64,000 nt of DNA from Leucobacter massiliensis (GTDB lineage: Bacteria; Actinomycetota; Actinomycetes; Actinomycetales; Microbacteriaceae), in the NCBI RefSeq assembly GCF_002982315.1, contig NZ_MWZD01000012.1:62001-126000 (forward strand). The letters run 5' to 3'. Below, one piece after another: positions 1-64,000 of the stretch. The number at the start of each line of letters is the position of its first letter. Position 1 is the first letter of the stretch. A program made the position numbers and the translations under genes. The notes under the pieces are model-generated. The model searched no databases and was not told the DNA's origin. It was given only the letters and a program-made list of their open reading frames with translations.

Positions 1-137
1 GCAGCGACGAGCGCGCCATCGCCTACTCCGTGTTCGAGGGGTTCCAGCCGCGCAGCGCCGGTCCTCCGGCGGAGCTGCTGAAACTCAACCCCACCATGGG
101 CGCCACGCAGGCGCCGAGAGGGGATCAGGAGGCCTGA
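1..137 (+). CDS. class E sortase, C-terminal fragment
   Basis: Only the last 44 codons are in the window; the gene enters from the left and stops at TGA 135-137. The visible tail reads RAIAYSVFEGFQPR followed by a Pro/Ala-rich end, which resembles the C-terminus of class E sortases, where a Tyr-containing beta strand follows the catalytic Cys and Arg (both outside the window). Class E sortases are membrane transpeptidases that attach LPxTG-like surface proteins to the actinobacterial cell wall. In many Microbacteriaceae a sortase E gene lies immediately upstream of pabA and the pknB-pbpA-rodA cluster, as here, and this context carries much of the call. The next gene starts inside the stop codon (TGATG), suggesting translational coupling. 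Confidence 0.55.
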   Translation, partial: SDERAIAYSVFEGFQPRSAGPPAELLKLNPTMGATQAPRGDQEA

Positions 138-295
138 TGTTCTCACTGCTGTGGAGATTCTTCCCCGGCCCCGCGTGGCTGCGGGTGATCGTGCTGCTCG
201 CCGCGGCCGCCGCCCTCGTCTACGTGCTCATCGCCTACGTCTACCCGTGGGCGGCCCTGTTCTTCCAAACTGACGAGGCGACGGTCGGACCATGA
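137..295 (+). CDS. small single-pass membrane protein (52 aa)
   Basis: A 52-residue frame beginning at ATG 137, which overlaps the stop of the upstream sortase fragment, and ending at TGA 293-295, which overlaps the pabA start (ATGA). The overlaps on both sides are good evidence that it is translated. It begins MFSLLWRFFPGPAWLR, then has one hydrophobic segment at about residues 17-38 (VIVLLAAAAALVYVLI and onward) and a short tail with aromatic residues. No catalytic motif is visible. Small membrane proteins of this size commonly sit between sortase E and pabA in Microbacteriaceae. A role alongside the sortase is inferred from position only. Confidence 0.7.
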   Translation: MFSLLWRFFPGPAWLRVIVLLAAAAALVYVLIAYVYPWAALFFQTDEATVGP

Positions 296-927
296 CGCAG
301 ATACTCATCATCGACAACTACGACAGCTTCGTGTACACGCTGAACGGATACCTGCAGCAACTCGGGGCCTCGACCCGGGTGATCCGCAATGACGAGGTGA
401 GCACCGGCGAGCTCGAGCAGCTGGTCACCGAGTACGACGGCGTGCTGATCTCCCCGGGCCCCGGCTCGCCGGGCGACGCCGGCGTCTCCATCGCGATGGT
501 CGGCCTCGCCCTCCGCACCGGAGTGCCGCTCCTGGGGGTCTGCCTCGGGCACCAGGCGATCGCCGAGGCGATGGGAGCCACCGTCACCCACGCCGAGGAG
601 CTCATGCACGGCAAGATCTCCCGCGTCCGCCACTCCGGCGACCCCTTCTTCGATGGCGTGGCGGCGGAGTTCGACGCGACGCGCTACCACTCCCTCGCCG
701 TCGTCCGCGACACGGTGCCCGAGGTCCTGGAGGTCACGGCGGAGACGGCGAGCGGGATCGTGATGGCGCTGCGTCACCGCGAACTGCCGATCTACGGCGT
801 CCAGTACCATCCCGAGTCGGTGCTCACCGAGGGCGGGTACCAGCAGCTCGGCAACTGGCTGAGTCTCGCGGGACTGCCGAACGCCGCCCGCGTCGCGGCG
901 ACGCTCTCCCCCCTGCTCTCACGCTGA
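292..927 (+). CDS. pabA: glutamine amidotransferase, anthranilate/aminodeoxychorismate synthase component II
   Basis: A 211-residue class I glutamine amidotransferase, the usual length for TrpG/PabA. It releases ammonia from glutamine for a partner synthase acting on chorismate, feeding folate (PabA) or tryptophan (TrpG). The N-terminus has the family signature IDNYDSFVYTLNGYL; the nucleophile Cys84 lies in GVCLGHQ; the His173/Glu175 pair lies in YHPES. No component I (pabB/trpE) is adjacent. The location next to the pknB cell-wall cluster is conserved in actinobacteria, where the gene is usually labelled pabA/trpG without certainty about which pathway it serves. The start overlaps the preceding small gene (ATGA). 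It converges on pknB, whose stop is 15 bases away. Confidence 0.85.
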   Translation: MTQILIIDNYDSFVYTLNGYLQQLGASTRVIRNDEVSTGELEQLVTEYDGVLISPGPGSPGDAGVSIAMVGLALRTGVPLLGVCLGHQAIAEAMGATVTHAEELMHGKISRVRHSGDPFFDGVAAEFDATRYHSLAVVRDTVPEVLEVTAETASGIVMALRHRELPIYGVQYHPESVLTEGGYQQLGNWLSLAGLPNAARVAATLSPLLSR

Positions 928-942
928 GCGGGAGGCGGCGGA

Positions 943-2640
943 TCAGGAGCCGCAGTACTTGATCTCGAGCACCGCGCCCTGCGGCTGCTCACCGACGATC
1001 GACTGCCAGGTGACGGGGAAGCCGTCCGCGGCGGGGCAGGGATCCGCCGTGTAGGTGACGCTGAGCCCGTTGCCGCTGAGGAGCGCTCGGGCGCCCTCCA
1101 GAGGATGCCCCACCACATCGGGCACCTTCACCTTGCCGCTGGCGACCCGGACCGAGACGCTCTCCCCGGAGGCCAGGTCCGTGCCGGGGGCGGGGGTCAC
1201 GTCCAGCACGCGGCCAGCGGGCGCCACGGGATCGTCCACGCTCGTCTCCACGCCCACGGTGAGGCCCAGGTCCGAGAGCTCCTTCTTGTAGTCCTCGATC
1301 GAGAGGCTGTCGGGCTCGGGCACCTTCGCGGTCTCGGGACCGGTCGAGATGTGCAGGGTGATCGTGTCCCCGACCGTGAGCACGGTGCCGGGTTCCGGGT
1401 CGGTCGAGACGACGTGCCCGGCGGGCACCTCGTCACTCGTCTCGTCGATCGTCAGCGGGAGCAGACCCTGCTTCTGCAGCAGTTCCATCGCCTCCGCGCG
1501 GTCCATGCCGACGAGCTCGGCCGACACCTCGCGCGAGTTGTCCGGAACGAACTGCTGCGGCGCGAGGGTGACCAGCCAGAACACGACCGCCACGATCACG
1601 GCGCCGACGGTGAGGATCGCCGCCCACGTCCACATGACGGGCGGGCGGCTCTGCGTGCGCGCCGCGCCGCCGCTCTCCGAGAGCTGCCGGAGCGCGAGAT
1701 CCGACTCGGAGATCTCCTCCCCCCCGGTGAACAGGACGGTGTCCTGCTGCTGCAGCGCAAGACGGGGCATCTGGCCGCTGGCCGCAACGCGCAGCGCGTC
1801 GCGGAACTCCGAAGCGGACTGGAAGCGCTTCGAGCGGTCCTTCGCGAGACCGTAGAGCACCACCCGGTCGAGCTCGGGCGGCACTTCGGGGTTCCGGTCG
1901 CTCGGCGGCGTCGGCCGCTCGCTCACGTGCTGGTAGGCCACCGCCACCGCGGTGTCGCCCCGGAAGGGGACGTCGCCCGCGAGCAGCTCGTAGAGCAGCA
2001 CGGCGGTGGAATAGAGATCGGTGCGCGCGTCGATCGACTCGCCCTTGGCCTGCTCGGGGGAGAAGTAGGCGGCGGTGCCGAGGATCGCGGTCGTCTGCTG
2101 CAGGGTGGACGAGGTCTCGGAGACCGCGCGCGCGATCCCGAAGTCCATCACCTTGACCTGGCCGCTCTTGGTGATCATGATGTTCGCGGGCTTGATGTCG
2201 CGATGCACGATACCCGCGCGGTGCGAGTACTCAAGGGCCGTGAGCACGGAGTCGACGACGCGGCAGGCCTCGCTCTGCGAGAGACCGCCCTCCGCGAGCA
2301 GCTGCCGGAGGTTCGTGCCCTCCACGTACTCCATCACGATGAACGGGAGGCGCTTCGGGCCGTCCGCCGTCTGGATGAGGTCGTCGCCGGCGTCGAAGAC
2401 GCGCACGACCGTCGGATGCGCCATCCGCGAGGCCGACTGCGCCTCCTGCCGGAAGCGGGAGCGGAACTGCTCGTCGCCGGCGAGATCCGCCTTCATCACC
2501 TTGATCGCGACCTGGCGTCCCAGCTTCGTGTCGGTGCCGCGATACACGGTGGCCATCCCACCCTGCCCGACGAATTCGCCGATGGCGTAGCGGCCGGCGA
2601 GAATACGCTGCTCACCGTTCGCATCGCTCGTTTCGGGCAT
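943..2640 (-). CDS. pknB: Ser/Thr protein kinase with PASTA repeats, PknB-like
   Basis: A 565-residue transmembrane kinase. PknB-type kinases sense muropeptides or lipid II through extracellular PASTA repeats and phosphorylate cell-wall and division proteins. Kinase domain at about 17-275: glycine loop GQGGMA at 25-30, ATP-binding Lys47, catalytic HRDIKPAN with Asp148, DFG with Asp167, APE-like SPEQAKG. A basic/Pro juxtamembrane segment leads to one membrane helix near 336-358 (TWAAILTVGAVIVAVVF). Outside are three PASTA repeats plus a short C-terminal stretch ending near a Cys. The start at 2640 is preferred over an upstream ATG (2661) because GAGG lies about 7 bases before it. It is the last gene of the minus-strand cluster beginning at fhaA and is 70 bases from the second kinase. 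Confidence 0.92.
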   Translation of the reverse strand: MPETSDANGEQRILAGRYAIGEFVGQGGMATVYRGTDTKLGRQVAIKVMKADLAGDEQFRSRFRQEAQSASRMAHPTVVRVFDAGDDLIQTADGPKRLPFIVMEYVEGTNLRQLLAEGGLSQSEACRVVDSVLTALEYSHRAGIVHRDIKPANIMITKSGQVKVMDFGIARAVSETSSTLQQTTAILGTAAYFSPEQAKGESIDARTDLYSTAVLLYELLAGDVPFRGDTAVAVAYQHVSERPTPPSDRNPEVPPELDRVVLYGLAKDRSKRFQSASEFRDALRVAASGQMPRLALQQQDTVLFTGGEEISESDLALRQLSESGGAARTQSRPPVMWTWAAILTVGAVIVAVVFWLVTLAPQQFVPDNSREVSAELVGMDRAEAMELLQKQGLLPLTIDETSDEVPAGHVVSTDPEPGTVLTVGDTITLHISTGPETAKVPEPDSLSIEDYKKELSDLGLTVGVETSVDDPVAPAGRVLDVTPAPGTDLASGESVSVRVASGKVKVPDVVGHPLEGARALLSGNGLSVTYTADPCPAADGFPVTWQSIVGEQPQGAVLEIKYCGS

Positions 2641-2710
2641 GATCACCTCTTCCGCACCCAAGGACTGTCTCCAAGTTTATCGGGATCGCCGTCCCGCGAT
2701 CTCACACGGC

Positions 2711-4543
2711 TCAGTTGCCGCTGCCGCCGCTCGGGCCGCCACCGGGGTTCGAGCCGTTGCCCCCGCTGCCGTTTCCGCCGTTTCCGCCGCTCCCGCCGTT
2801 GTCGCTGGCGCCGTCCGAGGACGAGGGCGCCTTCACGGTCACCGTGAGCGCCGGCGAGGCAGGAGCCTCGCGCGTGACGCCCGCGCTGTTCTGGCAGCTC
2901 GCCGAGTAGCTGATGGTGATCGTGCCGTTCGGGTCGCCCGCGCGCAGCGAGTTCGCCTGCAGATTCGCGGTCGCGCCGGAGACGCCCGAGAGCGAACCGT
3001 CGCCCTCGACGTTCACGGCGTAGTTGCTCACCGTGAAACCGGTCGGGCAGAAGCTGCCCGCCTCCGCCAGCTGCACGGTGAACGCCTGGCCCGAGTTCAC
3101 CTCGCTGCGACCGGTCGGCGCTCCGGGCTGGCTCGCATCCGGGTAGCGGACGGCGTAGGTGAGCGTGATGGGCTGATCGAGCGGAACCTTCGCACCGGTC
3201 GGGTTGACGGCCGTGACCAGGTTCTCCTGGTCGTCCGGCGCCGGGTTGCCCGCCTGCGGGGTGATGTTCGTGAAGCCGAGGCCCTGCAGGTACCCCACGG
3301 CCTCGTCGACGTTCATGCCGACGATCGCCCCCGGGTCGATCTCGCCGGTCGTGGCGGGGGGCGGCGTGGTCGTCGTCGTGGTCGTGGTCTTCGTCGGGGG
3401 CGGCGTGGTCGTCGCGGCAGGCTCGCCGCCGCGGTTGCCCCACAGCGCGTACGCGGTGCCCGCACCGATGATGAGGAGCAGGGCGAGCAGCGTGATCAGC
3501 GGCCACGTCCAGCGGCTGCGCTTCTTCTTGCCGGGCTCCTCGGCCTCGGTCTCCGCCTCGCCCGCATCCGCCGCAGCGGGCTGCGCGGCCGTGCCGGGCA
3601 TGACGGTGGTCTGCGGCAGCGCCGTCGTCGCGGCGTCCATCACGCGGGTCTGCTGCGGCATCACCGCGGTTGCTGGCTCGGCGTCGCCGAGCACCTGCGG
3701 CACATAGCTCGCGGCGAGCTGCACATCGCCCCGGTGGAGCGCCGTCGCCGCCTGGGCGAGCTTCGCGGCGGTCGCCGGCCGTCCGGCGGCATCCTTCGCG
3801 AGGCACGCCATCACGAGGTTGCGGACGGGCTCGGGGACGTCCGCCGGCAGATCCGGCGGGGTGTCGTTGATCTGCGCCATCGCGATGGCCACCTGCGACT
3901 CGCCGGTGAAGGGACGCTTCCCCGCGAGGCACTCGTAGGCCACGACACCGAGGGAGTAGATGTCGGTCGCCGCGGTGGCGGTGTGGCCGCTCGCCTGCTC
4001 CGGCGCCAGGTACTGCACGGTGCCCATCACCTGGCCGGTGGCGGTCAGCGGCACCTGATCGGCGATCCGGGCGATCCCGAAGTCGGTGATCTTCACGCGT
4101 CCCTCGGGGGTGATGAGCAGGTTCCCCGGCTTGATGTCGCGGTGTACGAGACCCGCGTCGTGGGCGGCCTGCAGCGAGGTGGCCGTCTGAGCCACGATCC
4201 CGAGTACGCGGTTCGCCGGCAACCGCCCCTCGCGCTCGATGATCGCCGACAGCGGCTCGCCGGGCACCAGCTCCATGACGATGTATGCGGAGCCCTGCTC
4301 CTCGCCGTAGTCGAAGACGTTCGCGATGCCCTCGTGATTGACCAGCGCGGCGTGGCGTGCTTCGGCGCGGAAGCGTTCGAGGAAGCCCGGATCGCCCATG
4401 TACTCGTCTTTGAGGATCTTGATGGCGACGGTGCGGCCGATGATGCTGTCGGTCGCCTTCCACACCTCGCCCATGCCTCCGACGGCGATCCTCGAGCTCA
4501 GCTCGTAGCGTCCGCCGAATGTGATCCCTGCCGCTGGCCTCAT
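2711..4543 (-). CDS. Ser/Thr protein kinase, PknA-like, with one PASTA-like repeat
   Basis: A 610-residue membrane kinase. The kinase domain fills residues 1 to about 265: glycine loop [19 protein letters not shown] lysine, HRDIKPGN catalytic loop, DFGIA, APEQASG. A variable cytoplasmic linker follows, then basic KKKRSR and one membrane helix ([22 protein letters not shown]). The outer part starts with a Thr/Pro-rich stalk, has a single PASTA-like unit ([16 protein letters not shown]), two cysteines that could pair, and a Gly/Ser/Asn low-complexity tail. The start at 4543 gives an ATGA overlap with pbpA; the open frame continues upstream only inside pbpA. In mycobacteria pknA and pknB are paired in the same way and regulate peptidoglycan synthesis and cell shape. 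Confidence 0.88.
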
Positions 4544-6027
4544 TCGCTCAACACCGCTTCCATTACTCGTTTTCCGACTGCCGTGGGCAGCTCGTACGAG
4601 CCGCCCTGAAATCCGAAGGCCTCGCCGCCGCCGTCCTCGATCACCACTGCCACCGCGACCTGCGGGTCGTCCACCGGCGCGAAACCGGTGAACCACAGGG
4701 TGAACGGCAGATCGCTTCCGTCCTCGGCCGTTCCGTTCTCGGCGGTGCCGGTCTTCCCGGCCACCCGCACCCCGTCGATGCCCGCGTTCTTCGCGAGTCC
4801 CTCGGGGCTGGAGACGCCGGCTTCCATCATGCCAGCCACCGCATTCGCCGTTCGCTCCGAGATGGGCCGCGAGAGCTCCTCCGGAGTGTACTCCTTCTCG
4901 ACCCGCAGATCGGGGGTGATGACCTGGTCCACGAGGGAGGGCTTCATCACGACGCCCCCGTTGGCGATCCCCGCCGACACCATCGCGACCTGCAGCGGGG
5001 TCACTCGCACGTCCAGCTGGCCGATGGAGGCGAGCGCCGTCTGCGCCTGGTCCTCCGGCACCGGCGAGGTGCTGGGCGTCACCTTGAGCGGCACGGACAG
5101 CTCCTGATCGAAGCCGAAGCCCCGCGCCATGTCGGGGATCGTGTCGCGGTCCATGCCCATCGCCATCTCGGCGATGGGGATGTTGCACGACATGACGATC
5201 GCCTGCTGCAGCGTCGCCTTCTCGCCGGGTCCGCAGGAGGTGCGCGAGGCGTTCTGCATCTCGTGGCTGGACTGCGGCAGCTTGAGCTGCGCGGGATTGG
5301 GGAACTCGGTCGAGGGCGTCGCCTTGCCCGCCTCGATCGCCGCGGCCGCCGAGACGAGCTTGTACACCGAACCCGGGTGGTAGAGGTCGCCGGCGATGGC
5401 CCGGTTGACGAGCGGCTTCGTCGGGTCCTCCTCGAGCTTGCGGTAGTTCGCGATGATCTCCGCGTCGCTGTTCGTCGCGAACAGGTTCGCGTCGAAGCTC
5501 GGCGAGGAGACGAGCGCCAGGATCCGTCCCGTCTTCGGTTCGAGCGCCACGACGGCGCCCTCGAAGCCGCCCTCCGCCATCGCCTCTGCGGCGGCGGTCT
5601 GCGCGGCGGGGTCGATGGTGGTCTGCACGGAGCTGCCCTGCGGGGCGACGCCGTTGAGGGTGTTCATGATCCGCGTGAAGAACTGCGCGTTGCCGATGCC
5701 CGAGAGGTCCTGGTTCATCGCGGACTCGAGACCGGTGCGGCCCTGGGTGTGCGTGAAGTAGCCCGTGACCGGGGCATAGAGCGGGCCGTCGGCGTACTGG
5801 CGCACGAAGCGGAAGGAGTCGCCGGTCGGCGTGGAGTACGCGACCGGGTCGCCGTCCACGAGGATCGATCCCCGCTCCACCTTGTACCCGTTCTTCACGG
5901 TGCGGCCGTTGAGCTCGTTCGCGCGCAGCTCGTCGGCCTGCACGAACTGCACCATGGTCACCGAGAAGAACAGCACCAGGAACATCGCGAACACGGTGCG
6001 TGTGAGGAACTTGAGCTGCTTGTTCAT
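4540..6027 (-). CDS. pbpA: penicillin-binding protein 2 (PbpA), transpeptidase
   Basis: A 495-residue class B penicillin-binding protein that cross-links peptidoglycan outside the membrane, normally with the SEDS protein encoded next to it. It has an N-terminal membrane anchor ([17 protein letters not shown], about residues 13-30), a dimerisation region, and a transpeptidase domain with all three active-site motifs in order: SVYK (nucleophile Ser in GSVYKLVSA), SCN in [11 protein letters not shown], and KTG in [10 protein letters not shown]. Start 6027 overlaps the rodA stop (ATGA pattern) and the gene ends overlapping the start of the PknA-like kinase, so rodA-pbpA-kinase-kinase form one transcriptional unit. 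Length and motifs match actinobacterial PbpA. Confidence 0.93.
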
Positions 6028-7415
6028 GTGCGGATCACCAGTTTCGGTCGGTTGCGCACCGAATTGGAGAGCAGGATCAGCAGCGCGATGATGATCCAGT
6101 TCGACACCAGCGAGGAGCCGCCGGCCGCGAGGAACGGCGCCGTGAGACCGGTCAGGGGGATCACCCGCGTCACGCCGCCGACCACGATGAACACCTGCAG
6201 CGCGATCGTGAAGGCGAGGCCGGCGGCGAGGAGCTTGCCGAAGTCGTCCTGGCCGGCGAAGCCGATGCGCAGGCCGCGGCCGACGAGCAGGAGGTAGGCG
6301 GCGAGGATCACGAACAGGCCGATCAGCCCCAGCTCCTCGCCGAGGCTCGGGATGATGTAGTCGCTGAACGAGAGCGGCGTGTCGGCCGGGTACCCCTGCC
6401 CGAGGCCGGTGCCGGTCATGCCGCCGTTCGCGAGGCCGAAGAGGCCCTGCACCATCTGATAGCTCGCGCCGCGCGGGTCCGCGAAGGGGTCGAGCCAGTT
6501 CACGAAGCGGCTGTTCACATAGGCGAGGGTCTGGCTCGCCGCGAGCCCCCCGACGAGGAACAGGCCCACCCCGAGGATGATCCACCCGATACGCCCGGTC
6601 GCCAGGTACAGCATCGTGAGGAACAGGCCGAAGTAGAGCAGTGAGGTGCCGAGGTCGCGCTGGAACACGAGCACCGACATCGCCGCCAGCCAGAACACGA
6701 GCAGCGGTCCGAGATCCCGCGCCCGCGGGAAGCGGATCCCGAGCACCTTCTTGCCCACCATCGCGAGCGAGTCGCGGTTGCGCACCAGGTAGCCGGCGAA
6801 GAAGATCGCGAGGAGGATCTTCGCGATCTCACCCGGCTGGAACGAGAAGCCGCCGATGCCGATCCACACGCGCGCGCCGTTGATGGTGCGGCCGATGCCG
6901 GGCAGCATCGGCAGCAGCAGCAGGATCACCGCGCCGAGCCCCATCAGGTAGGTGTAGCGGAACAGCACCATGTGGTTGCGGATCACCACGAGCAGCACGA
7001 TCGCGGCGACGATCGCGATCGTCGACCACAGCAGCTGCCGGGACGGATCCGCATCGTCGTCGGCGAAGGAGATCCGGTAGATCATCGCCACGCCGATCGA
7101 GTTGAGCAGCGCCGCGATCGGCATGATCAGCGGGTCCGCGTCGGGCGTGACCCGGCGGATGGTGATGTGCAGCGCGAAGAGCGCGAGCACGTAGGGGATG
7201 CCCATCGGCAGCAGCGTGGTCGTGGGGGCGCCCTTCACCGTCAGATCGATGATGACGACCGCCGCGATCCCGACCGCGATCGCGAAGAGTAGCAGGAAGA
7301 GTTCCAGGCCGAGGAGCTTGCGGGGGGCGCGCAGCGCGGTGATGCGCTGCAGCACCGTCTCGCTCGTGCGGGTCTTCTGGAAGGTGCGGGCGTCGCCACC
7401 CCTGGCGTCACTCAT
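6024..7415 (-). CDS. rodA: SEDS peptidoglycan glycosyltransferase RodA/FtsW
   Basis: A 463-residue polytopic membrane protein of the SEDS family, which polymerises lipid II into glycan strands. About ten hydrophobic segments are visible. Conserved elements include the [19 protein letters not shown] loop, [14 protein letters not shown] (catalytic Asp of the family lies in this QxDxG-like motif) and [14 protein letters not shown] near the end. The N-terminal tail of about 40 residues is polar and cytoplasmic. Pairing with pbpA by a 4-base overlap is the usual arrangement for a cognate SEDS-PBP2 pair. The start at 7415 overlaps the end of the PP2C gene (ATGAGTGA). FtsW is an alternative name, but the pbpA neighbour favours the RodA role. 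Confidence 0.92.
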
Positions 7416-8679
7416 CGCTCACCCCCAGCCGCAGCACGATCTCGCGCGCCTCCTCCAGGGAACCGGCGCCGAGGGTGCGCTTCACCTGCCGCTGCTCCAG
7501 GCCGTCGAGCTCGGAGAGCGGGATCTCGGTGTTCTCCGCCACCGAGTGCAGTGACAGGGAGCCGATGTTCTGCTGCACGCCGCGGTAGATGATCACGGTC
7601 TCGCCGTCGGTGCCGACGAAGTAGCGGCTCTGCGTCCACTGGTAGCCGAAGAGCAGCGCACCGGCCAGCGCGATCAGCACCCCGGCGACGCCGAGCGCCC
7701 AGAGCAGCCGGCGCCTGCGGTTGCGGCGGCGGGTCTCGGCGATGAGCTCCGCGAGGTATTCGTCGACGCGGGGCTCGAACTGGCTCTCCGCGATCACGGG
7801 CGCGCGGCGCACCAGGCGGCGGCGCACCATCAGGCGCGTGCGCGCGGTCGAGGTGTCGCCGTCGCGCAGGTCCGGGGTGGTCGCCGCGGAGCCCGCGAAA
7901 CGGCGGTTGGGCTCGGGGAGCTCGGCGGTGACGTGCGGGTCGGCCTCCTCGGCGGCCTCGGTCTCCACGAGCACCACCGTCACATTGTCGGGTGCGCCGT
8001 GCGCGAGGCTCTTGTCGATGAGGGCGTCGACCGCGCCCTGCAGGGAGCTGCGGCGGCGCAGGATCTTCTCGATGTCGTGGTCTTCGACGTAGCCGCAGAG
8101 GCCGTCGGAACACAGTAGCCAGACGTCGCCGGGGCGCGTGTCGAGCACATCGGTGTCGATCTGCGGGGAGGCGTCGACGTCGCCGAGCACGCGCATCAGC
8201 ACGGAGCGCCGCGGGTGCGTCTTCGCCTCCTCCTCGGTGATCTTGCCGCTGTCGACGAGCCGCTGCACGAAGGTGTGATCCTTCGTGATCTGGCGCAGCT
8301 GGTTGTCGCGCAGCAGGTAGAGGCGCGAGTCGCCGATGTGCGCGAGGGCGAGGCGATCGCCGACCGTGATGAAACCCGTGAAGGTGGTGCCGAGGCCCGC
8401 GAGCTCCGGGCGGTCCTTGACCACGTTGCGAAGCTTCGTGTTGGTTTCGAGGATCGCGGTGCGCAGCGAGTTCGTCGTCGCCTCCGGGCTGGAGGAGGGG
8501 GGGACGTCGAGCGCCGCCATCGACTTCGCGGCGACCGCGGAGGCGACGTCGCCTCCGGCGTGGCCGCCCATGCCGTCGGCGACGAGATAGAGGTGGTCCC
8601 CGGCGAAGCCCGAGTCCTGGTTGTTCGATCGCACCATGCCCACGTGGGAGCCGATGGCGCTGTCGTACCGCACTCGCAC
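7408..8679 (-). CDS. pstP: PP2C-family Ser/Thr phosphatase (PstP-like)
   Basis: A 423-residue membrane phosphatase that would reverse phosphorylation by the two kinases. Residues 1 to about 235 form a PP2C domain with metal-binding motifs NNQDSG, VADGMGGHAGGD, GDSRLYL, SDGLCGYV and GAPDNVTVV. One membrane helix (LWALGVAGVLIALAGALLFG) follows near residue 320-340, then a short outer domain with a YFVG/IYRG pattern typical of PstP. No ATG occurs near the domain start; GTG at 8679, five bases after the FhaB stop with GAGG about 11 bases upstream, gives the sequence SVRVRYDS immediately before the domain. The upstream frame is Arg/His-rich and looks non-coding. It lies between FHA genes and rodA, as in mycobacteria. 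Confidence 0.88.
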   Translation of the reverse strand: MRVRYDSAIGSHVGMVRSNNQDSGFAGDHLYLVADGMGGHAGGDVASAVAAKSMAALDVPPSSSPEATTNSLRTAILETNTKLRNVVKDRPELAGLGTTFTGFITVGDRLALAHIGDSRLYLLRDNQLRQITKDHTFVQRLVDSGKITEEEAKTHPRRSVLMRVLGDVDASPQIDTDVLDTRPGDVWLLCSDGLCGYVEDHDIEKILRRRSSLQGAVDALIDKSLAHGAPDNVTVVLVETEAAEEADPHVTAELPEPNRRFAGSAATTPDLRDGDTSTARTRLMVRRRLVRRAPVIAESQFEPRVDEYLAELIAETRRRNRRRRLLWALGVAGVLIALAGALLFGYQWTQSRYFVGTDGETVIIYRGVQQNIGSLSLHSVAENTEIPLSELDGLEQRQVKRTLGAGSLEEAREIVLRLGVSDE

Positions 8680-8681
8680 GC

Positions 8682-9275
8682 TCAGGGCCTCAGCTCGAAG
8701 GTCGTGGTGCCGATGGTGACGGGCGTGAACGGCGGGACGACGACGGGCTTCGTGATGCGCTCGCCGTCGAGGCGGGTGCCGTTCGTGGAGTCGAGGTCGG
8801 TGAGGATCCACTGATCGCCGCTGCGCGAGAGGCGTGCGTGGTAGGTCGAGGTGTAGTCGTCGACGATGACGAGGGTGGAGTCGCTGCTGCGGCCGATCGT
8901 GATGAGATCCTCGTCGAGGGCGATGGAGGTGCCGTCGGCCACGCCGGAGGTGATCACGAGGTGCCGGGCGGGGCCGGCACCGGCGGCCGAGGGGAGAGCC
9001 CCGCCGGCCGAGGGGAGCGCGTCGCCCGGCGCGATGCCGGAGTCGCGAAGCGGGGTCGGCGGCGGCTGCGGGGCCGGCGGCGCCTGCGGGGCGGCCGCGA
9101 CGACCGCGGAGACCTGGGCCGCGCCAGAGCCGCTTCCCGGCCCGTCGCCGCTCTTCAGCCGGCGGACGGGCGCCCCGAAGAGGTCGCTGCGCAGCGCGTA
9201 CACGATTCCGAAGATGAAGAACCAGAGCAGCAGCAGGAAGCCGATGCGCAGCACGAGCAGAGTGAGTTCGCTCAC
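8682..9275 (-). CDS. fhaB: FHA domain membrane protein (FhaB/FipA-like)
   Basis: A 197-residue protein with an N-terminal membrane helix (LVLRIGFLLLLWFFIFGIVYAL), a Pro/Ala-rich linker, and a C-terminal forkhead-associated domain that binds phosphothreonine. The FHA hallmarks are visible: ITIGRSSDSTLVI, YTSTYHARLSR (Ser/His binding loop) and LDSTNGTRLDG. Proteins of this type link kinase signalling to cell-wall enzymes. GTG at 9275 is chosen because a strong GGAGGGG lies about 7 bases upstream and it overlaps the FhaA stop (GTGA). The gene ends just before the phosphatase start. Confidence 0.88.
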   Translation of the reverse strand: MSELTLLVLRIGFLLLLWFFIFGIVYALRSDLFGAPVRRLKSGDGPGSGSGAAQVSAVVAAAPQAPPAPQPPPTPLRDSGIAPGDALPSAGGALPSAAGAGPARHLVITSGVADGTSIALDEDLITIGRSSDSTLVIVDDYTSTYHARLSRSGDQWILTDLDSTNGTRLDGERITKPVVVPPFTPVTIGTTTFELRP

Positions 9276-10063
9276 AGGCCCCTCCAGAAGTCCTGGTCGA
9301 TGCCCGGTGCCTCCCCGGGTGCCGCGGACCGCGCGGGGGCGGTGTGCGGTGCGGCAGGAGGCGCGGAGGCAGCGCGCCCGCCGCCGCGAGGCTGCGTCGA
9401 GCGGGACGGCGCGAGCTGGAAGCGCAGCGCCGTCTGCCCGATGGTGATGACGATGCCGGGGGCGAGCGCCGCCTCGCGGAAGCGCTGCCCGTCGATCTTG
9501 GAGCCGTTCGTCGACCCCAGGTCTCGGGCGATCCCGGCCTTGCCGTCCCACACGATCTCGAGGTGCTTGCGGGAGGCCGCGCTGTCGGTGATCCGGATCC
9601 CGCAGTCGCTGCCGCGGCCCACCGTCGTCACGCCGCGCGCCAGCTCGTGCCGAGCGCCGTCGACCTCGATCACCGCGACCCAGTCGACGTCGCCCTCCAC
9701 GCGGGAGGCGTCGATCTCGAGCACGCCAGGGGTCAGCGACGGGTCGGGGCGGAGCTCGACGTCGGCGTCGCCCATCAGCTGATAGCTCTGCCGCTTCGCG
9801 TGCTTCAGGACCACGCCTCGCAGCTCCTGCTCCAGGGTGCTGCCCAGGCCGCGGAGCCGCTCGGCGTCCTTCGGGGCGACGCGCACCGTGAAACGGTTCG
9901 GCGCGAGGACCCGGTCGCGGTCGACGACGACCGCGCCGATGTCGAGCTCCCGCTTCAGCGCCGAGGCGATCTCGACGGGCTGCACGCCGGAGCGGAAGGT
10001 ACGCGCGAAGGCGCCGTTGACGGCGCGTTCGAGGCCGCGCTCGACGCTGTCCAGAATGCCCAC
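9272..10063 (-). CDS. fhaA: FhaA: DUF3662 and FHA domain protein
   Basis: A 263-residue cytoplasmic protein, first gene of the minus-strand cluster. Residues 1 to about 120 match the DUF3662 domain found with FHA proteins (MGILDSVERGLERAVNGAF at the start, then a VQPVEIASALKREL region). A linker follows, then a C-terminal FHA domain with TVGRGSDCGIRI, AASRKHLEIVW and LGSTNGSKIDG. In mycobacteria FhaA binds phosphorylated pseudokinase MviN and controls lipid II flipping; a similar role is inferred. GTG 10063 is preferred: it has GGGAGGGAG about 8 bases upstream and begins exactly at the conserved start, whereas the open frame upstream is Arg-rich and unsupported. A short Pro/Ala C-terminal tail follows the FHA domain. 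Confidence 0.88.
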   Translation of the reverse strand: MGILDSVERGLERAVNGAFARTFRSGVQPVEIASALKRELDIGAVVVDRDRVLAPNRFTVRVAPKDAERLRGLGSTLEQELRGVVLKHAKRQSYQLMGDADVELRPDPSLTPGVLEIDASRVEGDVDWVAVIEVDGARHELARGVTTVGRGSDCGIRITDSAASRKHLEIVWDGKAGIARDLGSTNGSKIDGQRFREAALAPGIVITIGQTALRFQLAPSRSTQPRGGGRAASAPPAAPHTAPARSAAPGEAPGIDQDFWRGL

Positions 10064-10162
10064 GCGCCGCTCCCTCCCGCCTGCTCGATGTCGATCGGTC
10101 CTGCTCGGCGCACGTGTCGGCACGCCGGTATGGCCCTAGTTTAGCCAGCAGTGTAGCCCGCT

Positions 10163-10192
10163 TTGGTGTGAGGGCCCCGGTCCTGATAGGCT
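10163..10192 (+). promoter_or_regulatory. putative promoter of tRNA-Leu
   Basis: TTGGTG at 10163-10168 and TAGGCT at 10187-10192 are separated by 18 bases and lie 40 bases before the tRNA. The same TAGGCT hexamer recurs as a likely -10 box elsewhere in this window. Confidence 0.5.
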
Positions 10193-10231
10193 AGGGGAGT
10201 TGTCCAGCGCTCCGGTGCCGGACGGCGACTC

Positions 10232-10315
10232 GCGCGAGTGGCGGAATTGGCAGACGCGCTGGCTTCAGGTGCCAGTGCCCGCAAGGGCGTGGGGGTTCAA
10301 GTCCCCCCTCGCGCA
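10232..10315 (+). tRNA. tRNA-Leu (CAG anticodon)
   Basis: An 84-base tRNA. The acceptor stem GCGCGAG (10232-10238) pairs with CTCGCGC (10308-10314), and the discriminator is A. The anticodon stem CTGGC/GCCAG closes a loop TTCAGGT with CAG at 10266-10268. A long variable arm (TGCCCGCAAGGGCG region) marks it as a class II tRNA, which with CAG gives leucine. The T arm GGGGG-TTCAAGT-CCCCC is intact. CCA is not encoded: CGA follows the discriminator. Confidence 0.95.
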
Positions 10316-10325
10316 CGAGAGTATA

Positions 10326-10355
10326 AGAGGCAGGATCGCAGATCCTGCCTCTTTT
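10326..10355 (+). terminator. rho-independent terminator of tRNA-Leu
   Basis: A near-perfect 12-bp stem (AGAGGCAGGATC, 10326-10337, with GATCCTGCCTCT, 10341-10352) with a three-base loop, running into five T residues. It begins 11 bases after the tRNA. Confidence 0.9.
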
Positions 10356-10438
10356 TCGTGTGTGCGTGCGCGCGGGAGGACTTGAGCCCCCGCCCTGGGA
10401 CGCGGCGGTCACGACTCCGCGCCGTCGTTCGCGGTGGC

Positions 10439-11632
10439 TCAGAGGCGTTCGATGATGGTCGCGTTCGCCATGCCGCCACCCTCGCAGACCGCCTGCAGGC
10501 CGTAGCGCCCGCCAGTGGCTTCGAGGTATGCGAGGAGGTTGCCCATCAGCCTGGCACCGGAGGCGCCCAGCGGGTGCCCGATCGCGATCGCCCCTCCCCA
10601 CGGGTTGAGCTTCGCGGGGTCAGCGCCCACCTCTGTCGCCCACGCCAGCGGCACGGAGGCGAAGGCCTCGTTCACCTCGTAGGCGTCCATGTCTTCGATG
10701 GTGAGGCCGGTGCGCTGGAGGATCTTGCGGGTTGCGGGGATCGGGCCGGTCAGCATGAAGAGCGGATCGTCGCCGACCACGGCGAAGGCGTGGAAGCGGG
10801 CCCGGGGGGTGAGACCGAGTTCGCCGGCCTTCTCCTCGCTCATGATGAGGAGCGCGCTCGCCCCGTCGGTGAGCGGGGAGGCGTTGCCCGCGGTGATGTT
10901 CCACGCGATCTGCGGAAACCGTGCCGCCATCGCCTCGCTGTAGTAGGCGGGCTTCAGGCCCGCAAGCGCCTCGACGGTGGTGCCCGGCCGCACGGTCTCG
11001 TCGGAGGAGTGCAGGCGGGCCCCGCCATCGGCTCCGGTGACCTCGATCGGCACGATCGTCCCGGCGAAGCGCCCCTCGGCGCCTGCTGCTGCCGCGCGGC
11101 GATGGCTCTCGGCGGCGAAGGCGTCGAGCGTGTCGCGGCTGAACCCCCACTTCGCGGCGATCAGCTCCGCGGAGATGCCCTGGTGCACGAGCCCCTCCGG
11201 GTAGCGGGCGCGGATGCCGGGGGAGTGCGGATCGCCTGCGGCGTCGGACGTGCCGAGCGGCACCCGGCTCATGGACTCCACGCCGGCGGCGATGACGATG
11301 TCGTAGGCACCGGCGATCACGCCCTGCGCGGCGAAGTGGGCGGCCTGCTGGCTTGAGCCGCACTGCCGGTCCACCGTGGTCGCGGGCACGGTCTCGGCGA
11401 AGCCGGCGGAGAGCAGCGCGTGCCGCCCCACGTTCCAGCTCTGCTCGCCGACCTGCCCGAAGGTGCCCATGATCACGTCGTCCACCTGCGCGGAGTCGAG
11501 CGCGTTGCGTTCGAGCAGGGAGCGCAGCACGTGGGCGGCGAGGTCAACGGGGTGCACGCCCGAGAGGGCTCCGCCGGGCTTGCCCCGGCCGAAGGCGGAG
11601 CGGACGGCGTCGACGATGACGGCGGTGGGCAT
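10439..11632 (-). CDS. acetyl-CoA C-acyltransferase (thiolase II family)
   Basis: A 397-residue thiolase, full length for the family. Thiolases cleave 3-ketoacyl-CoA with free CoA or condense two acetyl-CoA. Visible catalytic features: nucleophile Cys91 in DRQCGSSQQA, His in GGAIAIGHPLGASGARL, and the second Cys in AVCEGGGMANA near the C-terminus. The NPWGGAIA and VNEAFA motifs are also present. The sequence resembles the FadA-type thiolases used in fatty-acid and sterol side-chain degradation in actinobacteria. A short-chain dehydrogenase on the same strand lies upstream with a 160-base gap, and the two could catalyse consecutive beta-oxidation steps (3-hydroxyacyl-CoA oxidation, then thiolysis). 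The exact chain-length preference cannot be read from the sequence. Confidence 0.88.
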   Translation of the reverse strand: MPTAVIVDAVRSAFGRGKPGGALSGVHPVDLAAHVLRSLLERNALDSAQVDDVIMGTFGQVGEQSWNVGRHALLSAGFAETVPATTVDRQCGSSQQAAHFAAQGVIAGAYDIVIAAGVESMSRVPLGTSDAAGDPHSPGIRARYPEGLVHQGISAELIAAKWGFSRDTLDAFAAESHRRAAAAGAEGRFAGTIVPIEVTGADGGARLHSSDETVRPGTTVEALAGLKPAYYSEAMAARFPQIAWNITAGNASPLTDGASALLIMSEEKAGELGLTPRARFHAFAVVGDDPLFMLTGPIPATRKILQRTGLTIEDMDAYEVNEAFASVPLAWATEVGADPAKLNPWGGAIAIGHPLGASGARLMGNLLAYLEATGGRYGLQAVCEGGGMANATIIERL

Positions 11633-11792
11633 GATTCAACGACCTTTCAACGCGGCGGCGGCGGATCGAACGGCCGGATTCGAGCGTGCGCGGATCCGGC
11701 TCGGCCACGCTGGGCCAGCGCCGCCGGTGCCGTCGCGCGGGAGCCGACGGCGCGGATCGCGGCGCCTCCCAGCCGGGCTGTCGTCTCCCCGC

Positions 11793-12548
11793 TCATCGCG
11801 GCCCCATCCGGATCGCGCCGTCGAGGCGGATCGTCTCGCCGTTGAGGTAGTCGTTGTCGATGATGGCGAGCACCATCTTCGCGTACTCCCCGGGGGCTGC
11901 GAGCCGCTGCGGGAAGACGACGCTCTCTGCGAGACCCTGACGGACTTCCTCGCTGAGGGACGCCATCATCGGAGTGTCGACGATGCCGGGCGCGATCGTG
12001 TTCACGCGGATCCCGTTTCTGGCGAGATCCCGCGCCGCCTGGATGGTGAGGCTCGCGACGCCGCCCTTGGATGCGGCGTAGGCGGCCTGACCGATCTGGC
12101 CCTCGAAGGCGGCCACCGAGGCGGTGTTGACGATGACCCCGCGCTGGCCCTGCGCGTCGGGCGGGGCGGCTGCGATCCGCTCCGCCGCGAGGCGGAGCAC
12201 GTTGAAGGTGTCGACCAGATTCACCTCGACGGTGCTGCGGAAGAGTCCGAGGTCGTGCGGGCCGCGGCTCGACAGGATGCGCTGCGCGGGGGCGATCCCG
12301 GCGCAGTTGACGGCGATGCGCAGCGGTTGCTCGTCCGAGAGGGTGTCGAGCGCTGCACGCACCTCCGCCTCGGAGGTCACGTCGGCGGAGACGAGCCGCA
12401 CGCCGGGTGGCGGAACCGGTTTATCGATGGAGTCCGCCAGATCCAGGCCGATCACCGTGGCGCCGTGCGCTGCGAGCGCCGCCGCTGAGGCCGCGCCCAG
12501 GCCGGATGCCGCCCCCGTGACGATCGCCGAGCTGCGACCCGGTTCCAT
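11793..12548 (-). CDS. short-chain dehydrogenase, 3-hydroxyacyl-CoA dehydrogenase type
   Basis: A 251-residue NAD(P)-dependent short-chain dehydrogenase. Cofactor motif TGAASGLGAASA is at the N-terminus, NCAGIAPA follows, and the active site Ser-Tyr-Lys is visible as TASVAAF ... YAASKGG. The pattern DLADS after the first beta strand favours NAD, and the overall sequence resembles HSD17B10-like 3-hydroxyacyl-CoA dehydrogenases (FEGQIGQAAYAASKGG). It precedes the thiolase on the same strand, which supports an acyl-CoA degradation role. The ATG at 12548 has GGAGG about 8 bases upstream and is preferred over an upstream start whose extra 47 residues look non-coding. Confidence 0.87.
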   Translation of the reverse strand: MEPGRSSAIVTGAASGLGAASAAALAAHGATVIGLDLADSIDKPVPPPGVRLVSADVTSEAEVRAALDTLSDEQPLRIAVNCAGIAPAQRILSSRGPHDLGLFRSTVEVNLVDTFNVLRLAAERIAAAPPDAQGQRGVIVNTASVAAFEGQIGQAAYAASKGGVASLTIQAARDLARNGIRVNTIAPGIVDTPMMASLSEEVRQGLAESVVFPQRLAAPGEYAKMVLAIIDNDYLNGETIRLDGAIRMGPR

Positions 12549-12785
12549 GCGTTCCTCCCGTCCGGCGTCCTCGCCGATGATGTGACGTTCGCTGAGTGAG
12601 CCCTTGCGGAGAATGCGATACCAGAAGTGTATGGAGGGGCGCCGGCAGTCGCCAGCTCGCGTGCCGGCTGTGCGGATCGCCTCCCGCATCGGCTGATGCG
12701 CCTGGTCCCGGCGTCCCGGCGTCCCGGCGTCCCGGTTCGCCGCGTGAGGCCGACGCGAGCCGGGAGGCTTGCGAGGCTCGTCACT

Positions 12786-12810
12786 ACTGTCTATATTGGG
12801 TATAGATAGT
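12786..12810. promoter_or_regulatory. inverted repeat, probable GntR (YtrA-type) operator over the promoter
   Basis: TCTATA and TATAGA flank TTGGG (12790-12806). Extending outward, the arms ACTGTCTATA and TATAGATAGT match at nine of ten positions. The site is markedly A/T rich in this GC-rich region, contains likely -10 sequences and lies 18 bases before the GntR gene. YtrA-family regulators usually repress their own operon through such a site. Confidence 0.65.
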
Positions 12811-12827
12811 TGGTGATCGGAGGCCGG

Positions 12828-13208
12828 ATGGAACTGCGCGTGCTCGTCTCGCAGACCTCGGGCGTGCCCCTCTACGAGCAGATCGTCGAGCAGCTGCGGC
12901 AGCAGATCCTGGCCGGCGAGCTGGAGGCGGGCGCGGCGCTCCCGTCACTGCGCGCGCTCGCCGCCGAGCTGCGGGTGAGCCTCATCACGACGACCCGCGC
13001 GTACAACGAGCTCGCCGCCGAGGGGCTGATCGTCAACGTCCCCGCCCGCGGATCGTTCGTCGCTGAGCTCGATCCGGATCGAGCCCGGCAGGGCGCGCTG
13101 AATCACGCACGCGACGGACTGCGGCAGCTCGTCGCCCGCGCCCGCCCGACCGGGCTGGTGAGCCTCGAAGAACTGACCCGGATGCTGAAGGAGGAGTGGG
13201 AGAGATGA
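12828..13208 (+). CDS. GntR-family regulator, YtrA subfamily
   Basis: A 126-residue regulator: a winged helix-turn-helix at about residues 10-75 (PLYEQIVEQLRQQILAGELEAG, then LPSLRALAAELRVS and the Phe-Val wing) and only a short alpha-helical tail, as in the YtrA subfamily that lacks a large effector domain. YtrA-type proteins repress adjacent ABC transporter genes and respond to cell-envelope antibiotics or unknown signals. Start 12828 has GGAGG 6 bases upstream; an in-frame ATG 18 bases earlier lacks a good site. It overlaps the next gene by ATGA and sits behind the 12786-12810 inverted repeat, so autoregulation of the three-gene operon is likely. Confidence 0.9.
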   Translation: MELRVLVSQTSGVPLYEQIVEQLRQQILAGELEAGAALPSLRALAAELRVSLITTTRAYNELAAEGLIVNVPARGSFVAELDPDRARQGALNHARDGLRQLVARARPTGLVSLEELTRMLKEEWER

Positions 13209-14059
13209 ACGCCATCGCAACCGAAGCGGCCGTGCGAGCCGAGGGGCTCGCGAAGCACCGGGGCACCTTCACCCTCGGGCCGCTCGATCTGACGATCCCG
13301 CGCGGCTTCGTCACGGGCATGGTCGGCGCGAACGGCTCCGGCAAGACCACCACGCTACGCACGCTGCTCGGGCTGATGCGCCCCGACGCGGGAACCGTGT
13401 CGATGCCACCGCTCGAGCGCGTGGGGATCGTGTTCGACCAGCCCTTCGTGCTGCCCGACTGGCGGGTGCGCGACGCAGCAGCCGCCTACGCCGCATTCCG
13501 CTCCGGCTGGGACGGGCCGCACTTCGAGGGCTTGTGCCGGCGGTTCGGGATCGATCCGGCCGCGAAGGTGAAGGATCTCTCGCGCGGCGAGGGCAACAAG
13601 CTCATGATCGCCCTGGCGATGGGCAACCACCCCGAGCTGCTGATCCTCGACGAGCCGACGAGCGGTCTCGACCCCGCCGCCCGCGCCGACCTCATCGATC
13701 TGCTGCGCGAGCACATGCAGCGCGAGGACGCGACCGTGCTGTTCTCCACGCACATCACCAGCGACCTGGAGCACTTCGCGGATCACCTCGTGTTCATCGA
13801 CGGTGGTCAGCTCGTCTACGCGGGCACGCTCGACGAGCTCGCGGCCGACTTCGCCTACGTCCACGGCACCCTCGACGGTCTCACCGCCGAGAACGCTCCG
13901 CTGATCCGGGGCCTGCGCCGCGGGCAGGGAAGCTTCGACGGGATCATCCGCACGCGAGACTCCGCCGCGTTCGGCTCCGCAGTGCAGCTCGACGCCCCCA
14001 GCATCGAGCAGATCGTCGTCCACCATCAACAGCACCGGGAAGGAGCACCGCTGTCATGA
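13205..14059 (+). CDS. ABC transporter ATP-binding protein (YtrB-like)
   Basis: A 284-residue nucleotide-binding subunit. Walker A is GANGSGKTTT, the signature is a variant LSRGEGNKLMIALA in place of LSGGQ, and Walker B reads LLILDEPTSGLDP followed by the FSTHIT switch histidine. The LSRGE-type signature and a C-terminal extension of about 70 residues are typical of GntR-linked export ATPases such as YtrB. It partners with the membrane protein encoded next (ATGA overlap). The substrate is unknown; related systems protect against antibiotics that target the envelope. Confidence 0.88.
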   Translation: MNAIATEAAVRAEGLAKHRGTFTLGPLDLTIPRGFVTGMVGANGSGKTTTLRTLLGLMRPDAGTVSMPPLERVGIVFDQPFVLPDWRVRDAAAAYAAFRSGWDGPHFEGLCRRFGIDPAAKVKDLSRGEGNKLMIALAMGNHPELLILDEPTSGLDPAARADLIDLLREHMQREDATVLFSTHITSDLEHFADHLVFIDGGQLVYAGTLDELAADFAYVHGTLDGLTAENAPLIRGLRRGQGSFDGIIRTRDSAAFGSAVQLDAPSIEQIVVHHQQHREGAPLS

Positions 14060-14721
14060 CCGTCCTCGCGCGCCGGATCGGCCTGGATCTGCGCTCCCTG
14101 CGCCCCTACGCACGGCAGGGCCTGTTCGCTCTCGTCATCATCTTCCTGCCCGTGCTCGTCTCACCGGAGCACGACACCTCCGGCATGGTCTTCGCAGCCG
14201 TCGTGCTCGCCGCGGCCATCGGCCCGCAGTATCTCTTCAGCAATGACGAGCGTGGCCGCCTCGACACCCTTTACGCGGCGCTCGGCGTCCCCCGCGCCCG
14301 CACCGTGTGGGGCCGGTATGCGAGCTGCCTGCTGCTCGTGATCGGTCTCGCCGCCGTCGCCCTGCTCCTCTCCTGGGGTCTGGCCGAGATCCTGGGATCC
14401 TCGCTCGATCTCGAGCTGCTCGGGCCGCTCGCCGTCGGGGGCATCGCCCTCGCCGGGCTGGTGATGTGCGTGCAGCTCCCGGTGTTCTTCGCGGTCGGGT
14501 TCACCCGCGCCCGCCCCATCACCTTCCTCGCCCTCGCACTCGTCGTCGCCGCGTTCCTCGCCCCAGCCCTGCTGTCTCCCGAACTCGCCGCAGCCGCACT
14601 GGAGTGGGTCGCCGGAGCGAGCGCTGGCATCCTGATGCTGCTCGCGCTCCTGGTCCTCGCCGTCGCGGTCGCGGGCTCGGCGGCGGTGTCCGTGCGGCTG
14701 TACGCGCGCCGCGACCTCTGA
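14056..14721 (+). CDS. ABC-2 type permease
   Basis: A 221-residue membrane protein with six predicted hydrophobic segments (for example LFALVIIFLPVLV, MVFAAVVLAAAIG, LLLVIGLAAVALLLSW, ITFLALALVVAAFLAPALL, AGILMLLALLVLAVAVAGSAAV). The cytoplasmic SNDERGRLDTLYAALGVPR loop after the second segment is characteristic of ABC-2 permeases paired with YtrA/YtrB-type proteins. It completes the regulator-ATPase-permease operon, starting inside the stop of the ATPase gene. The export substrate is not identifiable. Confidence 0.8.
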   Translation: MTVLARRIGLDLRSLRPYARQGLFALVIIFLPVLVSPEHDTSGMVFAAVVLAAAIGPQYLFSNDERGRLDTLYAALGVPRARTVWGRYASCLLLVIGLAAVALLLSWGLAEILGSSLDLELLGPLAVGGIALAGLVMCVQLPVFFAVGFTRARPITFLALALVVAAFLAPALLSPELAAAALEWVAGASAGILMLLALLVLAVAVAGSAAVSVRLYARRDL

Positions 14722-14750
14722 GCTCGTCCGCGCCCGGGCCGGCCGAAGCG

Positions 14751-15533
14751 TCACGCGCCGTCGTCGGCCTGCTCCGTGGTTCGCCGCCGCAGCTCGGCGA
14801 GCATCTGCCGCTGCGCGGGGTTCAGGCGGTCCCGCACGTAGGCGTCGACCAGTTCCCCGGCCGCCCCCAGTTCCAGGCCCCCTTCGGCGTCGGCGAGCCC
14901 CGCCAGCGCTTCACCGAGCAGGGAACTGAAGCGCTCGATCAGCTCGGCGACCTCCCCGGCCGGCGTTTCGGCGTCGAGGCGAGCGAAGCGGCCGGTGAGT
15001 TCGGCGATGGCCTGCGCGTGCGCGTCGTCGCTGAGACGCGAGTAGACGGAGCTGAGCCAGGGCAGGCCGCTCTCGCCGGCGAGATGCGCGAGCAGCACCG
15101 ACTGGTCGCGGTCCATCTCGATGAGCTCGGCCGGCAGCCGGGCCGATCGGAGCACCGAGAGGAACGGGGCGAGTTCGGGCGGGGCGTCGAGCGCGGCCCG
15201 GTGCTCCCGGAGGGTTGCGATGACCGCGCGCTGGCGGGTGAGCCGCTCGATCTGCGCGGCGAGCTCGGCATCGAGCTCCTCCAGCACGGCGGCGTCTCCG
15301 TCCGCGTCGCCGCAGGGCGCCGCGGCCTCGTCGAGCAGTTGCGGCATGCGATCGAGGGGAACGCCGATCGAGGCGAGGCGACGGATCCGCAGCACCCGCA
15401 CGAGGTGATGCACATCGTACTCGCGATAGCCGTTCGCGCGGCGCCTCGGCTCGGGGAGGAGGCCCCGCTGGTGGTAGTGGCGCAGTGCGCGCACCGTCAC
15501 TCCGGCGAGCCGCGCGAGTTCTCCGCTATGCAC
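14751..15533 (-). CDS. MerR-family regulator
   Basis: A 260-residue regulator with an N-terminal MerR helix-turn-helix (HSGELARLAGVTVRALRHYHQRGLLPEP, then NGYREYDVHHLVRVLRIRRLASIGVPL), a long helix, and a C-terminal region of about 150 residues resembling a TipAS-like effector-binding helical domain. No cysteine cluster for metal binding is seen, so a drug or organic effector is more likely. The start is taken as GTG 15533 because GGGGAG ends 6 bases upstream and the sequence begins exactly at the HTH; it overlaps the MFS stop by 8 bases. ATG 15548 is possible but lies on that ribosome-binding site. It probably controls the MFS exporter it is coupled to. Confidence 0.83.
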   Translation of the reverse strand: MHSGELARLAGVTVRALRHYHQRGLLPEPRRRANGYREYDVHHLVRVLRIRRLASIGVPLDRMPQLLDEAAAPCGDADGDAAVLEELDAELAAQIERLTRQRAVIATLREHRAALDAPPELAPFLSVLRSARLPAELIEMDRDQSVLLAHLAGESGLPWLSSVYSRLSDDAHAQAIAELTGRFARLDAETPAGEVAELIERFSSLLGEALAGLADAEGGLELGAAGELVDAYVRDRLNPAQRQMLAELRRRTTEQADDGA

Positions 15534-16824
15534 CGTGCGCCTCCCCATTCCGAGCCGGGCCGGCGCCGGCAGCGGTGTCATGATCGTTGCCGTGGTCTCC
15601 GTCGTCGCCCGCCCCCTCCCGGTCAAGACTACGGAGCGGAGGCGCGAACACCCCCAGCAGCAGCGGCCCGATCCAGATCGCGGCGATCGCGATCGCCGCG
15701 GCCCCGAGGCCCGCGAACTCCGTGAGTAGCGCCGCCGCGACGATCCCGAGCGGCGGCGCCGCGGTCAGCAGCGCGTTCTGCGTGCCCATGATGCGCCCGC
15801 GCATCGCCTCCGGAATGCGCTCGATCATGAGCACCCCCACGAGGCTGCCGAACACCCCGCTCGCCGCGCCCAGGAGGGCCGCGCCGGCGAGCACTGCTCC
15901 GGGAGAAGCGAGGGCGGCGATCACCCCGAAACCCGCGCCGCTGCCGAGCACGCCTGCGAGCAGCCAGCCGCGGCGGCTCAGCCGCGTACCGGCCAGCGCG
16001 TAACCGCCGCCGCCGAGGAGCATTCCCGCAGCCAGCGCCGTGAGGACGAAGCCGAGCAGCTCGGGGCGCCCGATCTGCGTGAAGTAGACGGGAAGGATCA
16101 GCGCCTGCAGCGCGGCGAGCAGCAGCGCCGAGACGAGGCTGAGCGCGGTGGTGAGCAGGAGGAACGGGCTGCCGAGCAGCACCCGCCACCCGTCACGGAG
16201 CATCCGCCAGCCGCCCCGGGGAGCGGTCCCCTCCGCGCGCCCCGCGGCCGGGATCTCCCCGACCCGGCGGGGGATGAGCAGCGTGAGGAGGGCGGCCGCC
16301 AGCGAGGTCGCCGCGGTCACCCAGAGCGCCGCCGATGCGTCCCACAGCACGAGCAGCGTGCCGGCGACCGCCGGCCCGAGCAGGAGCGCGACGGCGCTGA
16401 GCGCCTCGCGCAGACCCATCAGCCGCTCCGCGGAGAGCCCGCCGCTGCGGACGACCGCCGGGAGCAGCGCCTCGCGCGCGGTCAGGCCCGGCACATCGCC
16501 GAGCGAGCCGATGATCCCGAACAGCACGAACCACCCGATGCTCAGCCCGGTGACGGCGTCGACGAGGGGGAGGGCGGCGACCGAGGCCCCCGAGACGAGA
16601 TCTGTGATGCACGAGGCCGTGCGCCGGTTGATCCGGTCGATGACGACGCCCATGACGAGCCCCGCGAAGACGGCGGGGACGGCCGAGGCCGCAGCGACCG
16701 CTCCGGCTCCGAGCGCGCTGCCCGTGATCTGGAGGACCAGCAGCGGCAACGCGACGCCGGCGATCGAGTTGCCCAGCAGCGACAGGAACGAGGATGCGAG
16801 ATAGACGGCGGGGATGGACTTCAT
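15526..16824 (-). CDS. MFS transporter, putative drug exporter
   Basis: A 432-residue major facilitator with about 12 hydrophobic segments. The N-terminal half shows VYLASSFLSLLGNSIAGVALPLLVLQITGS and the loop 2-3 motif GVVIDRINRR, typical of the MFS_3/enterobactin-exporter-like drug efflux group, and a second-half repeat near RIPEAMRGRIMG. It is followed by an overlapping MerR regulator, an arrangement common for drug-inducible efflux. The ATG at 16824 is preferred to one 15 bases upstream because it sits at the usual distance from GGGG. The gene is divergent from the Lrp gene at 16933, leaving a short shared control region. Confidence 0.85.
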   Translation of the reverse strand: MKSIPAVYLASSFLSLLGNSIAGVALPLLVLQITGSALGAGAVAAASAVPAVFAGLVMGVVIDRINRRTASCITDLVSGASVAALPLVDAVTGLSIGWFVLFGIIGSLGDVPGLTAREALLPAVVRSGGLSAERLMGLREALSAVALLLGPAVAGTLLVLWDASAALWVTAATSLAAALLTLLIPRRVGEIPAAGRAEGTAPRGGWRMLRDGWRVLLGSPFLLLTTALSLVSALLLAALQALILPVYFTQIGRPELLGFVLTALAAGMLLGGGGYALAGTRLSRRGWLLAGVLGSGAGFGVIAALASPGAVLAGAALLGAASGVFGSLVGVLMIERIPEAMRGRIMGTQNALLTAAPPLGIVAAALLTEFAGLGAAAIAIAAIWIGPLLLGVFAPPLRSLDREGAGDDGDHGNDHDTAAGAGPARNGEAHGA

Positions 16825-16932
16825 AGCCCCAGTCAGCACCCTGACGCAGGGGCGGGGTCAAGCGCTGCGACAATGATGGGGTGGAGGCGGTGCCGCCGGT
16901 GGCATCGTGCATCGACGCGGAGGGCGGACGGA

Positions 16933-17388
16933 ATGGTGGACGTGCGGATCGCGGACGAGGTCGACCGCCGGATCATCGACGCGCTCCGCGCCGACGGGCG
17001 GAGGCCGTTCCGCAAGATCGCTGCGGAGCTCGGCGTGAGCGAGTCGACGGTGCGGGCCCGCTACGCCCGGCTCTCCTCGCTCGGCATCCTGCAGGTCGTC
17101 GGCCTCGCGGACCTGCACACGGTGGGCGCCGTCGAAGGTCATGTCTCCGTGCAGGTCCTCGGCGGCGAAGCCCGGCGTGTCGCCGCCGAGCTCGGCCGCA
17201 GGCCCGAGGTGAAGCTCATTGCGGAGGCGGTGGGCTCGGCGGACCTGGTGCTCGACGTCGTGTTCCCCAACCTCGCGGCGTTCCAGCGGTTCATCACGAG
17301 TGAGCTGCCAGCGCTCGAGGGGGTGCGTCGTGTCGAGTTCCTGCGCACCGGAGAGGTCGTCAAGGACTCATACGTCTGGCAGGGCTGA
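16933..17388 (+). CDS. Lrp/AsnC-family regulator
   Basis: A 151-residue regulator with an N-terminal HTH (DEVDRRIIDALRADGRRPFRKIAAELGVSESTVRARYARLSS) and a C-terminal RAM effector domain with the usual ligand strand pattern (KLIAEAVGSADLVLDVVF). Lrp/AsnC proteins sense amino acids or related metabolites. Start 16933 has GGAGGG upstream and begins just before the HTH; the open frame from 16873 adds an unlikely Trp/Arg-rich leader. The 3' end overlaps the next Lrp gene, on the opposite strand, by 21 bases. Two Lrp genes facing each other next to a catabolic locus suggest control of that locus, as an inference. Confidence 0.87.
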   Translation: MVDVRIADEVDRRIIDALRADGRRPFRKIAAELGVSESTVRARYARLSSLGILQVVGLADLHTVGAVEGHVSVQVLGGEARRVAAELGRRPEVKLIAEAVGSADLVLDVVFPNLAAFQRFITSELPALEGVRRVEFLRTGEVVKDSYVWQG

Positions 17389-17862
17389 GGAGCCGGGGCG
17401 CGCGAGCGCCTGGCCGCTCCCGCCCCGCAGGCCTCCCCAGGAGTGGTCCTTGTCGAAGCTGGTGAGCACCGAGGTCTGCATGTCGGCGATGCCGTCGATG
17501 GATCGGATCTGATCGAGGGCGCGCTGCGCCTCAGTGAGATCACGGCAGGTGAGCTCGACGTAGATGTCGCGAGAACCGGTGCCGGCGGAGACGCGGTTGG
17601 TGTGGGGCAGCTCGGCAAGCGCCCGGCAGACCGCCTCGATGTGCGCGGCCCGGTCGACCGAGATGAACAGGCGCAGCGCCTGGAGCCCGAGCGAGAGCGG
17701 GTTGCACAGGGCCACGAAGACGAGCATGCCACTGTCGCTCATGCGCTGCACGCGATTGCGCACCGTGCCCTCGCTCAGTCCGAGCTGGCTCGCGATGGAG
17801 GTGAAGGGACGCCTGCCGTCGCGCCCGAGCAGTGCGAGGATCGTCGTGTCGATCTCGTCCAT
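17368..17862 (-). CDS. Lrp/AsnC-family regulator
   Basis: A 164-residue regulator. The HTH is DEIDTTILALLGRDGRRPFTSIASQLGLSEGTVRNRVQRMS, and the RAM domain follows (VSAGTGSRDIYVELTCRDLTEAQ). The C-terminus carries about 25 extra residues, Gly/Ser/Pro rich, that overlap the opposite Lrp gene. The start is ambiguous: ATG 17862 begins at the conserved region, and an in-frame ATG at 17883 would add MEKGDGA. It is oriented with, and 83 bases downstream-side of, the nitrilase-BKACE gene (both minus strand, this one first), so it is a plausible regulator of that gene. Confidence 0.85.
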   Translation of the reverse strand: MDEIDTTILALLGRDGRRPFTSIASQLGLSEGTVRNRVQRMSDSGMLVFVALCNPLSLGLQALRLFISVDRAAHIEAVCRALAELPHTNRVSAGTGSRDIYVELTCRDLTEAQRALDQIRSIDGIADMQTSVLTSFDKDHSWGGLRGGSGQALARPGSSALPDV

Positions 17863-17945
17863 CGCGCCGTCACCCTTCTCCATCGCTCCGCCGCTGTCCC
17901 GGGCCGGCGGTCCCCGCGGCCGGCAAGCCAGGGACCGGCCCGCGA

Positions 17946-19487
17946 TCAGACGCGGGGGGCGCGCAGCTCGTCGGAGATCCGCAGCGCCTCCGCGATCTGC
18001 ATCCTATTCGAGGCGAGCGCACCCCGCTCGTCCACCGTGACGTCCTCGATCCCGACGCGGACCTCCGCCCCGTCCTCGATGGCGGCGCGGACGACCGCCC
18101 ACGTCGAGCCCTCGAGCCCGTGGTACAGCAGCGGTGCGGTCACCCCTCCGGCTCGCAGGGCATCCGCCATTTCGCGGCAGTCGGCGACGGCGCGCTCGGG
18201 GTCCTCATCGAGCGGCTCGATGAGGACCCGCACATTGTCGTGCAGGGTGGGTGAGGCGAGCAGCGCCGACACGTCATCCATCGACCAGACCGCGCTTTCC
18301 AGCATCATGCCGCGGTCGACCACCGCCTGCGCCGCCTCTGCGGCCCCCTCCTCGCAGAACGCGACCGAGGCGAAATCGGGCAGCCACTCCTCGGGCCACC
18401 CGGCGATCTTCGCCATGCGGTCCGCGTGTCCCGCACACGTCCACAGTCCGGTGGTCGTGCCGACGATGATGCGGGGGTCGCGCTCGCGCACCGCGCGCAC
18501 CATCGCGGCGACGTGCTCGGGGTCGATCGTCTGGCTGCCGTCCGGGGTGCGCGCGTGCGCATGCACCACATCCGCGCCGCTGCGCACGACGGCCTCGGCC
18601 TCGGCCGCGATCTCCTCGGGGGTGAGGGGCACGTGCGGGCTCTCCTCGCGCCCACGGCCGCCGTTCACGGCGGCCTTCAGGAACAGCGCCCGCGAGACCG
18701 TGTAGCGCAGGGCGATCCTGCGGTTCGCCAGCGCGGGCAGCGAGCGCCGCACGCTCGCCACCCGCTCGCTCGGGAGTTCGGCCGAGCACCAGCCCTCGTT
18801 CACCTCGCCGGCATCGGCGATGACGACGCCCATGGGGTCGACCACCTTGCTGCCGGCCACGCACTCTTCGCAGGCGTTGCCGCTCGCGACCACCCACACC
18901 GTGTTCTCGATGGCTCGGGCGCGTAGCAGCGTGCTCCAGTGGTCCTCCTTGCAGCGGCCGCGCATCCAGGCGGCGGTGACCGCGAGGATCTCGGCGCCGG
19001 CGTCGATGAGGGCGCGAGAGAGCTCGGGGAAGCGCAGGTCGTAGCAGTTGATGAGCCCGACGGCGCGGCCGGCGAGCTGGACGACCGGGGGGATCGCGTC
19101 GCCGGCTTGTACGCGCGCCGACTCCTGGTAGGCGAAGGCGTCGTAGAGGTGGAGTTTGCGGTAGCTGCCGGCGATCCGGCCGTCGGCGTCGACGGCGAGC
19201 ACCGTGTTGAAGGGACGCCGCCGCCCGCTCGGTTCGAGGCCCGAGGCGACGAGGGCGATGCGGCGGGCGGCGGCGATGCCAGCGAGGCCGTCCCGGAAGC
19301 GTTCCCAGTGAGCCTCGGCGACGGGGGCGAGCGATCCGTCGATGTCGCCGGTGTGCGCCATCGACTCCTCTGGCAGCACGAGGATCGAGACGCCGGCGGC
19401 GGCGGCCTCGGCCGCGAGCGCGTCGATGGTGGAGAGGTTCGACGCGGGGTCGGTCGTCGGCGCGAACTGTGCGGCTGCGATTCTCAA
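17946..19487 (-). CDS. bifunctional nitrilase-superfamily amidase / BKACE (beta-keto acid cleavage) fusion
   Basis: A 513-residue protein joining two enzymes without a linker. Residues 1 to about 262 are a carbon-nitrogen hydrolase with the full triad: Glu40 (LVLPEES), Lys111 (YRKLHLYD), Cys148 (INCYDLRFPE); it would hydrolyse an amide or nitrile to an acid. Residues about 267-513 are a BKACE/DUF849 domain (FLKAAVNGGRGREE; zinc motif HAHAR at 309-313; VGTTTGLW; HGLEGSTW; VGIEDV), a family that reacts a beta-keto acid with acetyl-CoA. No ATG, GTG or TTG separates the domains and no stop is present, so it reads as one product. The start is TTG 19487: GGAG lies 6-7 bases upstream and the sequence RIAAAQFAP is the normal nitrilase N-terminus. 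The frame continues upstream to 20102 only as non-coding sequence over the divergent gene. Confidence 0.82.
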   Translation of the reverse strand: MRIAAAQFAPTTDPASNLSTIDALAAEAAAAGVSILVLPEESMAHTGDIDGSLAPVAEAHWERFRDGLAGIAAARRIALVASGLEPSGRRRPFNTVLAVDADGRIAGSYRKLHLYDAFAYQESARVQAGDAIPPVVQLAGRAVGLINCYDLRFPELSRALIDAGAEILAVTAAWMRGRCKEDHWSTLLRARAIENTVWVVASGNACEECVAGSKVVDPMGVVIADAGEVNEGWCSAELPSERVASVRRSLPALANRRIALRYTVSRALFLKAAVNGGRGREESPHVPLTPEEIAAEAEAVVRSGADVVHAHARTPDGSQTIDPEHVAAMVRAVRERDPRIIVGTTTGLWTCAGHADRMAKIAGWPEEWLPDFASVAFCEEGAAEAAQAVVDRGMMLESAVWSMDDVSALLASPTLHDNVRVLIEPLDEDPERAVADCREMADALRAGGVTAPLLYHGLEGSTWAVVRAAIEDGAEVRVGIEDVTVDERGALASNRMQIAEALRISDELRAPRV

Positions 19488-19812
19488 GCGGGTCTCCGTT
19501 CTGGGGGTGGGAGCGGGTGCTGTGGGGCCGACAGCACCCGCGGGAGCGGCCTCAATTCTGTCTCCGAGGTGTCCCGTGGTACAGGACGGATTACGATTTG
19601 CGTGGTCTTGAGCCCGGAAATCCACGAAGCTCGCATTACCACCAACATTCGCCAAGACGAGGCATATGCGGTGATCAACGCCGAGCATATGATGAACACC
19701 TCCACATTGATGAGTTTGTGGAGCCCCCAACATCGTCAGTTCAGGCGTCCGCGGCCTCATCGCCGGACGCACGGGCATCGCCCGCGAACGCAGCAGGAAA
19801 GGTAACGGAGCC
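19488..19812. promoter_or_regulatory. divergent control region between nitrilase-BKACE and the Dpp-type operon
   Basis: A 325-base gap without a gene, noticeably A/T richer in its central part (about 19575-19740) than the flanking genes, as expected for two divergent promoters. Two GCATATG elements occur (near 19662 and 19684). No convincing -35/-10 pair or operator could be fixed. Both flanking genes start with TTG. The RpiR or Lrp proteins encoded nearby are likely regulators. Confidence 0.4.
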
Positions 19813-21525
19813 TTGAAACAGATCAACAGCTCGTCCCGCGCTCGGCGGGCCGCGCAGGCGGTGGCCGCGGGTGCGGCGATCGCCCTGGCGGCGGCCGGCT
19901 GCTCGGCCTCGCCCGGCGGGGGCGCAGCCCCAGCGTCCGGCGGCATCGCGGTCGTCGCGCTCACCCAGGAACCCGGCATGCTCAGCCCGATGTTCAGCAC
20001 GCAGAGCGGATCGACCCTCGCCCTCGCCTTCGTCGTCGAGCCCCTCTTCACGACCCTCGACACCGGCGAGCGGGTCGCAAATCTTGCCGCGGAGATCCCC
20101 ACTCAGGAGAACGGCATGGTGAGCGAGGACGGCCTCACCGTCACCTACACCGTGCGCGAGGGGATCACCTGGTCCGACGGCGAGCCCTTCACCACCGACG
20201 ACCTGGCGTTCACGATCGACGTCACGAAGGAGCCCGGCACCCTCGCGATCCCCGACGCGGAATACGCCTCCATCGCCTCCTACGCCGTGAAGGACCCGCA
20301 GACGATCGACGTGACCTTCACGGCGCCCCAGCCCAACTACCTGAACCTCTTCACGCAGGTGCTGCCCCAGCACCGCTTCGACGGCCCGAGCATCGCCGAG
20401 GACCATCCCGAGCTGCGGGAGCCCACCGGCACCGGCCCCTTCAAGATCGAGAAGTGGACCTCCGGAGACGAGATCGCCTTCGTCCGCAACGACAACTACT
20501 GGCGACCGGACACGCAGCCGCTGCTCGACGGCGTCACCGTCAAGATCAACCCCGATCTGACCACCGCGGTGGGCGGCTTCACCCGCGGCGAGTTCGATCT
20601 CGTCTTCGGGCTCACCGCGGGCGATCTCGACGAGGTCGCCGAAGCGGTCGAGTCGGGCGCCCCCATCGAGCTGCACGAGAAGCCGGAGAACACGGGCTTC
20701 GTCGAGTGGCTGTGGCTGAACAACTCGGACAGCGGGCAGCTCGGCACGCCGCACCCCGTGCTCGGCGATCCCGCGATCCGCGAGGCCATCGACCGCGGGA
20801 TCGATCGCGAGGGCGTGCTGAACGACGTGCTCGGCGGCTTCGGCACGCTCAGCAATTCCCTTGTCTACTCCGGCTTCGGCGGCGAGCTCACCGAGACCGT
20901 GCCTTACGACCCCGAGGCTGCGCGGAAGCTGCTCGACGAGGCCGGCTGGACCCTCGGCAGCGACGGCGTGCGCACGAAGGACGGCGTGCGCGCCTCGCTG
21001 AAGTTCCAGACGATCAGCGGCGACGAGGTGCGCGCCCTCTACCAGCAGGTCATTCAGCAGAACCTGAAGGACATCGGGATCGAGACCACCATCGAGAACG
21101 TCCCCTCCAACATCATGTTCGGCGACGCGGCCGACGGCGGCCTGCTCGCCACGGGCGACTTCGACCTCATGATGTCACGGGCGGGCAAGCTGCCCGACCC
21201 CTCGGAGTGGATGATGGAGTTCCGGACGGCGAACATCCCGGCCGGCCCCGACGCGCCCGGCTACTCCTACGCCTGGTGGAGCAACCCCGAGTACGACGCC
21301 CTCGTCGACACCGTCACCTCGGAGCTGGATCCGGAGCTGCGCGAAGAGGCGGTGCACGCCGCCAACGAGCTCTTCGCGGCCGAACGCCCGGCGATCCCCA
21401 TCTATGCCTCCCCGACCGCGTGGGCCTGGTCCTCGAAGCTGCAGGGCGTCACCGACGACTCCTGGAACGGGCCGTGGGACACCACGAGCTCGGTGCACTG
21501 GAGCTTCTCGGGAACGGGCGAGTAG
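19813..21525 (+). CDS. peptide/nickel-type ABC transporter substrate-binding lipoprotein (SBP family 5)
   Basis: A 570-residue solute-binding protein, first gene of the importer operon. A signal peptide with lipobox ALAAAGCSAS places the mature lipoprotein on the outer face of the membrane. The fold shows family 5 features: VALTQEPGMLSPMF, FTTLDTGERVANLAAEIP, YTVREGITWSDGEPFTTDDLAFT and AIRE-AIDRGIDREGV. Family 5 binds oligopeptides and many other compounds, so the ligand is not fixed; neighbouring amide hydrolases suggest an acylated amine, peptide or lactam. The start is TTG 19813 with GGAG about 5 bases upstream. The stop lies 5 bases before the permease start. Confidence 0.9.
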   Translation: MKQINSSSRARRAAQAVAAGAAIALAAAGCSASPGGGAAPASGGIAVVALTQEPGMLSPMFSTQSGSTLALAFVVEPLFTTLDTGERVANLAAEIPTQENGMVSEDGLTVTYTVREGITWSDGEPFTTDDLAFTIDVTKEPGTLAIPDAEYASIASYAVKDPQTIDVTFTAPQPNYLNLFTQVLPQHRFDGPSIAEDHPELREPTGTGPFKIEKWTSGDEIAFVRNDNYWRPDTQPLLDGVTVKINPDLTTAVGGFTRGEFDLVFGLTAGDLDEVAEAVESGAPIELHEKPENTGFVEWLWLNNSDSGQLGTPHPVLGDPAIREAIDRGIDREGVLNDVLGGFGTLSNSLVYSGFGGELTETVPYDPEAARKLLDEAGWTLGSDGVRTKDGVRASLKFQTISGDEVRALYQQVIQQNLKDIGIETTIENVPSNIMFGDAADGGLLATGDFDLMMSRAGKLPDPSEWMMEFRTANIPAGPDAPGYSYAWWSNPEYDALVDTVTSELDPELREEAVHAANELFAAERPAIPIYASPTAWAWSSKLQGVTDDSWNGPWDTTSSVHWSFSGTGE

Positions 21526-21530
21526 TCACC

Positions 21531-22499
21531 GTGGCTTCGTACCTGCTGCGGCGACTCCTGCAGTCGATCCCGCTTCTCTTCGGCATCAGCGTGCTCGTCT
21601 TCCTGCTCATGCAGATGACGCCGGGCGGGCCGATGTCGGTGGGCGAGGGCGGAGCCTCCGGCGCCACGGCCGCGCAACTCGAACGGTTGCGCGGCCGGTA
21701 CGGCCTGAACGACCCCATCCTCGTGCAGTACTTCAACTGGCTGTGGGGCGTCGTCACCGGCGACTGGGGGAGTTCGTACCAGACGGGAAGACCCGTCCTC
21801 GAGGTGATCGGCGAGCGGGTGCCGACCACGCTGATGCTGACCCTGACCGCCTTCGTCCTCTCCCTCGTCTTCGCCCTGCTGATCGGCGTGCGATCGGGAA
21901 TCCGCAAGGACGGCTGGTTCGATCACATCGCCACGGCCCTCACCTACGGCGGTCTCGCCGTGCCCGGTTTCTGGCTGGCGCTCATGCTGATCTTCATCTT
22001 CTCCTACAGTCTCGGCTGGCTGCCGAGCTCGGGTCTGCGCGATCTGCGCGCCTCGCACCACGGCGCCGGGGCGTTCCTCGATCTCGTCCGCCACCTCGTG
22101 CTGCCGGTGCTCTCACTCTTGCTCGTCTCGATCGCGGGCCTGGCCCGGCACGTCCGCTCCTCCGTCATCGAGGTGCTCGACAAGGACTACATCCGCTCCG
22201 CTCGCGCGAGCGGGCTGCCGGAGGGCGTCGTCATCCGCAAGCACGTCCTGAAGAACGCCTCCCTGCCGGTCGTCACGATCGCCGTGCTGATGCTGCCCGA
22301 GCTGTTCCTCGGCGCCGTCATCACCGAGACCATCTTCGGCCTGCCCGGCATGGGCCGCCTCTTCGTGGAGTCGGCCGATCTGCGCGACTACCCGGTGCTG
22401 CTGGGGATCCTCATGATCGCGGCCCTGCTCGTGCTCCTCGCCAATCTGCTCGCCGACCTCGTCTACAGTCGGCTCGATCCAAGGATCAGTTATGAATAG
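21531..22499 (+). CDS. ABC transporter permease, DppB type
   Basis: A 322-residue inner-membrane permease with six hydrophobic segments. The N-terminus YLLRRLLQSIPLLFGISVLVFLLMQMTPGGP is diagnostic of DppB/OppB, and the EAA-like loop reads YIRSARASGLPEGVVIRKHVLKN. It forms the channel with the next gene, which it overlaps by 8 bases. The start is GTG 21531, five bases after the binding-protein stop; the open frame upstream overlaps the binding-protein gene and is not real. No strong Shine-Dalgarno is visible, consistent with coupled translation. Confidence 0.9.
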   Translation: MASYLLRRLLQSIPLLFGISVLVFLLMQMTPGGPMSVGEGGASGATAAQLERLRGRYGLNDPILVQYFNWLWGVVTGDWGSSYQTGRPVLEVIGERVPTTLMLTLTAFVLSLVFALLIGVRSGIRKDGWFDHIATALTYGGLAVPGFWLALMLIFIFSYSLGWLPSSGLRDLRASHHGAGAFLDLVRHLVLPVLSLLLVSIAGLARHVRSSVIEVLDKDYIRSARASGLPEGVVIRKHVLKNASLPVVTIAVLMLPELFLGAVITETIFGLPGMGRLFVESADLRDYPVLLGILMIAALLVLLANLLADLVYSRLDPRISYE

Positions 22500-23397
22500 G
22501 ATCAGTGCCCCGAAAACCCGCGTCGTGCGGATCGCCCGACCCGCACGCGCCGCGCAGCCCGGGTTCTTCTCGCTCTACTGGGCGAGCGGACCGGCGCGAT
22601 TCGGCCTCGTCACCTTCGCCGCCATCCTCCTGCTCGTCGCCCTCGGGCCGGTCTTCGTGCCCTTCACGCCGGAGCAGATCGACCTCTCGGCGAAGGGGCA
22701 GGCCCCCTCGCTCGTGCATCTCATGGGCACCGACGAGCTCGGACGCGACGTGCTCGCACGGGTGCTCGACGGCGGGCGCCTGACCATCCTCGTCGCGCTG
22801 ATCGCGGTGGCGGTGGCCATCGTGGTCGGCGTGGTCGTCGGCGCGATCGCCGGCTACTTCGGCGGCTGGGTCGACAACGTGCTCATGCGGATCGCGGACG
22901 TCTTCTACTCGATGCCGGCGTTGTTCGTGGTGATCCTGCTCGTCGCGCTGATCGGTCCCGGATTCGCCTCGATCATCCTCGCGATCTCCGCCTTCAGCTG
23001 GATGACCACCGCGCGGCTGCTGCGGGCGAGCATCCTGAGCCTCAAGAAGTCCGACTTCGTGCAGGCCGCCCGGGGGCTCGGCGCGAGCGATCTGCGCCTC
23101 ATCGTCGCGCACATCCTGCCCAATGCGCTCGCGCCGATCTTCGTCGCGGCAACCCTCGGCATCGCCTCGGCCGTGCTCACCGAGTCCGCGCTGTCGTTCC
23201 TCGGGCTCGGCTTCCAAGCCCCGCAGGCGACCTGGGGCGGCCTGCTCGAAGAGGCCCAGCGGGCGGTCATCAGCGGCGGCCAGTGGTGGCGCGGCTTCTT
23301 CCCCGGGGTCATGATCTTCCTCGTCATCCTCTCCGTGAACTTCATCGGCGAGGGGCTGAACAAGGCGATCCTCGGCCGGAAGGAGCACCGCTCATGA
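22492..23397 (+). CDS. ABC transporter permease, DppC type
   Basis: A 301-residue permease. A cytoplasmic N-terminal segment of about 40 residues is followed by a first helix (FGLVTFAAILLLVALGPVFV), the DppC-typical HLMGTDELGRDVLARVLDGGR loop, and five further helices. The EAA motif is DFVQAARGLGASDLRLIVAHILPNA. ATG 22492 overlaps the previous stop, and the end overlaps the next ATP-binding gene (ATGA). It pairs with the DppB-type protein. Confidence 0.9.
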   Translation: MNRISAPKTRVVRIARPARAAQPGFFSLYWASGPARFGLVTFAAILLLVALGPVFVPFTPEQIDLSAKGQAPSLVHLMGTDELGRDVLARVLDGGRLTILVALIAVAVAIVVGVVVGAIAGYFGGWVDNVLMRIADVFYSMPALFVVILLVALIGPGFASIILAISAFSWMTTARLLRASILSLKKSDFVQAARGLGASDLRLIVAHILPNALAPIFVAATLGIASAVLTESALSFLGLGFQAPQATWGGLLEEAQRAVISGGQWWRGFFPGVMIFLVILSVNFIGEGLNKAILGRKEHRS

Positions 23398-24251
23398 ACA
23401 CGCCGCTGCTCGAAATCGACCGTCTCACCGTCGGCTTCGCCGAGCCGCGACGCGTGCTCGTCGACGAGGTGTCGCTCTCAGTGGACGCGGGATCGGCGAC
23501 CGCGCTCGTGGGCGAGAGCGGATCCGGCAAGACCCTGAGCATGCTCGCCGTCATGGGGCTGCTCCCGCCGGGGATCAGCGTGCTCGGCGGCGCCGCCCGG
23601 CTCGGCGGGGTCGATCTGCTCTCGCTCCCGCCGCGCGCCAGGCGCCGCATGAACGGCAGCCGGGTCGCGCTGATCCCGCAGGACGCCATGGCCGCGCTGA
23701 ACCCGACCCTCGACATCCAGAGCCAGTTCGAGCTCGTGCTCCGCGCGCACCAGCGCATCGGCGGCTCGGCCGCCCGGGCGCGCACGATCGAGCTGCTCGA
23801 CCAGGTCGGGATCCCCTCCGCGGCGTCGCGACTGCGCAGCTACCCGCACGAGTTCTCGGGCGGCCAGCGTCAGCGCGTCATGATCGCGCTCGCACTCAGC
23901 TGCGGGCCGGAACTGCTGATCGCCGATGAGCCGACCACCGCGCTCGACGTCACGATCCAGCAGCAGATCCTCGACCTCGTCGCGCGTCTGCGGGAGGAGA
24001 TCGACATGACGGTGCTGTGGATCACGCACGACCTCGGCGTGGTGGCCGGCCTGGCGGACCGGGTCGCCGTGCTGCGTCACGGGCGCATGGTCGAATCGGG
24101 CACGGCGGAGCAGATCTTCTATCGGCCCGCGCAGCCCTACACCCGGCAGCTGCTCGCCGCGACCCCCACCCTCTTCGACCCGGATCCGGAGCTCGACCCC
24201 GGGCCGGGGCCCGCGCCCGGGGATCCAGTCGAAGCCGGAACGGAGGCATAG
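23394..24251 (+). CDS. ABC transporter ATP-binding protein, DppD type
   Basis: A 285-residue ATPase. Walker A is GESGSGKTLS, the Q-loop is ALIPQDAMAALNP, the signature is FSGGQRQRVMIALAL, Walker B is LLIADEPTTALDVT, and the switch histidine is WITHDLGVV. The C-terminal region with YTRQLLAATP belongs to the oligopeptide-transporter ATPase group. The C-terminus is unusually rich in Pro, Asp and Gly. ATG 23394 overlaps the DppC stop. The open frame upstream of it lies inside dppC. Confidence 0.9.
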   Translation: MNTPLLEIDRLTVGFAEPRRVLVDEVSLSVDAGSATALVGESGSGKTLSMLAVMGLLPPGISVLGGAARLGGVDLLSLPPRARRRMNGSRVALIPQDAMAALNPTLDIQSQFELVLRAHQRIGGSAARARTIELLDQVGIPSAASRLRSYPHEFSGGQRQRVMIALALSCGPELLIADEPTTALDVTIQQQILDLVARLREEIDMTVLWITHDLGVVAGLADRVAVLRHGRMVESGTAEQIFYRPAQPYTRQLLAATPTLFDPDPELDPGPGPAPGDPVEAGTEA

Positions 24252-24254
24252 CGC

Positions 24255-25160
24255 ATGAACGACGCAGAAACGCTGGTCGAGGTGGAAGACCTCCGCTACG
24301 CCTACCCCGCGCGCCGCAAGCTGCTCGCCCGCAGGCGGCAGCCCGCGCTCGCCGTCGACGAGGTCGGCTTCACGATCGGGCGCGGCGAGGTCGTCGCGCT
24401 CGTGGGTGAGAGCGGCTCCGGCAAGTCGACGATCGGGCGGCTCATCCTCGGCATGCTGCGCCCGGACGGCGGCAGCGTCCGCTTCGAGGGCCAGGACGTG
24501 CACGCGCTCGGCCGCCGTGCCAGCCGTGCCCACCGCCACAACTACCAGATGGTGTTCCAGGACCCCTACTCCTCGCTCAATCCGCGCATGCGCGTCGGCG
24601 ACGCGGTGAGCGAGGCGCTGGCGATCACGAGCGAGCTGGACGCCTCGGCGCGCCGCGAGCAGGCAGAGGCGCTGCTGCGCCGTGTCCATCTCGACGCGGA
24701 GATCTTCGAGCGCCTGCCCGCTGAGCTCTCGGGCGGGCAGCGGCAACGCGTCGGCATCGCCCGGGCGCTCGCTGCACGCCCCAAGCTGATCGTCGCCGAC
24801 GAGGCGCTCGCCTCGCTCGACGTCTCGATCCAGGCGCAGCTCGCCCAGGTCTTCGCCGAGCTGAACGCCGAGGAGGGGCTGTCGATGCTCTTCATCACGC
24901 ACGATCTGGCGATGGCGCGCAGGCTCGCCTCCCGGATCATCGTGCTCAACCGCGGGCGCATCGTCGAGGAGGGCGCGACCGACGCGGTGATCCGCGCACC
25001 GCGCGACGCCTACACCCGCGCCCTCATCGACGCGGTGCCCATCGCGGATCCCGTGCTGGCTCGCGCCAGGCAGCGGGAGCGCCTCGCACGCCAGGGACAC
25101 GCCGCGCAGGAGGACACACGCTCCACCACCCCCACCACCATCGAAAGGACCGCTCCGTGA
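24255..25160 (+). CDS. ABC transporter ATP-binding protein, DppF type
   Basis: A 301-residue ATPase, partner of the preceding one. Walker A is GESGSGKSTI, the Q-loop MVFQDPYSSLNPRM is characteristic of DppF/OppF, the signature is LSGGQRQRVGIARAL, Walker B is LIVADEALASLDVS with Glu followed by Ala instead of Pro, and the switch is FITHDLAMA. It follows the DppD gene by 3 bases and overlaps the C45 hydrolase gene (GTGA), tying transport and hydrolysis into one operon. Confidence 0.9.
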   Translation: MNDAETLVEVEDLRYAYPARRKLLARRRQPALAVDEVGFTIGRGEVVALVGESGSGKSTIGRLILGMLRPDGGSVRFEGQDVHALGRRASRAHRHNYQMVFQDPYSSLNPRMRVGDAVSEALAITSELDASARREQAEALLRRVHLDAEIFERLPAELSGGQRQRVGIARALAARPKLIVADEALASLDVSIQAQLAQVFAELNAEEGLSMLFITHDLAMARRLASRIIVLNRGRIVEEGATDAVIRAPRDAYTRALIDAVPIADPVLARARQRERLARQGHAAQEDTRSTTPTTIERTAP

Positions 25161-26287
25161 CCGACAGCTTCCCATTCCACCGCTTCGCAGGCTCCCACTT
25201 CGAGGTGGGCCGTCAGCACGGGGAGGCGCTGCGGCCGAGGATCCAGCTGCACCTCGAACGCCTGGAGCGGCGCTTCGCGCGGCAGGGCTTCACGCTCGAG
25301 CAGGCCGAGCAGGCCGCCCTCGGCTACCGGGAGGGCATCCGTTCCGCCTCGGCCGGCCTCGACGAGGAGATCAACGGCCTCTCGGCGGGCGCGGGGATCT
25401 CGCTCGGCGCCGCGTTCCTGCTGCAGCTGCGCGCCGAGGTTTTCGTCGAACTCGTCGGCCGCCACGGCGCAGAGCAGGAGTGCACGACCTTCGCGATCCT
25501 GCCGGAGCGTGCCGGCAAGGGGCGCGGATTCGTCGGCCAGAACGCGGATCTGCCGGCCATGTACCACGATCTGATGACGGTGGTCCGCATCGCCGTGGAC
25601 GGTGAGCCGGAGGTGCTGATGGTCACCCCCGCCGGGCAGATCTCCTACATCGGCATCAACGACGCCGGGCTCGGCGTCTTCGCGAACTACCTCCACTGCC
25701 AGCGCTGGCGGGAGGGCTTCCCCCGTTACCTCTACACGCGCATCGCCCTGCTGGAGCGCACGGTCGCCGCCGCGGAGGAGGCGCTGCGCGGGCTGCACCG
25801 GGCCTCCTCGCGCAACATCATCATGCTGGACTCCGGCGGCCGCTCGGTCGACCTCGAGAACACGCCGGAGACGATGACCGCGCTGCACCCCGAGCACGGC
25901 GTGCTCGTCCACGCGAATCACTACCTGCACGAGGACTACGCCGTGAACGAGTCGAATCCCTGGGCCGAGAACTCGCGGATCCGGTACCGTCGGCTGCGCA
26001 CGCAGATCGAGGAGGCCGGTGCGGTGATCGGGGAGGAGGAGATCGCGGCGATGCTGCGCGACCGGAGCGATGCCGGGGACGAGCTCTCGATCCACCCCGA
26101 GGACGACCGGCGCGACATCGACCCCGAGGACCGGAACATGACGGTCACCTCGGTGATCGCGGAGCCGGGGCGCGGGCAGATCTGGGTCGCGAGCGGCCCC
26201 CCGTCGCGCTTCGCCTACCAGCGCTACGCCTTCGACGACGCGGAGCTCCGCGCCGCCGACACCGCCCTCGACCCCACCGCGGCCTGA
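25157..26287 (+). CDS. C45-family autoproteolytic acyltransferase/amidohydrolase
   Basis: A 376-residue N-terminal-nucleophile hydrolase related to isopenicillin N acyltransferase (peptidase family C45). These proenzymes cleave themselves before a Cys, which then hydrolyses or transfers amide-linked acyl groups. The likely nucleophile is Cys109 in AEQECTTFAI, followed by the family patterns GFVGQNADLP, YIGINDAGLGVFANYL, SSRNIIMLDSGG and HANHYLH. No signal peptide is seen, so it should act in the cytoplasm on the imported compound. The GTG start overlaps the dppF stop. Being encoded in the importer operon, its substrate is probably the transported amide or peptide; penicillin-type chemistry is not implied. 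Confidence 0.82.
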   Translation: MTDSFPFHRFAGSHFEVGRQHGEALRPRIQLHLERLERRFARQGFTLEQAEQAALGYREGIRSASAGLDEEINGLSAGAGISLGAAFLLQLRAEVFVELVGRHGAEQECTTFAILPERAGKGRGFVGQNADLPAMYHDLMTVVRIAVDGEPEVLMVTPAGQISYIGINDAGLGVFANYLHCQRWREGFPRYLYTRIALLERTVAAAEEALRGLHRASSRNIIMLDSGGRSVDLENTPETMTALHPEHGVLVHANHYLHEDYAVNESNPWAENSRIRYRRLRTQIEEAGAVIGEEEIAAMLRDRSDAGDELSIHPEDDRRDIDPEDRNMTVTSVIAEPGRGQIWVASGPPSRFAYQRYAFDDAELRAADTALDPTAA

Positions 26288-26316
26288 GCGGCCGCACGAG
26301 ACCACTGGAGTGACCG

Positions 26317-27186
26317 ATGAAGCCCACCACCCACGGAGAGCGCCTCTCCTTCTACCAGTTCGGTGCGACGACGATGTTCGCGAGCCGCATGGACCAGCGC
26401 TTCTCCTACTGCCTCTATGTGCCGGAGAGCTACGACGAGCAGCGGCCGGGAAGGTACTCGCTGGTCGTCGCCATCCACGGCACGGGGCGCGACGCGCCAC
26501 GGCTGCGCAACGAGTTCATCGAGTTCGCCGAAGCCGAGCAGTGCGTGGTGCTCGTGCCCCTGTTTCCCGCGGGGATCGGTGAGCCGGGGGAGCTGAATGC
26601 CTACAAGTACCTGGTCGGGCCGGACGTGCGCTACGACCTGGTACTGCTCGATATGGTGGCGGAGGTCGAGGAGACGTACCGGCTCAGCTTCGAGACCTTC
26701 TTCCTGACGGGATTCTCCGGCGGAGCGCACTTCACGCACCGCTTCCTCTACGCCCACCCGGAGCGGCTGTTCGGCGTCTCGATCGTGTCGCCGGGCGTGG
26801 TGACCCTCTGCGATCCGGAGCTTCCCTGGCCCGCGGGCGTCTCCGGCCTCGAATCCGAGTTCGGCCGCGCCTTCGACGCGGACGCCGTCGCCCGCGTGCC
26901 GACCAACCTCGTCGTCGGCGACGAGGACACGGAGACCTGGGAGATCTCGGTCGCTCCGGGAAGCCCCGCCTACATCCCCGGGGTGAATGCCGCCGGGGTG
27001 ACGCGCATCACCCGGCTCGATGCGCTCGCCGACTCCCTGCGACGCAACGGCAACGCGGTTACTGTCGATATCGTCCCCGGCGTGGCGCACGAGGGATACC
27101 ATCTCCTCAAACCGACCTTCCGGGCACTGCGCACCCTGCTGCGCGAGGCCCGCGGAACGGAGCAGGAGACGCAGGTGCAGTCATGA
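26317..27186 (+). CDS. alpha/beta hydrolase
   Basis: A 289-residue alpha/beta hydrolase. The oxyanion-hole region reads LVVAIHGTGRDA, the nucleophile elbow is TGFSGGAHF (Gly-Phe-Ser-Gly-Gly), an acidic residue lies in VVGDEDTETW and the terminal histidine in VPGVAHEGYHLL, giving a plausible Ser-Asp-His triad. There is no signal peptide. Such enzymes hydrolyse esters, lactones or amides. It is 29 bases downstream of the C45 gene and overlaps the RpiR gene at its end, so it should act in the same pathway. Confidence 0.82.
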   Translation: MKPTTHGERLSFYQFGATTMFASRMDQRFSYCLYVPESYDEQRPGRYSLVVAIHGTGRDAPRLRNEFIEFAEAEQCVVLVPLFPAGIGEPGELNAYKYLVGPDVRYDLVLLDMVAEVEETYRLSFETFFLTGFSGGAHFTHRFLYAHPERLFGVSIVSPGVVTLCDPELPWPAGVSGLESEFGRAFDADAVARVPTNLVVGDEDTETWEISVAPGSPAYIPGVNAAGVTRITRLDALADSLRRNGNAVTVDIVPGVAHEGYHLLKPTFRALRTLLREARGTEQETQVQS

Positions 27187-28148
27187 AGCATGAGCCCGGC
27201 GAGGCGCAGCCCGACAATCCCGGTGACGTGCTCGAGCGCATCCGCGAGCGGCTGCCACGCCTCACGGCCGGCGAGTCGCGGATCGCGCAGTACATCGCCG
27301 AGCAGCCCGAGCAGGCGCTGCTCATGAGCGCCGTGCAGATCGGCGAGACGCTCGGCGCCAGCGACATGACCGTGCTGCGCACCGCACGATCACTGGGCTA
27401 CGCCGGCTGGCCGGAGCTGCGACGCGCCCTCGGCTCGCAGCTCGCGCTCACCGTGCACCCGGCTAAGCGCCTCTCGACGCGGCTCACGGTGACCAAGCGC
27501 GAATCGCACGCGAGCCTGCTCGACATCGTGTTCGAGGAGGCGCGCGAGCGCCTCGCCACCTCGCGGGCCGCGCTCGACGCGAGCGAGTTCTCGCGGGCGG
27601 TGCGGATGGTCAGCGCGGCCTCGACCGTCCACGTCTTCGGCGTCGGCGTGTCATCGGTCTCGGCCGAGTACCTGACCGTGAAGCTGCTGCGGGAGGGCGT
27701 GCTCGCGAGGCACGCGAAGAACATGGGCTTCGCGTTCGCAGATGCGCTGCTGGCGCTGCGCGAGGGCGATCTGCTCGTCGCCTTCGCCCCCGGCCGGGAG
27801 TTCACGGAGCTCGATGTCGCCTTCGCAGAGGCGAGGCGTCTCGGCGTGTCGACGCTGCTGTTCACCGACAAGTACCGCGACGCGTACCTCGACCGCGTCG
27901 ACTGCGTGCTGCGCACGGCGAGCTCGGCGGGCGGGCTCACGGGCGAGAACTTCCCGGCCATGGTCGCGGTCGACTCGCTCGTGCTCGCGCTCGGGCACGT
28001 CGACCCCGAGGGGGCGCTCGCCACATCACGCCGGTTGAACAAGCTGCGCCGCGCGCTGCGGCGCCGGCCCGGAAGCGGGCGGGCCGAGCCGGGCGGCCCG
28101 TCAGGCGGCCTGGCTGCCGCAGACTCCGGGCAGGAGGAGCGCAAGTGA
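27183..28148 (+). CDS. MurR/RpiR-family regulator
   Basis: A 321-residue regulator with an N-terminal HTH_6 domain (LTAGESRIAQYIAEQPEQALLMSAVQIGETLGASDMTVLRTARSLGYAGWPELR) and a SIS domain at about 125-260 that normally binds phosphosugars (VHVFGVGVSSVSAEYL, LLVAFAPGREFTELDVAFAEARRLG). The C-terminal 40 residues are Arg/Gly rich. Placed inside the import/hydrolysis operon, overlapping genes on both sides, it is the likely local regulator. The SIS effector may be a metabolite of the imported compound. Confidence 0.87.
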   Translation: MKHEPGEAQPDNPGDVLERIRERLPRLTAGESRIAQYIAEQPEQALLMSAVQIGETLGASDMTVLRTARSLGYAGWPELRRALGSQLALTVHPAKRLSTRLTVTKRESHASLLDIVFEEARERLATSRAALDASEFSRAVRMVSAASTVHVFGVGVSSVSAEYLTVKLLREGVLARHAKNMGFAFADALLALREGDLLVAFAPGREFTELDVAFAEARRLGVSTLLFTDKYRDAYLDRVDCVLRTASSAGGLTGENFPAMVAVDSLVLALGHVDPEGALATSRRLNKLRRALRRRPGSGRAEPGGPSGGLAAADSGQEERK

Positions 28149-28834
28149 TGGAGCTCGTGGTCAATCCGGTGCCACCGGCGCTGCCGCGCGCCGAGGCCGA
28201 GTCCTTCGCCGCCCTGAGCCTGCCCACCCTCGGCCACTACCTGGAAGACGGATTCGTGGAACCGGCGATCCGCTGTCTGGTCCGCCCTGAGACGACCGTG
28301 GTGGGGACTGCCATGACCGTGCGCACGACGGCGAGCGACTCGACGGCCCTGCACCACGCGGCCGGCATGATCTTGCCGGGTCAGGTGATGGTCATCGACA
28401 CCGGCGGGGACCACAGGCATGCGCCGCTCGGGGAGGTCGTGGCCACCCAGCTCAAGGTGCGGGGTGCGGCTGGGGTCGTCGTCGACGGCGTCGTGACCGA
28501 TATCCGGGAGCTACGCCGGATCGGCGTGCCCGTCTACGCCCGGGGGACGAGCCTGCTGACGACCAAGCTGCACGGCAGCGGCGGCGGCGGGATCGGGGGG
28601 CCGCTCGTCTGCGGCGGGGTGAGCGTGGAGCCGGGCCATGTGGTGCTCGCGGACGAGAACGGGGTGCTCATCGCCTCGCGCGGCAGGCTCGACGGCGTGG
28701 CAGGGACGGCACGCGAGGACGATGCGGAGGAGCCCGAACTGCTGCGGGCGATCGAGGCCGGGGGCCTGCTGGGCGAGCTCAGCGGCGCGTCGGCCCTGGT
28801 GCGGCGGCTGAGCCGCGTCTCCGAGCTGCGCTGA
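28145..28834 (+). CDS. RraA-family protein (aldolase/decarboxylase-like)
   Basis: A 229-residue member of the RraA / HMG-CHA aldolase fold. Recognisable parts: TLGHYLEDGFVEPAIRCL, GTAMTVRTTASDS, VMVIDTGGDHRHAPLGEVVATQLKVRGAAGVVVDGVVTDIRELRRIGVPVYARGT, and DENGVLIAS. In catalytic aldolases of this fold an Arg-Asp pair occurs in the segment that here reads VVTDIRE, so the Arg is replaced by Thr; catalytic function is therefore uncertain and a ring- or carboxylate-cleaving role cannot be assumed. It is the last gene of the operon. GTG 28145 overlaps the RpiR stop; ATG 28148 directly follows and is equally possible. Confidence 0.75.
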   Translation: MMELVVNPVPPALPRAEAESFAALSLPTLGHYLEDGFVEPAIRCLVRPETTVVGTAMTVRTTASDSTALHHAAGMILPGQVMVIDTGGDHRHAPLGEVVATQLKVRGAAGVVVDGVVTDIRELRRIGVPVYARGTSLLTTKLHGSGGGGIGGPLVCGGVSVEPGHVVLADENGVLIASRGRLDGVAGTAREDDAEEPELLRAIEAGGLLGELSGASALVRRLSRVSELR

Positions 28835-28883
28835 GGACCCGGTTCGGCGGTGCGTCCCGCTGGCGCCCCGCCGAACCGGGTCC
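28835..28883. terminator. long perfect hairpin between convergent genes, probable bidirectional terminator
   Basis: A perfect 16-bp inverted repeat (28835-28850 with 28868-28883) with a 17-base loop lies between the RraA stop and the end of the convergent ammonia-lyase gene. It lacks a clear T tract, so termination strength is uncertain. Confidence 0.6.
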
Positions 28884-28887
28884 CCGG

Positions 28888-29994
28888 CTAGACGGGGTTC
28901 GCCGCGAGGCTCTCCGTGTTGAAGAGCACGACGGTGCTGTCGCCGTCGAGGCCGAGCGGTCCACGGGCGCGGTCCAGCACCCGGCGCGCACCGGCGAGCG
29001 TCGCAGCGCCGCAGGGCCCGCTGTCGACCCCTGCCTCACGCAGCTCGCGCACGGCGCACAGCGCCTCATCGTCGTCGACGAGCACCGCCGCGTCCACTCC
29101 GTCGCGGAGCACCGGCCAGGCCAGTTCGGACGGGGTGCCGCAGTTGAGCCCGAGCATCACCGTGCGTCCGGTGGGCACGGCCCGGGGCACCCCGGTGGTG
29201 AGGGCGTGCAGGATCGCGGGGGCCGCGACGGGCTCGACGACCGCGACGACGGGCGGCTCCTCGACGCCGCGGAAATGCGTGACGATCGCCTGCGCCAGCG
29301 AGCCGACCCCTGCGGGCGCGAGGGCGAGGTCGACGCGCGCATCGCCCGTCTCGCTGAGCTGGCACTCGAGTTCGGCGAGCATGGTGCTGTAGCCGTCGAC
29401 GATCCAGCCCGGGATCTCGTGGTAGCCGGGCCAGGCGGTGTCCTGGATCACGAGTCCGTCCGTTGCTTGCTCGGAGGCGTGCTCGCGCATGGCGGCGACG
29501 ACATCGTCGTAGGGGGCGTCGAGTTCGCGCACCTCGGCCCCTTCCGCGGCGATCGCCCGCTTCGCCTGCGCGGTGAGCGTGCCCGGGATGAACACGCGGC
29601 AGCCGAGGCCGATCGCGGCGGCGGTGCGTGCCACCGCGCGGCCGTGGTTCCCGTCGGTGGCGCAGATCAGCGTCACGGGAGGGTGTTCCGCCGCCGCGGC
29701 TCGGAGCCGCTCCACGGTCACTGCGGCACCGAGTCCCCACCGCGCTGCGAGGGCGCGGGCGATGGCGTAGGAGGCGCCGAGGATCTTGAAGGCGGGAAGC
29801 CCGAGCCGTGAGGATTCGTCCTTCAGCAGCACGCGGCGCACGCCGAGGGCGGAGGCGATGGCGGGCAGCTCGATCAGCGGCGTCGGGGCGTAGCCCGGCA
29901 GTGAGCGGTGGTAGGCAAGCACCTGCTCGCCGGGGCCGGTGAGCCGGTGCTGTCGCGCCGGCGGATTGAGATAGACGGTGTCGGTGGTTTCCAT
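28888..29994 (-). CDS. diaminopropionate ammonia-lyase-like PLP enzyme
   Basis: A 368-residue fold-type II PLP enzyme. The lysine motif KDESSRLGLPAFKILGASYA (PLP Lys in AFKILG) and ICATDGNHGRAVA match diaminopropionate ammonia-lyase (DpaL/YgeX), which converts 2,3-diaminopropionate to pyruvate and ammonia; threonine/serine dehydratase is the alternative. The glycine-rich PLP phosphate loop appears late as APAGVGSLAQA. ATG 29994 gives a normal N-terminus; a TTG start 33 bases upstream is possible. The ribosome-binding site is weak. It is divergent from the LysR gene at 30087 and converges on the importer operon, so it may finish the breakdown of an amino-containing fragment. Confidence 0.78.
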   Translation of the reverse strand: METTDTVYLNPPARQHRLTGPGEQVLAYHRSLPGYAPTPLIELPAIASALGVRRVLLKDESSRLGLPAFKILGASYAIARALAARWGLGAAVTVERLRAAAAEHPPVTLICATDGNHGRAVARTAAAIGLGCRVFIPGTLTAQAKRAIAAEGAEVRELDAPYDDVVAAMREHASEQATDGLVIQDTAWPGYHEIPGWIVDGYSTMLAELECQLSETGDARVDLALAPAGVGSLAQAIVTHFRGVEEPPVVAVVEPVAAPAILHALTTGVPRAVPTGRTVMLGLNCGTPSELAWPVLRDGVDAAVLVDDDEALCAVRELREAGVDSGPCGAATLAGARRVLDRARGPLGLDGDSTVVLFNTESLAANPV

Positions 29995-30027
29995 GCCTGC
30001 AGTGTGCCGGAGAACTCCATTCGACAA

Positions 30028-30059
30028 CAGCGGATATTATCGGCGGATACCGTCCGCTG
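30028..30059. promoter_or_regulatory. inverted repeat, candidate LysR operator
   Basis: CAGCGGA (30028-30034) and TCCGCTG (30053-30059) form a perfect 7-bp inverted repeat around an A/T-rich centre, in the divergent space between the ammonia-lyase and LysR genes. LysR regulators normally bind such dyads upstream of a divergent target. Confidence 0.5.
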
Positions 30060-30086
30060 AATGCGGATGATAGTGGGAGGTGGGGC

Positions 30087-30971
30087 GTGTCGGAGATCCG
30101 TCGTCTGCAGACGTTCCTCGAGTTCGTTCGGCTCGGGACGGTGGCGGCCGTTGCCGAGGCCTCGCAGTACAGCACCTCTGCGGTGTCCCAGCAGCTCGAG
30201 CGGCTCGCGGCCGGGTTCGGGGTGCAGCTGCTCGAAGCCGATGGCCGGGGCCTGCGCCTCACCCCGGCGGGCGAGGTCCTCGCCGAACTCGCCCCCGGGC
30301 TGCTGGGCGACTGGGAGCTGATGCGTGCACGGCTCGACGCCACGCGGGGAGAGCTGCTGGGCACGGTGGCCGTGGCCGCCTTCCAGACGGGATGCCTGGC
30401 GTTCTTCCCCGCGCTCATCGCCGCGCTGCGCCAGCGGGCGCCGGGGATCGAGCTCGGCTGCGTGCAGGCGGAACCGGAGCGATCGTTGCCGGCGCTGCGA
30501 GCGCGCGAGATCGACATCGCCGTCGTCGAGCGCTACCCGGGACGCCCAGTGGAGCCGCATCCGGAGCTCGCCGAGACGCCGCTCGGCGAAGACGGCATGC
30601 TGCTCGCGGCCCCAGAGGCGTGGAGGCCATCGGAGGGGCTTGCCGGGCTTTCGGAGCGCCCGTGGGTGTTCGAGCCGCAGGGCAGCCCGGCTCGTGCGTG
30701 GGCGGAGTCGCTCTGCCACGAGGCGGGGTTCGCGCCGCGGATTGCGCACGAGACCTCCGACGTCGTCGTGCAGTGCGCGCTCGCGGCCTCCGGAGCTGCG
30801 GCGGCGCTGATTCCTGCCCTCACCCCCGAGTCATTGCGCGGGGGAGTGCACTGCGTGCCTCTGCCACGCGGCCACGCCCGGACGCTCGTCGCACTGACGC
30901 GCCGCAGTGCGGCGGAACGACCGGCGGTGCGCGCGACGCTCGCAGCGCTCGAATCCGTGGTGCGCGGATGA
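30087..30971 (+). CDS. LysR-family regulator
   Basis: A 294-residue LysR-type regulator: HTH at residues 1-60 (EIRRLQTFLEFVRLGTVAAVAEASQYSTSAVSQQLERLAAGFGVQLLEA) and an effector-binding domain resembling periplasmic binding proteins (GTVAVAAFQTGCLAFFPALIAAL; AREIDIAVVERYPG). The GTG start has GGGAGG about 8 bases upstream. It is divergent from the diaminopropionate ammonia-lyase gene with the dyad at 30028-30059 between them, so it probably controls that gene. It converges on the C39-like gene with a 5-base gap. Confidence 0.87.
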   Translation: MSEIRRLQTFLEFVRLGTVAAVAEASQYSTSAVSQQLERLAAGFGVQLLEADGRGLRLTPAGEVLAELAPGLLGDWELMRARLDATRGELLGTVAVAAFQTGCLAFFPALIAALRQRAPGIELGCVQAEPERSLPALRAREIDIAVVERYPGRPVEPHPELAETPLGEDGMLLAAPEAWRPSEGLAGLSERPWVFEPQGSPARAWAESLCHEAGFAPRIAHETSDVVVQCALAASGAAAALIPALTPESLRGGVHCVPLPRGHARTLVALTRRSAAERPAVRATLAALESVVRG

Positions 30972-30976
30972 GGGGC

Positions 30977-31996
30977 TCAAGGCTCTGAGAGCACCAGGAC
31001 CGAGCGGTATCGCGGATCCCCCCACCATGCCATCGCGTCGAGCTCGGCGGCAGCCATCGGGATGTCGCTCGCGTCCACCCAGCTCTCGCCGTGCGCCGTC
31101 TCGGCCCACGGGTCGTTGACGAGCAGGACGCCATCGCGGTGCGCGTGCGCCATGACCCAGTGCGGAACCGGCTCGCCGTGGAAGCGCGCCTCGTCGACGA
31201 GCACGAGCACGCGGCTGCCCCGGTCGATGGCGGCGATGATCTCGGCGATCCCGAACACCCGTTGCTCGATCTCGATCCCTGCCTCCGCGACGAGACGGAC
31301 GTCCTCCTCGTTGGCAAAGGCCCGGGCGTCGCGGGGTTCCATCGGGTTCAGCTGCGGCGCCAGGAACTCGGTGTCGTAGGCGCGCATGGCGAAGCGGTCG
31401 CGGTCGACCTGCAGCGCGAGTGCCCAGACGCCGCAGCCCGTGAACCGCGTGGCCCGACGCCAGATGGCGCGTTCACGTTCGCGGTTCATGGACGGGCCTC
31501 CCCGCCGGTGGGCCTCGGCCATGAGGAGTGACGCAGGACCGCAGCTGAAGTCCGTCGTCTGCCGGTAGTAGGGAGCCGCGGTATGTGGCCACGGTTCGGC
31601 GTAGCGCACCCATGCCGTCGCGGGTGCTTCGGTGCCCGGGCCGGAGACGGCCGGAGCGGGCATGCGCTCGAAGCCGAGTTCCGCCGCAAGCTCGGCCCAG
31701 GCAGACCCCGGGTCCTCCCACTTCACGCTCACGGCTCCGTTCTCGAAGCAGATCCGCGCGCGGTCAGCGATGAGTGCGGCAATGCCCTCCGGGTCCCCCT
31801 CCACCCGGGAGAACTTGCGGCTCAGCGTGCCGGGGCGACCCGATTCGAGCAGCCAGGCGCCCGGTGCGCCCGGCTCGTCACCCAGGGAGTGCAGCTCTGG
31901 CGCGTAGCGCGCGTCGAGGCTCTCGGCTGGCAGGCCGAGCCGGGCTTCGATCTCGCGTGGGTTCTCGGTGACCGCGGCGGTGCGGACGGGGCTCAT
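30977..31996 (-). CDS. C39-like cysteine peptidase family protein
   Basis: A 339-residue protein with a peptidase C39-like domain in the second half: TDFSCGPASLLMA (Cys nucleophile after a preceding Thr/Asp), HWVMAHAHRDG (His) and LLVNDPW (Asp), in the order of the papain-like C39 triad. The first 130 residues are less conserved and might bind substrate or a partner. C39 domains remove Gly-Gly leaders in bacteriocin exporters, but this stand-alone form has no ABC parts and no signal peptide, so its substrate is unknown; similar proteins occur widely in actinobacteria. The ATG at 31996 is used; no strong ribosome-binding site precedes it. Confidence 0.7.
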   Translation of the reverse strand: MSPVRTAAVTENPREIEARLGLPAESLDARYAPELHSLGDEPGAPGAWLLESGRPGTLSRKFSRVEGDPEGIAALIADRARICFENGAVSVKWEDPGSAWAELAAELGFERMPAPAVSGPGTEAPATAWVRYAEPWPHTAAPYYRQTTDFSCGPASLLMAEAHRRGGPSMNRERERAIWRRATRFTGCGVWALALQVDRDRFAMRAYDTEFLAPQLNPMEPRDARAFANEEDVRLVAEAGIEIEQRVFGIAEIIAAIDRGSRVLVLVDEARFHGEPVPHWVMAHAHRDGVLLVNDPWAETAHGESWVDASDIPMAAAELDAMAWWGDPRYRSVLVLSEP

Positions 31997-32215
31997 CAGT
32001 GTGCTGCCAATCTGCCGAGCGCTGCTCAGCCTCCGGGGACGGTGCCCCTCATCGCTCGCGGCGGTTCGGGCGCCGTCGAGAGGCCGTCTCTTCGCCAGAT
32101 TATCTGAAGCGCGGGGCGGCCGACAAGCGATCGTGGTGCACGGTTGCGTGGCCCGCGGGGGGGGGGGCCGCCGCGGGGGTCCGCCCCGCCGTGAGGCGCA
32201 CCCCGGCGCCGGGCC
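31997..32215. other. intergenic stretch with an 11-G run
   Basis: A 219-base gap between the C39-like gene (which starts at its left edge) and the end of potD. It contains an uninterrupted run of 11 G at 32157-32167 within a very G/C-rich segment. No gene or clear terminator was found. The run is a likely spot for length error or polymorphism. Confidence 0.5.
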
Positions 32216-33331
32216 TCAGCCCTTGAAGGTCTCGAAGATCTTCGTGTAGTTCGTCATCTCCTCGTTGTTGCAGGGCCGCACCGGCTTCGCGAGCTCGTAG
32301 TCCTCCGGGATCACGATCGCCTCGCTGTCCGCGAGCTCCGGATCCATGAGCTCTTGCGTGCCCTCCACTCCTGAGGCGTACGCCTGGTAGTTCACCGCCA
32401 CTGCCATGTTCTCGGGATCGAGCATCCAGTTCAGGAAGGTCTTCGCCTGGTCGACGTTCTGCGCGCCCACCGGGATGGTGAAGTTGTCCTGCCAGAGTGC
32501 GATCCCCTCCTCCGGGTAGACGTAGCGCAGTGACGGGCGCTCCTGCATGGCGCGGTGCGCGGCGCCGTTCCAGATCATCGCCATGGCCTGCTCGCCGTTT
32601 GCGAGACGCTCCAGGATCCCGTCGCTGTTGATCGTCGCGACGCGTGGCTTGAAGTCGACGAGCAGATCCTGCGCCGCCTGGAGCTCTGCGCCGTCGGTGG
32701 TGCAGAACTCCCCGCCGGTGACGCGCAGCGCGGAGTTGACGACCTCGCTCTGGTCGTTCATGGTGCCGACCTTGCCGGCGGACTCGGGCGGGTCGAAGTA
32801 GTCGGCCCAGGACGTCAGCTCTTCGTCGATGACCTCGGTGTCGTAGGCGAAGGAGGTGGTGCCGTACAGGTACGGAGTGGAGTACTTGCGCCCCTCATCG
32901 AAGTAGACGTCCATGAAGTCGTCCTCGATGTTTCCGCCGTTGGGCAGGCTGCTCGCATCGAACTCGAGCAGCAGGCCGTCATTCTTCAGGATCTCCACCA
33001 TGTAGTCCGTGGGGACCACGACGTCGTAACCCGCTCCGTCGGAGGCGCGCAGTTTCGCCTCCAGGCTCTCGTTGCTGTCGTAGTAGTCGACGTTGAGGGT
33101 GATGCCCGTGTCCTCGGTGAACTTCTTCACCAGTTCCTCGGGGTAGTAGTCGCTCCAGGTGTAGAGGTTGAGCTCGCCGCTGCTCGCCTCGACGTATTCG
33201 CCTGCCGCCGCGCCGCCGCCCGCCTCGCCGCCGCTGTCGCTGACGCCGCCGCCGCAGGCGGTGAGCGCGAGCGCCCCGGCGGCGGTCAGCGCCAGCGCGG
33301 TGCCGATGCGCGCCCTTCGTGTTCTACGCAT
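32216..33331 (-). CDS. potD: polyamine ABC transporter substrate-binding lipoprotein (PotD-like)
   Basis: A 371-residue binding lipoprotein. The signal peptide ends in lipobox ALALTACGGG. The mature part has PotD/PotF features: LNLYTWSDYYPEELVKKFTEDTGI, YDVVVPTDYMVEILKNDGLL, ANGEQAMAMIWNG and FLNWMLDPENMAVAVNYQAYAS. It delivers spermidine, putrescine or a similar cation to the PotBC channel. It is the last gene of potABCD, its start overlapping the potC stop by 8 bases. Ligand identity within the polyamine group is not determined by sequence alone. Confidence 0.88.
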   Translation of the reverse strand: MRRTRRARIGTALALTAAGALALTACGGGVSDSGGEAGGGAAAGEYVEASSGELNLYTWSDYYPEELVKKFTEDTGITLNVDYYDSNESLEAKLRASDGAGYDVVVPTDYMVEILKNDGLLLEFDASSLPNGGNIEDDFMDVYFDEGRKYSTPYLYGTTSFAYDTEVIDEELTSWADYFDPPESAGKVGTMNDQSEVVNSALRVTGGEFCTTDGAELQAAQDLLVDFKPRVATINSDGILERLANGEQAMAMIWNGAAHRAMQERPSLRYVYPEEGIALWQDNFTIPVGAQNVDQAKTFLNWMLDPENMAVAVNYQAYASGVEGTQELMDPELADSEAIVIPEDYELAKPVRPCNNEEMTNYTKIFETFKG

Positions 33332-34214
33332 GCTGTCTGCTCCTTCGTTGTGATTGCAGGAATGTGATGGTGGTGACGACGATCGCGAGCACCAGCAGCA
33401 GCGTCGCGATGACGTTGACCGCCGGGCTGGCCCCGCGCCGGATCAGGCTGAAGAGGAACACCGGCAGCGGGGTCGCGCCCGAGGCCGAGAGGAAGTTCGA
33501 GATGATGAAGTCGTCGAGCGAGATGACGAAGGCGAGCACCGCCCCCGAGATGATTCCCGGTACCAGCAGCGGCAGCGTGATGCGACGGAACATCTGCCAG
33601 GTGCTCGCTCCGAGATCCGTGGCGGCCTCGAAGTAGGACCCGCCGAGGCCCTTCAGGCGGGCCCGGACCGGCATCAGTGCGAAGGGGATGCAGAACGAGG
33701 TGTGCGCGAGCATGAGCGCGAGGAGACCCGGCTGAAGCCCGATCATGCGGATGAACCCGAGCGTCGCGACCGCGAGCACGATCTCGGGGATGACGAGCGG
33801 CGCGGCCAGCACGGCGGTCGCGATCCCGCTGCCGCGGGCGCGGAGCTGGTCGACGGAGAGCGCGAACAGGATCGCGAAGACCGTCGACACGAGGGTCGCG
33901 ACGATCGCGATCTGCAGGGAGACCACGAGGGAGTTCACGAGGTTCGCATTCTGGGCGACCTCACCGAACCAGCGAAGGCTGAAGCCCCTCCACACGAGCG
34001 CCGAGTCGCCGTCGTTGAAGGCGTAGACGGTCGTGATGAGGATCGGCAGGTACAGGAACACGATCCCGAAGACGGCGACTGGTGCGACCCCGGGGAAGTC
34101 GCGGAGCCGGAGAGCGCGCGCGGGCCTGCGGACCGGGGGGCGCGGGCCGGGCGACGGGGCTGCGGCCTCCTCCGGCGATGCGTCGCGGACGGGGCGGGAG
34201 CGGGCGATGGTCAC
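33324..34214 (-). CDS. potC: polyamine ABC transporter permease (PotC-like)
   Basis: A 296-residue permease with six hydrophobic segments after a Pro/Arg-rich N-terminal tail. Family marks include FLYLPILITTVYAFNDGDSALVWRGFSLRWFGE, LAHTSFCIPFALMPVRARL, and the EAA loop YFEAATDLGASTWQMFRRITLPLL. The GTG at 34214 overlaps the potB stop (GTGA) and is preferred; the longer open frame upstream reads through potB in another frame. It forms the channel with PotB. Confidence 0.88.
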   Translation of the reverse strand: MTIARSRPVRDASPEEAAAPSPGPRPPVRRPARALRLRDFPGVAPVAVFGIVFLYLPILITTVYAFNDGDSALVWRGFSLRWFGEVAQNANLVNSLVVSLQIAIVATLVSTVFAILFALSVDQLRARGSGIATAVLAAPLVIPEIVLAVATLGFIRMIGLQPGLLALMLAHTSFCIPFALMPVRARLKGLGGSYFEAATDLGASTWQMFRRITLPLLVPGIISGAVLAFVISLDDFIISNFLSASGATPLPVFLFSLIRRGASPAVNVIATLLLVLAIVVTTITFLQSQRRSRQHA

Positions 34215-35167
34215 AGCGAGATCTCCACCTTCTTCCCGGAGCGCCGGGAGTAGAGCGCGATCGCGATCAGCGCGAGCATCAGCACGATCAGGATGACGAC
34301 GGACAGCGCGGCCCCGAACGGCCAGTTGCGGGCGTCGCCGAACTGGGAGGCGATGAGATTGCCGATCAGCAGGACCTTGCCGCCGCCCAGGAGCACCGGC
34401 TGCACATAGGAGCCGAAGGCCGGCATGAACACGAGCAGCACCCCGGAAACGATCCCCGGGGTCGCCAGGGGGAGGATCACGCGCCGCATCACGGTCGCCT
34501 TCCGCGCGCCGAGGTCGTAGGCGGCTTCGGCGAGTCGGAAGTCGAAGCTCGCGAGCGAGGCGTATATCGGCAGCACCATGAAGGGCAGGAAGGTGTAGAT
34601 CAGGCCGAGCTGCGAGGCGAGCGGCGTGTACAGCAGTTCGAGCGGGGGCAGGCCCACGAGTTCGAGGCCGCTGTTGATGATGCCGTTGTCGTTGAGGATC
34701 AGCATCCACGCATAGGTGCGCACGAGCAGGTTCGTCCAGAAGGGGATCGTGATGAGCAGCACGAGCACGTTCTGCAGCCGTTCGGCGCGGGTGGCGATCC
34801 ACAGGGCGATGGGGAACGCGAGCACGAGGCACACGAGCGTCGTGATCCCGCCCTGCAGAAGCGAGTCTCCGAACACGGAGAGATAGCGCGGGTCGAAGCT
34901 GGTCTCGCCGAGGAAGTTCGTCTGGAACAGGAAGTCTACGTAGGGGGCGAGCGTGAACTCGTACACGACTCCGCCGCCCTGTGGGGGACGTGACATCACG
35001 GAGAACACGATGATGACGATGAGCGGGCCGACCGTGAACAGCGCGGCGACCAGGAGCGCTGGCGTCACCCAGGGCCAGGGGAAGCGGCCGGGGGCGCGCC
35101 GCCGTCGGTGCGACCCGCTCAGTGGCACCATGTTGACGCCCGTACGGTCGTCGAGCCGGGTGCTCAT
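34211..35167 (-). CDS. potB: polyamine ABC transporter permease (PotB-like)
   Basis: A 318-residue permease. A basic N-terminus is followed by a first helix (WVTPALLVAALFTVGPLIVIIVFSVM), a long loop with VYEFTLAPYVDFLFQT, and further helices. The motif FWTNLLVRTYAWMLILNDNGIIN is highly characteristic of PotB, and the EAA loop is LAEAAYDLGARKATVMRRVILPLA. ATG 35167 overlaps the potA stop (ATGA). Confidence 0.9.
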   Translation of the reverse strand: MSTRLDDRTGVNMVPLSGSHRRRRAPGRFPWPWVTPALLVAALFTVGPLIVIIVFSVMSRPPQGGGVVYEFTLAPYVDFLFQTNFLGETSFDPRYLSVFGDSLLQGGITTLVCLVLAFPIALWIATRAERLQNVLVLLITIPFWTNLLVRTYAWMLILNDNGIINSGLELVGLPPLELLYTPLASQLGLIYTFLPFMVLPIYASLASFDFRLAEAAYDLGARKATVMRRVILPLATPGIVSGVLLVFMPAFGSYVQPVLLGGGKVLLIGNLIASQFGDARNWPFGAALSVVILIVLMLALIAIALYSRRSGKKVEISL

Positions 35168-36375
35168 GCGGCCTCCGGTGCGGCGTCGGGGTCGATCGGG
35201 AGCGGCGCGGTGGAGGCGGGGGCGAGTGGGCGCAGCGCCTCCGCCTCCGCGTAGAGGGACACCGTCGCATCGGGTCGGATCGTCGCGTCGAAGGGCGGAG
35301 GGATCCGGACCGCGAGTTCGGTGCCGTCCTCCAGCCGCACCGTGCAGCGCAGGTCGGTCCCCATGTAGACGAGCTTCACGATGCGCCCGCTCGCGAAGCG
35401 CTCGCCGCCGGGACTGAAGCGGATGCGCTCGGGCCGGATCGTGAGGGTGACGGTGCCGTCGGGGGCGGGGACCGTCTTCGGCAGCACGACGGGGTCGCCG
35501 CCCGGGAGGGCGGCGACGAGGCGTTCGCTTCCCTCGCTCCCGTCGCTCCCGTCGCCGGGCTGCCGCACGACCGGGGCGTCGACGAAGTTGGTCTCCCCGA
35601 TGAAGTCGGCGACGAAGCGGCTGACGGGCCGCTCGTAGAGATCCTCAGGGGAGCCGATCTGCTCGATCTTGCCCTGGTTGAAGACGGCGATGCGGTCGCC
35701 CATGCTCAGCGCCTCCTCCTGATCATGCGTGACGAACACGAAGGTGACCCCCGTGGTGCGCTGCAGGCGTTTCAGCTCCGACTGCATGCTGCGCCGCAGC
35801 TTCAGATCGAGCGCGGCGAGGGGCTCGTCGAGCAGCAGCACCTCGGGCTCTTTCGCGAGGGCGCGGGCGAGGGCTACGCGCTGCTGCTGCCCGCCCGAGA
35901 GCTGCGCGGGCTTGCGCTTGGCCATGCCCTCCAGGCGGACGAGCTCGAGCATCGCGGCGACGCGTTCGCGGATCTGCGGCTTCGGCCGCCGCTCCATCTC
36001 GAGTCCGAAGGCGATGTTCTCGGCGATGGTGAGGTGCGGGAACAGCGCGTAGGACTGGAATACGGTGTTCACCGGCCGCGCGTGCGGGGCGAGCTGGTCG
36101 ATGCGCCGGTCGCCGATCCGGATCTCGCCGGCGTCGAGGCTCTCCAGTCCCGCGATGGCGCGCAGGAGCGTCGTCTTGCCGCAGCCTGAGGGGCCGAGCA
36201 TCACGAAGAACTCGCCCTGCGCGATCGTGAAGGTGACCTCGTCGATCGCGTTGACGTGCGTCTTCTCCGGCGTGACGAAGGTCTTGCGCGCCCCCGAGAT
36301 GGTGAGGGATCTCGTGGGCGGCTCCGGGAGGTGCGCGGTTCCGGCCGCGGTCATGGCGGTGTTCGACAGCGACAT
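35164..36375 (-). CDS. potA: polyamine ABC transporter ATP-binding protein (PotA-like)
   Basis: A 403-residue ATPase, first gene of the operon. Walker A is GPSGCGKTTL, the Q-loop is VFQSYALFPHLT, the signature is [15 protein letters not shown], Walker B is LLLDEPLAALDL, and the switch is FVTHDQEEALSM, all typical of the MalK/PotA group. A C-terminal TOBE regulatory domain follows (VTLTIRPERIRFSP). ATG 36375 has GGGGA about 7 bases upstream and is chosen over an ATG at 36429 that lies beyond the likely operator. It is divergent from the TetR gene at 36528. Confidence 0.9.
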   Translation of the reverse strand: MSLSNTAMTAAGTAHLPEPPTRSLTISGARKTFVTPEKTHVNAIDEVTFTIAQGEFFVMLGPSGCGKTTLLRAIAGLESLDAGEIRIGDRRIDQLAPHARPVNTVFQSYALFPHLTIAENIAFGLEMERRPKPQIRERVAAMLELVRLEGMAKRKPAQLSGGQQQRVALARALAKEPEVLLLDEPLAALDLKLRRSMQSELKRLQRTTGVTFVFVTHDQEEALSMGDRIAVFNQGKIEQIGSPEDLYERPVSRFVADFIGETNFVDAPVVRQPGDGSDGSEGSERLVAALPGGDPVVLPKTVPAPDGTVTLTIRPERIRFSPGGERFASGRIVKLVYMGTDLRCTVRLEDGTELAVRIPPPFDATIRPDATVSLYAEAEALRPLAPASTAPLPIDPDAAPEAA

Positions 36376-36419
36376 GCGGTCCCCATTCCTGCGTCGATGC
36401 ACGGTGTTGTCGCATAAAG

Positions 36420-36432
36420 CTAATGTCATTAG
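36420..36432. promoter_or_regulatory. 13-bp palindrome, probable TetR operator
   Basis: CTAATG-T-CATTAG is a perfect palindrome in an A/T-rich segment between divergent potA and tetR. It lies 45 bases upstream of potA and 96 upstream of the TetR start, a position typical for a TetR-family operator controlling both directions. Confidence 0.65.
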
Positions 36433-36527
36433 ATTTAGAGCGCAAGAGCCGTTATCGAAGCGTTCCCGTTCCGACTCGGCCCCGAAACCGGGGCCCGCGG
36501 GCGTCGGCGCGGGTGAAGGGAAGAACG

Positions 36528-37199
36528 ATGGAGCACAGGGCCGCCCCGCAGCGGGCGCCGCGTCGCACGGGCCGACCGTCGCGGCCCCCGCTCACCGAGG
36601 AGGACATCGCACGGGCGGCGCTCGCGATCATCGATGAGCGCGGCTGGGCGGCGTGCACGATGGCGCGCCTCGCCGAGCGCCTGGGGGTGCGCGCGCCCTC
36701 GCTCTACCACCATGTGGACGGGCAGCGCGGCGTCATCGAGCTGGTGCGGGGACTGATCGTGCGCGAGATCACGGATGCCGCGGATCTCAGTCTCCCGTGG
36801 CGCGCAGGCATCCAGAGCTTCGGCGTCGCCTACTACCGCGCGTTCTCGCGGCACCCGAACGCGATTCAGGTGCTCAGCACGACGCCGGTCCGCAACGCGG
36901 AGACACTACGCATGTACGAGGCCTTCCTCGGCATGCTCGTCCGTGACGGCTGGGAGGTCGCGAGCGCCTTTGAGGCACTGATCGGGCTCGAATACCTCGC
37001 CCTCGGCTTCGCCTACGACTGGAATGCCGAGGATGTCCTGCTCGATCACGAGCTCATCGCCGGGCGGCGGCTCCCGCTGCTCGCCGAGGTCACGCGCGGG
37101 CAGCGGGAGCAGCGCGTGGTTGCCGAGTCGACATTCCTGAGCCTGCTCTCGCACTACGGCGAGATGTTCCTCGGGCCGGAGGAGCGGGGCGCCGGCTGA
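36528..37199 (+). CDS. TetR-family regulator
   Basis: A 223-residue regulator. The N-terminal HTH is LTEEDIARAALAIIDERGWAACTMARLAERLGVRAPSLYHHVDGQRGVIELV, and the C-terminal region resembles the TetR_C / WHG group (AYYRAFSRHPNAIQVLSTTPVRNAETLRMYEAFLGMLVRDGW). ATG 36528 follows GAAGGGAAG at a normal distance; an upstream ATG would place the operator palindrome inside the coding region. Its divergence from potABCD and the 36420-36432 palindrome suggest that it represses polyamine-type uptake. Confidence 0.87.
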   Translation: MEHRAAPQRAPRRTGRPSRPPLTEEDIARAALAIIDERGWAACTMARLAERLGVRAPSLYHHVDGQRGVIELVRGLIVREITDAADLSLPWRAGIQSFGVAYYRAFSRHPNAIQVLSTTPVRNAETLRMYEAFLGMLVRDGWEVASAFEALIGLEYLALGFAYDWNAEDVLLDHELIAGRRLPLLAEVTRGQREQRVVAESTFLSLLSHYGEMFLGPEERGAG

Positions 37200-37206
37200 G
37201 CTCGCG

Positions 37207-38100
37207 TCACCCGCGGGCGAGCGCCGCCGCGTGGGCGGCGGCGGGGGTCGCGAGCGTGCGGCGCAGGCGCAGATAGCACTCCGCGCTGCGGGCGCCGGGC
37301 CAGTCGGGCGGCAGCATGGCGGGCGGCAGGCCCGGGTCCAGGTAGGGGATGGGCCGCCACGCGTCGAGCGCGGCGATCCACAGCCTGAACGCGTGCGCGT
37401 CCGAGGGCTCCGCCTCCCAGGCGTCGAGGGCGGTCGCGTGCGCGGCGAGGAAGCGCTCGTGCAGCAGGCGGATCGCCGCGAGATCCCACCACTGCCCGGC
37501 GAGCTCGCGCGGTGAGAGCGCGCCGCGCACCTCGTGGCTCACGAACAGCGTCACCCGATCCGCGAGGCCCAGACGCCGCACGATCCCCTCCGCCTCCGCG
37601 AGCAGGACGGCGGGCAGGATCCACAGGCCCTGGGAGACGTTGCCGGCGCCGATCCACGACAGCCTGCGGCGTAGTTGATGCCGCTGGTGCCGCAGGCTCT
37701 CGGGCACGCTGAACGACACGAGGCACCACGGGTCGCCGTCGCGCATGGCGCGCGGCTCGCGAATGCGCCGGTCGCCGCGCGCCAGCAGTTCGCTCGCGGC
37801 GGGGCTCAGCGCGTACCCCGCGCGCGGTCCTCGCCGTTCGGCGACGATCAGCCCCTTCGCGCGCACGCGGGCGAGGGCCGTGCGGCCGCGTTCCGGGCTC
37901 ACGCCCACGCCGCGCAGCAGTTCGACGAGGACGGTGCTCGGCAGCCAGTCGCCGTGCTCGCGCAGCACCTCGCCCGCGATCGTGCGCACGAGCGAGGTGG
38001 CGCTGCCGGGGCGGGAGTCGAGGTCGTCGAGCAGCTCCGGCGCGGTCCCGGCCGCGGCCGGAGGCGCGGGGTCCGAGCCGGGAAGGGCCGAGGCGGTCAC
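37207..38100 (-). CDS. PaaX-family regulator
   Basis: A 297-residue regulator of the PaaX type: winged-helix N-terminal domain (ATSLVRTIAGEVLREHGDWLPSTVLVELLRGVGVSPERGRTALARVRAKGLIVAERRG) and the PaaX C-terminal domain (CLVSFSVPESLRHQRHQLRRRLSWIGAGNVSQGLWILP; YLRLRRTL at the end). PaaX proteins repress aromatic degradation genes and respond to aryl-CoA thioesters. The GTG at 38100 overlaps the amidohydrolase stop. Being third in an operon with tryptophan 2,3-dioxygenase suggests control of tryptophan/kynurenine breakdown by an aromatic-CoA intermediate. Confidence 0.85.
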   Translation of the reverse strand: MTASALPGSDPAPPAAAGTAPELLDDLDSRPGSATSLVRTIAGEVLREHGDWLPSTVLVELLRGVGVSPERGRTALARVRAKGLIVAERRGPRAGYALSPAASELLARGDRRIREPRAMRDGDPWCLVSFSVPESLRHQRHQLRRRLSWIGAGNVSQGLWILPAVLLAEAEGIVRRLGLADRVTLFVSHEVRGALSPRELAGQWWDLAAIRLLHERFLAAHATALDAWEAEPSDAHAFRLWIAALDAWRPIPYLDPGLPPAMLPPDWPGARSAECYLRLRRTLATPAAAHAAALARG

Positions 38101-39068
38101 TGCCGCGCACCCGGCGGGGCCGCGGCTGCTTCGTCGCAGCGCTCGGCGAAGGCGAGCCACGCGACGAGTTCGGCCGCGGTGTGCGGCAGGGGGCCGGGAG
38201 CCGCGATCAGGCCCGCCGGAGCCGTGGCGGGCATCACCGCCTCGCGGAGGCGTGCGCCGTCCAGGCCGATCTGGCCCAGCAACTCGATCTCGCGCTCGTT
38301 GACGCCGGGCGGTGCCGGCCCGTTGCCGAGGTCGGTGCCGTAGGCGATGCGGCCGCCGATCGCCGCGTAGCGGGCGGCGTTGCCGAGGGCGCGGTCGAGC
38401 TCGGCGCCCGAGTGGATGGCGAGCGTCGAGATCCACTCGACGCCCCGCTCGGCCGCGTCCTCGAGCAGTGCGTCCGGCAGGCGCTCGGTCCACGGGACGT
38501 GAACGAGCACGTCGACTCCCGCCGCGATCGCCCGCTGCGCCTGGCCGGCGCCCTCGGCGTGGGCGAGCGCAGGCAGCCCGGCCGCGCGCGCCGCGGCGAT
38601 GAGTGCGGCGAGCGCTTCGTCGGAGAGCTGGGGGAAGTCCGCGTGCAGGGTGATCTTGATCGCCGAGGACCCCGATGCCCGGGCCTCCTGCACCGCGGCC
38701 TCGGCGTCGGCGGGCGAGGCGATCCCGCGCACCGCGCCGGTGGGCGCCCACGCCCGCCCGCTCGGGTACCCGCCCGGCGCCGAGTGGAACGGGCCGGCGT
38801 AGCGCACGCGCGTGGCCCGGGGACCGCGGCCCAGCTCCGTCGCGATGCGCCGGATCGCGACGGGATCCCAGCCCAGGTCGTGCACCTCCACGACGGGCCC
38901 GCCGCGCAGCTCCGGTGCGGCGACGAGCCCGAGGTGCACGTGGCGGTCCACCACCCCGGGCGCGATCACCGGGGCGTCGGATCCCGGACCGATTTGCGAC
39001 CCGGATCCCGGATCGCCGTGCGATCCCGAACCCGCGCCGGCTCCCGAGCCAGCCACGGCCTCAGCCAC
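38097..39068 (-). CDS. metal-dependent amidohydrolase
   Basis: A 323-residue amidohydrolase-superfamily protein. The first metal site is DRHVHLG (His-x-His), a second-site His appears in LPALAHAEGAG, another in VLVHVPW, and the terminal Asp in IAYGTDLGNG. The N-terminal 30 residues are a Gly/Ser/Asp low-complexity stretch. Its start overlaps the tryptophan 2,3-dioxygenase stop by 8 bases and its end overlaps paaX, so it belongs to the tryptophan operon. N-formylkynurenine, the dioxygenase product, carries an N-formyl group that an enzyme of this superfamily could remove; no standard kynurenine formamidase gene is nearby. This role is inferred. Confidence 0.78.
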   Translation of the reverse strand: MAEAVAGSGAGAGSGSHGDPGSGSQIGPGSDAPVIAPGVVDRHVHLGLVAAPELRGGPVVEVHDLGWDPVAIRRIATELGRGPRATRVRYAGPFHSAPGGYPSGRAWAPTGAVRGIASPADAEAAVQEARASGSSAIKITLHADFPQLSDEALAALIAAARAAGLPALAHAEGAGQAQRAIAAGVDVLVHVPWTERLPDALLEDAAERGVEWISTLAIHSGAELDRALGNAARYAAIGGRIAYGTDLGNGPAPPGVNEREIELLGQIGLDGARLREAVMPATAPAGLIAAPGPLPHTAAELVAWLAFAERCDEAAAAPPGARQ

Positions 39069-39921
39069 GCAGCTCCTCGATCTCGGTGCGCACCGAGATG
39101 AGTTCGGGGAAGAAGGTGAGGTCGAGCGCCCGCTTCAGGAAGCCGACGCCGCTCGACCCGCCGGTGCCGCGCTTGAAGCCGATGGTGCGCTGCACGGTGC
39201 TCATGTGGCGGAAGCGCCAGAACTGGAACGCGTCCTCGATGTCGACGAGCGTCTCGCAGGCCTCGTACACGTCCCAGTGCCCGTCCACGTCCTCGTAGAT
39301 CGCCTTGAGCACCGGGATCAGCTCGGGGCGCTCCGTCCAGGCCTCGGAGACATCGCGCTGCAGCACCGATGCGGGGATGGCGTAGCCGCGGCGGGCGAGG
39401 AGGCGCAGGAAGCAGTCGTAGACCGTCGGCTCGTGCAGCAGGGCTTCGAGTTCGGCGTGCTGCGGCCTGCCCTCGAAGACGGCGAGCATGGCGGCGTTCT
39501 TGTTGCCGAGGAGGAACTCGATCGCGCGGTACTGGTACGACTGGAAGCCGCTGGACGGGCCGAGCACGCTGCGGAACTCCGCGTACTCGGCGGGTGTGAG
39601 GGTGGCGAGCACCGACCACTGCTCGGCGAGGGTGCGCTGGATGTGCTTGACGCGGGAGAGGGCCTTCAGTGCGCGGGTGAGCCGGTCCTCGTCGAGGAAA
39701 CGGCGCACGGCGCGCAGCTCGTGCAGCACGAGCTTGAGCCAGAGCTCGGTGGTCTGGTGCTGGATGATGAACAGCAGCTCGTCGTGGTGCTCGGGCCGGC
39801 TCACCGGCGACTGCGCGGAGAGCAGGGTGTCGAGGCCGAGGTAGCTGCCGTAGTCCATGTCGCTGCTGAAGTCGGTCTGGATCCCGCCCTCGAGATCGCG
39901 TACGCCGTCCTGGATCGTCAT
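39061..39921 (-). CDS. kynA: tryptophan 2,3-dioxygenase
   Basis: A 286-residue heme dioxygenase that opens the indole ring of tryptophan to give N-formylkynurenine, the first step of the kynurenine route. Family motifs are clear: DYGSYLGLDTLLSAQ, DELLFIIQHQTTELWLKL, GFQSYQYRAIEFLLGNKN, and FWRFRHMSTVQRTIGFKRGTGGSSG, which contains the heme-ligand His. ATG 39921 is placed by AAGGAG about 8 bases upstream; the upstream open frame has no support. It heads a three-gene operon with the amidohydrolase and PaaX, and it is divergent from the aldehyde dehydrogenase at 40154. Confidence 0.93.
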   Translation of the reverse strand: MTIQDGVRDLEGGIQTDFSSDMDYGSYLGLDTLLSAQSPVSRPEHHDELLFIIQHQTTELWLKLVLHELRAVRRFLDEDRLTRALKALSRVKHIQRTLAEQWSVLATLTPAEYAEFRSVLGPSSGFQSYQYRAIEFLLGNKNAAMLAVFEGRPQHAELEALLHEPTVYDCFLRLLARRGYAIPASVLQRDVSEAWTERPELIPVLKAIYEDVDGHWDVYEACETLVDIEDAFQFWRFRHMSTVQRTIGFKRGTGGSSGVGFLKRALDLTFFPELISVRTEIEELRG

Positions 39922-39997
39922 CGCTGCTCCTTCGCCGGCTGCAGTGCCGCTCGGCGGCGCCTTCCGCCGCTGCGCCGAGCGTATCAAGAACGTGGCG

Positions 39998-40111
39998 ACC
40001 GTCTCAATCATGAAATTGCGCGCTTCGGAGCGGGCAGCGCATGCGGTGGCGGGTGCGGGCGGGCCCGGGTGGATGCGCCGAGCATCCGGCAGATGCAACG
40101 ATAGAGACGGT
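39998..40111. promoter_or_regulatory. divergent promoter region with a shared 12-bp element
   Basis: The element GATWGAGACGGT occurs once facing each gene: reverse strand at 39998-40009 (towards kynA) and forward strand at 40100-40111 (towards the aldehyde dehydrogenase). The A/T part may be the -10 box. Common spacing to the two starts (77 and 42 bases) differs, so a shared regulator or sigma factor is only a suggestion. Confidence 0.4.
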
Positions 40112-40153
40112 GCGCACACGCGCGCCGATCATCACGACGGGAAATGATAAATC

Positions 40154-41530
40154 ATGGCGAAGTATCGAGTTCAGAACCCCGCGACGGGGGAGATTGTCGA
40201 GACCTTCGAATCAGCCAGCGACGAGCGGGTCGAGCAGCAGCTCGCGGCCGCCGACGCCGCCTATCGCGAGTGGCGGGAGCGGAGCGTGCAGGAGCGCGCC
40301 GCGATCGTGAAGCGCGTCGCGGAGCTCTTCGCGGAGCGCCGCGAGGAGCTCGCCCGGATCATCGCGACCGAGATGGGCAAGTCGATCGCGGAGAGCCTCG
40401 ACGAGGTGGACTTCGCGACGGACATCATCGAGTACTACGCGGTCTACGGGCCCGGCCTCATCACCGATGCCGAGATCCCGAGCACGATCCCGGGCAAGGC
40501 CATCATCGAGCAGCTGCCGGTGGGCGCGCTGCTCGGCGTGATGCCCTGGAACTTCCCCTACTACCAGGTGGCGCGCTTCGCCGCCCCCAATCTGGTGCTC
40601 GGCAACACGATCCTCCTCAAGCACGCCGATATCTGCGCGCGCTCGAACCTCGCGATCCAGGAGATCATGGAGGAGGCGGGGGTGCCCGCCGGCGGCTACC
40701 AGGCACTCTTCACCTCGCACGACCAGATCGCGACGATGATCGCGGATCCGCGCGTCCAGGGCGTCTCGCTGACCGGCTCGGAGCGGGCGGGTGCGATCAT
40801 CGGCGCGCAGGCCGGCACCCACCTGAAGAAGTGCGTGCTCGAACTCGGCGGCATCGACCCGATGGTCGTGCTCGATAGCGACGACGTCGCGGCGGTGGCG
40901 AAGGCGGCGTGGGAGTTCCGCACCTACAACGGCGGTCAGGTCTGCAACTCGAACAAGCGCCTCATCGTGATGGACGACATCTATGACGAGTTCGTCGCCG
41001 AGCTGGTGCAGCTCGCCGAAGGCCTGAAGCCCGGCGACCAGCTGAACCTCGGCGAGGGCGAGTACGTGCCGCTGTCGACCCGCGCCGCCGCCGAGACGGT
41101 CCACGCGCAGGTGCAGCAGGCCGTCGCGGAGGGGGCGAGGCTGCTCGCCGGCGGCGAGCTCTCCGAGGGGCCGGGCGCCTACTACTCGCCGGCCGTGCTC
41201 GTCGACGTGCCCCGCGACTCGAAGTCGTACGGCGAGGAGATCTTCGGCCCGGTCGCGACGGTCTACCGGGTGCACAGCGACGAGGAGGCGCTGGAGCTTG
41301 CCAACGACTGCGCGCTCGGCCTGGGCGGTTCGGTGTTCTCCACGGATGAGGCGCGGGCCGCACGGGTGGCCTCGCGGCTCGAGGTGGGCATGGCGCACGT
41401 CAACACGATCGCCGCCGAGGCGGCCGAGCTGCCCTTCGGTGGCGTGAAGCGCTCCGGCTTCGGCCGCGAGATGGGGCCGCTGGGCATCGGAGAGTTCGCC
41501 AACAAGCGGCTCTACTTCGTCGCGAAGTAG
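40154..41530 (+). CDS. NAD(P)-dependent aldehyde dehydrogenase, succinate-semialdehyde type
   Basis: A 458-residue aldehyde dehydrogenase. Conserved parts: VMPWNFPYYQVARFAAPNLVLGN (cofactor and substrate loop), LTGSERAGAIIG (Rossmann glycine motif), VLELGGIDP (general base Glu) and YNGGQVCNSNKR (catalytic Cys). The shorter N-terminus and overall sequence resemble the GabD2/SSADH group of actinobacteria, which oxidises succinate semialdehyde to succinate; the substrate remains unproven. It is divergent from the kynA operon. The ribosome-binding site is weak (GGGAA about 12 bases before ATG). Confidence 0.85.
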   Translation: MAKYRVQNPATGEIVETFESASDERVEQQLAAADAAYREWRERSVQERAAIVKRVAELFAERREELARIIATEMGKSIAESLDEVDFATDIIEYYAVYGPGLITDAEIPSTIPGKAIIEQLPVGALLGVMPWNFPYYQVARFAAPNLVLGNTILLKHADICARSNLAIQEIMEEAGVPAGGYQALFTSHDQIATMIADPRVQGVSLTGSERAGAIIGAQAGTHLKKCVLELGGIDPMVVLDSDDVAAVAKAAWEFRTYNGGQVCNSNKRLIVMDDIYDEFVAELVQLAEGLKPGDQLNLGEGEYVPLSTRAAAETVHAQVQQAVAEGARLLAGGELSEGPGAYYSPAVLVDVPRDSKSYGEEIFGPVATVYRVHSDEEALELANDCALGLGGSVFSTDEARAARVASRLEVGMAHVNTIAAEAAELPFGGVKRSGFGREMGPLGIGEFANKRLYFVAK

Positions 41531-41580
41531 GCGGGCCGGGCCCGTGATCGGGCCTCTCGGCCGGAGGCGGGGGTGCGGTA

Positions 41581-42471
41581 TCAGCGCGCGGCGCGATCCC
41601 GCCCCCCCGCCTGCCGCGCACCCCGGCGCCGCGCCGCGAGCCGCTTGCCGAGCAGCCCGTGGCGCGGGCTGAGCAGGTAGACGAGCGCGAAGGCGCAGCC
41701 CTGCACCACGACGACGAGCCCGCCCGGGGAGGCGTCGAGCCAGTAGCTCAGGTAGATGCCCAGCACGGAGCACAGCGCGGAGACGGCGGGCGCGATCACG
41801 AGCATGCGCCCGAAGCGATCGGTCAGCAGGTAGGCCGTGGCGCCCGGGATGATGAGCATGGCGACGACGAGGATCACGCCGACGAGCTGGATCGCGACCA
41901 CCGAGGTGAGCGCGAGCAGGCCCAGCAGCAGCGCGCCGAGGAAGCGCGGTGACAGGCCGATCGCGTGCGCGTGCGTGGGATCGAAGGCGTAGAGCGTGAG
42001 ATCGCGGCGCTTGGCCACGAGCACGACGAAGGCGATCGCCGCCAGCACGCCGATCTGCAGCAGGTCCCCGTTCGAGACCCCGAGGATGTTGCCGAAGATG
42101 ATGTGGTTGAGATCGGTCTGGCTGGGGGTCACCGAGATGAGCACGAGGCCGAGCGCGAAGAGCGTGGTGAAGACGATGCCGATCGCCGCGTCCTCCTTCA
42201 CGCGGCTCGTGCCGCGGATCGCCCCGATCAGCGCGACCGACAGGAAGCCGAAGGCGAGCGCACCGAGCGCGAAGGGCGCCCCGAAGATGTAGGCGATCAC
42301 CACGCCGGGCAGCACGGCGTGCGAGACGGCGTCGCCCATCAGCGACCAGCCGATGAGCACGAGCCAGCACGAGAGCAGCGCGCACACGACCGCCGCGATC
42401 ACCGTGGTGAGCAGGGCGCGCAGCATGAAGTCGTACTGCAGGGGTTCCAGGATCAGCTCGATGGGGTTCAC
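41581..42471 (-). CDS. metal (Mn/Zn) ABC transporter permease
   Basis: A 296-residue ABC-3 family permease with eight to nine hydrophobic segments. Diagnostic parts are SLMGDAVSHAVLPGVVIAY, GTSRVKEDAAIGIVFTTLFALGLVLI, HIIFGNILGVSN and IIPGATAYLLTDRFGRML. The basic tail after about residue 270 is cytoplasmic. It forms the channel of a manganese- or zinc-type importer with the next two genes, overlapping the ATPase stop (ATGA). The substrate metal cannot be assigned from the permease alone. It converges on the aldehyde dehydrogenase. Confidence 0.88.
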   Translation of the reverse strand: MNPIELILEPLQYDFMLRALLTTVIAAVVCALLSCWLVLIGWSLMGDAVSHAVLPGVVIAYIFGAPFALGALAFGFLSVALIGAIRGTSRVKEDAAIGIVFTTLFALGLVLISVTPSQTDLNHIIFGNILGVSNGDLLQIGVLAAIAFVVLVAKRRDLTLYAFDPTHAHAIGLSPRFLGALLLGLLALTSVVAIQLVGVILVVAMLIIPGATAYLLTDRFGRMLVIAPAVSALCSVLGIYLSYWLDASPGGLVVVVQGCAFALVYLLSPRHGLLGKRLAARRRGARQAGGRDRAAR

Positions 42472-43262
42472 GAGGACGCACCCCCGAGCACGTCGAGGCC
42501 GAAGGCGAGCGCGAGCCGCTCCGGGCGCAGCGCCTCCGCCACCGTGCCGTGGAAGAGCACGCGGCGCAGGAGCAGCACGGCCTCGTCGGCGAGCTGCGGC
42601 AGCGCGTGCAGATCGTGGGTGGAGACGAGGACGGTGCGTCCGTCGTCGGCGAGCTCGCGCAGCAGGCGCACGATGGTCGCCTCGCTGCGCTTGTCGACGC
42701 CGGCGAAGGGCTCGTCGAGGAGGAGGATCCGCGCCTCCTGCGCGATCCCGCGCGCCACGAAGGCCCGCTTCTTCTGCCCGCCCGAGAGCTGCCCGATCTG
42801 CCGGTCCGCGAGCTCGCTCAGCTCGACACGGGCGAGCGCCGCGTCGACGGCGGCGTGGTCGGCGGCTCGGGGGCGGCGGGTCCGGCCCTGGTGCCCGTAG
42901 CGGCCCATCATCACCACGTCCCGCACCGACACGGGGAAGGCCCAGTCCACGTCCTCGCTCTGCGGCACGTAGCCGACGAGCCCGCCCCTGCGCGCGGCGG
43001 CCTGCCCGTCTCCGGCGATCCGCACGCTCCCCGCATCGGGTCGCACCATGCCCATGATCGCCTTGAACAGCGTCGACTTACCCGAGCCGTTCATCCCGAT
43101 CAGGCCGGTCACCCGTCCGGCGGGCACCTCGACGGTGACGCCGTCGAGGGCGAGGTGCTCGCCGTAGCGCACCGCGAGGTTCCGCACCGAGATCCCGCCT
43201 CCCGCGGCACCGCTCCCGCTGTCCGGGCCCGGATCGCCCACCCGCTCCGCCCGGGCGTTCAT
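42468..43262 (-). CDS. metal (Mn/Zn) ABC transporter ATP-binding protein
   Basis: A 264-residue ATPase. Walker A is GMNGSGKSTL, the Q-loop is GYVPQSEDVDWAFPVSVRDVV (typical of the MntA/SitB group), the signature is LSGGQKKRAFVARGI, and Walker B is LLLDEPFAGVDK, followed by STHDLHAL. The N-terminal 25 residues are Gly/Ser-rich. ATG 43262 overlaps the binding-protein stop (ATGA). Q-loop wording and neighbours point to Mn/Fe/Zn uptake. Confidence 0.88.
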   Translation of the reverse strand: MNARAERVGDPGPDSGSGAAGGGISVRNLAVRYGEHLALDGVTVEVPAGRVTGLIGMNGSGKSTLFKAIMGMVRPDAGSVRIAGDGQAAARRGGLVGYVPQSEDVDWAFPVSVRDVVMMGRYGHQGRTRRPRAADHAAVDAALARVELSELADRQIGQLSGGQKKRAFVARGIAQEARILLLDEPFAGVDKRSEATIVRLLRELADDGRTVLVSTHDLHALPQLADEAVLLLRRVLFHGTVAEALRPERLALAFGLDVLGGASS

Positions 43263-44203
43263 CGCGTCTCCCCGGTGAGGCCGGCGAGGATCACCTCGGT
43301 GTCGTGGCGGATCAGCTCGAGGTAGCTGGGCACTGGCCCGTCGGGCTCGGAGAGCGAGTCGACGTAGAGGGTGCCGCCGAAGACGGCGTCGCTCGCCTCG
43401 ACGACCTGCCGCATGGGCTTGTCCGAGACGGTCGACTCGCAGAACACGGCCGGCACCTCGTTCTCGCGCACGAACTCGATGGTCGTGGCGATCTGCTGGG
43501 GGGTGGCCTGCTGCTCGGCGTTGACGGCCCAGATGTAGCGCTCCTCGAGTCCGGCGTCGCGGGCGAGGTACGAGAAGGCGCCCTCGCAGCTGACCAGCGC
43601 GCGCTGCCGCTCGGGCAGGGCGGCGAGCTCGCTCGTGAGCTCGTCGTGGATCTGCTGGAGCTCGGCGCGGTACGCCTCGCCGTTCGCCGCGAAGTCGTCG
43701 GCGTGCTCGGGGGCGAGCTCGCTGAACGCCTCGACCATGTTGTCGACGTAGATCTGCGCGTTCAGCGGGCTCATCCAGGCGTGCGGGTTGGGCTTGCCGG
43801 CGTAGGCGTCCTCGGTGATGTCGATCGTCTCGACGCCCTCGGAGACGACCACGTGCGGCACGTCGAGCGGTTCGACGAACTGCGCGAACCACGATTCGAG
43901 GCCGAGCCCATTGTCGAGGATCAGCTCGGCCTTCGAGGCCCGGGCGATGTCGCCCGGGGTGGGTTCGTAGCCGTGGACCTCGGCCCCGGCCTTGGTGATC
44001 GACTGCACTTCAAGATGCTCCCCGGCGACCTGCTGGCCGATGTCGGCCAGCACCGTGAAGGTGGTGAGCACGACGGGCTTGCCGCCCTGGCCGGTGGCTG
44101 CTCCTCCGGCCCCCGGCGCTCCGCCGCCGGCGCACGCGGTGAGCCCGATCGCGGCGAGCGCGGCGGTGGCGATGGCGGTGAGCGGGCGGGGGCGGAAGCG
44201 CAT
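43259..44203 (-). CDS. metal-binding lipoprotein of Mn/Zn ABC transporter (TroA/ZnuA-type)
   Basis: A 314-residue cluster 9 solute-binding protein. The signal peptide ends with lipobox IGLTACAGG. Metal-ligand regions of the family are visible: HGYEPTPGDIARASKAELI (first His), GKPNPHAWMSPLNAQIYVDN (second His), then EGAFSYLARDAGLEE and a late Asp in LYVDSLSEPDGP. The His-His-Glu-Asp set favours manganese or iron over zinc, though no long His-rich loop is present. It is the first gene of the operon, behind the dyad at 44236-44253. Confidence 0.88.
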   Translation of the reverse strand: MRFRPRPLTAIATAALAAIGLTACAGGGAPGAGGAATGQGGKPVVLTTFTVLADIGQQVAGEHLEVQSITKAGAEVHGYEPTPGDIARASKAELILDNGLGLESWFAQFVEPLDVPHVVVSEGVETIDITEDAYAGKPNPHAWMSPLNAQIYVDNMVEAFSELAPEHADDFAANGEAYRAELQQIHDELTSELAALPERQRALVSCEGAFSYLARDAGLEERYIWAVNAEQQATPQQIATTIEFVRENEVPAVFCESTVSDKPMRQVVEASDAVFGGTLYVDSLSEPDGPVPSYLELIRHDTEVILAGLTGETR

Positions 44204-44235
44204 GGACGGTCCCTTCTCGGCAGGATGAAGTTAAA

Positions 44236-44253
44236 AGTTCGACGGGACGAACT
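44236..44253. promoter_or_regulatory. perfect inverted repeat upstream of the metal importer, candidate metalloregulator operator
   Basis: AGTTCG (44236-44241) and CGAACT (44248-44253) flank six bases. On the reverse strand a possible -10 box TATAGT precedes it, so the dyad lies just after the probable transcription start, 33-50 bases before the binding-protein gene. A DtxR/MntR-type repressor site is a reasonable guess from context. Confidence 0.5.
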
Positions 44254-44589
44254 CTGGGTACTATACGGCCGAAGTCGCATGGGGATCAAGGCGCTTGCGT
44301 TTCGGGCGCGGATCGGCGTCCGGATCATCGGACCCTCCCGGCCGGGCTCGCCGGAGGCGCGCTTCCGCGCGATCACGGGCGAGGTCCCGCTCGCGCGAGC
44401 GGTGTCACGGAGGACGCCCGCCGCCCGCCGCCGGGGCAGCGCATCGCGCCCGCGGGAGCCTGACCCAGCTCCAGATGCCGTATGGAGCGGGGGAGAGATG
44501 CCGTAATTCATCCGAGACATCCGCGCACTACACTCGGGGGCGAGATTCCATATCCGGGCGAGACCCGGACTTCGCAACCTGGAGGGTCA

Positions 44590-45492
44590 ATGAAGATTCG
44601 ATACGCGATCCCCGCAATCGCCGCCGCAGCCGTGCTCGCGCTGACGGGGTGCGTCAACAACGCCGAGAACGAGGGCGGCGGATCCGGCGGTGAGCAGGGC
44701 GGCTCGACGGCGAGCATCCAGCCCGATCAGGCCGCCGTCGATCTGCTGCCCGCGGAGCTGAAGGACTCGGGCGTGCTGCGCATCGGCACCGACGCCGAGT
44801 ACCCGCCGAACGAGTACAAGGACGCCGACGGCAACCCGACCGGCTGGGGCGTCGAGCTCGCCGAGGCGGTCTCCGCGAAGCTCGGCCTCGAGCCCGAGTG
44901 GGAGATCCTGAGCTTCGACAGCATCATCCCGCGCATCCAGGAGGGTGCGCTCGACATGGGCTCCTCCTCCTTCACCGACACCGTCGAGCGCCAGCAGTCC
45001 GTCGACTTCGTCAACTTCCTCAACGCGGGCACGCAGTGGGCCGCCCCCGTCGGCAGCGACGTCGACCCCGACGACGCCTGCGGCCTCACCATCGCCGTGC
45101 AGGCGACCACCGTGCAGGACACCGAGGAGCTCCCCGCGAAGTCCAAGGCGTGCACCGACGCCGGCAAGCCCGCGATCGAGATCCTGCGCTTCGACGGCCA
45201 GCCCGAGGCCACCCAGGCCGTGGTCGACGGCCGCGCCGACGCCTTCTCCGCCGATCTGCCGGTGACGGGCGACGCCGTCGCCAAGCTGAAGGGCCAGCTC
45301 GAGACCATCGGTGACGTCTTCGACGCGGCACCGTACGGCTTCGCGACGCAGAAGGGCAGCGACACCACCCAGGCCGTGCAGGCGGCGCTGCAGTCGCTCA
45401 TCGACGATGGCACCTACCTCGAGATCCTCACCGGCGCCGGAGTCGAGTCGGGTGCGCTGACCGAGGCCACCATCAACGCCGGCACCGAGTAG
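44590..45492 (+). CDS. amino-acid ABC transporter substrate-binding lipoprotein (SBP family 3)
   Basis: A 300-residue polar amino-acid binding lipoprotein. The lipobox is ALTGCVNN. Family 3 features are LRIGTDAEYPPNEYKDADGNPTGWGVELAEAVSAKLG, FDSIIPRIQEGALDMGSSSFTDTVERQQSVDFVNF and DGRADAFSADLPV. GGAGGG lies just before ATG 44590, which rejects a longer upstream reading from 44482. It heads a binding protein - permease - ATPase operon. The ligand (glutamate, glutamine, arginine, cystine or similar) is not resolved. Confidence 0.9.
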   Translation: MKIRYAIPAIAAAAVLALTGCVNNAENEGGGSGGEQGGSTASIQPDQAAVDLLPAELKDSGVLRIGTDAEYPPNEYKDADGNPTGWGVELAEAVSAKLGLEPEWEILSFDSIIPRIQEGALDMGSSSFTDTVERQQSVDFVNFLNAGTQWAAPVGSDVDPDDACGLTIAVQATTVQDTEELPAKSKACTDAGKPAIEILRFDGQPEATQAVVDGRADAFSADLPVTGDAVAKLKGQLETIGDVFDAAPYGFATQKGSDTTQAVQAALQSLIDDGTYLEILTGAGVESGALTEATINAGTE

Positions 45493-45502
45493 GCGCTGCG
45501 GC

Positions 45503-46570
45503 ATGACGGATACGGCATCGCGGGCCCCGTCGGGGGAGACCCCCTCGGGGCCCGCTGCTCACGCGACCCCGGAGCAGATCCAGGCGATCCGGCTGCGGCA
45601 CCCCTGGCGCACCGTGTTCGCCGCGGTGCTCGTGATCATCGCGGCGCTGTTCCTGTACGACACCGCCTTCAACCGGCCCGTCTACGGCTGGCCGGAAGTC
45701 GGCAAGTACCTCTTCGACGTGCGGATCGTGACCGGCGCCTGGTACACGCTGCAGCTGACGGTCTACTCGATGGTCATCGCGATCCTGCTCGGCGTCGCCC
45801 TCGCCGTGATGCGGCAGTCCCCGAACCCCGTGGTGCGCTCGGTCGCGTGGGTGTATCTCTGGCTGTTCCGAGGCACCCCGGTCTATGTGCAGCTGACCTT
45901 CTGGGGCCTCGTGCCGGTCATCTACAAGTCCATCGAGCTCGGCATTCCGTTCACGGAAGCCGTGCTGAGCCTCACGACGAAGGAGCTGCTGAGCTACTTC
46001 ACCCTGGCCGTGATCGGCCTGGCGCTGAACGAGGCGGCGTACATGGCGGAGATCGTGCGCGCCGGCCTGCTCTCCGTCGACCAGGGCCAGCACGAGGCCT
46101 CCACCGCGCTCGGGCTCGGATGGTGGCACACGATGAGCCGGGTGATCCTCCCGCAGGCGATGCGCGTGATCATCCCGCCCACGGGCAACGAGGTGATCTC
46201 GATGCTGAAGACCACCTCGCTGGTCACGGCGGTGCCCTTCACGCTGGATCTCTACGGGCGGGCGAAGGACATCTCGGCGGTGACGTATCAGCCGGTGCCG
46301 ATGCTGATCGTCGCCTCGATCTGGTACCTGGCGGCGACCTCGATCCTGATGGTGGGCCAGTACTACCTGGAACGGCACTTCTCGAAGGGCGTCACCCGGC
46401 GGCCCGACGTGATGAAGCCCAGCGTGGAGACCGCTGCCGTGGACGTGGTGGGGGAACCCGCCGAGGGCGGCGACGTGGCGAGCCGGCGCGGCGCGCACCC
46501 CACATACCGGGAACCGGGGGGCGAGGATGAGATCGTTCCCCCGCATCAGCGACCCGGAGGCGGAGCATGA
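45503..46570 (+). CDS. amino-acid ABC transporter permease (HisM/GlnP family)
   Basis: A 355-residue permease. A first helix ([16 protein letters not shown]) lies after a 30-residue cytoplasmic tail, then five more. Family marks: [75 protein letters not shown] (EAA loop) and [16 protein letters not shown]. The C-terminal 60 residues are polar and acidic, longer than usual. Its 3' end overlaps the ATPase gene (ATGA). A single permease implies a homodimeric channel. Confidence 0.9.
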
Positions 46571-47379
46571 ACCCGAACACGCACACCCAGTCCGCAGCTC
46601 CCGGGGCCGTCCCGCCGAGCACCCCGATGGTGAAGGCCGAGGCCGTGTCGAAGTCCTACGGCTCGAACATGGTGCTCAAGTCGATCTCGCTGGAGGTGCA
46701 GCGCGGCGAGGTGCTCTGCCTCGTCGGCCCCTCCGGCTCGGGCAAGTCGACGTTCCTGCGCTGCATCAATCACCTCGAGACCGTGAACGCGGGACGCCTC
46801 TCGGTCGACGGGCAGCTCGTCGGCTATCGCCAGAAGGGCGACAAGCTCTACGAGATGCACCCGAAGGAGGCCGCGAAGCAGCGGCGCGACATCGGCATGG
46901 TGTTCCAGCGCTTCAACCTGTTCCCGCACATGACGGCGCTGGAGAACGTGATGCTCGCACCGACCCTGCTGGGCAAGGGCGGAAAGGCGCAGCTGAAGGC
47001 GCGCGCCATGGAGCTCCTCGCCCGCGTGGGGCTCGCCGACCGGCACGACTACTACCCCGCGCACCTCTCGGGCGGGCAGCAGCAGCGCGTCGCGATCGCC
47101 CGTGCGCTGGCGATGGAACCCAAGCTGATGCTGTTCGACGAGCCCACCAGCGCGCTCGATCCCGAGCTCGTGGGCGAGGTGCTCGACGTCATGCAGGGGC
47201 TTGCCGAGAGCGGCATGACCATGATCGTGGTCACCCACGAGATGGGTTTCGCCCGCGAGGTGGCCGACGAGCTGGTGTTCATGGACGGCGGCGTGGTCGT
47301 CGAGGCCGGGGATCCCGTGCAGGTCCTGACGAACCCCCAGCGGGAACGCACCAAGGCCTTCCTCTCCAAGGTCCTGTAG
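46567..47379 (+). CDS. amino-acid ABC transporter ATP-binding protein (GlnQ type)
   Basis: A 270-residue ATPase. Walker A is [10 protein letters not shown] followed by LRCINHLE, the Q-loop is [21 protein letters not shown], the signature is [15 protein letters not shown], Walker B is [14 protein letters not shown] and the switch is [11 protein letters not shown]; all are hallmarks of GlnQ/HisP. It completes the polar amino-acid importer. The ATG overlaps the permease stop. A 14-bp inverted repeat follows its end. Confidence 0.92.
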
Positions 47380-47389
47380 CCCCGCGCAC

Positions 47390-47455
47390 CGCCGAGTCCG
47401 CACCGTTCCGCCGAGAGCACCCATTGCGGTGCGAGGGAAGCGTGCGGACTCGGCG
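47390..47455. terminator. long inverted repeat between convergent genes, probable bidirectional terminator
   Basis: A perfect 14-bp inverted repeat (47390-47403 with 47442-47455) with a 38-base loop lies between the ATPase stop and the nitroreductase stop. No T tract follows, so a structural or transcription-blocking role is inferred. Confidence 0.5.
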
Positions 47456-47471
47456 CGGGGACGGGGCGCGG

Positions 47472-48239
47472 CTACTCGGAGGGGAAGCCCTGGGTGCGCA
47501 GGGAGGCGCGCATGGTGTCGCGCCCGTGCAGGCCCGTGACGGGGCCGAGACGGCGGCTCGTGGTCTCCGCCCAGCTGCGATCCGGCGCGCCCTGGGTCTC
47601 GAAATAGGCGCGATAGCGCGTCTCGTACTCGACGGTCGCATCGCGCCAGGCCTCGGGGTCGTAGCGCTCGTGGTGCAGCACGCCGTGCAGTGGCAGACGG
47701 GGCTTGATCCCCGTGCCCTCGGCAGGATCGGGCACGCCGAGGGCCATGCCGACGATCGCGAAGGTGTGCTCCGGCAGCCCGAGCTCCTCGCTCACCGCCT
47801 CGGGGTCGTTGCGGATCCCGCCGACGAACACGCCGCCGAGGCCCAGCGACTCCGCGGCGAGGAGGGCGTTCTGCGCGGCGATCCCCACGTCGATGGCGCC
47901 GAGCAGCGTCGTCTCGATGTAGCGCAGCGTCTCCGGCTCGACCCCGCGCGAGCGGAGCAGCTGCGCGTTGCGGGCGAGGTCGGCGAGCCAGACCAGGAAC
48001 ACCGGTGCCTGCTCGATGTAGGGGTGCCCGCCGAGCGCCCGCGAGAGCCGCAAGCGGCGATCCGCGTCCCGCACCGCCACCACCGACCAGGCCTGCAGAT
48101 TCGAGGAGCTCGAGGCGCGCTGGGCGGCGCCCACGATCGCCTCGAGCTGGGCATCGCCGACCGGCTCGGGCAGGAATCGCCGCACCGAGCGGTGCCGGTG
48201 CTGCTGCTGGATGACGGGGCTCTCGGCCGGATCAGTCAC
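47472..48239 (-). CDS. NADPH-dependent nitroreductase (NfsA/FRP type)
   Basis: A 255-residue flavoprotein of the NfsA-FRP group that reduces nitro-compounds, quinones or flavins. Visible features are the FMN-binding HRSVRRFLPEP near the start, AQRASSSSNLQAWSVVAV, AIDVGIAAQNALLAAESLGLGGVFVGGIRN, and GMALGVPDPAEGTGIKPRLPL. Length fits the family. The GTG at 48239 is the only start near the conserved region. It lies 43 bases after tagD on the same strand, with no functional link evident. Confidence 0.87.
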   Translation of the reverse strand: MTDPAESPVIQQQHRHRSVRRFLPEPVGDAQLEAIVGAAQRASSSSNLQAWSVVAVRDADRRLRLSRALGGHPYIEQAPVFLVWLADLARNAQLLRSRGVEPETLRYIETTLLGAIDVGIAAQNALLAAESLGLGGVFVGGIRNDPEAVSEELGLPEHTFAIVGMALGVPDPAEGTGIKPRLPLHGVLHHERYDPEAWRDATVEYETRYRAYFETQGAPDRSWAETTSRRLGPVTGLHGRDTMRASLRTQGFPSE

Positions 48240-48282
48240 GGTGCTCCTCCGGGTGGGATTCGACGGCGCTCGCGGACGCCGC

Positions 48283-48681
48283 TCAGGCGCCCTCGCCGAG
48301 ATCCTGCTTGATCTTCGTCGTGGAGACGCCCTCGGTGCGGTCGAGGTAGATGACCTCGCAGTAGGGGCGCAGGATCTCGAATCGCTCGTCGCCCTCCCAG
48401 TCGCCGCCCATCACCACGGCGTCGATCTCGTACTTCCGCACGTCGTCGATCTTCTGGTCCCACCGTTCCTCGGGGATCACCAGGTCGACGTAGCGCACCG
48501 CCTCGAGCATGTTCTTGCGCGTCTCGAAGTCGTGGTAGGTCTTCTTGCCCTTCCCGGCGTTGAACTCCTCGGTGGACGCGGCCACGACGAGATAGTCGCC
48601 GAGGGAGCGGGCGCGCCGCAGCAGGCGGATGTGTCCCCAGTGCAGGAGGTCGAAGGTGCCGTAGGTGAGGATCCGCTTCAT
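48283..48681 (-). CDS. tagD: glycerol-3-phosphate cytidylyltransferase
   Basis: A 132-residue nucleotidyltransferase, the standard TagD length. It makes CDP-glycerol from CTP and glycerol-3-phosphate. The family motifs are TYGTFDLLHWGHIRLLRRAR (HxGH), FNAGKGKKTYHDFETRKNMLEAVRYVD, VMGGDWEG and RTEGVSTTKIKQDL (second signature). No other teichoic-acid genes adjoin it, so the CDP-glycerol user must be elsewhere. ATG 48681 has GAGG close by and also a TACGAT box six bases upstream, suggesting a nearly leaderless transcript. Confidence 0.93.
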   Translation of the reverse strand: MKRILTYGTFDLLHWGHIRLLRRARSLGDYLVVAASTEEFNAGKGKKTYHDFETRKNMLEAVRYVDLVIPEERWDQKIDDVRKYEIDAVVMGGDWEGDERFEILRPYCEVIYLDRTEGVSTTKIKQDLGEGA

Positions 48682-48687
48682 GCCTCT

Positions 48688-48693
48688 ATCGTA
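48688..48693 (-). promoter_or_regulatory. putative -10 box of tagD (leaderless arrangement)
   Basis: TACGAT on the reverse strand ends six bases before the tagD ATG, the same geometry seen at several other genes in the window. Confidence 0.4.
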
Positions 48694-48725
48694 TGAGCAC
48701 CGCCGCCCGCGGCCCCCGGGAACTC

Positions 48726-50288
48726 TCAGCCCCTCAGCCGCGCGAGCTCCGGGAAGGGCGGCATCTCGGTCAGTGCCTCCACGGCGCTGCCGATCCTGAA
48801 CACCGTCGCCTCGTCCCCCGGCTGGCCGACCACCTGCACCCCGGTGGGCACTCCGACGGCCGACATCCCGCTCGGAACGGAGAGCACCGGGCAGTGGTTG
48901 GCCACGTTGAAGGGGCTCGTCAGATGCGCCTCCCAGTAGTGCGAGAGCTGCCGGATCCGGCCGTCCGCCGCGCGGACCGCGATGCCGTCGAGGTAGTCCC
49001 CGTCCGCGTCGAGCATCTCGACGGCCTGCGTGGGGGTGATGAGGGCGTCGAGCCCGGCCATCGCCTCGGCGAGCTCGCGCTGCAGCTCGGCGTCGAGCGC
49101 CAGCGACTCCGTGAGCGGAGTGCGTGCCGCGGCGGCGGCCGCGTCGGCGATGAAGCGGCGGGTGTACGGGGCGAGTCGATCCTCGGTGCCGGCGGTGAGC
49201 GCCGCCATCGCGGGCCCGAGGATGTGGCCGAAGTGGGCGAAGGTGACGCGGGTGATGCGCTCGCTCGTCCAGGGCAGGCTGACGGGGACGATCACCGCAC
49301 CCGCCTCCTCGAGGGCGCGCGCGACCCGGTCGGTGTTCGCCCGGATGCTCGCGGCCACCGGGTAGTCGCCCAGCGTCGGGTCGTAGCCGATCCGCAATCC
49401 GCGCACGGCCTCGGCGCCGTGGGGCACTCCGCGATCGGGCCGCTCCCCGTGCGCTCCCCAGGAGCGGTGGTCGACCGGGTGACGTCCGCTCATCACGGCC
49501 GCGAACAGCGCCGTGTCGGCGACGGTGCGCCCCATCGGTCCGTCGCCGCGGTACCAGTCGGCCGCGAGCGGCGGCAGGCCGGGGATCCGGCCGTAGGGGG
49601 CCTTGTAGCCGACCGTGCCGGTGAATCCCGCGGGGATGCGGGTGCTGCCGGCGATGTCGGAGGCCGTGGCGAGCTGCGCCATGCCTGCCGCCAGCGCCGC
49701 CCCCGCGCCGCCGGAAGAGCCGCCGGGCGAGGCGGCGAGGTTCCACGGGTTGCGCGTGACGCCCCAGGCGGGGGAGTGGGTGACGGTCGCGCAGGAGAAC
49801 TCCGGCGAGGTCGTCCGGGCGTGGATGATCCCGCCGGCCGCGAGGATCCGCTCCACCACGGGATGATCCGCCTCGGCGCGCTGGCCCCGGCAGGCGGCGA
49901 GGCCCTGCTCCAGACGGCGGCCCGCGATCCCGTGCTTCTCCTTCGTCGCGACCGGGAGTCCCAGCAGCGGAGGCACCGGAGTGCCGCTGCGTCGCGCCGC
50001 GCAGTAGGCGTCGTCGGCCGCGCGGGCACGCTCCGCCGCCTCGTCGAGCAGCAGCTCCGTGAAGGGGTTGACGCCGTGCTCGCGGTCCCCGGCGCCCGCC
50101 GCGATCCGTTCCGCGGTCGCGGCGAAGAGCTCGCTCGGGGAGAAATCGCCGGCGGCGAAGCCCGCGAGCGCGTCGGTGGCGCTGAGCGCGGTCAGCGCTG
50201 CGGAACCGGCGCACGGCGACGGGTCTCCGGGGGCGGTGCGCGAGGCGCCGGGAACGACGGACTCGGGCGGGAGGGTGCGCGTGCTCAT
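48726..50288 (-). CDS. amidase signature-family hydrolase
   Basis: A 520-residue amidase-signature enzyme. The Lys of the Ser-cisSer-Lys triad lies in VATKEKHGIAG, the cis-Ser in SPGGSSGGAGAALAAG, and the nucleophile Ser in SDIAGSTRIPAGFTG. The C-terminal substrate region shows SPFNVANHCPVLSVPSGMS. It hydrolyses amides to acid plus ammonia or amine. It overlaps the M20 hydrolase stop (ATGA) and shares an operon with it and an MHS transporter, so the three probably take up and break down one amide or carbamoyl compound. Similar to aryl-amidases; the substrate is unknown. Confidence 0.88.
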   Translation of the reverse strand: MSTRTLPPESVVPGASRTAPGDPSPCAGSAALTALSATDALAGFAAGDFSPSELFAATAERIAAGAGDREHGVNPFTELLLDEAAERARAADDAYCAARRSGTPVPPLLGLPVATKEKHGIAGRRLEQGLAACRGQRAEADHPVVERILAAGGIIHARTTSPEFSCATVTHSPAWGVTRNPWNLAASPGGSSGGAGAALAAGMAQLATASDIAGSTRIPAGFTGTVGYKAPYGRIPGLPPLAADWYRGDGPMGRTVADTALFAAVMSGRHPVDHRSWGAHGERPDRGVPHGAEAVRGLRIGYDPTLGDYPVAASIRANTDRVARALEEAGAVIVPVSLPWTSERITRVTFAHFGHILGPAMAALTAGTEDRLAPYTRRFIADAAAAAARTPLTESLALDAELQRELAEAMAGLDALITPTQAVEMLDADGDYLDGIAVRAADGRIRQLSHYWEAHLTSPFNVANHCPVLSVPSGMSAVGVPTGVQVVGQPGDEATVFRIGSAVEALTEMPPFPELARLRG

Positions 50289-51550
50289 CGCGAGACCGGC
50301 GCCCCGCCGTTCGGCGTGCAGGCGAGGGCGCCGTGCAGCATGCGCCACCCCACCTCGGTGAGCACGTCCAGGCCGGCCAGCATGTCCTCGTCGCGGCTGA
50401 ACTCCCGCTCGCAGTGGCTCACGCCGTCGACCGAGGGGATGAACATCATCACGGTGGGCGCGATACGGTTCATCGCGACCGAGTCGTGACCCGCCATGGT
50501 GCGGATCCGGCGCGCGCCGAGGCCCAGATCGGCGGCCACGCGCTCCGTGAGCGCCAGCCCGTCCTCGGGGTAGTGCTGGTTGTCCCGCACGTCGAAGTCC
50601 GTGGCGTTGATCGTGAGGCCGCTCGCGGACGCGATCCCGGCGAAGTCGTCGAGCAGCCGCGCCCGGGCCTCCCGCACCACGCGCTCCTCCGCGGCACGCA
50701 GATCCGCGACGAGGTGCACCCGCCGCGCCACGACGATGGGGGAGTTCGGCTCGAGGGTGAGCTGCCCGACGGAGGAGACGAGGGTCTCGGGCTCGAAGCA
50801 TCCGGTGACCTCGTGCACCTTCATGATGACCTGCGCGGCGCCCACGAGCGCGTCATGCCGGTCGGCCATGGCCGTGGCTCCCGTGTGCGATTGCTCGCCG
50901 AGCACCTCGATGTCGAGCTTCTGCGTGAACCAGCTGTAGTCGACGGCGCCGATGGGCGTGGCCTCGCGCTCCAGGATCCGCCCCTGCTCGATGTGGATCT
51001 CGGCGTAACCGCAGATCTGCGGGCGCGCGTCGCTGCCGAGATAGCCGATGGCTTCGAGCGCATCGCGGACACGCACCCCGGCGAGGTCGCGGACCTCGAG
51101 CATGAGCTGCTCGTCCATGAGCCCGGCGAAGACGGAACTGCCCATGATGGAGGGGGCGAAGCGGCCGCCCTCCTCGTTGAACCAGTTGACGACGGCGAGG
51201 TTGACCGCCGGTCGTTCGCCGCCCTCGGCGACGCGTCGGGCGATCCGGTCCGCCGCGTGGAGGCCCGCGATCACGCCGTAGGCGCCGTCGAAGCGTCCGC
51301 CGAGCGGTTGCGAGTCGAGATGCGATCCGAGGAGGATGTGCGGCGCGCCCGGTGTGAACTCGACGAGGGCGAACTGGTTGCCGATCCCGTCGACCCGCAC
51401 CTCCCAGCCGCGCCGCTGCGCGAACTCGCGGAACCACTCGCGGGTGCGGCGGTCCTCCTCGGTCGCGGCCTGCCGATCGACGCCGCCGTTCTCGGTGGCG
51501 CCGATGCGGGCGACCTCGTGGAAATCGGTGAGGAAGTCGGGGGTGCTCAT
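50285..51550 (-). CDS. M20-family Zn-hydrolase, N-carbamoyl-L-amino acid / allantoate amidohydrolase type
   Basis: A 421-residue metallopeptidase of the hydantoinase/carbamoylase group, which removes an N-carbamoyl or ureido group. Metal-binding pieces are visible: GSHLDSQPLGGRFDGAYGV (His, Asp), VNWFNEEGGRFAPS (Glu pair), EIHIEQGRILE (His/Glu), and SHCEREFSRDEDM near the end. The dimerisation lid spans about residues 215-330. It overlaps the MHS transporter stop and the amidase start. The combination with an amidase points to stepwise hydrolysis of a ureide or carbamoyl amide. Confidence 0.88.
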   Translation of the reverse strand: MSTPDFLTDFHEVARIGATENGGVDRQAATEEDRRTREWFREFAQRRGWEVRVDGIGNQFALVEFTPGAPHILLGSHLDSQPLGGRFDGAYGVIAGLHAADRIARRVAEGGERPAVNLAVVNWFNEEGGRFAPSIMGSSVFAGLMDEQLMLEVRDLAGVRVRDALEAIGYLGSDARPQICGYAEIHIEQGRILEREATPIGAVDYSWFTQKLDIEVLGEQSHTGATAMADRHDALVGAAQVIMKVHEVTGCFEPETLVSSVGQLTLEPNSPIVVARRVHLVADLRAAEERVVREARARLLDDFAGIASASGLTINATDFDVRDNQHYPEDGLALTERVAADLGLGARRIRTMAGHDSVAMNRIAPTVMMFIPSVDGVSHCEREFSRDEDMLAGLDVLTEVGWRMLHGALACTPNGGAPVSR

Positions 51551-52935
51551 TCAGGGGCTCCTGGGGTGCTTCGCCGCTTCAGCGGGTGGGTTTCGGGGAC
51601 ACGGGTGCAGATGAGGACGAGGAAGACGAGTGCCGCCGCGAGCGCCACGTAGACGCCGGGGCTGAAGCTCAGCCCGGTCGCCTCCACCAGCCAGGTGCCG
51701 ATGAACGGCGCGGTCCCGCCGAAGACGGCGTAGCCGACGTTGTAGCTGATGGCGGCGGAGGTGAAGCGGGTGCGGGTGGTGAAGATCTCGACGAAGAAGG
51801 TGTAGCAGCCGCCACCGTAGACGCAGATGCAGATGACGAACACGAACTGGCCGAGCAGCGCGAGCGCCAGCGTCCCCGAGGTCACGAGCATGAAGGAGGG
51901 GATCGCCAGCACTGCGATGACGAGGGAGCCCGCGATGAGCATGGGCTTGCGGCCGACGCGGTCGCCGATGACGCCGCCGATCGGGAGCACCAGCGCGTAC
52001 AGCAGCATCGCCGCGGCGTTGATGAGCAGCGACTGCTCGCGGCCGAGCTCACCGGCCGTCTGCACGTAGGAGACGAAGTAGCCCGTGAGGAAGTAGAAGC
52101 CCATCGCCGTGAGGCCCATGACCATGATGACCTGCAGCATCTTCACGCGGTTCTCGCGGAAGGCGTCGCGGATCGGCGTGTGCTCCTTGCCGGCGTGCTT
52201 GGCCTGGACCTGCTTGAACGCCTCCGACTCCTCGGTGCGCGAGCGGATCCAGAGGCCGAAGAACGCGAGCGGCAGTGCGATGAGGAACGGGACGCGCCAG
52301 CCCCAGGCCTCGAACGCCTCGGCGCTCATGCTCGTGGACAGCAGCAGGATGAGGGTTCCGCCGACGACGGAGGGCAGGGCGGTCGCCGCGAGCGTGATGT
52401 TCAGCCACAGCCCCCGCCGGTTCTTCGGCGCGTGCTCGAACACGAAGGCGGGAGCGCCGACGGACTCGCCTCCGGCCGAGAAGCCCTGCAGCAGGCGGCA
52501 GAGCACCAGCAGCGCGGGGGCGAAGATGCCGATCTGCGCGTAGGTGGGCAGCAGCCCGATCGCCGCGGTGGCCGCGCCGATGGTGAGCAGCGTGACGTAG
52601 AGCACCGGCCGGCGACCGTAGCGGTCGCCGAGGGCGCCGAAGAAGAGGCCGCCGAGCGGACGGATGAGGAACGCCACGCCGAAGGTGGCGAAGGTGGCGA
52701 GCAGGGCGAGCACCGGGCTCTCGCCCGGGAAGAACAGCCGGGAGAGCGTGATCGCCGAGAGCCCGTAGAGGCTGAAGTCGTAGAACTCGATGAACTGGCC
52801 GACGCTTCCGGCGAGCAGCACCCGGCGCTTGCCGCGGTCGAGGCGACGTCGCTCGGCGACGGGGAGCGGGCCGGTGGGGATGTCGACGGGGTCGGTGGGG
52901 GAGTCGATACGGGTCGGTGGGGGGTGCTGCGTCAT
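51547..52935 (-). CDS. MFS transporter, metabolite:H+ symporter (MHS) family
   Basis: A 462-residue transporter with 12 helices. The MHS signature follows a 40-residue polar N-terminus: GSVGQFIEFYDFSLYGLSAITLSRLFF; then RPLGGLFFGALGDRYGRRPVLYVTLL, LLQGFSAGGESVGAPAFVFEHAP and a long central loop (FGLWIRSRTEESEAFKQVQ). MHS members import small acids and related metabolites with protons. ATG 52935 has AGGAG about 8 bases upstream. It shares an operon with the M20 hydrolase and amidase and presumably imports their substrate. Confidence 0.9.
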   Translation of the reverse strand: MTQHPPPTRIDSPTDPVDIPTGPLPVAERRRLDRGKRRVLLAGSVGQFIEFYDFSLYGLSAITLSRLFFPGESPVLALLATFATFGVAFLIRPLGGLFFGALGDRYGRRPVLYVTLLTIGAATAAIGLLPTYAQIGIFAPALLVLCRLLQGFSAGGESVGAPAFVFEHAPKNRRGLWLNITLAATALPSVVGGTLILLLSTSMSAEAFEAWGWRVPFLIALPLAFFGLWIRSRTEESEAFKQVQAKHAGKEHTPIRDAFRENRVKMLQVIMVMGLTAMGFYFLTGYFVSYVQTAGELGREQSLLINAAAMLLYALVLPIGGVIGDRVGRKPMLIAGSLVIAVLAIPSFMLVTSGTLALALLGQFVFVICICVYGGGCYTFFVEIFTTRTRFTSAAISYNVGYAVFGGTAPFIGTWLVEATGLSFSPGVYVALAAALVFLVLICTRVPETHPLKRRSTPGAPE

Positions 52936-53081
52936 TGCGTGCTCCTGTGGGTCCGGCGGCGTGGACCCGGCGGCATTGCCGGGCCTCGATAGGACTGACC
53001 CCATCTTTGGGCGCGGCCTCGGGTGCGGTCCAATGGTTTCTCTCGCTCATTCCCATCGACTCGGTCGATGAGAAGCCGGGT

Positions 53082-54035
53082 TCAGGCTCCCGTTCTCGTT
53101 GCGTCCGGCGAGGCCTCCGATGCCTCGCCCCGGCCTGCGAGGGCGAGGCACACCTCCTCGAAGGCCAGTGATCTCCGCGTCGGCCGGGCCCCCCGGAGGC
53201 GCACCAGCGAGGCCTCCGTCGGTGGCAGCGGATCGGTGAGCCGAATGGGGACCACGTGATCCCCGGCGTAGGTCATCCCGTGCCCGACCCAGTGATTCAG
53301 GAGCGAGTAGCCGTGGCCGAGGGCGACGAAGGAGCGCACCGTCTCGTAGCCGAGAGAGACGTGGCGCACGCGGGGCGTGACGCCCAGCTGCTTGAAGAGC
53401 CCCAGGTAGTACTCGCGCGTGTGCGGCAGGTTCAGCAGGATCAGCGGCTCCTCGGCGAGCTCCAGGAGGCTGATCTCGCGCCGGCGGGAGCGGGCGATCG
53501 GGTGATCCGCGGGAACGATCGCGTGCGGCGGGATCTGCTCGATCAGCCGCCTGCTGAAGCGCTCGCCGACTCCGAGGTCGTACATCAGCGCGAGCTCGCA
53601 GTGGCCGTCGAGGAGCGCCTGCTGCAGGGAGCCCTGATCGCCCTCCAGGAACACGAGGTTCACGTGCGGATGCAGTCGCTCGAAGTGCTGCAGCAGCACG
53701 GGGGCGCGGAAGGGGGCCAGCGGAGAGTACATGCCGACGACGAGCTCCCCGGTGAGCTGCTCCGTCTCCTCGCGGACCGAACGCGAGATGAGCTCGGCCT
53801 CCTCCAGGAAGGCTGCGCTGCGAGCCAGCAGGGTGTGCCCGGCCGGGGTGAGCCGCAGGCCGCGGCGCGGGAGGCGCTCGAACAGCGGCACCCCGAACTC
53901 CCGCTCGAGCTGGGCGATGGCGCTGGAGAGCGTCGACTGCGTCACGTTCAGCTCGGCGGCGGCGGCGGTCATGTGCTCTCGTCGCGCGACGGCGGCGAAG
54001 TAGCGCAGCTGGACGAGCGTGAACTCCGGCCTCAT
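53082..54035 (-). CDS. LysR-family regulator
   Basis: A 317-residue LysR-type regulator: HTH in residues 1-60 (TLVQLRYFAAVARREHMTAAAAELNVTQSTLSSAIAQLEREFGVPLFERLPRRGLRLTPAG) and an effector-binding domain with LVVGMYSPLAPFRAPVLLQHFERLHPHV. It is on the same strand and 146 bases upstream of the MHS-hydrolase-amidase operon, which it probably controls. The start is ATG 54035, eight bases downstream of the SCO4848-type gene stop. Confidence 0.87.
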   Translation of the reverse strand: MRPEFTLVQLRYFAAVARREHMTAAAAELNVTQSTLSSAIAQLEREFGVPLFERLPRRGLRLTPAGHTLLARSAAFLEEAELISRSVREETEQLTGELVVGMYSPLAPFRAPVLLQHFERLHPHVNLVFLEGDQGSLQQALLDGHCELALMYDLGVGERFSRRLIEQIPPHAIVPADHPIARSRRREISLLELAEEPLILLNLPHTREYYLGLFKQLGVTPRVRHVSLGYETVRSFVALGHGYSLLNHWVGHGMTYAGDHVVPIRLTDPLPPTEASLVRLRGARPTRRSLAFEEVCLALAGRGEASEASPDATRTGA

Positions 54036-54042
54036 GCGCCGC

Positions 54043-54258
54043 CTAGGGGAGGAGCAGCACGACGCCGGCGACCGCCGAGACGAGCGCGAGCAGCAGCGCG
54101 ATGCCGATGAGCACCGCGTGCACGGTGTAGAAGCGGGTCGGCCGGCCCTGCTCGTCGCGGGCGCGCGGGTCGAGCTTCACCCGCGTCCAGAAGCGCGGCC
54201 AGACCACGACGTTGTAGAGGGCGTTCACCAGCAGCAGGATCCCCGCGAGCACGATCAT
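54043..54258 (-). CDS. SCO4848-family small membrane protein
   Basis: A 71-residue protein with two membrane helices: MIVLAGILLLVNALYNVVVW at the N-terminus and HAVLIGIALLLALVSAVAGVVLLL at the C-terminus, joined by a polar loop (PRFWTRVKLDPRARDEQG). This pattern matches the SCO4848 family, conserved in actinobacteria with no known function. The ATG lies six bases after a TAGACT box, so the mRNA is probably leaderless. It is divergent from the thioesterase gene. Confidence 0.72.
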   Translation of the reverse strand: MIVLAGILLLVNALYNVVVWPRFWTRVKLDPRARDEQGRPTRFYTVHAVLIGIALLLALVSAVAGVVLLLP

Positions 54259-54264
54259 GCGGTA

Positions 54265-54304
54265 AGTCTACGGGCGCGGCGCGTGGCGTGACGCCGCGTA
54301 GGCT
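54265..54304. promoter_or_regulatory. two divergent -10 boxes for leaderless transcripts
   Basis: TAGACT (reverse strand, 54265-54270) is six bases before the SCO4848-type ATG, and TAGGCT (forward, 54299-54304) is six bases before the thioesterase ATG. Neither gene has a Shine-Dalgarno sequence. Transcription starting at the usual distance would begin at or next to the start codons. Confidence 0.55.
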
Positions 54305-54310
54305 GACCGT

Positions 54311-54715
54311 ATGAGCGAGTACCGTCACGTCGTGCGCAAGTGGGTCAAGCCCGAGGATCTCAATCAGCACGGCGCGCTCTTCGGGGGGCGCCTGCTGCAG
54401 TGGGTGGACGAGGAGGCCGCGATCGTGGCGGTCGCCCAGCTCGGGACGAAGGACGTGGTCACCCGCCACATGTCGGCCATCGACTTCGCGGCCCGCGCCG
54501 ACCGCGGCGATCTGCTCGAGCTGGAGTACCGGGTCGTCGGCTTCGGCCGCACCTCCATCACACTCGGCTGCCGCGTGGAGAACGCGGTCACGGGTGAGGA
54601 GGTGCTGACCCTGGAGCGCATCGTCTTCGTCGCCGTCGACGATGCGGGCCGCCCCGTCGTCCACGGCCGCGAGAACGCCACCGAGGGTACGGAGCGTTTG
54701 CGGCAGCGGCGCTGA
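54311..54715 (+). CDS. acyl-CoA thioesterase (hotdog fold)
   Basis: A 134-residue single hotdog-domain protein of the YciA/BACH type, which hydrolyses acyl-CoA to free acid and CoA. The motif NQHGALFGGRLLQWVDEEAAIVA contains the family catalytic region (Asn-x-x-Gly-x-x-Phe-Gly-Gly followed by Asp), and VTRHMSAIDFAARADRGDLLEL matches the next strand. It lacks an upstream ribosome-binding site and follows TAGGCT by six bases (leaderless). The gene stands alone. Confidence 0.88.
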   Translation: MSEYRHVVRKWVKPEDLNQHGALFGGRLLQWVDEEAAIVAVAQLGTKDVVTRHMSAIDFAARADRGDLLELEYRVVGFGRTSITLGCRVENAVTGEEVLTLERIVFVAVDDAGRPVVHGRENATEGTERLRQRR

Positions 54716-54920
54716 GCCCCGCGGCGGGCGAGCGGCGCGGTTCCCGGGGTCTCGGGCGCCGGCCCGGCGGGCGGAGGGGCATTCGCGCCCGGTGACCTCG
54801 GGCGGGGTGCGGCCCGTGTCACAGAGCGTCACGGGAGTGGCGCTTGCGTGCCGCATGGAGCATAATTAAGAATGTGTTCCAAGTATCCTGGAACGGATCG
54901 CATTCGGGGGAGGGCCGGCC

Positions 54921-55490
54921 ATGACGGAAGCGACAGGCACGCAGAGCCGATTCGGTGACGGCGTCCGCACGGCGCTCGGAGTCGGCGGCCTCATCGCGGT
55001 GGTGCTCGGGATGCTGATCCTGCTGTTCCCCGCGAAGTCCGGCGAGATCACCATGCAGATCGTGGCGGCGCTCACCGCCGCCTATGCCCTGGCCGCCGGC
55101 GTCGTCTACATCGGCTCCTCGATCTTCAGCAGGAGCAGAGGCGGGTGGGCCCGCGTGGGACACATCCTGCTCGGCCTGCTCTATCTCGCCGGCGGCGTCG
55201 TGGTGATGCTGAATCTCGGCGCGGCCGCCGCGGTGATCGCGCTCTTCCTGTCCATCACCATCGGCGCCCTGTGGGTGCTCGAGGGGATCATGGCCTTCAC
55301 CGTCGTCTCCGAGAGCGACAGCAAGGTGTGGACCATCGTCTACGGGGTGATCAGCGTGATCGCCGGTCTCAGCCTCATTCTGCTGCCGCTGCTGGGAGCG
55401 GTCACGCTGTGGCTGCTGCTCGGCGTCGCAATGGTTGTGATGGGTGTCGTGCAGATGGTGCGCGCCCTCACACTGAGGCCCTCGGTGTAG
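54921..55490 (+). CDS. HdeD-family (DUF308) membrane protein
   Basis: A 189-residue membrane protein with six hydrophobic segments in three pairs (for example LGVGGLIAVVLGMLILLFP, IVAALTAAYALAAGVVYIG, VGHILLGLLYLAGGVVVML, ALWVLEGIMAFTVV, VISVIAGLSLILLPLLGAVTLWLLLGVAMVVMGVVQM). This is the DUF308/HdeD pattern; HdeD contributes to acid tolerance in E. coli, but the role in actinobacteria is unknown. GGGGGAGGG precedes ATG 54921. A G/C-rich hairpin 18 bases after the stop may terminate transcription. The 205 bases before the gene contain an A/T-rich patch likely to hold its promoter. Confidence 0.8.
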   Translation: MTEATGTQSRFGDGVRTALGVGGLIAVVLGMLILLFPAKSGEITMQIVAALTAAYALAAGVVYIGSSIFSRSRGGWARVGHILLGLLYLAGGVVVMLNLGAAAAVIALFLSITIGALWVLEGIMAFTVVSESDSKVWTIVYGVISVIAGLSLILLPLLGAVTLWLLLGVAMVVMGVVQMVRALTLRPSV

Positions 55491-55508
55491 CACCGGGCCT
55501 CCGCGAAC

Positions 55509-55536
55509 GGGGTCGGCTCTGGGGGGAGCCGGCCCC
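55509..55536 (+). terminator. hairpin terminator after the HdeD gene
   Basis: GGGGTCGGCTC (55509-55519) pairs with GAGCCGGCCCC (55526-55536), one G-T pair included, with a six-base loop, followed by TTCGTGTG. It lies between convergent genes. Confidence 0.6.
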
Positions 55537-55562
55537 TTCGTGTGCTCGCGGGCGGTCCGCCA

Positions 55563-55603
55563 GGATCCCGCGCAGCTCCGCCGGGATCCCGCGCAGCTCC
55601 GCC
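55563..55603. repeat. two-copy tandem repeat (21-bp unit)
   Basis: GGATCCCGCGCAGCTCCGCC occurs at 55563-55582 and again, identical, at 55584-55603. It is in the short space between the convergent HdeD and SseB genes. Its function is unknown; a recent slippage duplication is the simplest account. Confidence 0.85.
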
Positions 55604-55622
55604 CGGGCCGGCCCGATCCGCC

Positions 55623-56150
55623 TCAGCGCAGCGCTTCGAGCCCCTCCGCGGTGATCGGCTCCTCGCCCGCTGCGAGGGAGACGTACTTGCGCAGCACCAC
55701 GAGCGAAGCCGAGGCCTTGTCGAACTCGGCCGCCACGAAGCGGTCGGTGGCGATCAGCGCGAGCGCACCGCGGGCGGGCATCACCGCGCCGCGCAGCTCG
55801 CCGCGTCGCTCCGCCGGAACCACCGCGCGGAGCTCGTCCATCGAGGTGAACAGGGGCAGCACGAGCTGCCCGCTCGTCGAGCGGATCGTGCGCACCCTCG
55901 GCCCCTTGCGCTTCGAGGGTGCGCCGGAGACGTCGACCACGAGGTACCCCTCGCGCAGCGAGCTCAGAAAGGCGGCGAGGTGCTCGTAGTCGGGTGTCGC
56001 CCGGAAGGCGTCGAGGGCCGCGCGCGCGGTCTCGTTCGCGTAGTCGGCGTGCACCTCGGGGGGGATCGCCGCCGCCTGCGCGTCCGTCTCCTCGGGTGCG
56101 GGATCGCTCGCCGTGCCGGCCTCGGGCCGCTGTGCGTCGTCGTGTGCCAT
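55623..56150 (-). CDS. SseB-family protein
   Basis: A 175-residue cytoplasmic protein. After an acidic, Ala/Pro-rich N-terminus of about 45 residues comes a domain matching the SseB N-terminal family: EGYLVVDVSGAP, SGQLVLPLFTSMDELRAVVP, GALALIATDRFVAAEFDKAS. SseB-type domains occur in enhanced-serine-sensitivity proteins and many actinobacterial orphans; the biochemical role is unknown. The ATG is six bases after a TAGGCT box (reverse strand 56157-56162) with no Shine-Dalgarno, so it is probably leaderless. Confidence 0.78.
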   Translation of the reverse strand: MAHDDAQRPEAGTASDPAPEETDAQAAAIPPEVHADYANETARAALDAFRATPDYEHLAAFLSSLREGYLVVDVSGAPSKRKGPRVRTIRSTSGQLVLPLFTSMDELRAVVPAERRGELRGAVMPARGALALIATDRFVAAEFDKASASLVVLRKYVSLAAGEEPITAEGLEALR

Positions 56151-56156
56151 GCGTCT

Positions 56157-56162
56157 AGCCTA
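56157..56162 (-). promoter_or_regulatory. putative -10 box of the SseB-family gene (leaderless)
   Basis: TAGGCT on the reverse strand ends six bases before the ATG at 56150, identical in sequence and spacing to the thioesterase and TetR promoters. Confidence 0.5.
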
Positions 56163-56215
56163 GGGCGTGCGCGGCGACCGCCCCGGCCGGGCGGTCGGCC
56201 CGTTCCCCGGCAGGC

Positions 56216-56830
56216 TCACTCCTCGCCCACGCCTCGCGCGGCCAGCGCTTCCCCGGTGGCCTGCGCGTGGGCGACGGTGCGCAGCACGAGCGGGACGGCA
56301 CGGGCGCGCGGGCTTCGTTCCAGGCCGCGGGCGCGGGCGGCGGCCTGCGTCTCGCGGGCGATCTCCAGCGTGCTCGGGATCGCGCGGATCACGAGGGAGA
56401 AGGCGAGCGCCACCCGCTCCGGGCGCACCCCGAAACGCCGCAGCGGGCCGAGGGCACCGGCGACCGTGTCGAGCATGTCGTCGACCGAGGTGCTCGCCGT
56501 GAGGGCGCTCGCCGCGAGGATCAGCGCGAAGAGGTCGCCCACCACCTCGAAGCCGCGCTCCCAGCCCTGCTGCCAGGCCTGGAAGGCGAAGAGCGGCACC
56601 GCGACGAGGGCGAAGCCGCGCGTGACCCGCCAGAAGTCGCGGCCGCGTAGCCCGGCGAGCAGGGCCAGGGCGACCGCGATCCCGAGCCACAGCGCGGTGA
56701 ACGCCGCGCCGCGCGTCCACACCACCGCGATCGCGAGCGTGAAGAGGCCGAGCAGCTTCACACCCGGGGCCGCCCGGTGCAGCGGTCCCGTGCCGGGGCG
56801 GTATGCCCCGAGCGGCGACGGGGCGCTCAC
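56216..56830 (-). CDS. bioN: ECF transporter transmembrane subunit EcfT (BioN)
   Basis: A 204-residue membrane coupling subunit of an energy-coupling factor transporter. It has four to five hydrophobic segments and the cytoplasmic helix with the Ala-Arg-Gly coupling motif (ETQAAARARGLERSPRARAVPLVL). Short EcfT proteins of about 200 residues are typical of dedicated biotin systems (BioMNY), and the bioY-like gene nearby supports that. ATG 56830 overlaps the ATPase stop (ATGA). Confidence 0.86.
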   Translation of the reverse strand: MSAPSPLGAYRPGTGPLHRAAPGVKLLGLFTLAIAVVWTRGAAFTALWLGIAVALALLAGLRGRDFWRVTRGFALVAVPLFAFQAWQQGWERGFEVVGDLFALILAASALTASTSVDDMLDTVAGALGPLRRFGVRPERVALAFSLVIRAIPSTLEIARETQAAARARGLERSPRARAVPLVLRTVAHAQATGEALAARGVGEE

Positions 56831-57531
56831 GGCCGCTCCGCGAGTGCACGATAGTGGGCCACGGCGTCCCGCGGGTCCCCGTCGAACACCACGCGCCCAC
56901 CGTCCACCACGAGGCTGCGGTCGGCCTGCGCGGCAAGCTCCAGCTCGTGCGTGACCAGCACGAGCTGCTGCGGCAGTGCCATCAGCAGCTCCCCGATGCG
57001 CCTCGCGTTCCGCAGATCGAGCAGCGTGGTGGGCTCATCGGCGACGAGGATCGCGGGATCCGCGGCGAGCACCGCGGCGATCGCGAGCAGCTGCTTCTGG
57101 CCGCCCGAGAGCGAGTGCACGCTCTGCTCGGCGAGGCCCGCGATCCCGAAGCGTTCGAGGACCGCCACCGCGGCGGCGCGGCGCTCGCGCTTGCCCGGGT
57201 GCGTGCGCCGCAGCGAGAGGGCGACGTCCTCCGCCGCGGTCGGCATGATGAGCTGGGCGCTCGGGTCGGTGAAGACGAAGCCGACGCTTCTGCGCACGGC
57301 CGGTCCGTCGCGGCGGGTGTCGAGAGCGCGATCCGGTTCCCCCGCGCTCCCGGCCGGCCCGACCGTGATCCGCACGCTCCCCGTGCTCGGCTCCACGAGC
57401 CCGTTGATGAGGCGTGCCAGGGTCGATTTGCCCGAGCCGTTGCCACCGATGATCGAGATGCGCCGCTCCGTGAGCGTGAGCGTGGTGGGGTGCAGGATCG
57501 TGACCGCGCCCGTGGCGGAGGGGGCGGTCAC
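56827..57531 (-). CDS. bioM: ECF transporter ATP-binding protein EcfA (BioM), apparent 5' truncation
   Basis: ATPase of the biotin ECF transporter. Walker A is GGNGSGKSTL, the Q-loop is VFTDPSAQLIMPTAAEDVAL (the FxxPxxQ pattern of ECF ATPases), the signature is LSGGQKQLLAIAAVL, and Walker B is ILVADEPTTLLD. From GTG 57531 it is 234 residues, but the same frame upstream encodes RIELRNAG (to about 57555), which is the normal first strand of these ATPases. No ATG, GTG or TTG occurs between the preceding in-frame stop (near 57658) and that strand. Either GTG 57531 is used, overlapping a frame-1 stop (GTGA) and losing a strand, or the frame joins bioY after a one-base shift near 57580. Confidence 0.82.
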   Translation of the reverse strand: MTAPSATGAVTILHPTTLTLTERRISIIGGNGSGKSTLARLINGLVEPSTGSVRITVGPAGSAGEPDRALDTRRDGPAVRRSVGFVFTDPSAQLIMPTAAEDVALSLRRTHPGKRERRAAAVAVLERFGIAGLAEQSVHSLSGGQKQLLAIAAVLAADPAILVADEPTTLLDLRNARRIGELLMALPQQLVLVTHELELAAQADRSLVVDGGRVVFDGDPRDAVAHYRALAERP

Positions 57532-58206
57532 GCCGGCGTTGCGCAGTTCGATCCGCGGGCCTGCCGCCGGGGCGGCGCGGGGGGCGGCGCCGGGGCGGCA
57601 GCAGCGCGGGAAAGGCGCGGTGCACGGCGGTGGCCACGAGGGCCATGAGCAGATTCTTCACGATATCGCCAGGCAGGAAGGCCAGATCCGCGAGGAAGGC
57701 CTGGCCGATGGTGAGATCGGCGCGCCAGGACATGCCGAGGATCCCGAGCGGGTGGATGAACACGAGGCTGGAAAGGAGGCCGGCGGCGAAGATCAGCGGG
57801 ACGCTGCTCGCGATCTTGCGCCGCGGCAGGCGCTCCACGATGAATCCGGTGGCGAGCGCCGCGAGCGGGAAGCCGAGCAGGTAACCGGCCGTGGGTCCCG
57901 CGAAGGGGGCGAGGCCCGCCGCGCCCCCGGAGAAGACGGGCAGCCCGATGGCGCCGACGGCGAGGTAGAGGAGCACAGCGAGGAAGCCGCGGCGGGCGCC
58001 GAGTACGGCCCCGGCGAGCATCACCGCGAAGGTCTGCAGCGTGATCGGCACGGCGCCGCCGACGCTGATCGCGGGCAGCAGGGCGCAGACGGCGATCAGC
58101 GCGGCGAAGGCGGCGATGAGCGCGATGTCGGTGGCGACGCTGCCGCGCCGGGCGGGGCGTCGCCCCGCCGGTTCGGCGTCGACGGCGGTGCTCGCGGGCA
58201 GTGCCG
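57532..58206 (-). pseudogene. bioY: biotin ECF substrate-binding subunit BioY, damaged at both ends in this sequence
   Basis: The S component that binds biotin in the membrane. BioY features are clear: DIALIAAFAALIAVCALLPAISVGGAVPITLQTFAVMLAGAVLGARRG, FSGGAAGLAPFAGPTAGYLLGFPLAAL, and FLPGDIVKNLLMALVATAVHRAFPALL. Six helices can be counted. At the 3' end the frame does not stop but runs into the ATPase gene out of phase, through a C-rich stretch (six consecutive C on the reverse strand near 57579-57584). At the 5' end the frame enters the poly-G/C tract at 58211-58291 before any start codon. Internal GTG codons would lose the first helix. The gene may be intact in the organism; the defects look at least partly technical. 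Confidence 0.75.
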
Positions 58207-58210
58207 TGCC

Positions 58211-58291
<81 letters not shown>

Positions 58292-58349
58292 GTCCGCGCC
58301 CCGCGGATGCCGGGGGTGGGGGTATGGGGGGGCGGCCGCAGGTTAGCGT

Positions 58350-58355
58350 TAGGCT
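58350..58355 (+). promoter_or_regulatory. putative -10 box of the TetR gene (leaderless)
   Basis: TAGGCT ends six bases before ATG 58362; the six bases include GGGAG, too close to serve as a normal ribosome-binding site. Confidence 0.45.
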
Positions 58356-58361
58356 GGGAGC

Positions 58362-58934
58362 ATGCGCAACTCCCTCGCCGATGTCGTCTCAGCGGCCCTG
58401 CGCGTGCTGGAGGCGCAGGGCCTCGAGGGGTGCTCGATGCGCCGCGTCGCCGCGGAGCTCGGGGTGCAGCCGAGCGCGCTCTACCACCACGTGCCCGACA
58501 AGCAGACGCTGCTGGCGCTCATGGCGGACCGCATCGTCGCGGGCGCGGGCGCGGCGGAGGGTGATCCGCGCCGCTTCTGCGTCGCGCTGCGGGACGCCAT
58601 GCTGGCGGTACGCGACGGCGCCGACGTGGTCGCGACGGCCGCGGCCTTCCGCCTCGGCGCCTCGGAGATCGAGGAGCGCCTCGCCGCGCTCGTCGGCGCC
58701 GACGGGGCGCGCACCCTCCTGCTCTACACCTTCGGGCACGCGCAGTCGACCCAGACCCACCTGCAGGCGGCCGCCCTCGGCGCGCTCGCCGCCTTCGCCG
58801 CCGGGCCTCCGGCCGGTGGCCCTGCCGTCGCCGCTGCAGCAGGCCAGACGGCGACGCCCGCGGCCGTCGCGGAGGCGGAGCTGGAAGCCTCCTTCGGCCG
58901 CGGCCTCGACATCATCCTCGCCGGCCTGCGCTGA
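58362..58934 (+). CDS. TetR-family regulator
   Basis: A 190-residue regulator. The HTH is NSLADVVSAALRVLEAQGLEGCSMRRVAAELGVQPSALYHHVPDKQTLLALMADRIV. The C-terminal half is Ala-rich and matches the tetracycline-repressor-like C domain loosely. It is divergent from bioY across the poly-G tract, so a role in regulating the biotin transporter is possible (actinobacterial BioQ is a TetR protein that controls biotin genes). The family assignment is firm; the BioQ role is inferred from position. Confidence 0.85.
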   Translation: MRNSLADVVSAALRVLEAQGLEGCSMRRVAAELGVQPSALYHHVPDKQTLLALMADRIVAGAGAAEGDPRRFCVALRDAMLAVRDGADVVATAAAFRLGASEIEERLAALVGADGARTLLLYTFGHAQSTQTHLQAAALGALAAFAAGPPAGGPAVAAAAGQTATPAAVAEAELEASFGRGLDIILAGLR

Positions 58935-59008
58935 TCCCCGCCGCCCCGGCCTCGCAGGGAACGGCCCTGCGGTGCGATACCGTGGGGCGAGACGGGCGAG
59001 GGGGCGGC

Positions 59009-59815
59009 ATGGACATCACGGGGTCGATACCGGTGACCTACAACGCGCGGGCTCTGGGCGGCCTCGCGGCGGGCGGCGGGACGGTCGCCCCGGTGCTCTT
59101 CCGGGCGGACGCGCTGACGGCGCTCACCCCCGAGGGGCAGCGGGGGCTCACGGAGCTCGGGATCGGCCACGTCGTCGATCTGCGGACGGAGGCCGAGCGC
59201 CGGCGCGCCGCCGATGTGCTCCCCGCTGCGGGCGGCCCCGCGTTCACCCCGCTGCCGATCCTGGGCGGTGCGATGGACGGGCTCGTGCAGAGCCTGCTGC
59301 CCACGAACGACGAGGCGCCTCGAGCCCTCACACCGGCGCTGATCGACCAGGTGATGAGCCGCCTCCCCACGCTGGAGGAGCTGTACCGCTCCATGCTCGA
59401 GGCGAGCGGGAGGCAGTTCGCGGAGCTCGCCCGGATCGTCGTCGCGGCCGCCACCGAGGAGTCGCCCGGCGTGCTCGTCCACTGCACCGCGGGGAAGGAC
59501 CGCACGGGGTTGGCGAGCGCCCTGCTGCTCTCGCTCGCGGGCGTCTCGCGAGAGGACATCCTCGCCGACTACGCCGTCACCGACGAGAAGCTGGCCGGTC
59601 CCTTCGGTGCGGAGCTCACGGCCCTCGTCACCTCGCTGGGCGTGCCACTCACGCCGCGGCTCGAGACGCTCGCGACGCGCGCGCCCGAGGCGGCGATGGC
59701 GTCCGCACTCGACTGGGTCGAGGCGCAGTACAGCGGCGCCCCTGGCTATCTGCGTGCCGGCGGACTCACCCAGGACGAAACGGAGAAACTCCGTGCGGCC
59801 CTCCTCGCCGCCTGA
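59009..59815 (+). CDS. protein tyrosine phosphatase (PtpB/Y_phosphatase3 family)
   Basis: A 268-residue phosphatase with the signature loop HCTAGKDRTGLASALLL (Cys nucleophile, Arg in the P-loop; the Lys-Asp pattern suggests dual or lipid-phosphate specificity as in MptpB). Other family marks: PVLFRADALTALTPEGQRGLTELGIGHVVDLRTEAER and DYAVTDEK. There is no signal peptide. The in-frame ATG at 59009 is used; GGCGAGGGGGCGG lies upstream. It is the last gene with the typical high-GC codon use before composition changes at about 59820. Confidence 0.87.
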   Translation: MDITGSIPVTYNARALGGLAAGGGTVAPVLFRADALTALTPEGQRGLTELGIGHVVDLRTEAERRRAADVLPAAGGPAFTPLPILGGAMDGLVQSLLPTNDEAPRALTPALIDQVMSRLPTLEELYRSMLEASGRQFAELARIVVAAATEESPGVLVHCTAGKDRTGLASALLLSLAGVSREDILADYAVTDEKLAGPFGAELTALVTSLGVPLTPRLETLATRAPEAAMASALDWVEAQYSGAPGYLRAGGLTQDETEKLRAALLAA

Positions 59816-60190
59816 TCCGGTTCAGAACAGGGTGTTAGATCGATGGGTGATTGGTATCGATGGTGAGTGCCCGTCTGGCCCGGAATCATGCGGAAGTAGT
59901 GATTGGTGGCGATAGGGGAGTGCTGGCCAAAACTGACACTTCTGCGGACTCGCTGCGGACAACAAGGGTCCGATCTCAGGTCCGACCCTTTGCTGCCGAT
60001 CTTGGTGCGATTTCAAATCCGACCTACCCGAGCGCAGCATCGCGCTGACAACGCGATGCTGCGCTGTTCCGCGCGCGCTGGCGGCGTTCTTCCAACCGCG
60101 AAGAGCACCGTCAAGGAGCTTCTGCGCACACCACTGGCATTGGTGGATAACCGCGTCCCACGTTCTGTGACACAGCGACAGAATCGAGGC
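59816..60190. other. boundary region of the lower-GC segment, with hairpin and imperfect repeats
   Basis: A 375-base stretch without a convincing gene; short open frames on both strands lack family resemblance. It holds a perfect 14-bp hairpin (60031-60044 with 60052-60065, seven-base loop), an imperfect hairpin around 59964-59990, and two similar 18-base direct repeats ending in TCCGACC (about 59970-59987 and 60006-60024). A tandem TGCGGAC also occurs. This could be the scar or attachment region of an integrated element; no tRNA or integrase is visible here. Confidence 0.4.
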
Positions 60191-60505
60191 ATGGAAGGCG
60201 CCGCTACTGCAGCTATTCGAAAGATCGTTCGTGAGGAAGCCGCGGCACGACTTCAAGGCATCCGGATGGACAATACTGCACACCTCGTTCACGCTCTCGA
60301 GAGACCACAGTGCTGCGCGCACTGCACTGGGCAGATCCACTCACAGAACTTTGGGGAATACGAGCCTACCTGGACGACGAAGCAGGTTGCGGAGTTCCTC
60401 GGCCTGAAGGCCAAGACCATCTTTAACCTCGTCCATGCAGGCGAGCTGAAGCCCCGCAAGCAGGACCGCTTGAACGCGTTCATTCCGTCGGAGGTGTCCG
60501 CGTAA
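60191..60505 (+). CDS. helix-turn-helix (excisionase-type) DNA-binding protein
   Basis: A 104-residue protein whose C-terminal half matches the HTH_17/excisionase family: WTTKQVAEFLGLKAKTIFNLVHAGELKPRKQDRLNAFIPSEV. This type binds DNA and includes phage excisionases and small regulators of mobile elements. The N-terminal half is helical with a CCAHC cluster and a following His that could bind zinc. The start at ATG 60191 (GAGG close upstream) is uncertain; the open frame extends further. Its codons are more A/T rich than those of genes to the left, consistent with acquisition. Confidence 0.65.
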   Translation: MEGAATAAIRKIVREEAAARLQGIRMDNTAHLVHALERPQCCAHCTGQIHSQNFGEYEPTWTTKQVAEFLGLKAKTIFNLVHAGELKPRKQDRLNAFIPSEVSA

Positions 60506-60699
60506 CGCGCGCAGGTGCTCGGGCTCGAGGGAGATTAGAGAGTAGGCCGACGTCTGATTTCGGCTTGCTCATCAGCGTGCTTCCTGAGTGCTGACAGGAC
60601 GGCTCAGCGGATGACTCTCCCGCACATGGGGCCAGGCTACGCGTCTGGCTGGGGTCAGGGAACCCCTCAGTGGCAGTGCGCCGCACAGCGGCTCGGGGA
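60506..60699. other. intergenic, no feature identified
   Basis: 194 bases between the HTH gene and the small minus-strand gene. Several overlapping short frames exist but none resembles a known protein. No terminator was recognised. Confidence 0.3.
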
Positions 60700-60906
60700 C
60701 TACTGCTGGCGTCGCGAACCGCCGCCGAAGCGATATCCGAAAGGAAAGAACGTGAAGGCCAGGTCCTCCAGGGTGTCCTTGTGCTGTTCGCAGAAGTCGT
60801 CAGCTTCTTCCGCGCTGTTGCACAACGCGACGATCCTGCTCTCGTTTTCGTAGTCAGACACGACAATCCAAACGCCGTCCTGGGCACGATTGGGGATGGC
60901 GTTCAT
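60700..60906 (-). CDS. small hypothetical protein (68 aa)
   Basis: A 68-residue acidic protein (MNAIPNRAQDGVWIVV start; SAEEADDFCEQHKDTLEDLAFTFFPFGYRF near the end) with no recognised domain, no signal peptide and no membrane segment. AAGGAG lies about nine bases before ATG 60906, which supports expression. It is divergent from the secreted protein gene, sharing a 54-base promoter region. Its function is unknown. Confidence 0.6.
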   Translation of the reverse strand: MNAIPNRAQDGVWIVVSDYENESRIVALCNSAEEADDFCEQHKDTLEDLAFTFFPFGYRFGGGSRRQQ

Positions 60907-60923
60907 TGGGCGTGACTCCTTGA

Positions 60924-60954
60924 TTGACTAGCAGGCACGTCTGAACAATACACT
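60924..60954 (+). promoter_or_regulatory. putative promoter of the secreted protein gene (leaderless)
   Basis: TTGACT at 60924-60929 and TACACT at 60949-60954 are 19 bases apart. The GTG start follows the -10 box by six bases and no ribosome-binding site is present. Confidence 0.5.
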
Positions 60955-60960
60955 CGCAAG

Positions 60961-61581
60961 GTGAGTAAGAAATCAATATTAGTTTCAATTGCTAGCCTCC
61001 TTGTCGGCGGCCTCGTGATTGGTCTCCCCGCCTCGGCGATGGCGTCAGACCTCGAGCGGGTAGGACCTCCCACAATGACCGCCGCAGTCCAAGAGCTTCC
61101 TGATGTCCTGACCGACGAGCAGATGGACGAGCTCACCTCTGACATGCAGAACCTGAACGAAGGTCCGCTGGTGTTCGAGGCTCCGGGATCGCCAAGAGTT
61201 CAGGCAAAAGCAGTAACCCCACTATGCACGCAAGACACCGGTCGGATTTGGAAGCGCACCTCTGGCAGCATCCACAAGTACGGGACGATCGGAGGTAAGC
61301 CATCGATCACATGCAACACGAACGTCACCGCACTCTCGTTGAGCACGACTCTCTACATCAAGACGATGTTTGGCTGGGGCAAAGTTGCCGGACCCTTCAA
61401 CAGCGCGAACGCTGGAGTGAAGAAGCTCGAGCAGAAGCAGGTCGAGTACGCCTGCAAGAAGGCCTCGCCATACAACCACTTCCGGATGGTCGCAAACGGG
61501 TCTGTGACTTATCCAGGGCTGAAGCCCATTGCCGGCGGTGCGTACTCGGAAACTGACGGCGGTGGGCTGCCCTGCTCGTAG
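60961..61581 (+). CDS. secreted protein of unknown function
   Basis: A 206-residue protein with a typical signal peptide: MSKKSILVSIASLLVGGLVIGLPASAMA, cleavage expected after ASA or AMA. The mature part has an acidic stretch to about residue 80, then a Cys-containing domain (CTQDTGRIWKRTSGSIHKYGTIGG; ITCNTNV; YACKKASPYNHFRMVANGSVTYPG) ending LPCS. Four to five cysteines suggest disulfides outside the cell. No catalytic motif or known family was recognised; a secreted toxin, adhesin or bacteriocin-like function cannot be told apart. GTG 60961 appears leaderless. Codon use is lower GC than the genome average. Confidence 0.65.
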   Translation: MSKKSILVSIASLLVGGLVIGLPASAMASDLERVGPPTMTAAVQELPDVLTDEQMDELTSDMQNLNEGPLVFEAPGSPRVQAKAVTPLCTQDTGRIWKRTSGSIHKYGTIGGKPSITCNTNVTALSLSTTLYIKTMFGWGKVAGPFNSANAGVKKLEQKQVEYACKKASPYNHFRMVANGSVTYPGLKPIAGGAYSETDGGGLPCS

Positions 61582-61641
61582 AACCATCGCTGTGACTGCT
61601 CTCGCCCTGGCCGTTCGGGGACGGCGGCGGCCGACGCGGCG

Positions 61642-61647
61642 TAGCCT
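61642..61647 (+). promoter_or_regulatory. putative -10 box of the SRAP-like gene (leaderless)
   Basis: TAGCCT ends six bases before ATG 61654, with no ribosome-binding site, nearly the same 15-base arrangement as at the thioesterase gene. Confidence 0.4.
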
Positions 61648-61653
61648 GACCAT

Positions 61654-62319
61654 ATGTGCAACAGCTACGGTCTCGGCGGCTATCTCCGCGATGGGGAGGA
61701 GCCTAGTAGCCCGCTGCGGCCTCTCGACCAACGCGAGAACGAACGCGCAATCGCCGAGTGGGCTCGTGAGCTGGGTGGGCGTGCTGCGATCACGGGCGCG
61801 AAGTCCCGGAACCTGAACCCCATTATCCGCGCTGACGCTGGCGGTGAGCGGCGGTTGGAGTTCGCGTGGTGGTGGATATGGCTCGACGGGTCCGGGCCGG
61901 TGAAGTTCTCGGCGTTCAACAGCCGCGACGATAAGCTGTTGCGGTCGTAGAAGAAGCCGTTCCAGCACCGCGCACTGCTCCCCGCATCCTGGTATGTCGA
62001 GAAGAAGGGCCGCTTCACGCTGCCTAGTGGCGAGCAGTTCGGGATCGCGGCCGTCACCTCGACCGTCGAACTGGACGACGGCACGGAGTTCGTCACCTAC
62101 TCGATGGTCACCCGCGACGCACCAGAGGGCAGTGAAGCCGCCGAGTACTGGCCCCGCATGCCTCTCGTACTCCCGCGCGATCAGCACGACGAATGGCTCG
62201 ACCCTGGACGCGCCGGCGACGAGACGCTGGTCGCTGAGGTGCAGCATGCGAGCGACGAGATCTCACGAGCATTGACCACAGAGGTTCCCTCGACGTCTGT
62301 CGACTCCACACCGTCCTGA
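61654..62319 (+). pseudogene. SOS-response-associated peptidase (SRAP)-like protein interrupted by an amber codon
   Basis: A 222-codon frame with TAG at 61948-61950. The first part begins MCNSYGL, with Cys2 that in SRAP/HMCES proteins forms a DNA-protein crosslink at abasic sites, and contains KFSAFNSRDDK. After the TAG the same frame continues without further stops: HRALLPASWYVEKKGRF (region of the active-site Glu), then YWPRMPLVLPRDQHDEWLDP and a C-terminal tail. Normal SRAP proteins have IHxRMP at that last site, so the catalytic His appears replaced by Trp. The continuity beyond the amber codon suggests a recent nonsense mutation, a base-call error, or read-through. It ends 11 bases before a terminator. 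Confidence 0.7.
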
Positions 62320-62330
62320 AGCGACGAAAA

Positions 62331-62366
62331 GCCCCCTGCAGCATCCCGAAGGACACCACAGGGGGC
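62331..62366 (+). terminator. hairpin terminator after the SRAP-like gene
   Basis: GCCCCCTG (62331-62338) pairs with CAGGGGGC (62359-62366) across a 20-base loop, 11 bases after the stop. No T run follows. Confidence 0.55.
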
Positions 62367-62439
62367 AAGTGCGTAACTAATTGGACACGGTTTCTAAATC
62401 GTGAGTGATCTCGGAATGCCCCTCTGGCAGGATCGCGTC

Positions 62440-63849
62440 ATGACTGAGACCCCTGCGGGCTGGTACCCAAACCCTGACGCGAATAAGCCCGGCATGGTTC
62501 GATGGTGGGACGGCAGCGAGTGGACCGAGCACGAGCACACCGACTTCTCGAGCATCGATCCCACGCGGATCTCCAAGCGAGACGCTCGCGCCATGATCGG
62601 GCAGATGCAGCAGAGCATCCACACCCTGGAGAGCATCATCAATCGGCACGGCCTGCGAAAGTTCGAGGACTTCACGCAGTGGCGGCAAGAACGCCTTGAA
62701 GGCCTCACTAAGCGCCATGCCGAGATTGACCAGGAAGTTGCTCGTCTGAAGCAGGAGCGCGACAGCGTGCAAACAGAGGTCGAGGCCCTTAGGGAAGAGG
62801 TGGTGTCGCTTACCACTTCGCGCGGCTTCCAGGAAGTGGGACTGTTCGACTACGAGCATCCGGCCGAGTCGTCCACGCAGCTCGCCACCGAGCTTGAGGC
62901 GGTGCGCATGAAGATCAAGAGCGCGATCCGCAACAAGTACGCGACCACCTCAGTGGAGGGTTTCACGTTCAACAACTCAGTAGCACAGGGCACCCGGTTC
63001 TCGAACGCGCTCGCGAAGCTCATGCTGCGCGCCTACAATGCGGAAGCGGAGAATGCGATCAAGACCACCAAAGCCGGCAACCTCGCAACCGCTCAAGCCC
63101 GCCTCAGTCGTGCGGCCGAGCAGATCGCGAAGAACGGTGCGATGATCCAGCTGCAGATCACCGATCACTTCCATCACCTTCGCCTGCAGGAGATCGAACT
63201 CGCGCATCGTCACCTGAAGGCTGTGCAGCGTGAGAAGGAACTCGAACGCGAGCATCGAGCCGAACTGCGCGAACAACGCAAGGCAGAGCTCGAGCTGAAG
63301 AAGGAGCAGGAGCGCCTCGAGAAGGAGAAAGCGCACTACCAAGCTACGCTCGCCACGCTGCGCGCCAAGGGCGACGAGGAAGGTGTCGAGCGGCTACTCG
63401 CGAAGATCGAGGACGTCGACCGCGCTATCCATGACGTCGATTACCGGGCCGCGAATATCCGGGCCGGCTACGTGTACGTCATCTCGAACATCGGCTCGTT
63501 CGGCCCCGATGTCGTCAAGATCGGTATGACGCGTCGACTCGACCCAATGGACCGTGTCCGAGAGCTCGGGGACGCGTCCGTTCCGTTCCGATTCGACGTG
63601 CACGCGCTCTTCTTCGCCGACGACGCAGTATCGGTCGAGAACATGCTCCACAAGGAGTTCTCACACCACCGCATCAACCAGGTCAACTACCGACGCGAAT
63701 ACTTCCAGATCACTCCGGAAGAAGTGCTCGAAGTTCTCAAACAGCACCAAGTAGAAGTGCTCGAGTTCACCGTCGACCCTGACGCTGAAGAGTTCAGGGA
63801 GAGCCAGAGCATCCGCGCCGCTCTTACCGCTGAAGCAATCGCCGTCTAG
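62440..63849 (+). CDS. DUF2510 - coiled coil - DUF4041 - GIY-YIG (Mug113) protein, SNIPE-like anti-phage nuclease candidate
   Basis: A 469-residue protein. Residues 5-32: DUF2510 (GWYPNPDANKPGMVRWWDG, then WTE). Residues about 60-125: heptad-rich coiled coil. About 128-290: DUF4041 pattern, including EVGLFDYEH and LAKLMLRAYNAEAENAI (192-207), ending in a long charged helix to about 335. Residues 343-425: GIY-YIG nuclease of the T5orf172/Mug113 type, with YVYVIS (Tyr344/346), VKIGMTRR (KIG 360-362, Arg365/366), VENMLHKEF (Glu400, His404) and REYFQI. DUF4041 plus Mug113 is the core of SNIPE, a membrane-bound nuclease that cuts phage DNA during injection. No membrane helix is seen here; DUF2510 takes the N-terminal place. 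ATG 62440 (AGGA 7 bases upstream) is chosen over GTG 62401. A terminator follows. Confidence 0.82.
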   Translation: MTETPAGWYPNPDANKPGMVRWWDGSEWTEHEHTDFSSIDPTRISKRDARAMIGQMQQSIHTLESIINRHGLRKFEDFTQWRQERLEGLTKRHAEIDQEVARLKQERDSVQTEVEALREEVVSLTTSRGFQEVGLFDYEHPAESSTQLATELEAVRMKIKSAIRNKYATTSVEGFTFNNSVAQGTRFSNALAKLMLRAYNAEAENAIKTTKAGNLATAQARLSRAAEQIAKNGAMIQLQITDHFHHLRLQEIELAHRHLKAVQREKELEREHRAELREQRKAELELKKEQERLEKEKAHYQATLATLRAKGDEEGVERLLAKIEDVDRAIHDVDYRAANIRAGYVYVISNIGSFGPDVVKIGMTRRLDPMDRVRELGDASVPFRFDVHALFFADDAVSVENMLHKEFSHHRINQVNYRREYFQITPEEVLEVLKQHQVEVLEFTVDPDAEEFRESQSIRAALTAEAIAV

Positions 63850-63860
63850 AAACGCGAAGA

Positions 63861-63895
63861 GTGCCCCTCCCGCAGCCTTAGCTGGGGAGGGGCAC
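63861..63895. terminator. hairpin terminator between convergent genes
   Basis: A perfect 11-bp stem (63861-63871 with 63885-63895) with a 13-base loop, 11 bases after the SNIPE-like gene stop and 21 bases before the end of the partial gene on the other strand; it can serve both. Confidence 0.75.
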
Positions 63896-63916
63896 TGGGG
63901 TGTGACACTTCGTTGT

Positions 63917-64000
63917 TTAGAGTCCTGCGCGTCGGTTCGCTCGTGCCTGCTGCTGGAGTGAGACGTCGATACGACCGTCAGCGACGACCGCCATCGTCCC
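63917..64000 (-). CDS. C-terminal fragment of an unidentified protein
   Basis: The last 27 codons of a reverse-strand frame ending in TAA (63917-63919), with the rest outside the window. The visible residues include MAVVADGRIDVSLQQQARANRR. This is too little to assign a family. The strand and its placement behind a shared terminator support it being a real gene end. Confidence 0.45.
   Translation of the reverse strand, partial: GTMAVVADGRIDVSLQQQARANRRAGL

Follow-up and report, generated by a model that had tools for sequence, protein, structure and literature searches.

An open reading frame near the end of a 64,000-nucleotide stretch of Leucobacter massiliensis DNA (the whole stretch analysed, hereafter the window) encodes a protein that, judged by its sequence, is a member of the SNIPE/PD-Lambda-1 family and carries a small domain, DUF2510, at its N-terminus. 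On balance, we regard it as an anti-phage nuclease in which DUF2510 serves as a localisation adaptor, joined in cis here and supplied in trans elsewhere, that holds the nuclease near the membrane. The absence of an anchor per se is already published and not new (PMC13190303, main text). What is new is that actinobacterial SNIPEs are mostly helix-less and have exchangeable modules instead.

E. coli SNIPE, earlier named PD-Lambda-1, is described in the main text of PMC13190303 as membrane-anchored, as requiring both its nuclease and its DUF4041 region, and as cleaving phage DNA during injection. DUF4041 is reported there as its DNA-binding and tape-measure-contacting part. A DUF4041 protein was among the defence systems selected in PMC9519451, and SNIPE has been reviewed (PMC12904381). 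Since SNIPE separates phage from host DNA by place, how anchor-less members find their place is a question raised in the main text of PMC13190303.

Domain structure of the nuclease

The preliminary description had placed here a 469-aa protein with DUF2510, a coiled coil, DUF4041 and a Mug113-type GIY-YIG domain, and all of this was borne out (Table 1). The reading frame was intact; an upstream GTG at 62401 is an alternative start that gives a 482-aa form. Numbered on this longer form, the Pfam matches, all above their curated cut-offs, were DUF2510 (PF10708; 1.9e-10, residues 19–46, 40.7 bits against a cut-off of 24), DUF4041 (8.4e-17, residues 206–261), MUG113 (1e-19, residues 372–448) and T5orf172 (1.3e-17, residues 356–448). 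The proposal of a SNIPE-type nuclease likewise agreed with a PADLOC PD-Lambda-1 match of 2.1e-109 over residues 67–475 (profile 64–476 of 491). Glu400 aligned with the catalytic Glu414 of SNIPE via the phage-borne PD-lambda-1 protein of locus L244. The latter was taken as SNIPE or a near copy because all nine positions named in the mutant and crosslinking work in the main text of PMC13190303 (223, 250, 253, 257, 264, 305, 308, 319 and 414) held the residues named there. Among 25 aligned sequences, Arg365, Glu400, Tyr346 and Lys360-Ile361-Gly362 were invariant and Tyr344 was nearly so; the Tyr, Arg and Glu positions were thus occupied as first described, Arg and Glu at the numbers given.

The best 19-residue Kyte-Doolittle mean of the 469-aa protein was only 0.97 (3.37 in the type protein), and therefore no membrane helix was called, in line with the first reading. 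Such forms are on record in the main text of PMC13190303, where 34% of 474 SNIPE homologues had no predicted helix (66% had one). The AlphaFold2 model of the full protein (mean pLDDT 85, pTM 0.46) consisted of a mini-domain of three strands at the N-terminus, followed by long helices and, C-terminally, an alpha/beta domain; their relative placement is unsure because of the low pTM. A Foldseek search of this model against the PDB returned nothing at E ≤ 0.001, with Slx1 GIY-YIG chains at E 1.4–3.1.

DUF2510 was modelled as a three-stranded sheet (strands 7–10, 19–23 and 28–34), and a likeness to WW-like binding domains was considered. The DUF2510-only model, at 40 residues a short query for Foldseek, gave no PDB match at E ≤ 0.001 and, short as it was, no WW domain among the 50 matches listed of 60. 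We do not claim a WW fold, as Foldseek gave pieces of catalase-peroxidase and other weak matches.

Table 1. Features of the nuclease gene, its surroundings and one partner gene (window positions unless a locus is named; residues refer to the 469-aa form).
Feature	Position	Strand	Evidence
ORF with excisionase/MerR-like helix-turn-helix near C-terminus	59903..60505	+	HTH_17 4e-6 (Pfam); PHROG MerR-like 6.5e-5, excisionase 0.0012
206-aa ORF, signal-peptide-like start	60961–61581		no match in Pfam, PHROGs, NCBIfam
Interrupted phage-type gene remnant, phrog_1599 (unknown function)	61654..62319	+	PHROG, one inner stop read as X
DUF2510-DUF4041-GIY-YIG protein, SNIPE/PD-Lambda-1 family, 469 aa, start codon ATG	62440..63849	+	Pfam, PADLOC, alignment, AlphaFold2
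DUF2510, residues 6–33	62455..62538	+	Pfam 1.9e-10; AlphaFold2 models
Coiled-coil helices, residues 46–132, between DUF2510 and DUF4041 region	62575..62835	+	AlphaFold2 secondary structure
DUF4041, residues 193–248	63016..63183	+	Pfam 8.4e-17
GIY-YIG nuclease domain (T5orf172/MUG113), residues 343–435, with Arg365 and Glu400	63466..63744	+	Pfam; invariant columns
Strong hairpin after nuclease stop codon	63860..63896	+	fold z −5.3; no T-run directly behind
Tail tape-measure C-terminal fragment, convergent with nuclease gene	63920..64000, on to 64633 (window numbering)	−	PHROG tape-measure families, best 8.3e-8
Upstream mREase_IV-like partner	L132:7737–8981		matching genes in 24 further tree rows

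Genomic setting

The GC content was 0.58–0.67 in pieces from 59816 to past the window end, compared with 0.74–0.75 in the flanking genes (a phosphatase to the left, MFS and MATE genes to the right). Together with the phage-type remnants (Table 1), this matches the mobile-element-like, lower-GC setting of the preliminary description. The low-GC segment, in which no integrase was seen, is read as a decaying prophage remnant. Of 29 other genus loci around the MFS gene, 8 had a TetR gene like that at 58362–58934 within the approximately 1.5 kb of flank retrieved, whereas it lay 6.4 kb away here; this larger spacing suggests that the segment is an inserted island. Its left border is not fixed, because none of the same 29 loci showed the phosphatase gene. 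The nuclease gene had also been credited with a terminator of its own. A very stable hairpin does follow the stop codon; the T-run expected directly behind it was missing, and a terminator pattern scan of the region found no excess of sites (2, against a mean of 1.6 in shuffles).

Two observations were made at other loci. Upstream of the SNIPE gene of the closest relative (L152, genome G024, 81% identical), a DUF2971 gene matched just above the Pfam cut-off (9902–10849). In a Salmonella phage-plasmid (L257), the tape-measure gene came two genes after the SNIPE gene; binding of SNIPE to tape-measure proteins has been reported (PMC13190303, main text).

Given this setting, the gene could be of phage origin, either a homing-type or phage-module GIY-YIG gene or a dead passenger of the prophage remnant, with no defence function in the Leucobacter host. 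Next to it are an interrupted phage-type gene and a tape-measure fragment, and some relatives are carried by phages (matches in 38 phage records). However, it matched a tested defence family over its full length, with the frame intact and the catalytic residues invariant. Its relatives, too, were not confined to phage structural or replication modules but occurred on chromosomes, plasmids and phages, and in the two annotated actinophage loci they lay near the integrase, outside the structural module. We rate a phage-derived gene or passenger without defence function as very unlikely. In a viral-contig collection, four stretches fitted a pattern for relatives and none was confirmed.

N-terminal modules of actinobacterial SNIPEs

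Among genomes sampled within the family, 42 of 398 had a DUF4041 match above the cut-off; the class sample gave 29 of 394 and the phylum sample 11 of 396, the L. massiliensis genome being counted in each. In the class sample, 27 of the 28 other genomes were classifiable, and hydropathy indicated a membrane helix in 2 of the 27 SNIPEs (L210 and L212). None of the nine classified others of the phylum sample, three of them also in the class sample, had a helix. By the same test, 12 of 16 non-actinobacterial homologues, one of them a fragment, were helix-bearing. L219 and L112–L115, which had no match to the query protein, were left unclassified.

DUF2510 was present in 43 of 107 distinct SNIPE-like ORFs (two of the 107 from Aeromonas), as called by a custom HMM and confirmed with Pfam for the query, L208 and two partner proteins. 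It was C-terminal in one of the 43, L208 (ORF 1060–2760; residues 542–567, Pfam 4.5e-9), and in the split locus L072 it occupied a separate frame just upstream of SNIPE. Trp/Pro-rich stretches were found in 26 other SNIPE-like ORFs with a regular expression and in three more by eye (L013, L199 and L200); the two such stretches scanned had no Pfam match. Single homologues carried an N-terminal TerD (L203, genome G890; Pfam 6.9e-35) or DUF4429 (L103, genome G549; 4.5e-10). Many remaining SNIPEs started at a short LFG-type hydrophobic-basic segment ahead of the coiled coil; among the rows labelled as without a module, L024, L033, L089 and L213 appeared to be truncated. In L215, a sister of L208, DUF2510 was seen in another frame just behind SNIPE. 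The LFG-x-K/R-type segment opened the domain-less forms and, in many DUF2510 or Trp/Pro forms, followed the linker (e.g. L019–L030, L071 and L106); it might be a membrane-touching segment.

A phylogeny of the DUF4041 and nuclease regions was built from 118 rows of the 107 ORFs and 16 controls, rows with fewer than 250 aligned residues and repeated Aeromonas controls having been removed; a thinned tree had 72 rows. The DUF2510 label required five changes on the 118-row tree, at least three of them on starred branches, and six on the thinned tree, at least two on starred branches. The AU test on the thinned tree rejected a single origin of the N-terminal DUF2510 fusions (p 6.6e-5). DUF2510 has been joined to SNIPE more than once. 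The helix-bearing actinobacterial L210 and L212 fell inside the DUF2510 clade of the 118-row tree. Another placement was not rejected (AU p 0.29), and for this reason the two are not taken as proof of the swap of DUF2510 for a helix that had been expected.

Partner genes

A Pseudonocardiaceae clade has SNIPEs without an N-terminal domain, and in all 12 of its loci a DUF2510 gene lay directly downstream on the same strand. Where the gene caller found this partner (seven loci), it began −1 to +6 bases relative to the SNIPE end in six. The two partners scanned matched DUF2510 in Pfam (3.3e-11 and 3.5e-10) and, weakly, the PH-type domain bPH_3 (4e-5, above the cut-off, and 6.8e-4, below it). Eleven of the 12 genomes were searched, and each held one full-length partner homologue, by its coordinates the SNIPE-adjacent copy; two further weak matches in these genomes covered the DUF2510 part only. 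In a shared-neighbour count (best 25 listed), no other neighbour family reached as many loci of the clade. Because the loci form one clade, the pairing counts as one event kept through divergence and not as 12. Two further SNIPEs, L072 and L123, were also followed by DUF2510-plus-helix genes, at stop-to-stop distances of 118 and 535 bases. No DUF2510-PH partner was found at E ≤ 1e-15 in 297 genomes of family f97, a guess at the family of the two-gene clade, so that this result does not bear on how far the partner is spread. These arrangements suggest that two-gene forms exist of PD-Lambda-1, which PADLOC treats as a system of one gene. Neither the trans DUF2510-PH partner nor the DUF2510 fusion was found described in the open-access literature searched or in the main text, as distinct from the supplement, of PMC13190303.

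A second kind of partner belonged to the Trp/Pro clade, in which 21 of 26 rows have the Trp/Pro stretch. Homologous genes lay directly upstream of SNIPE in 25 of the 26 rows, the exception being the apparently truncated L024. The two scanned matched PADLOC mREase_IV only up to profile position 380 of 544 (1.6e-35 and 1.2e-34). Eight Trp/Pro rows elsewhere on the tree, several with only approximately 1.5 kb of flank, gave no match to this gene, which is why we tie it to the clade and not to the stretch. In this clade, SNIPE seems to replace the nuclease part of the type IV restriction enzyme, and a two-gene system of a restriction-enzyme sensor and a SNIPE nuclease is possible. Schlafen group 3 helicase genes were seen near SNIPE in 11 loci, not de-duplicated (e.g. 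L124:3963–5753; 7.6e-67 in the one scanned), at distances from next door to several kb; they may be hotspot company only.

DUF2510 outside SNIPEs

DUF2510 matches were present in 34 of 54 genus genomes, and the L. massiliensis genome encodes another DUF2510 protein besides the nuclease (L002). The loci examined, which cover part of the DUF2510 matches, contained 59 distinct DUF2510 proteins (one, L177, from another family of the order), 45 of them with a predicted membrane helix after DUF2510. Three of the 14 helix-less proteins were SNIPEs and most others were short. Among the non-SNIPE proteins in which the domain and what follows it span at least 120 residues, 45 of 50 had a helix; the corresponding counts for background genes, which came from a crude purpose-made gene caller, were 230 of 618 in loci retrieved by position and 25 of 55 in genus loci (Fisher p 1e-13 and 1e-6). 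Four of the five remaining proteins, 132–290 aa long when measured stop to stop, may be incomplete. The helix that accompanies DUF2510 in other proteins does not necessarily mean that DUF2510 itself goes to the membrane. No paper on DUF2510 was found in the open-access literature searched, and its association with SNIPE provides a functional lead for this domain.

These proteins bear on whether DUF2510 faces the host or the phage. It might contact a phage component, for example the tape-measure protein, and set the target range with no prior placing of the nuclease; variable N-terminal regions may influence phage specificity, as suggested in the main text of PMC13190303, and SNIPE genes can be found close to tape-measure genes, as in the window and L257. 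DUF2510 is, however, mostly found in helix-bearing proteins unrelated to SNIPE, an occurrence that agrees better with a host-side address, and a phage-contacting role seems very unlikely to us.

Proposed mechanism

We propose that DUF4041 and the helix behind it would make contact with phage DNA as it enters, and probably with the tape-measure complex too, while the GIY-YIG domain would cleave the DNA during injection. DUF2510, at the N-terminal place of the anchor, would position the nuclease by binding a membrane-associated partner; in the Pseudonocardiaceae clade, the DUF2510-PH protein of the adjacent downstream gene would be dedicated to providing the positioning module in trans. For the Leucobacter protein, we infer defence, DNA cutting at injection, tape-measure binding, positioning at the membrane and which kind of partner it binds. 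Since SNIPE without its anchor is toxic (PMC13190303, main text), a free active nuclease is expected to harm the host, and anchor-less actinobacterial SNIPEs would need another hold. We see DUF2510 as a tie to a membrane-associated partner because it was found at the place of the anchor, at the other end of the protein and in a PH-type partner, and because it mostly precedes membrane helices elsewhere. The preliminary description had offered two modes of action. The first, DUF2510 in place of the anchor working through a partner, gained indirect support from the cis, trans and C-terminal versions and from the helices of other genus proteins. For the second, action on cytoplasmic phage DNA, nothing was found, and the published toxicity argues against a freely diffusing active form.

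Against an adaptor, many actinobacterial SNIPEs lacked DUF2510 as well as a helix and any partner that was recognised, so that other solutions must exist; there is also no explanation for the Trp/Pro module. The nuclease could also be a SNIPE-family defence enzyme that stays in the cytoplasm without any membrane positioning, kept inactive or oligomerised by DUF2510 until released by a phage protein. Such control would be compatible with the helix-less Leucobacter protein, with the Pro/Gln-rich linkers behind DUF2510 in many relatives and with the description of membrane-localised SNIPE itself as auto-inhibited (PMC13190303, main text). It fits poorly with a partner that joins DUF2510 to a PH-type domain and with the membrane helices that follow DUF2510 elsewhere, and we consider it rather unlikely.

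Extending the adaptor reading to the Actinomycetota is more tentative. Their SNIPEs could form both one- and two-gene systems, with DUF2510 and perhaps the Trp/Pro stretch serving as small, exchangeable membrane addresses. The two-gene clade would pair SNIPE with DUF2510-PH, fused forms would dock on resident DUF2510 or PH membrane proteins, and a third clade would combine SNIPE with the front portion of a type IV restriction enzyme. If DUF2510 is indeed such an exchangeable membrane address, this would be its first cellular role. With this small module known both in cis, N- or C-terminally, and as a separate partner gene, the question of placement can be tested by deletion and swap.

Comparison with known systems

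The Leucobacter protein and E. coli SNIPE have DUF4041, the coiled coil, GIY-YIG and matches to the same PADLOC models in common. They differ at the N-terminus, a single membrane helix in the E. coli protein and DUF2510 in the Leucobacter protein, and their identity is low outside the nuclease. The sites of defence-enhancing SNIPE mutants (PMC13190303, main text) also differ, E223 corresponding to Gln219 and W257 to Glu253. Some anchor-less homologues in the main text of PMC13190303 have PH, DUF4428, DivIVA-like or T3SS-ATPase-like N-terminal regions. The Leucobacter protein resembles these in having a small N-terminal domain or segment and no membrane helix, whereas the DUF2510 and the trans partner seen in actinobacterial forms go unmentioned in that main text, as distinct from its supplement (0 occurrences of DUF2510).

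PD-Lambda-1 was called in 95 of 114 genomes of Clavibacter, which belongs to the same family as Leucobacter (PMC11856565). Domains and N-termini are not discussed in the passages of that report consulted; a Clavibacter michiganensis locus (L008) in our set carried a DUF2510-SNIPE. The combination of DUF2510, DUF4041 and nuclease was also present in Mycobacterium phage Mask gp44 and in WP_064257652.1 of a Rhodococcus ruber plasmid, which were 50–51% identical to the query over 96–97% of its length. The plasmid gene lies near mcrC and an AAA ATPase gene. The phage gene (L069), annotated as hypothetical and carried by a temperate phage, is next but one to the integrase gene and near immunity genes.
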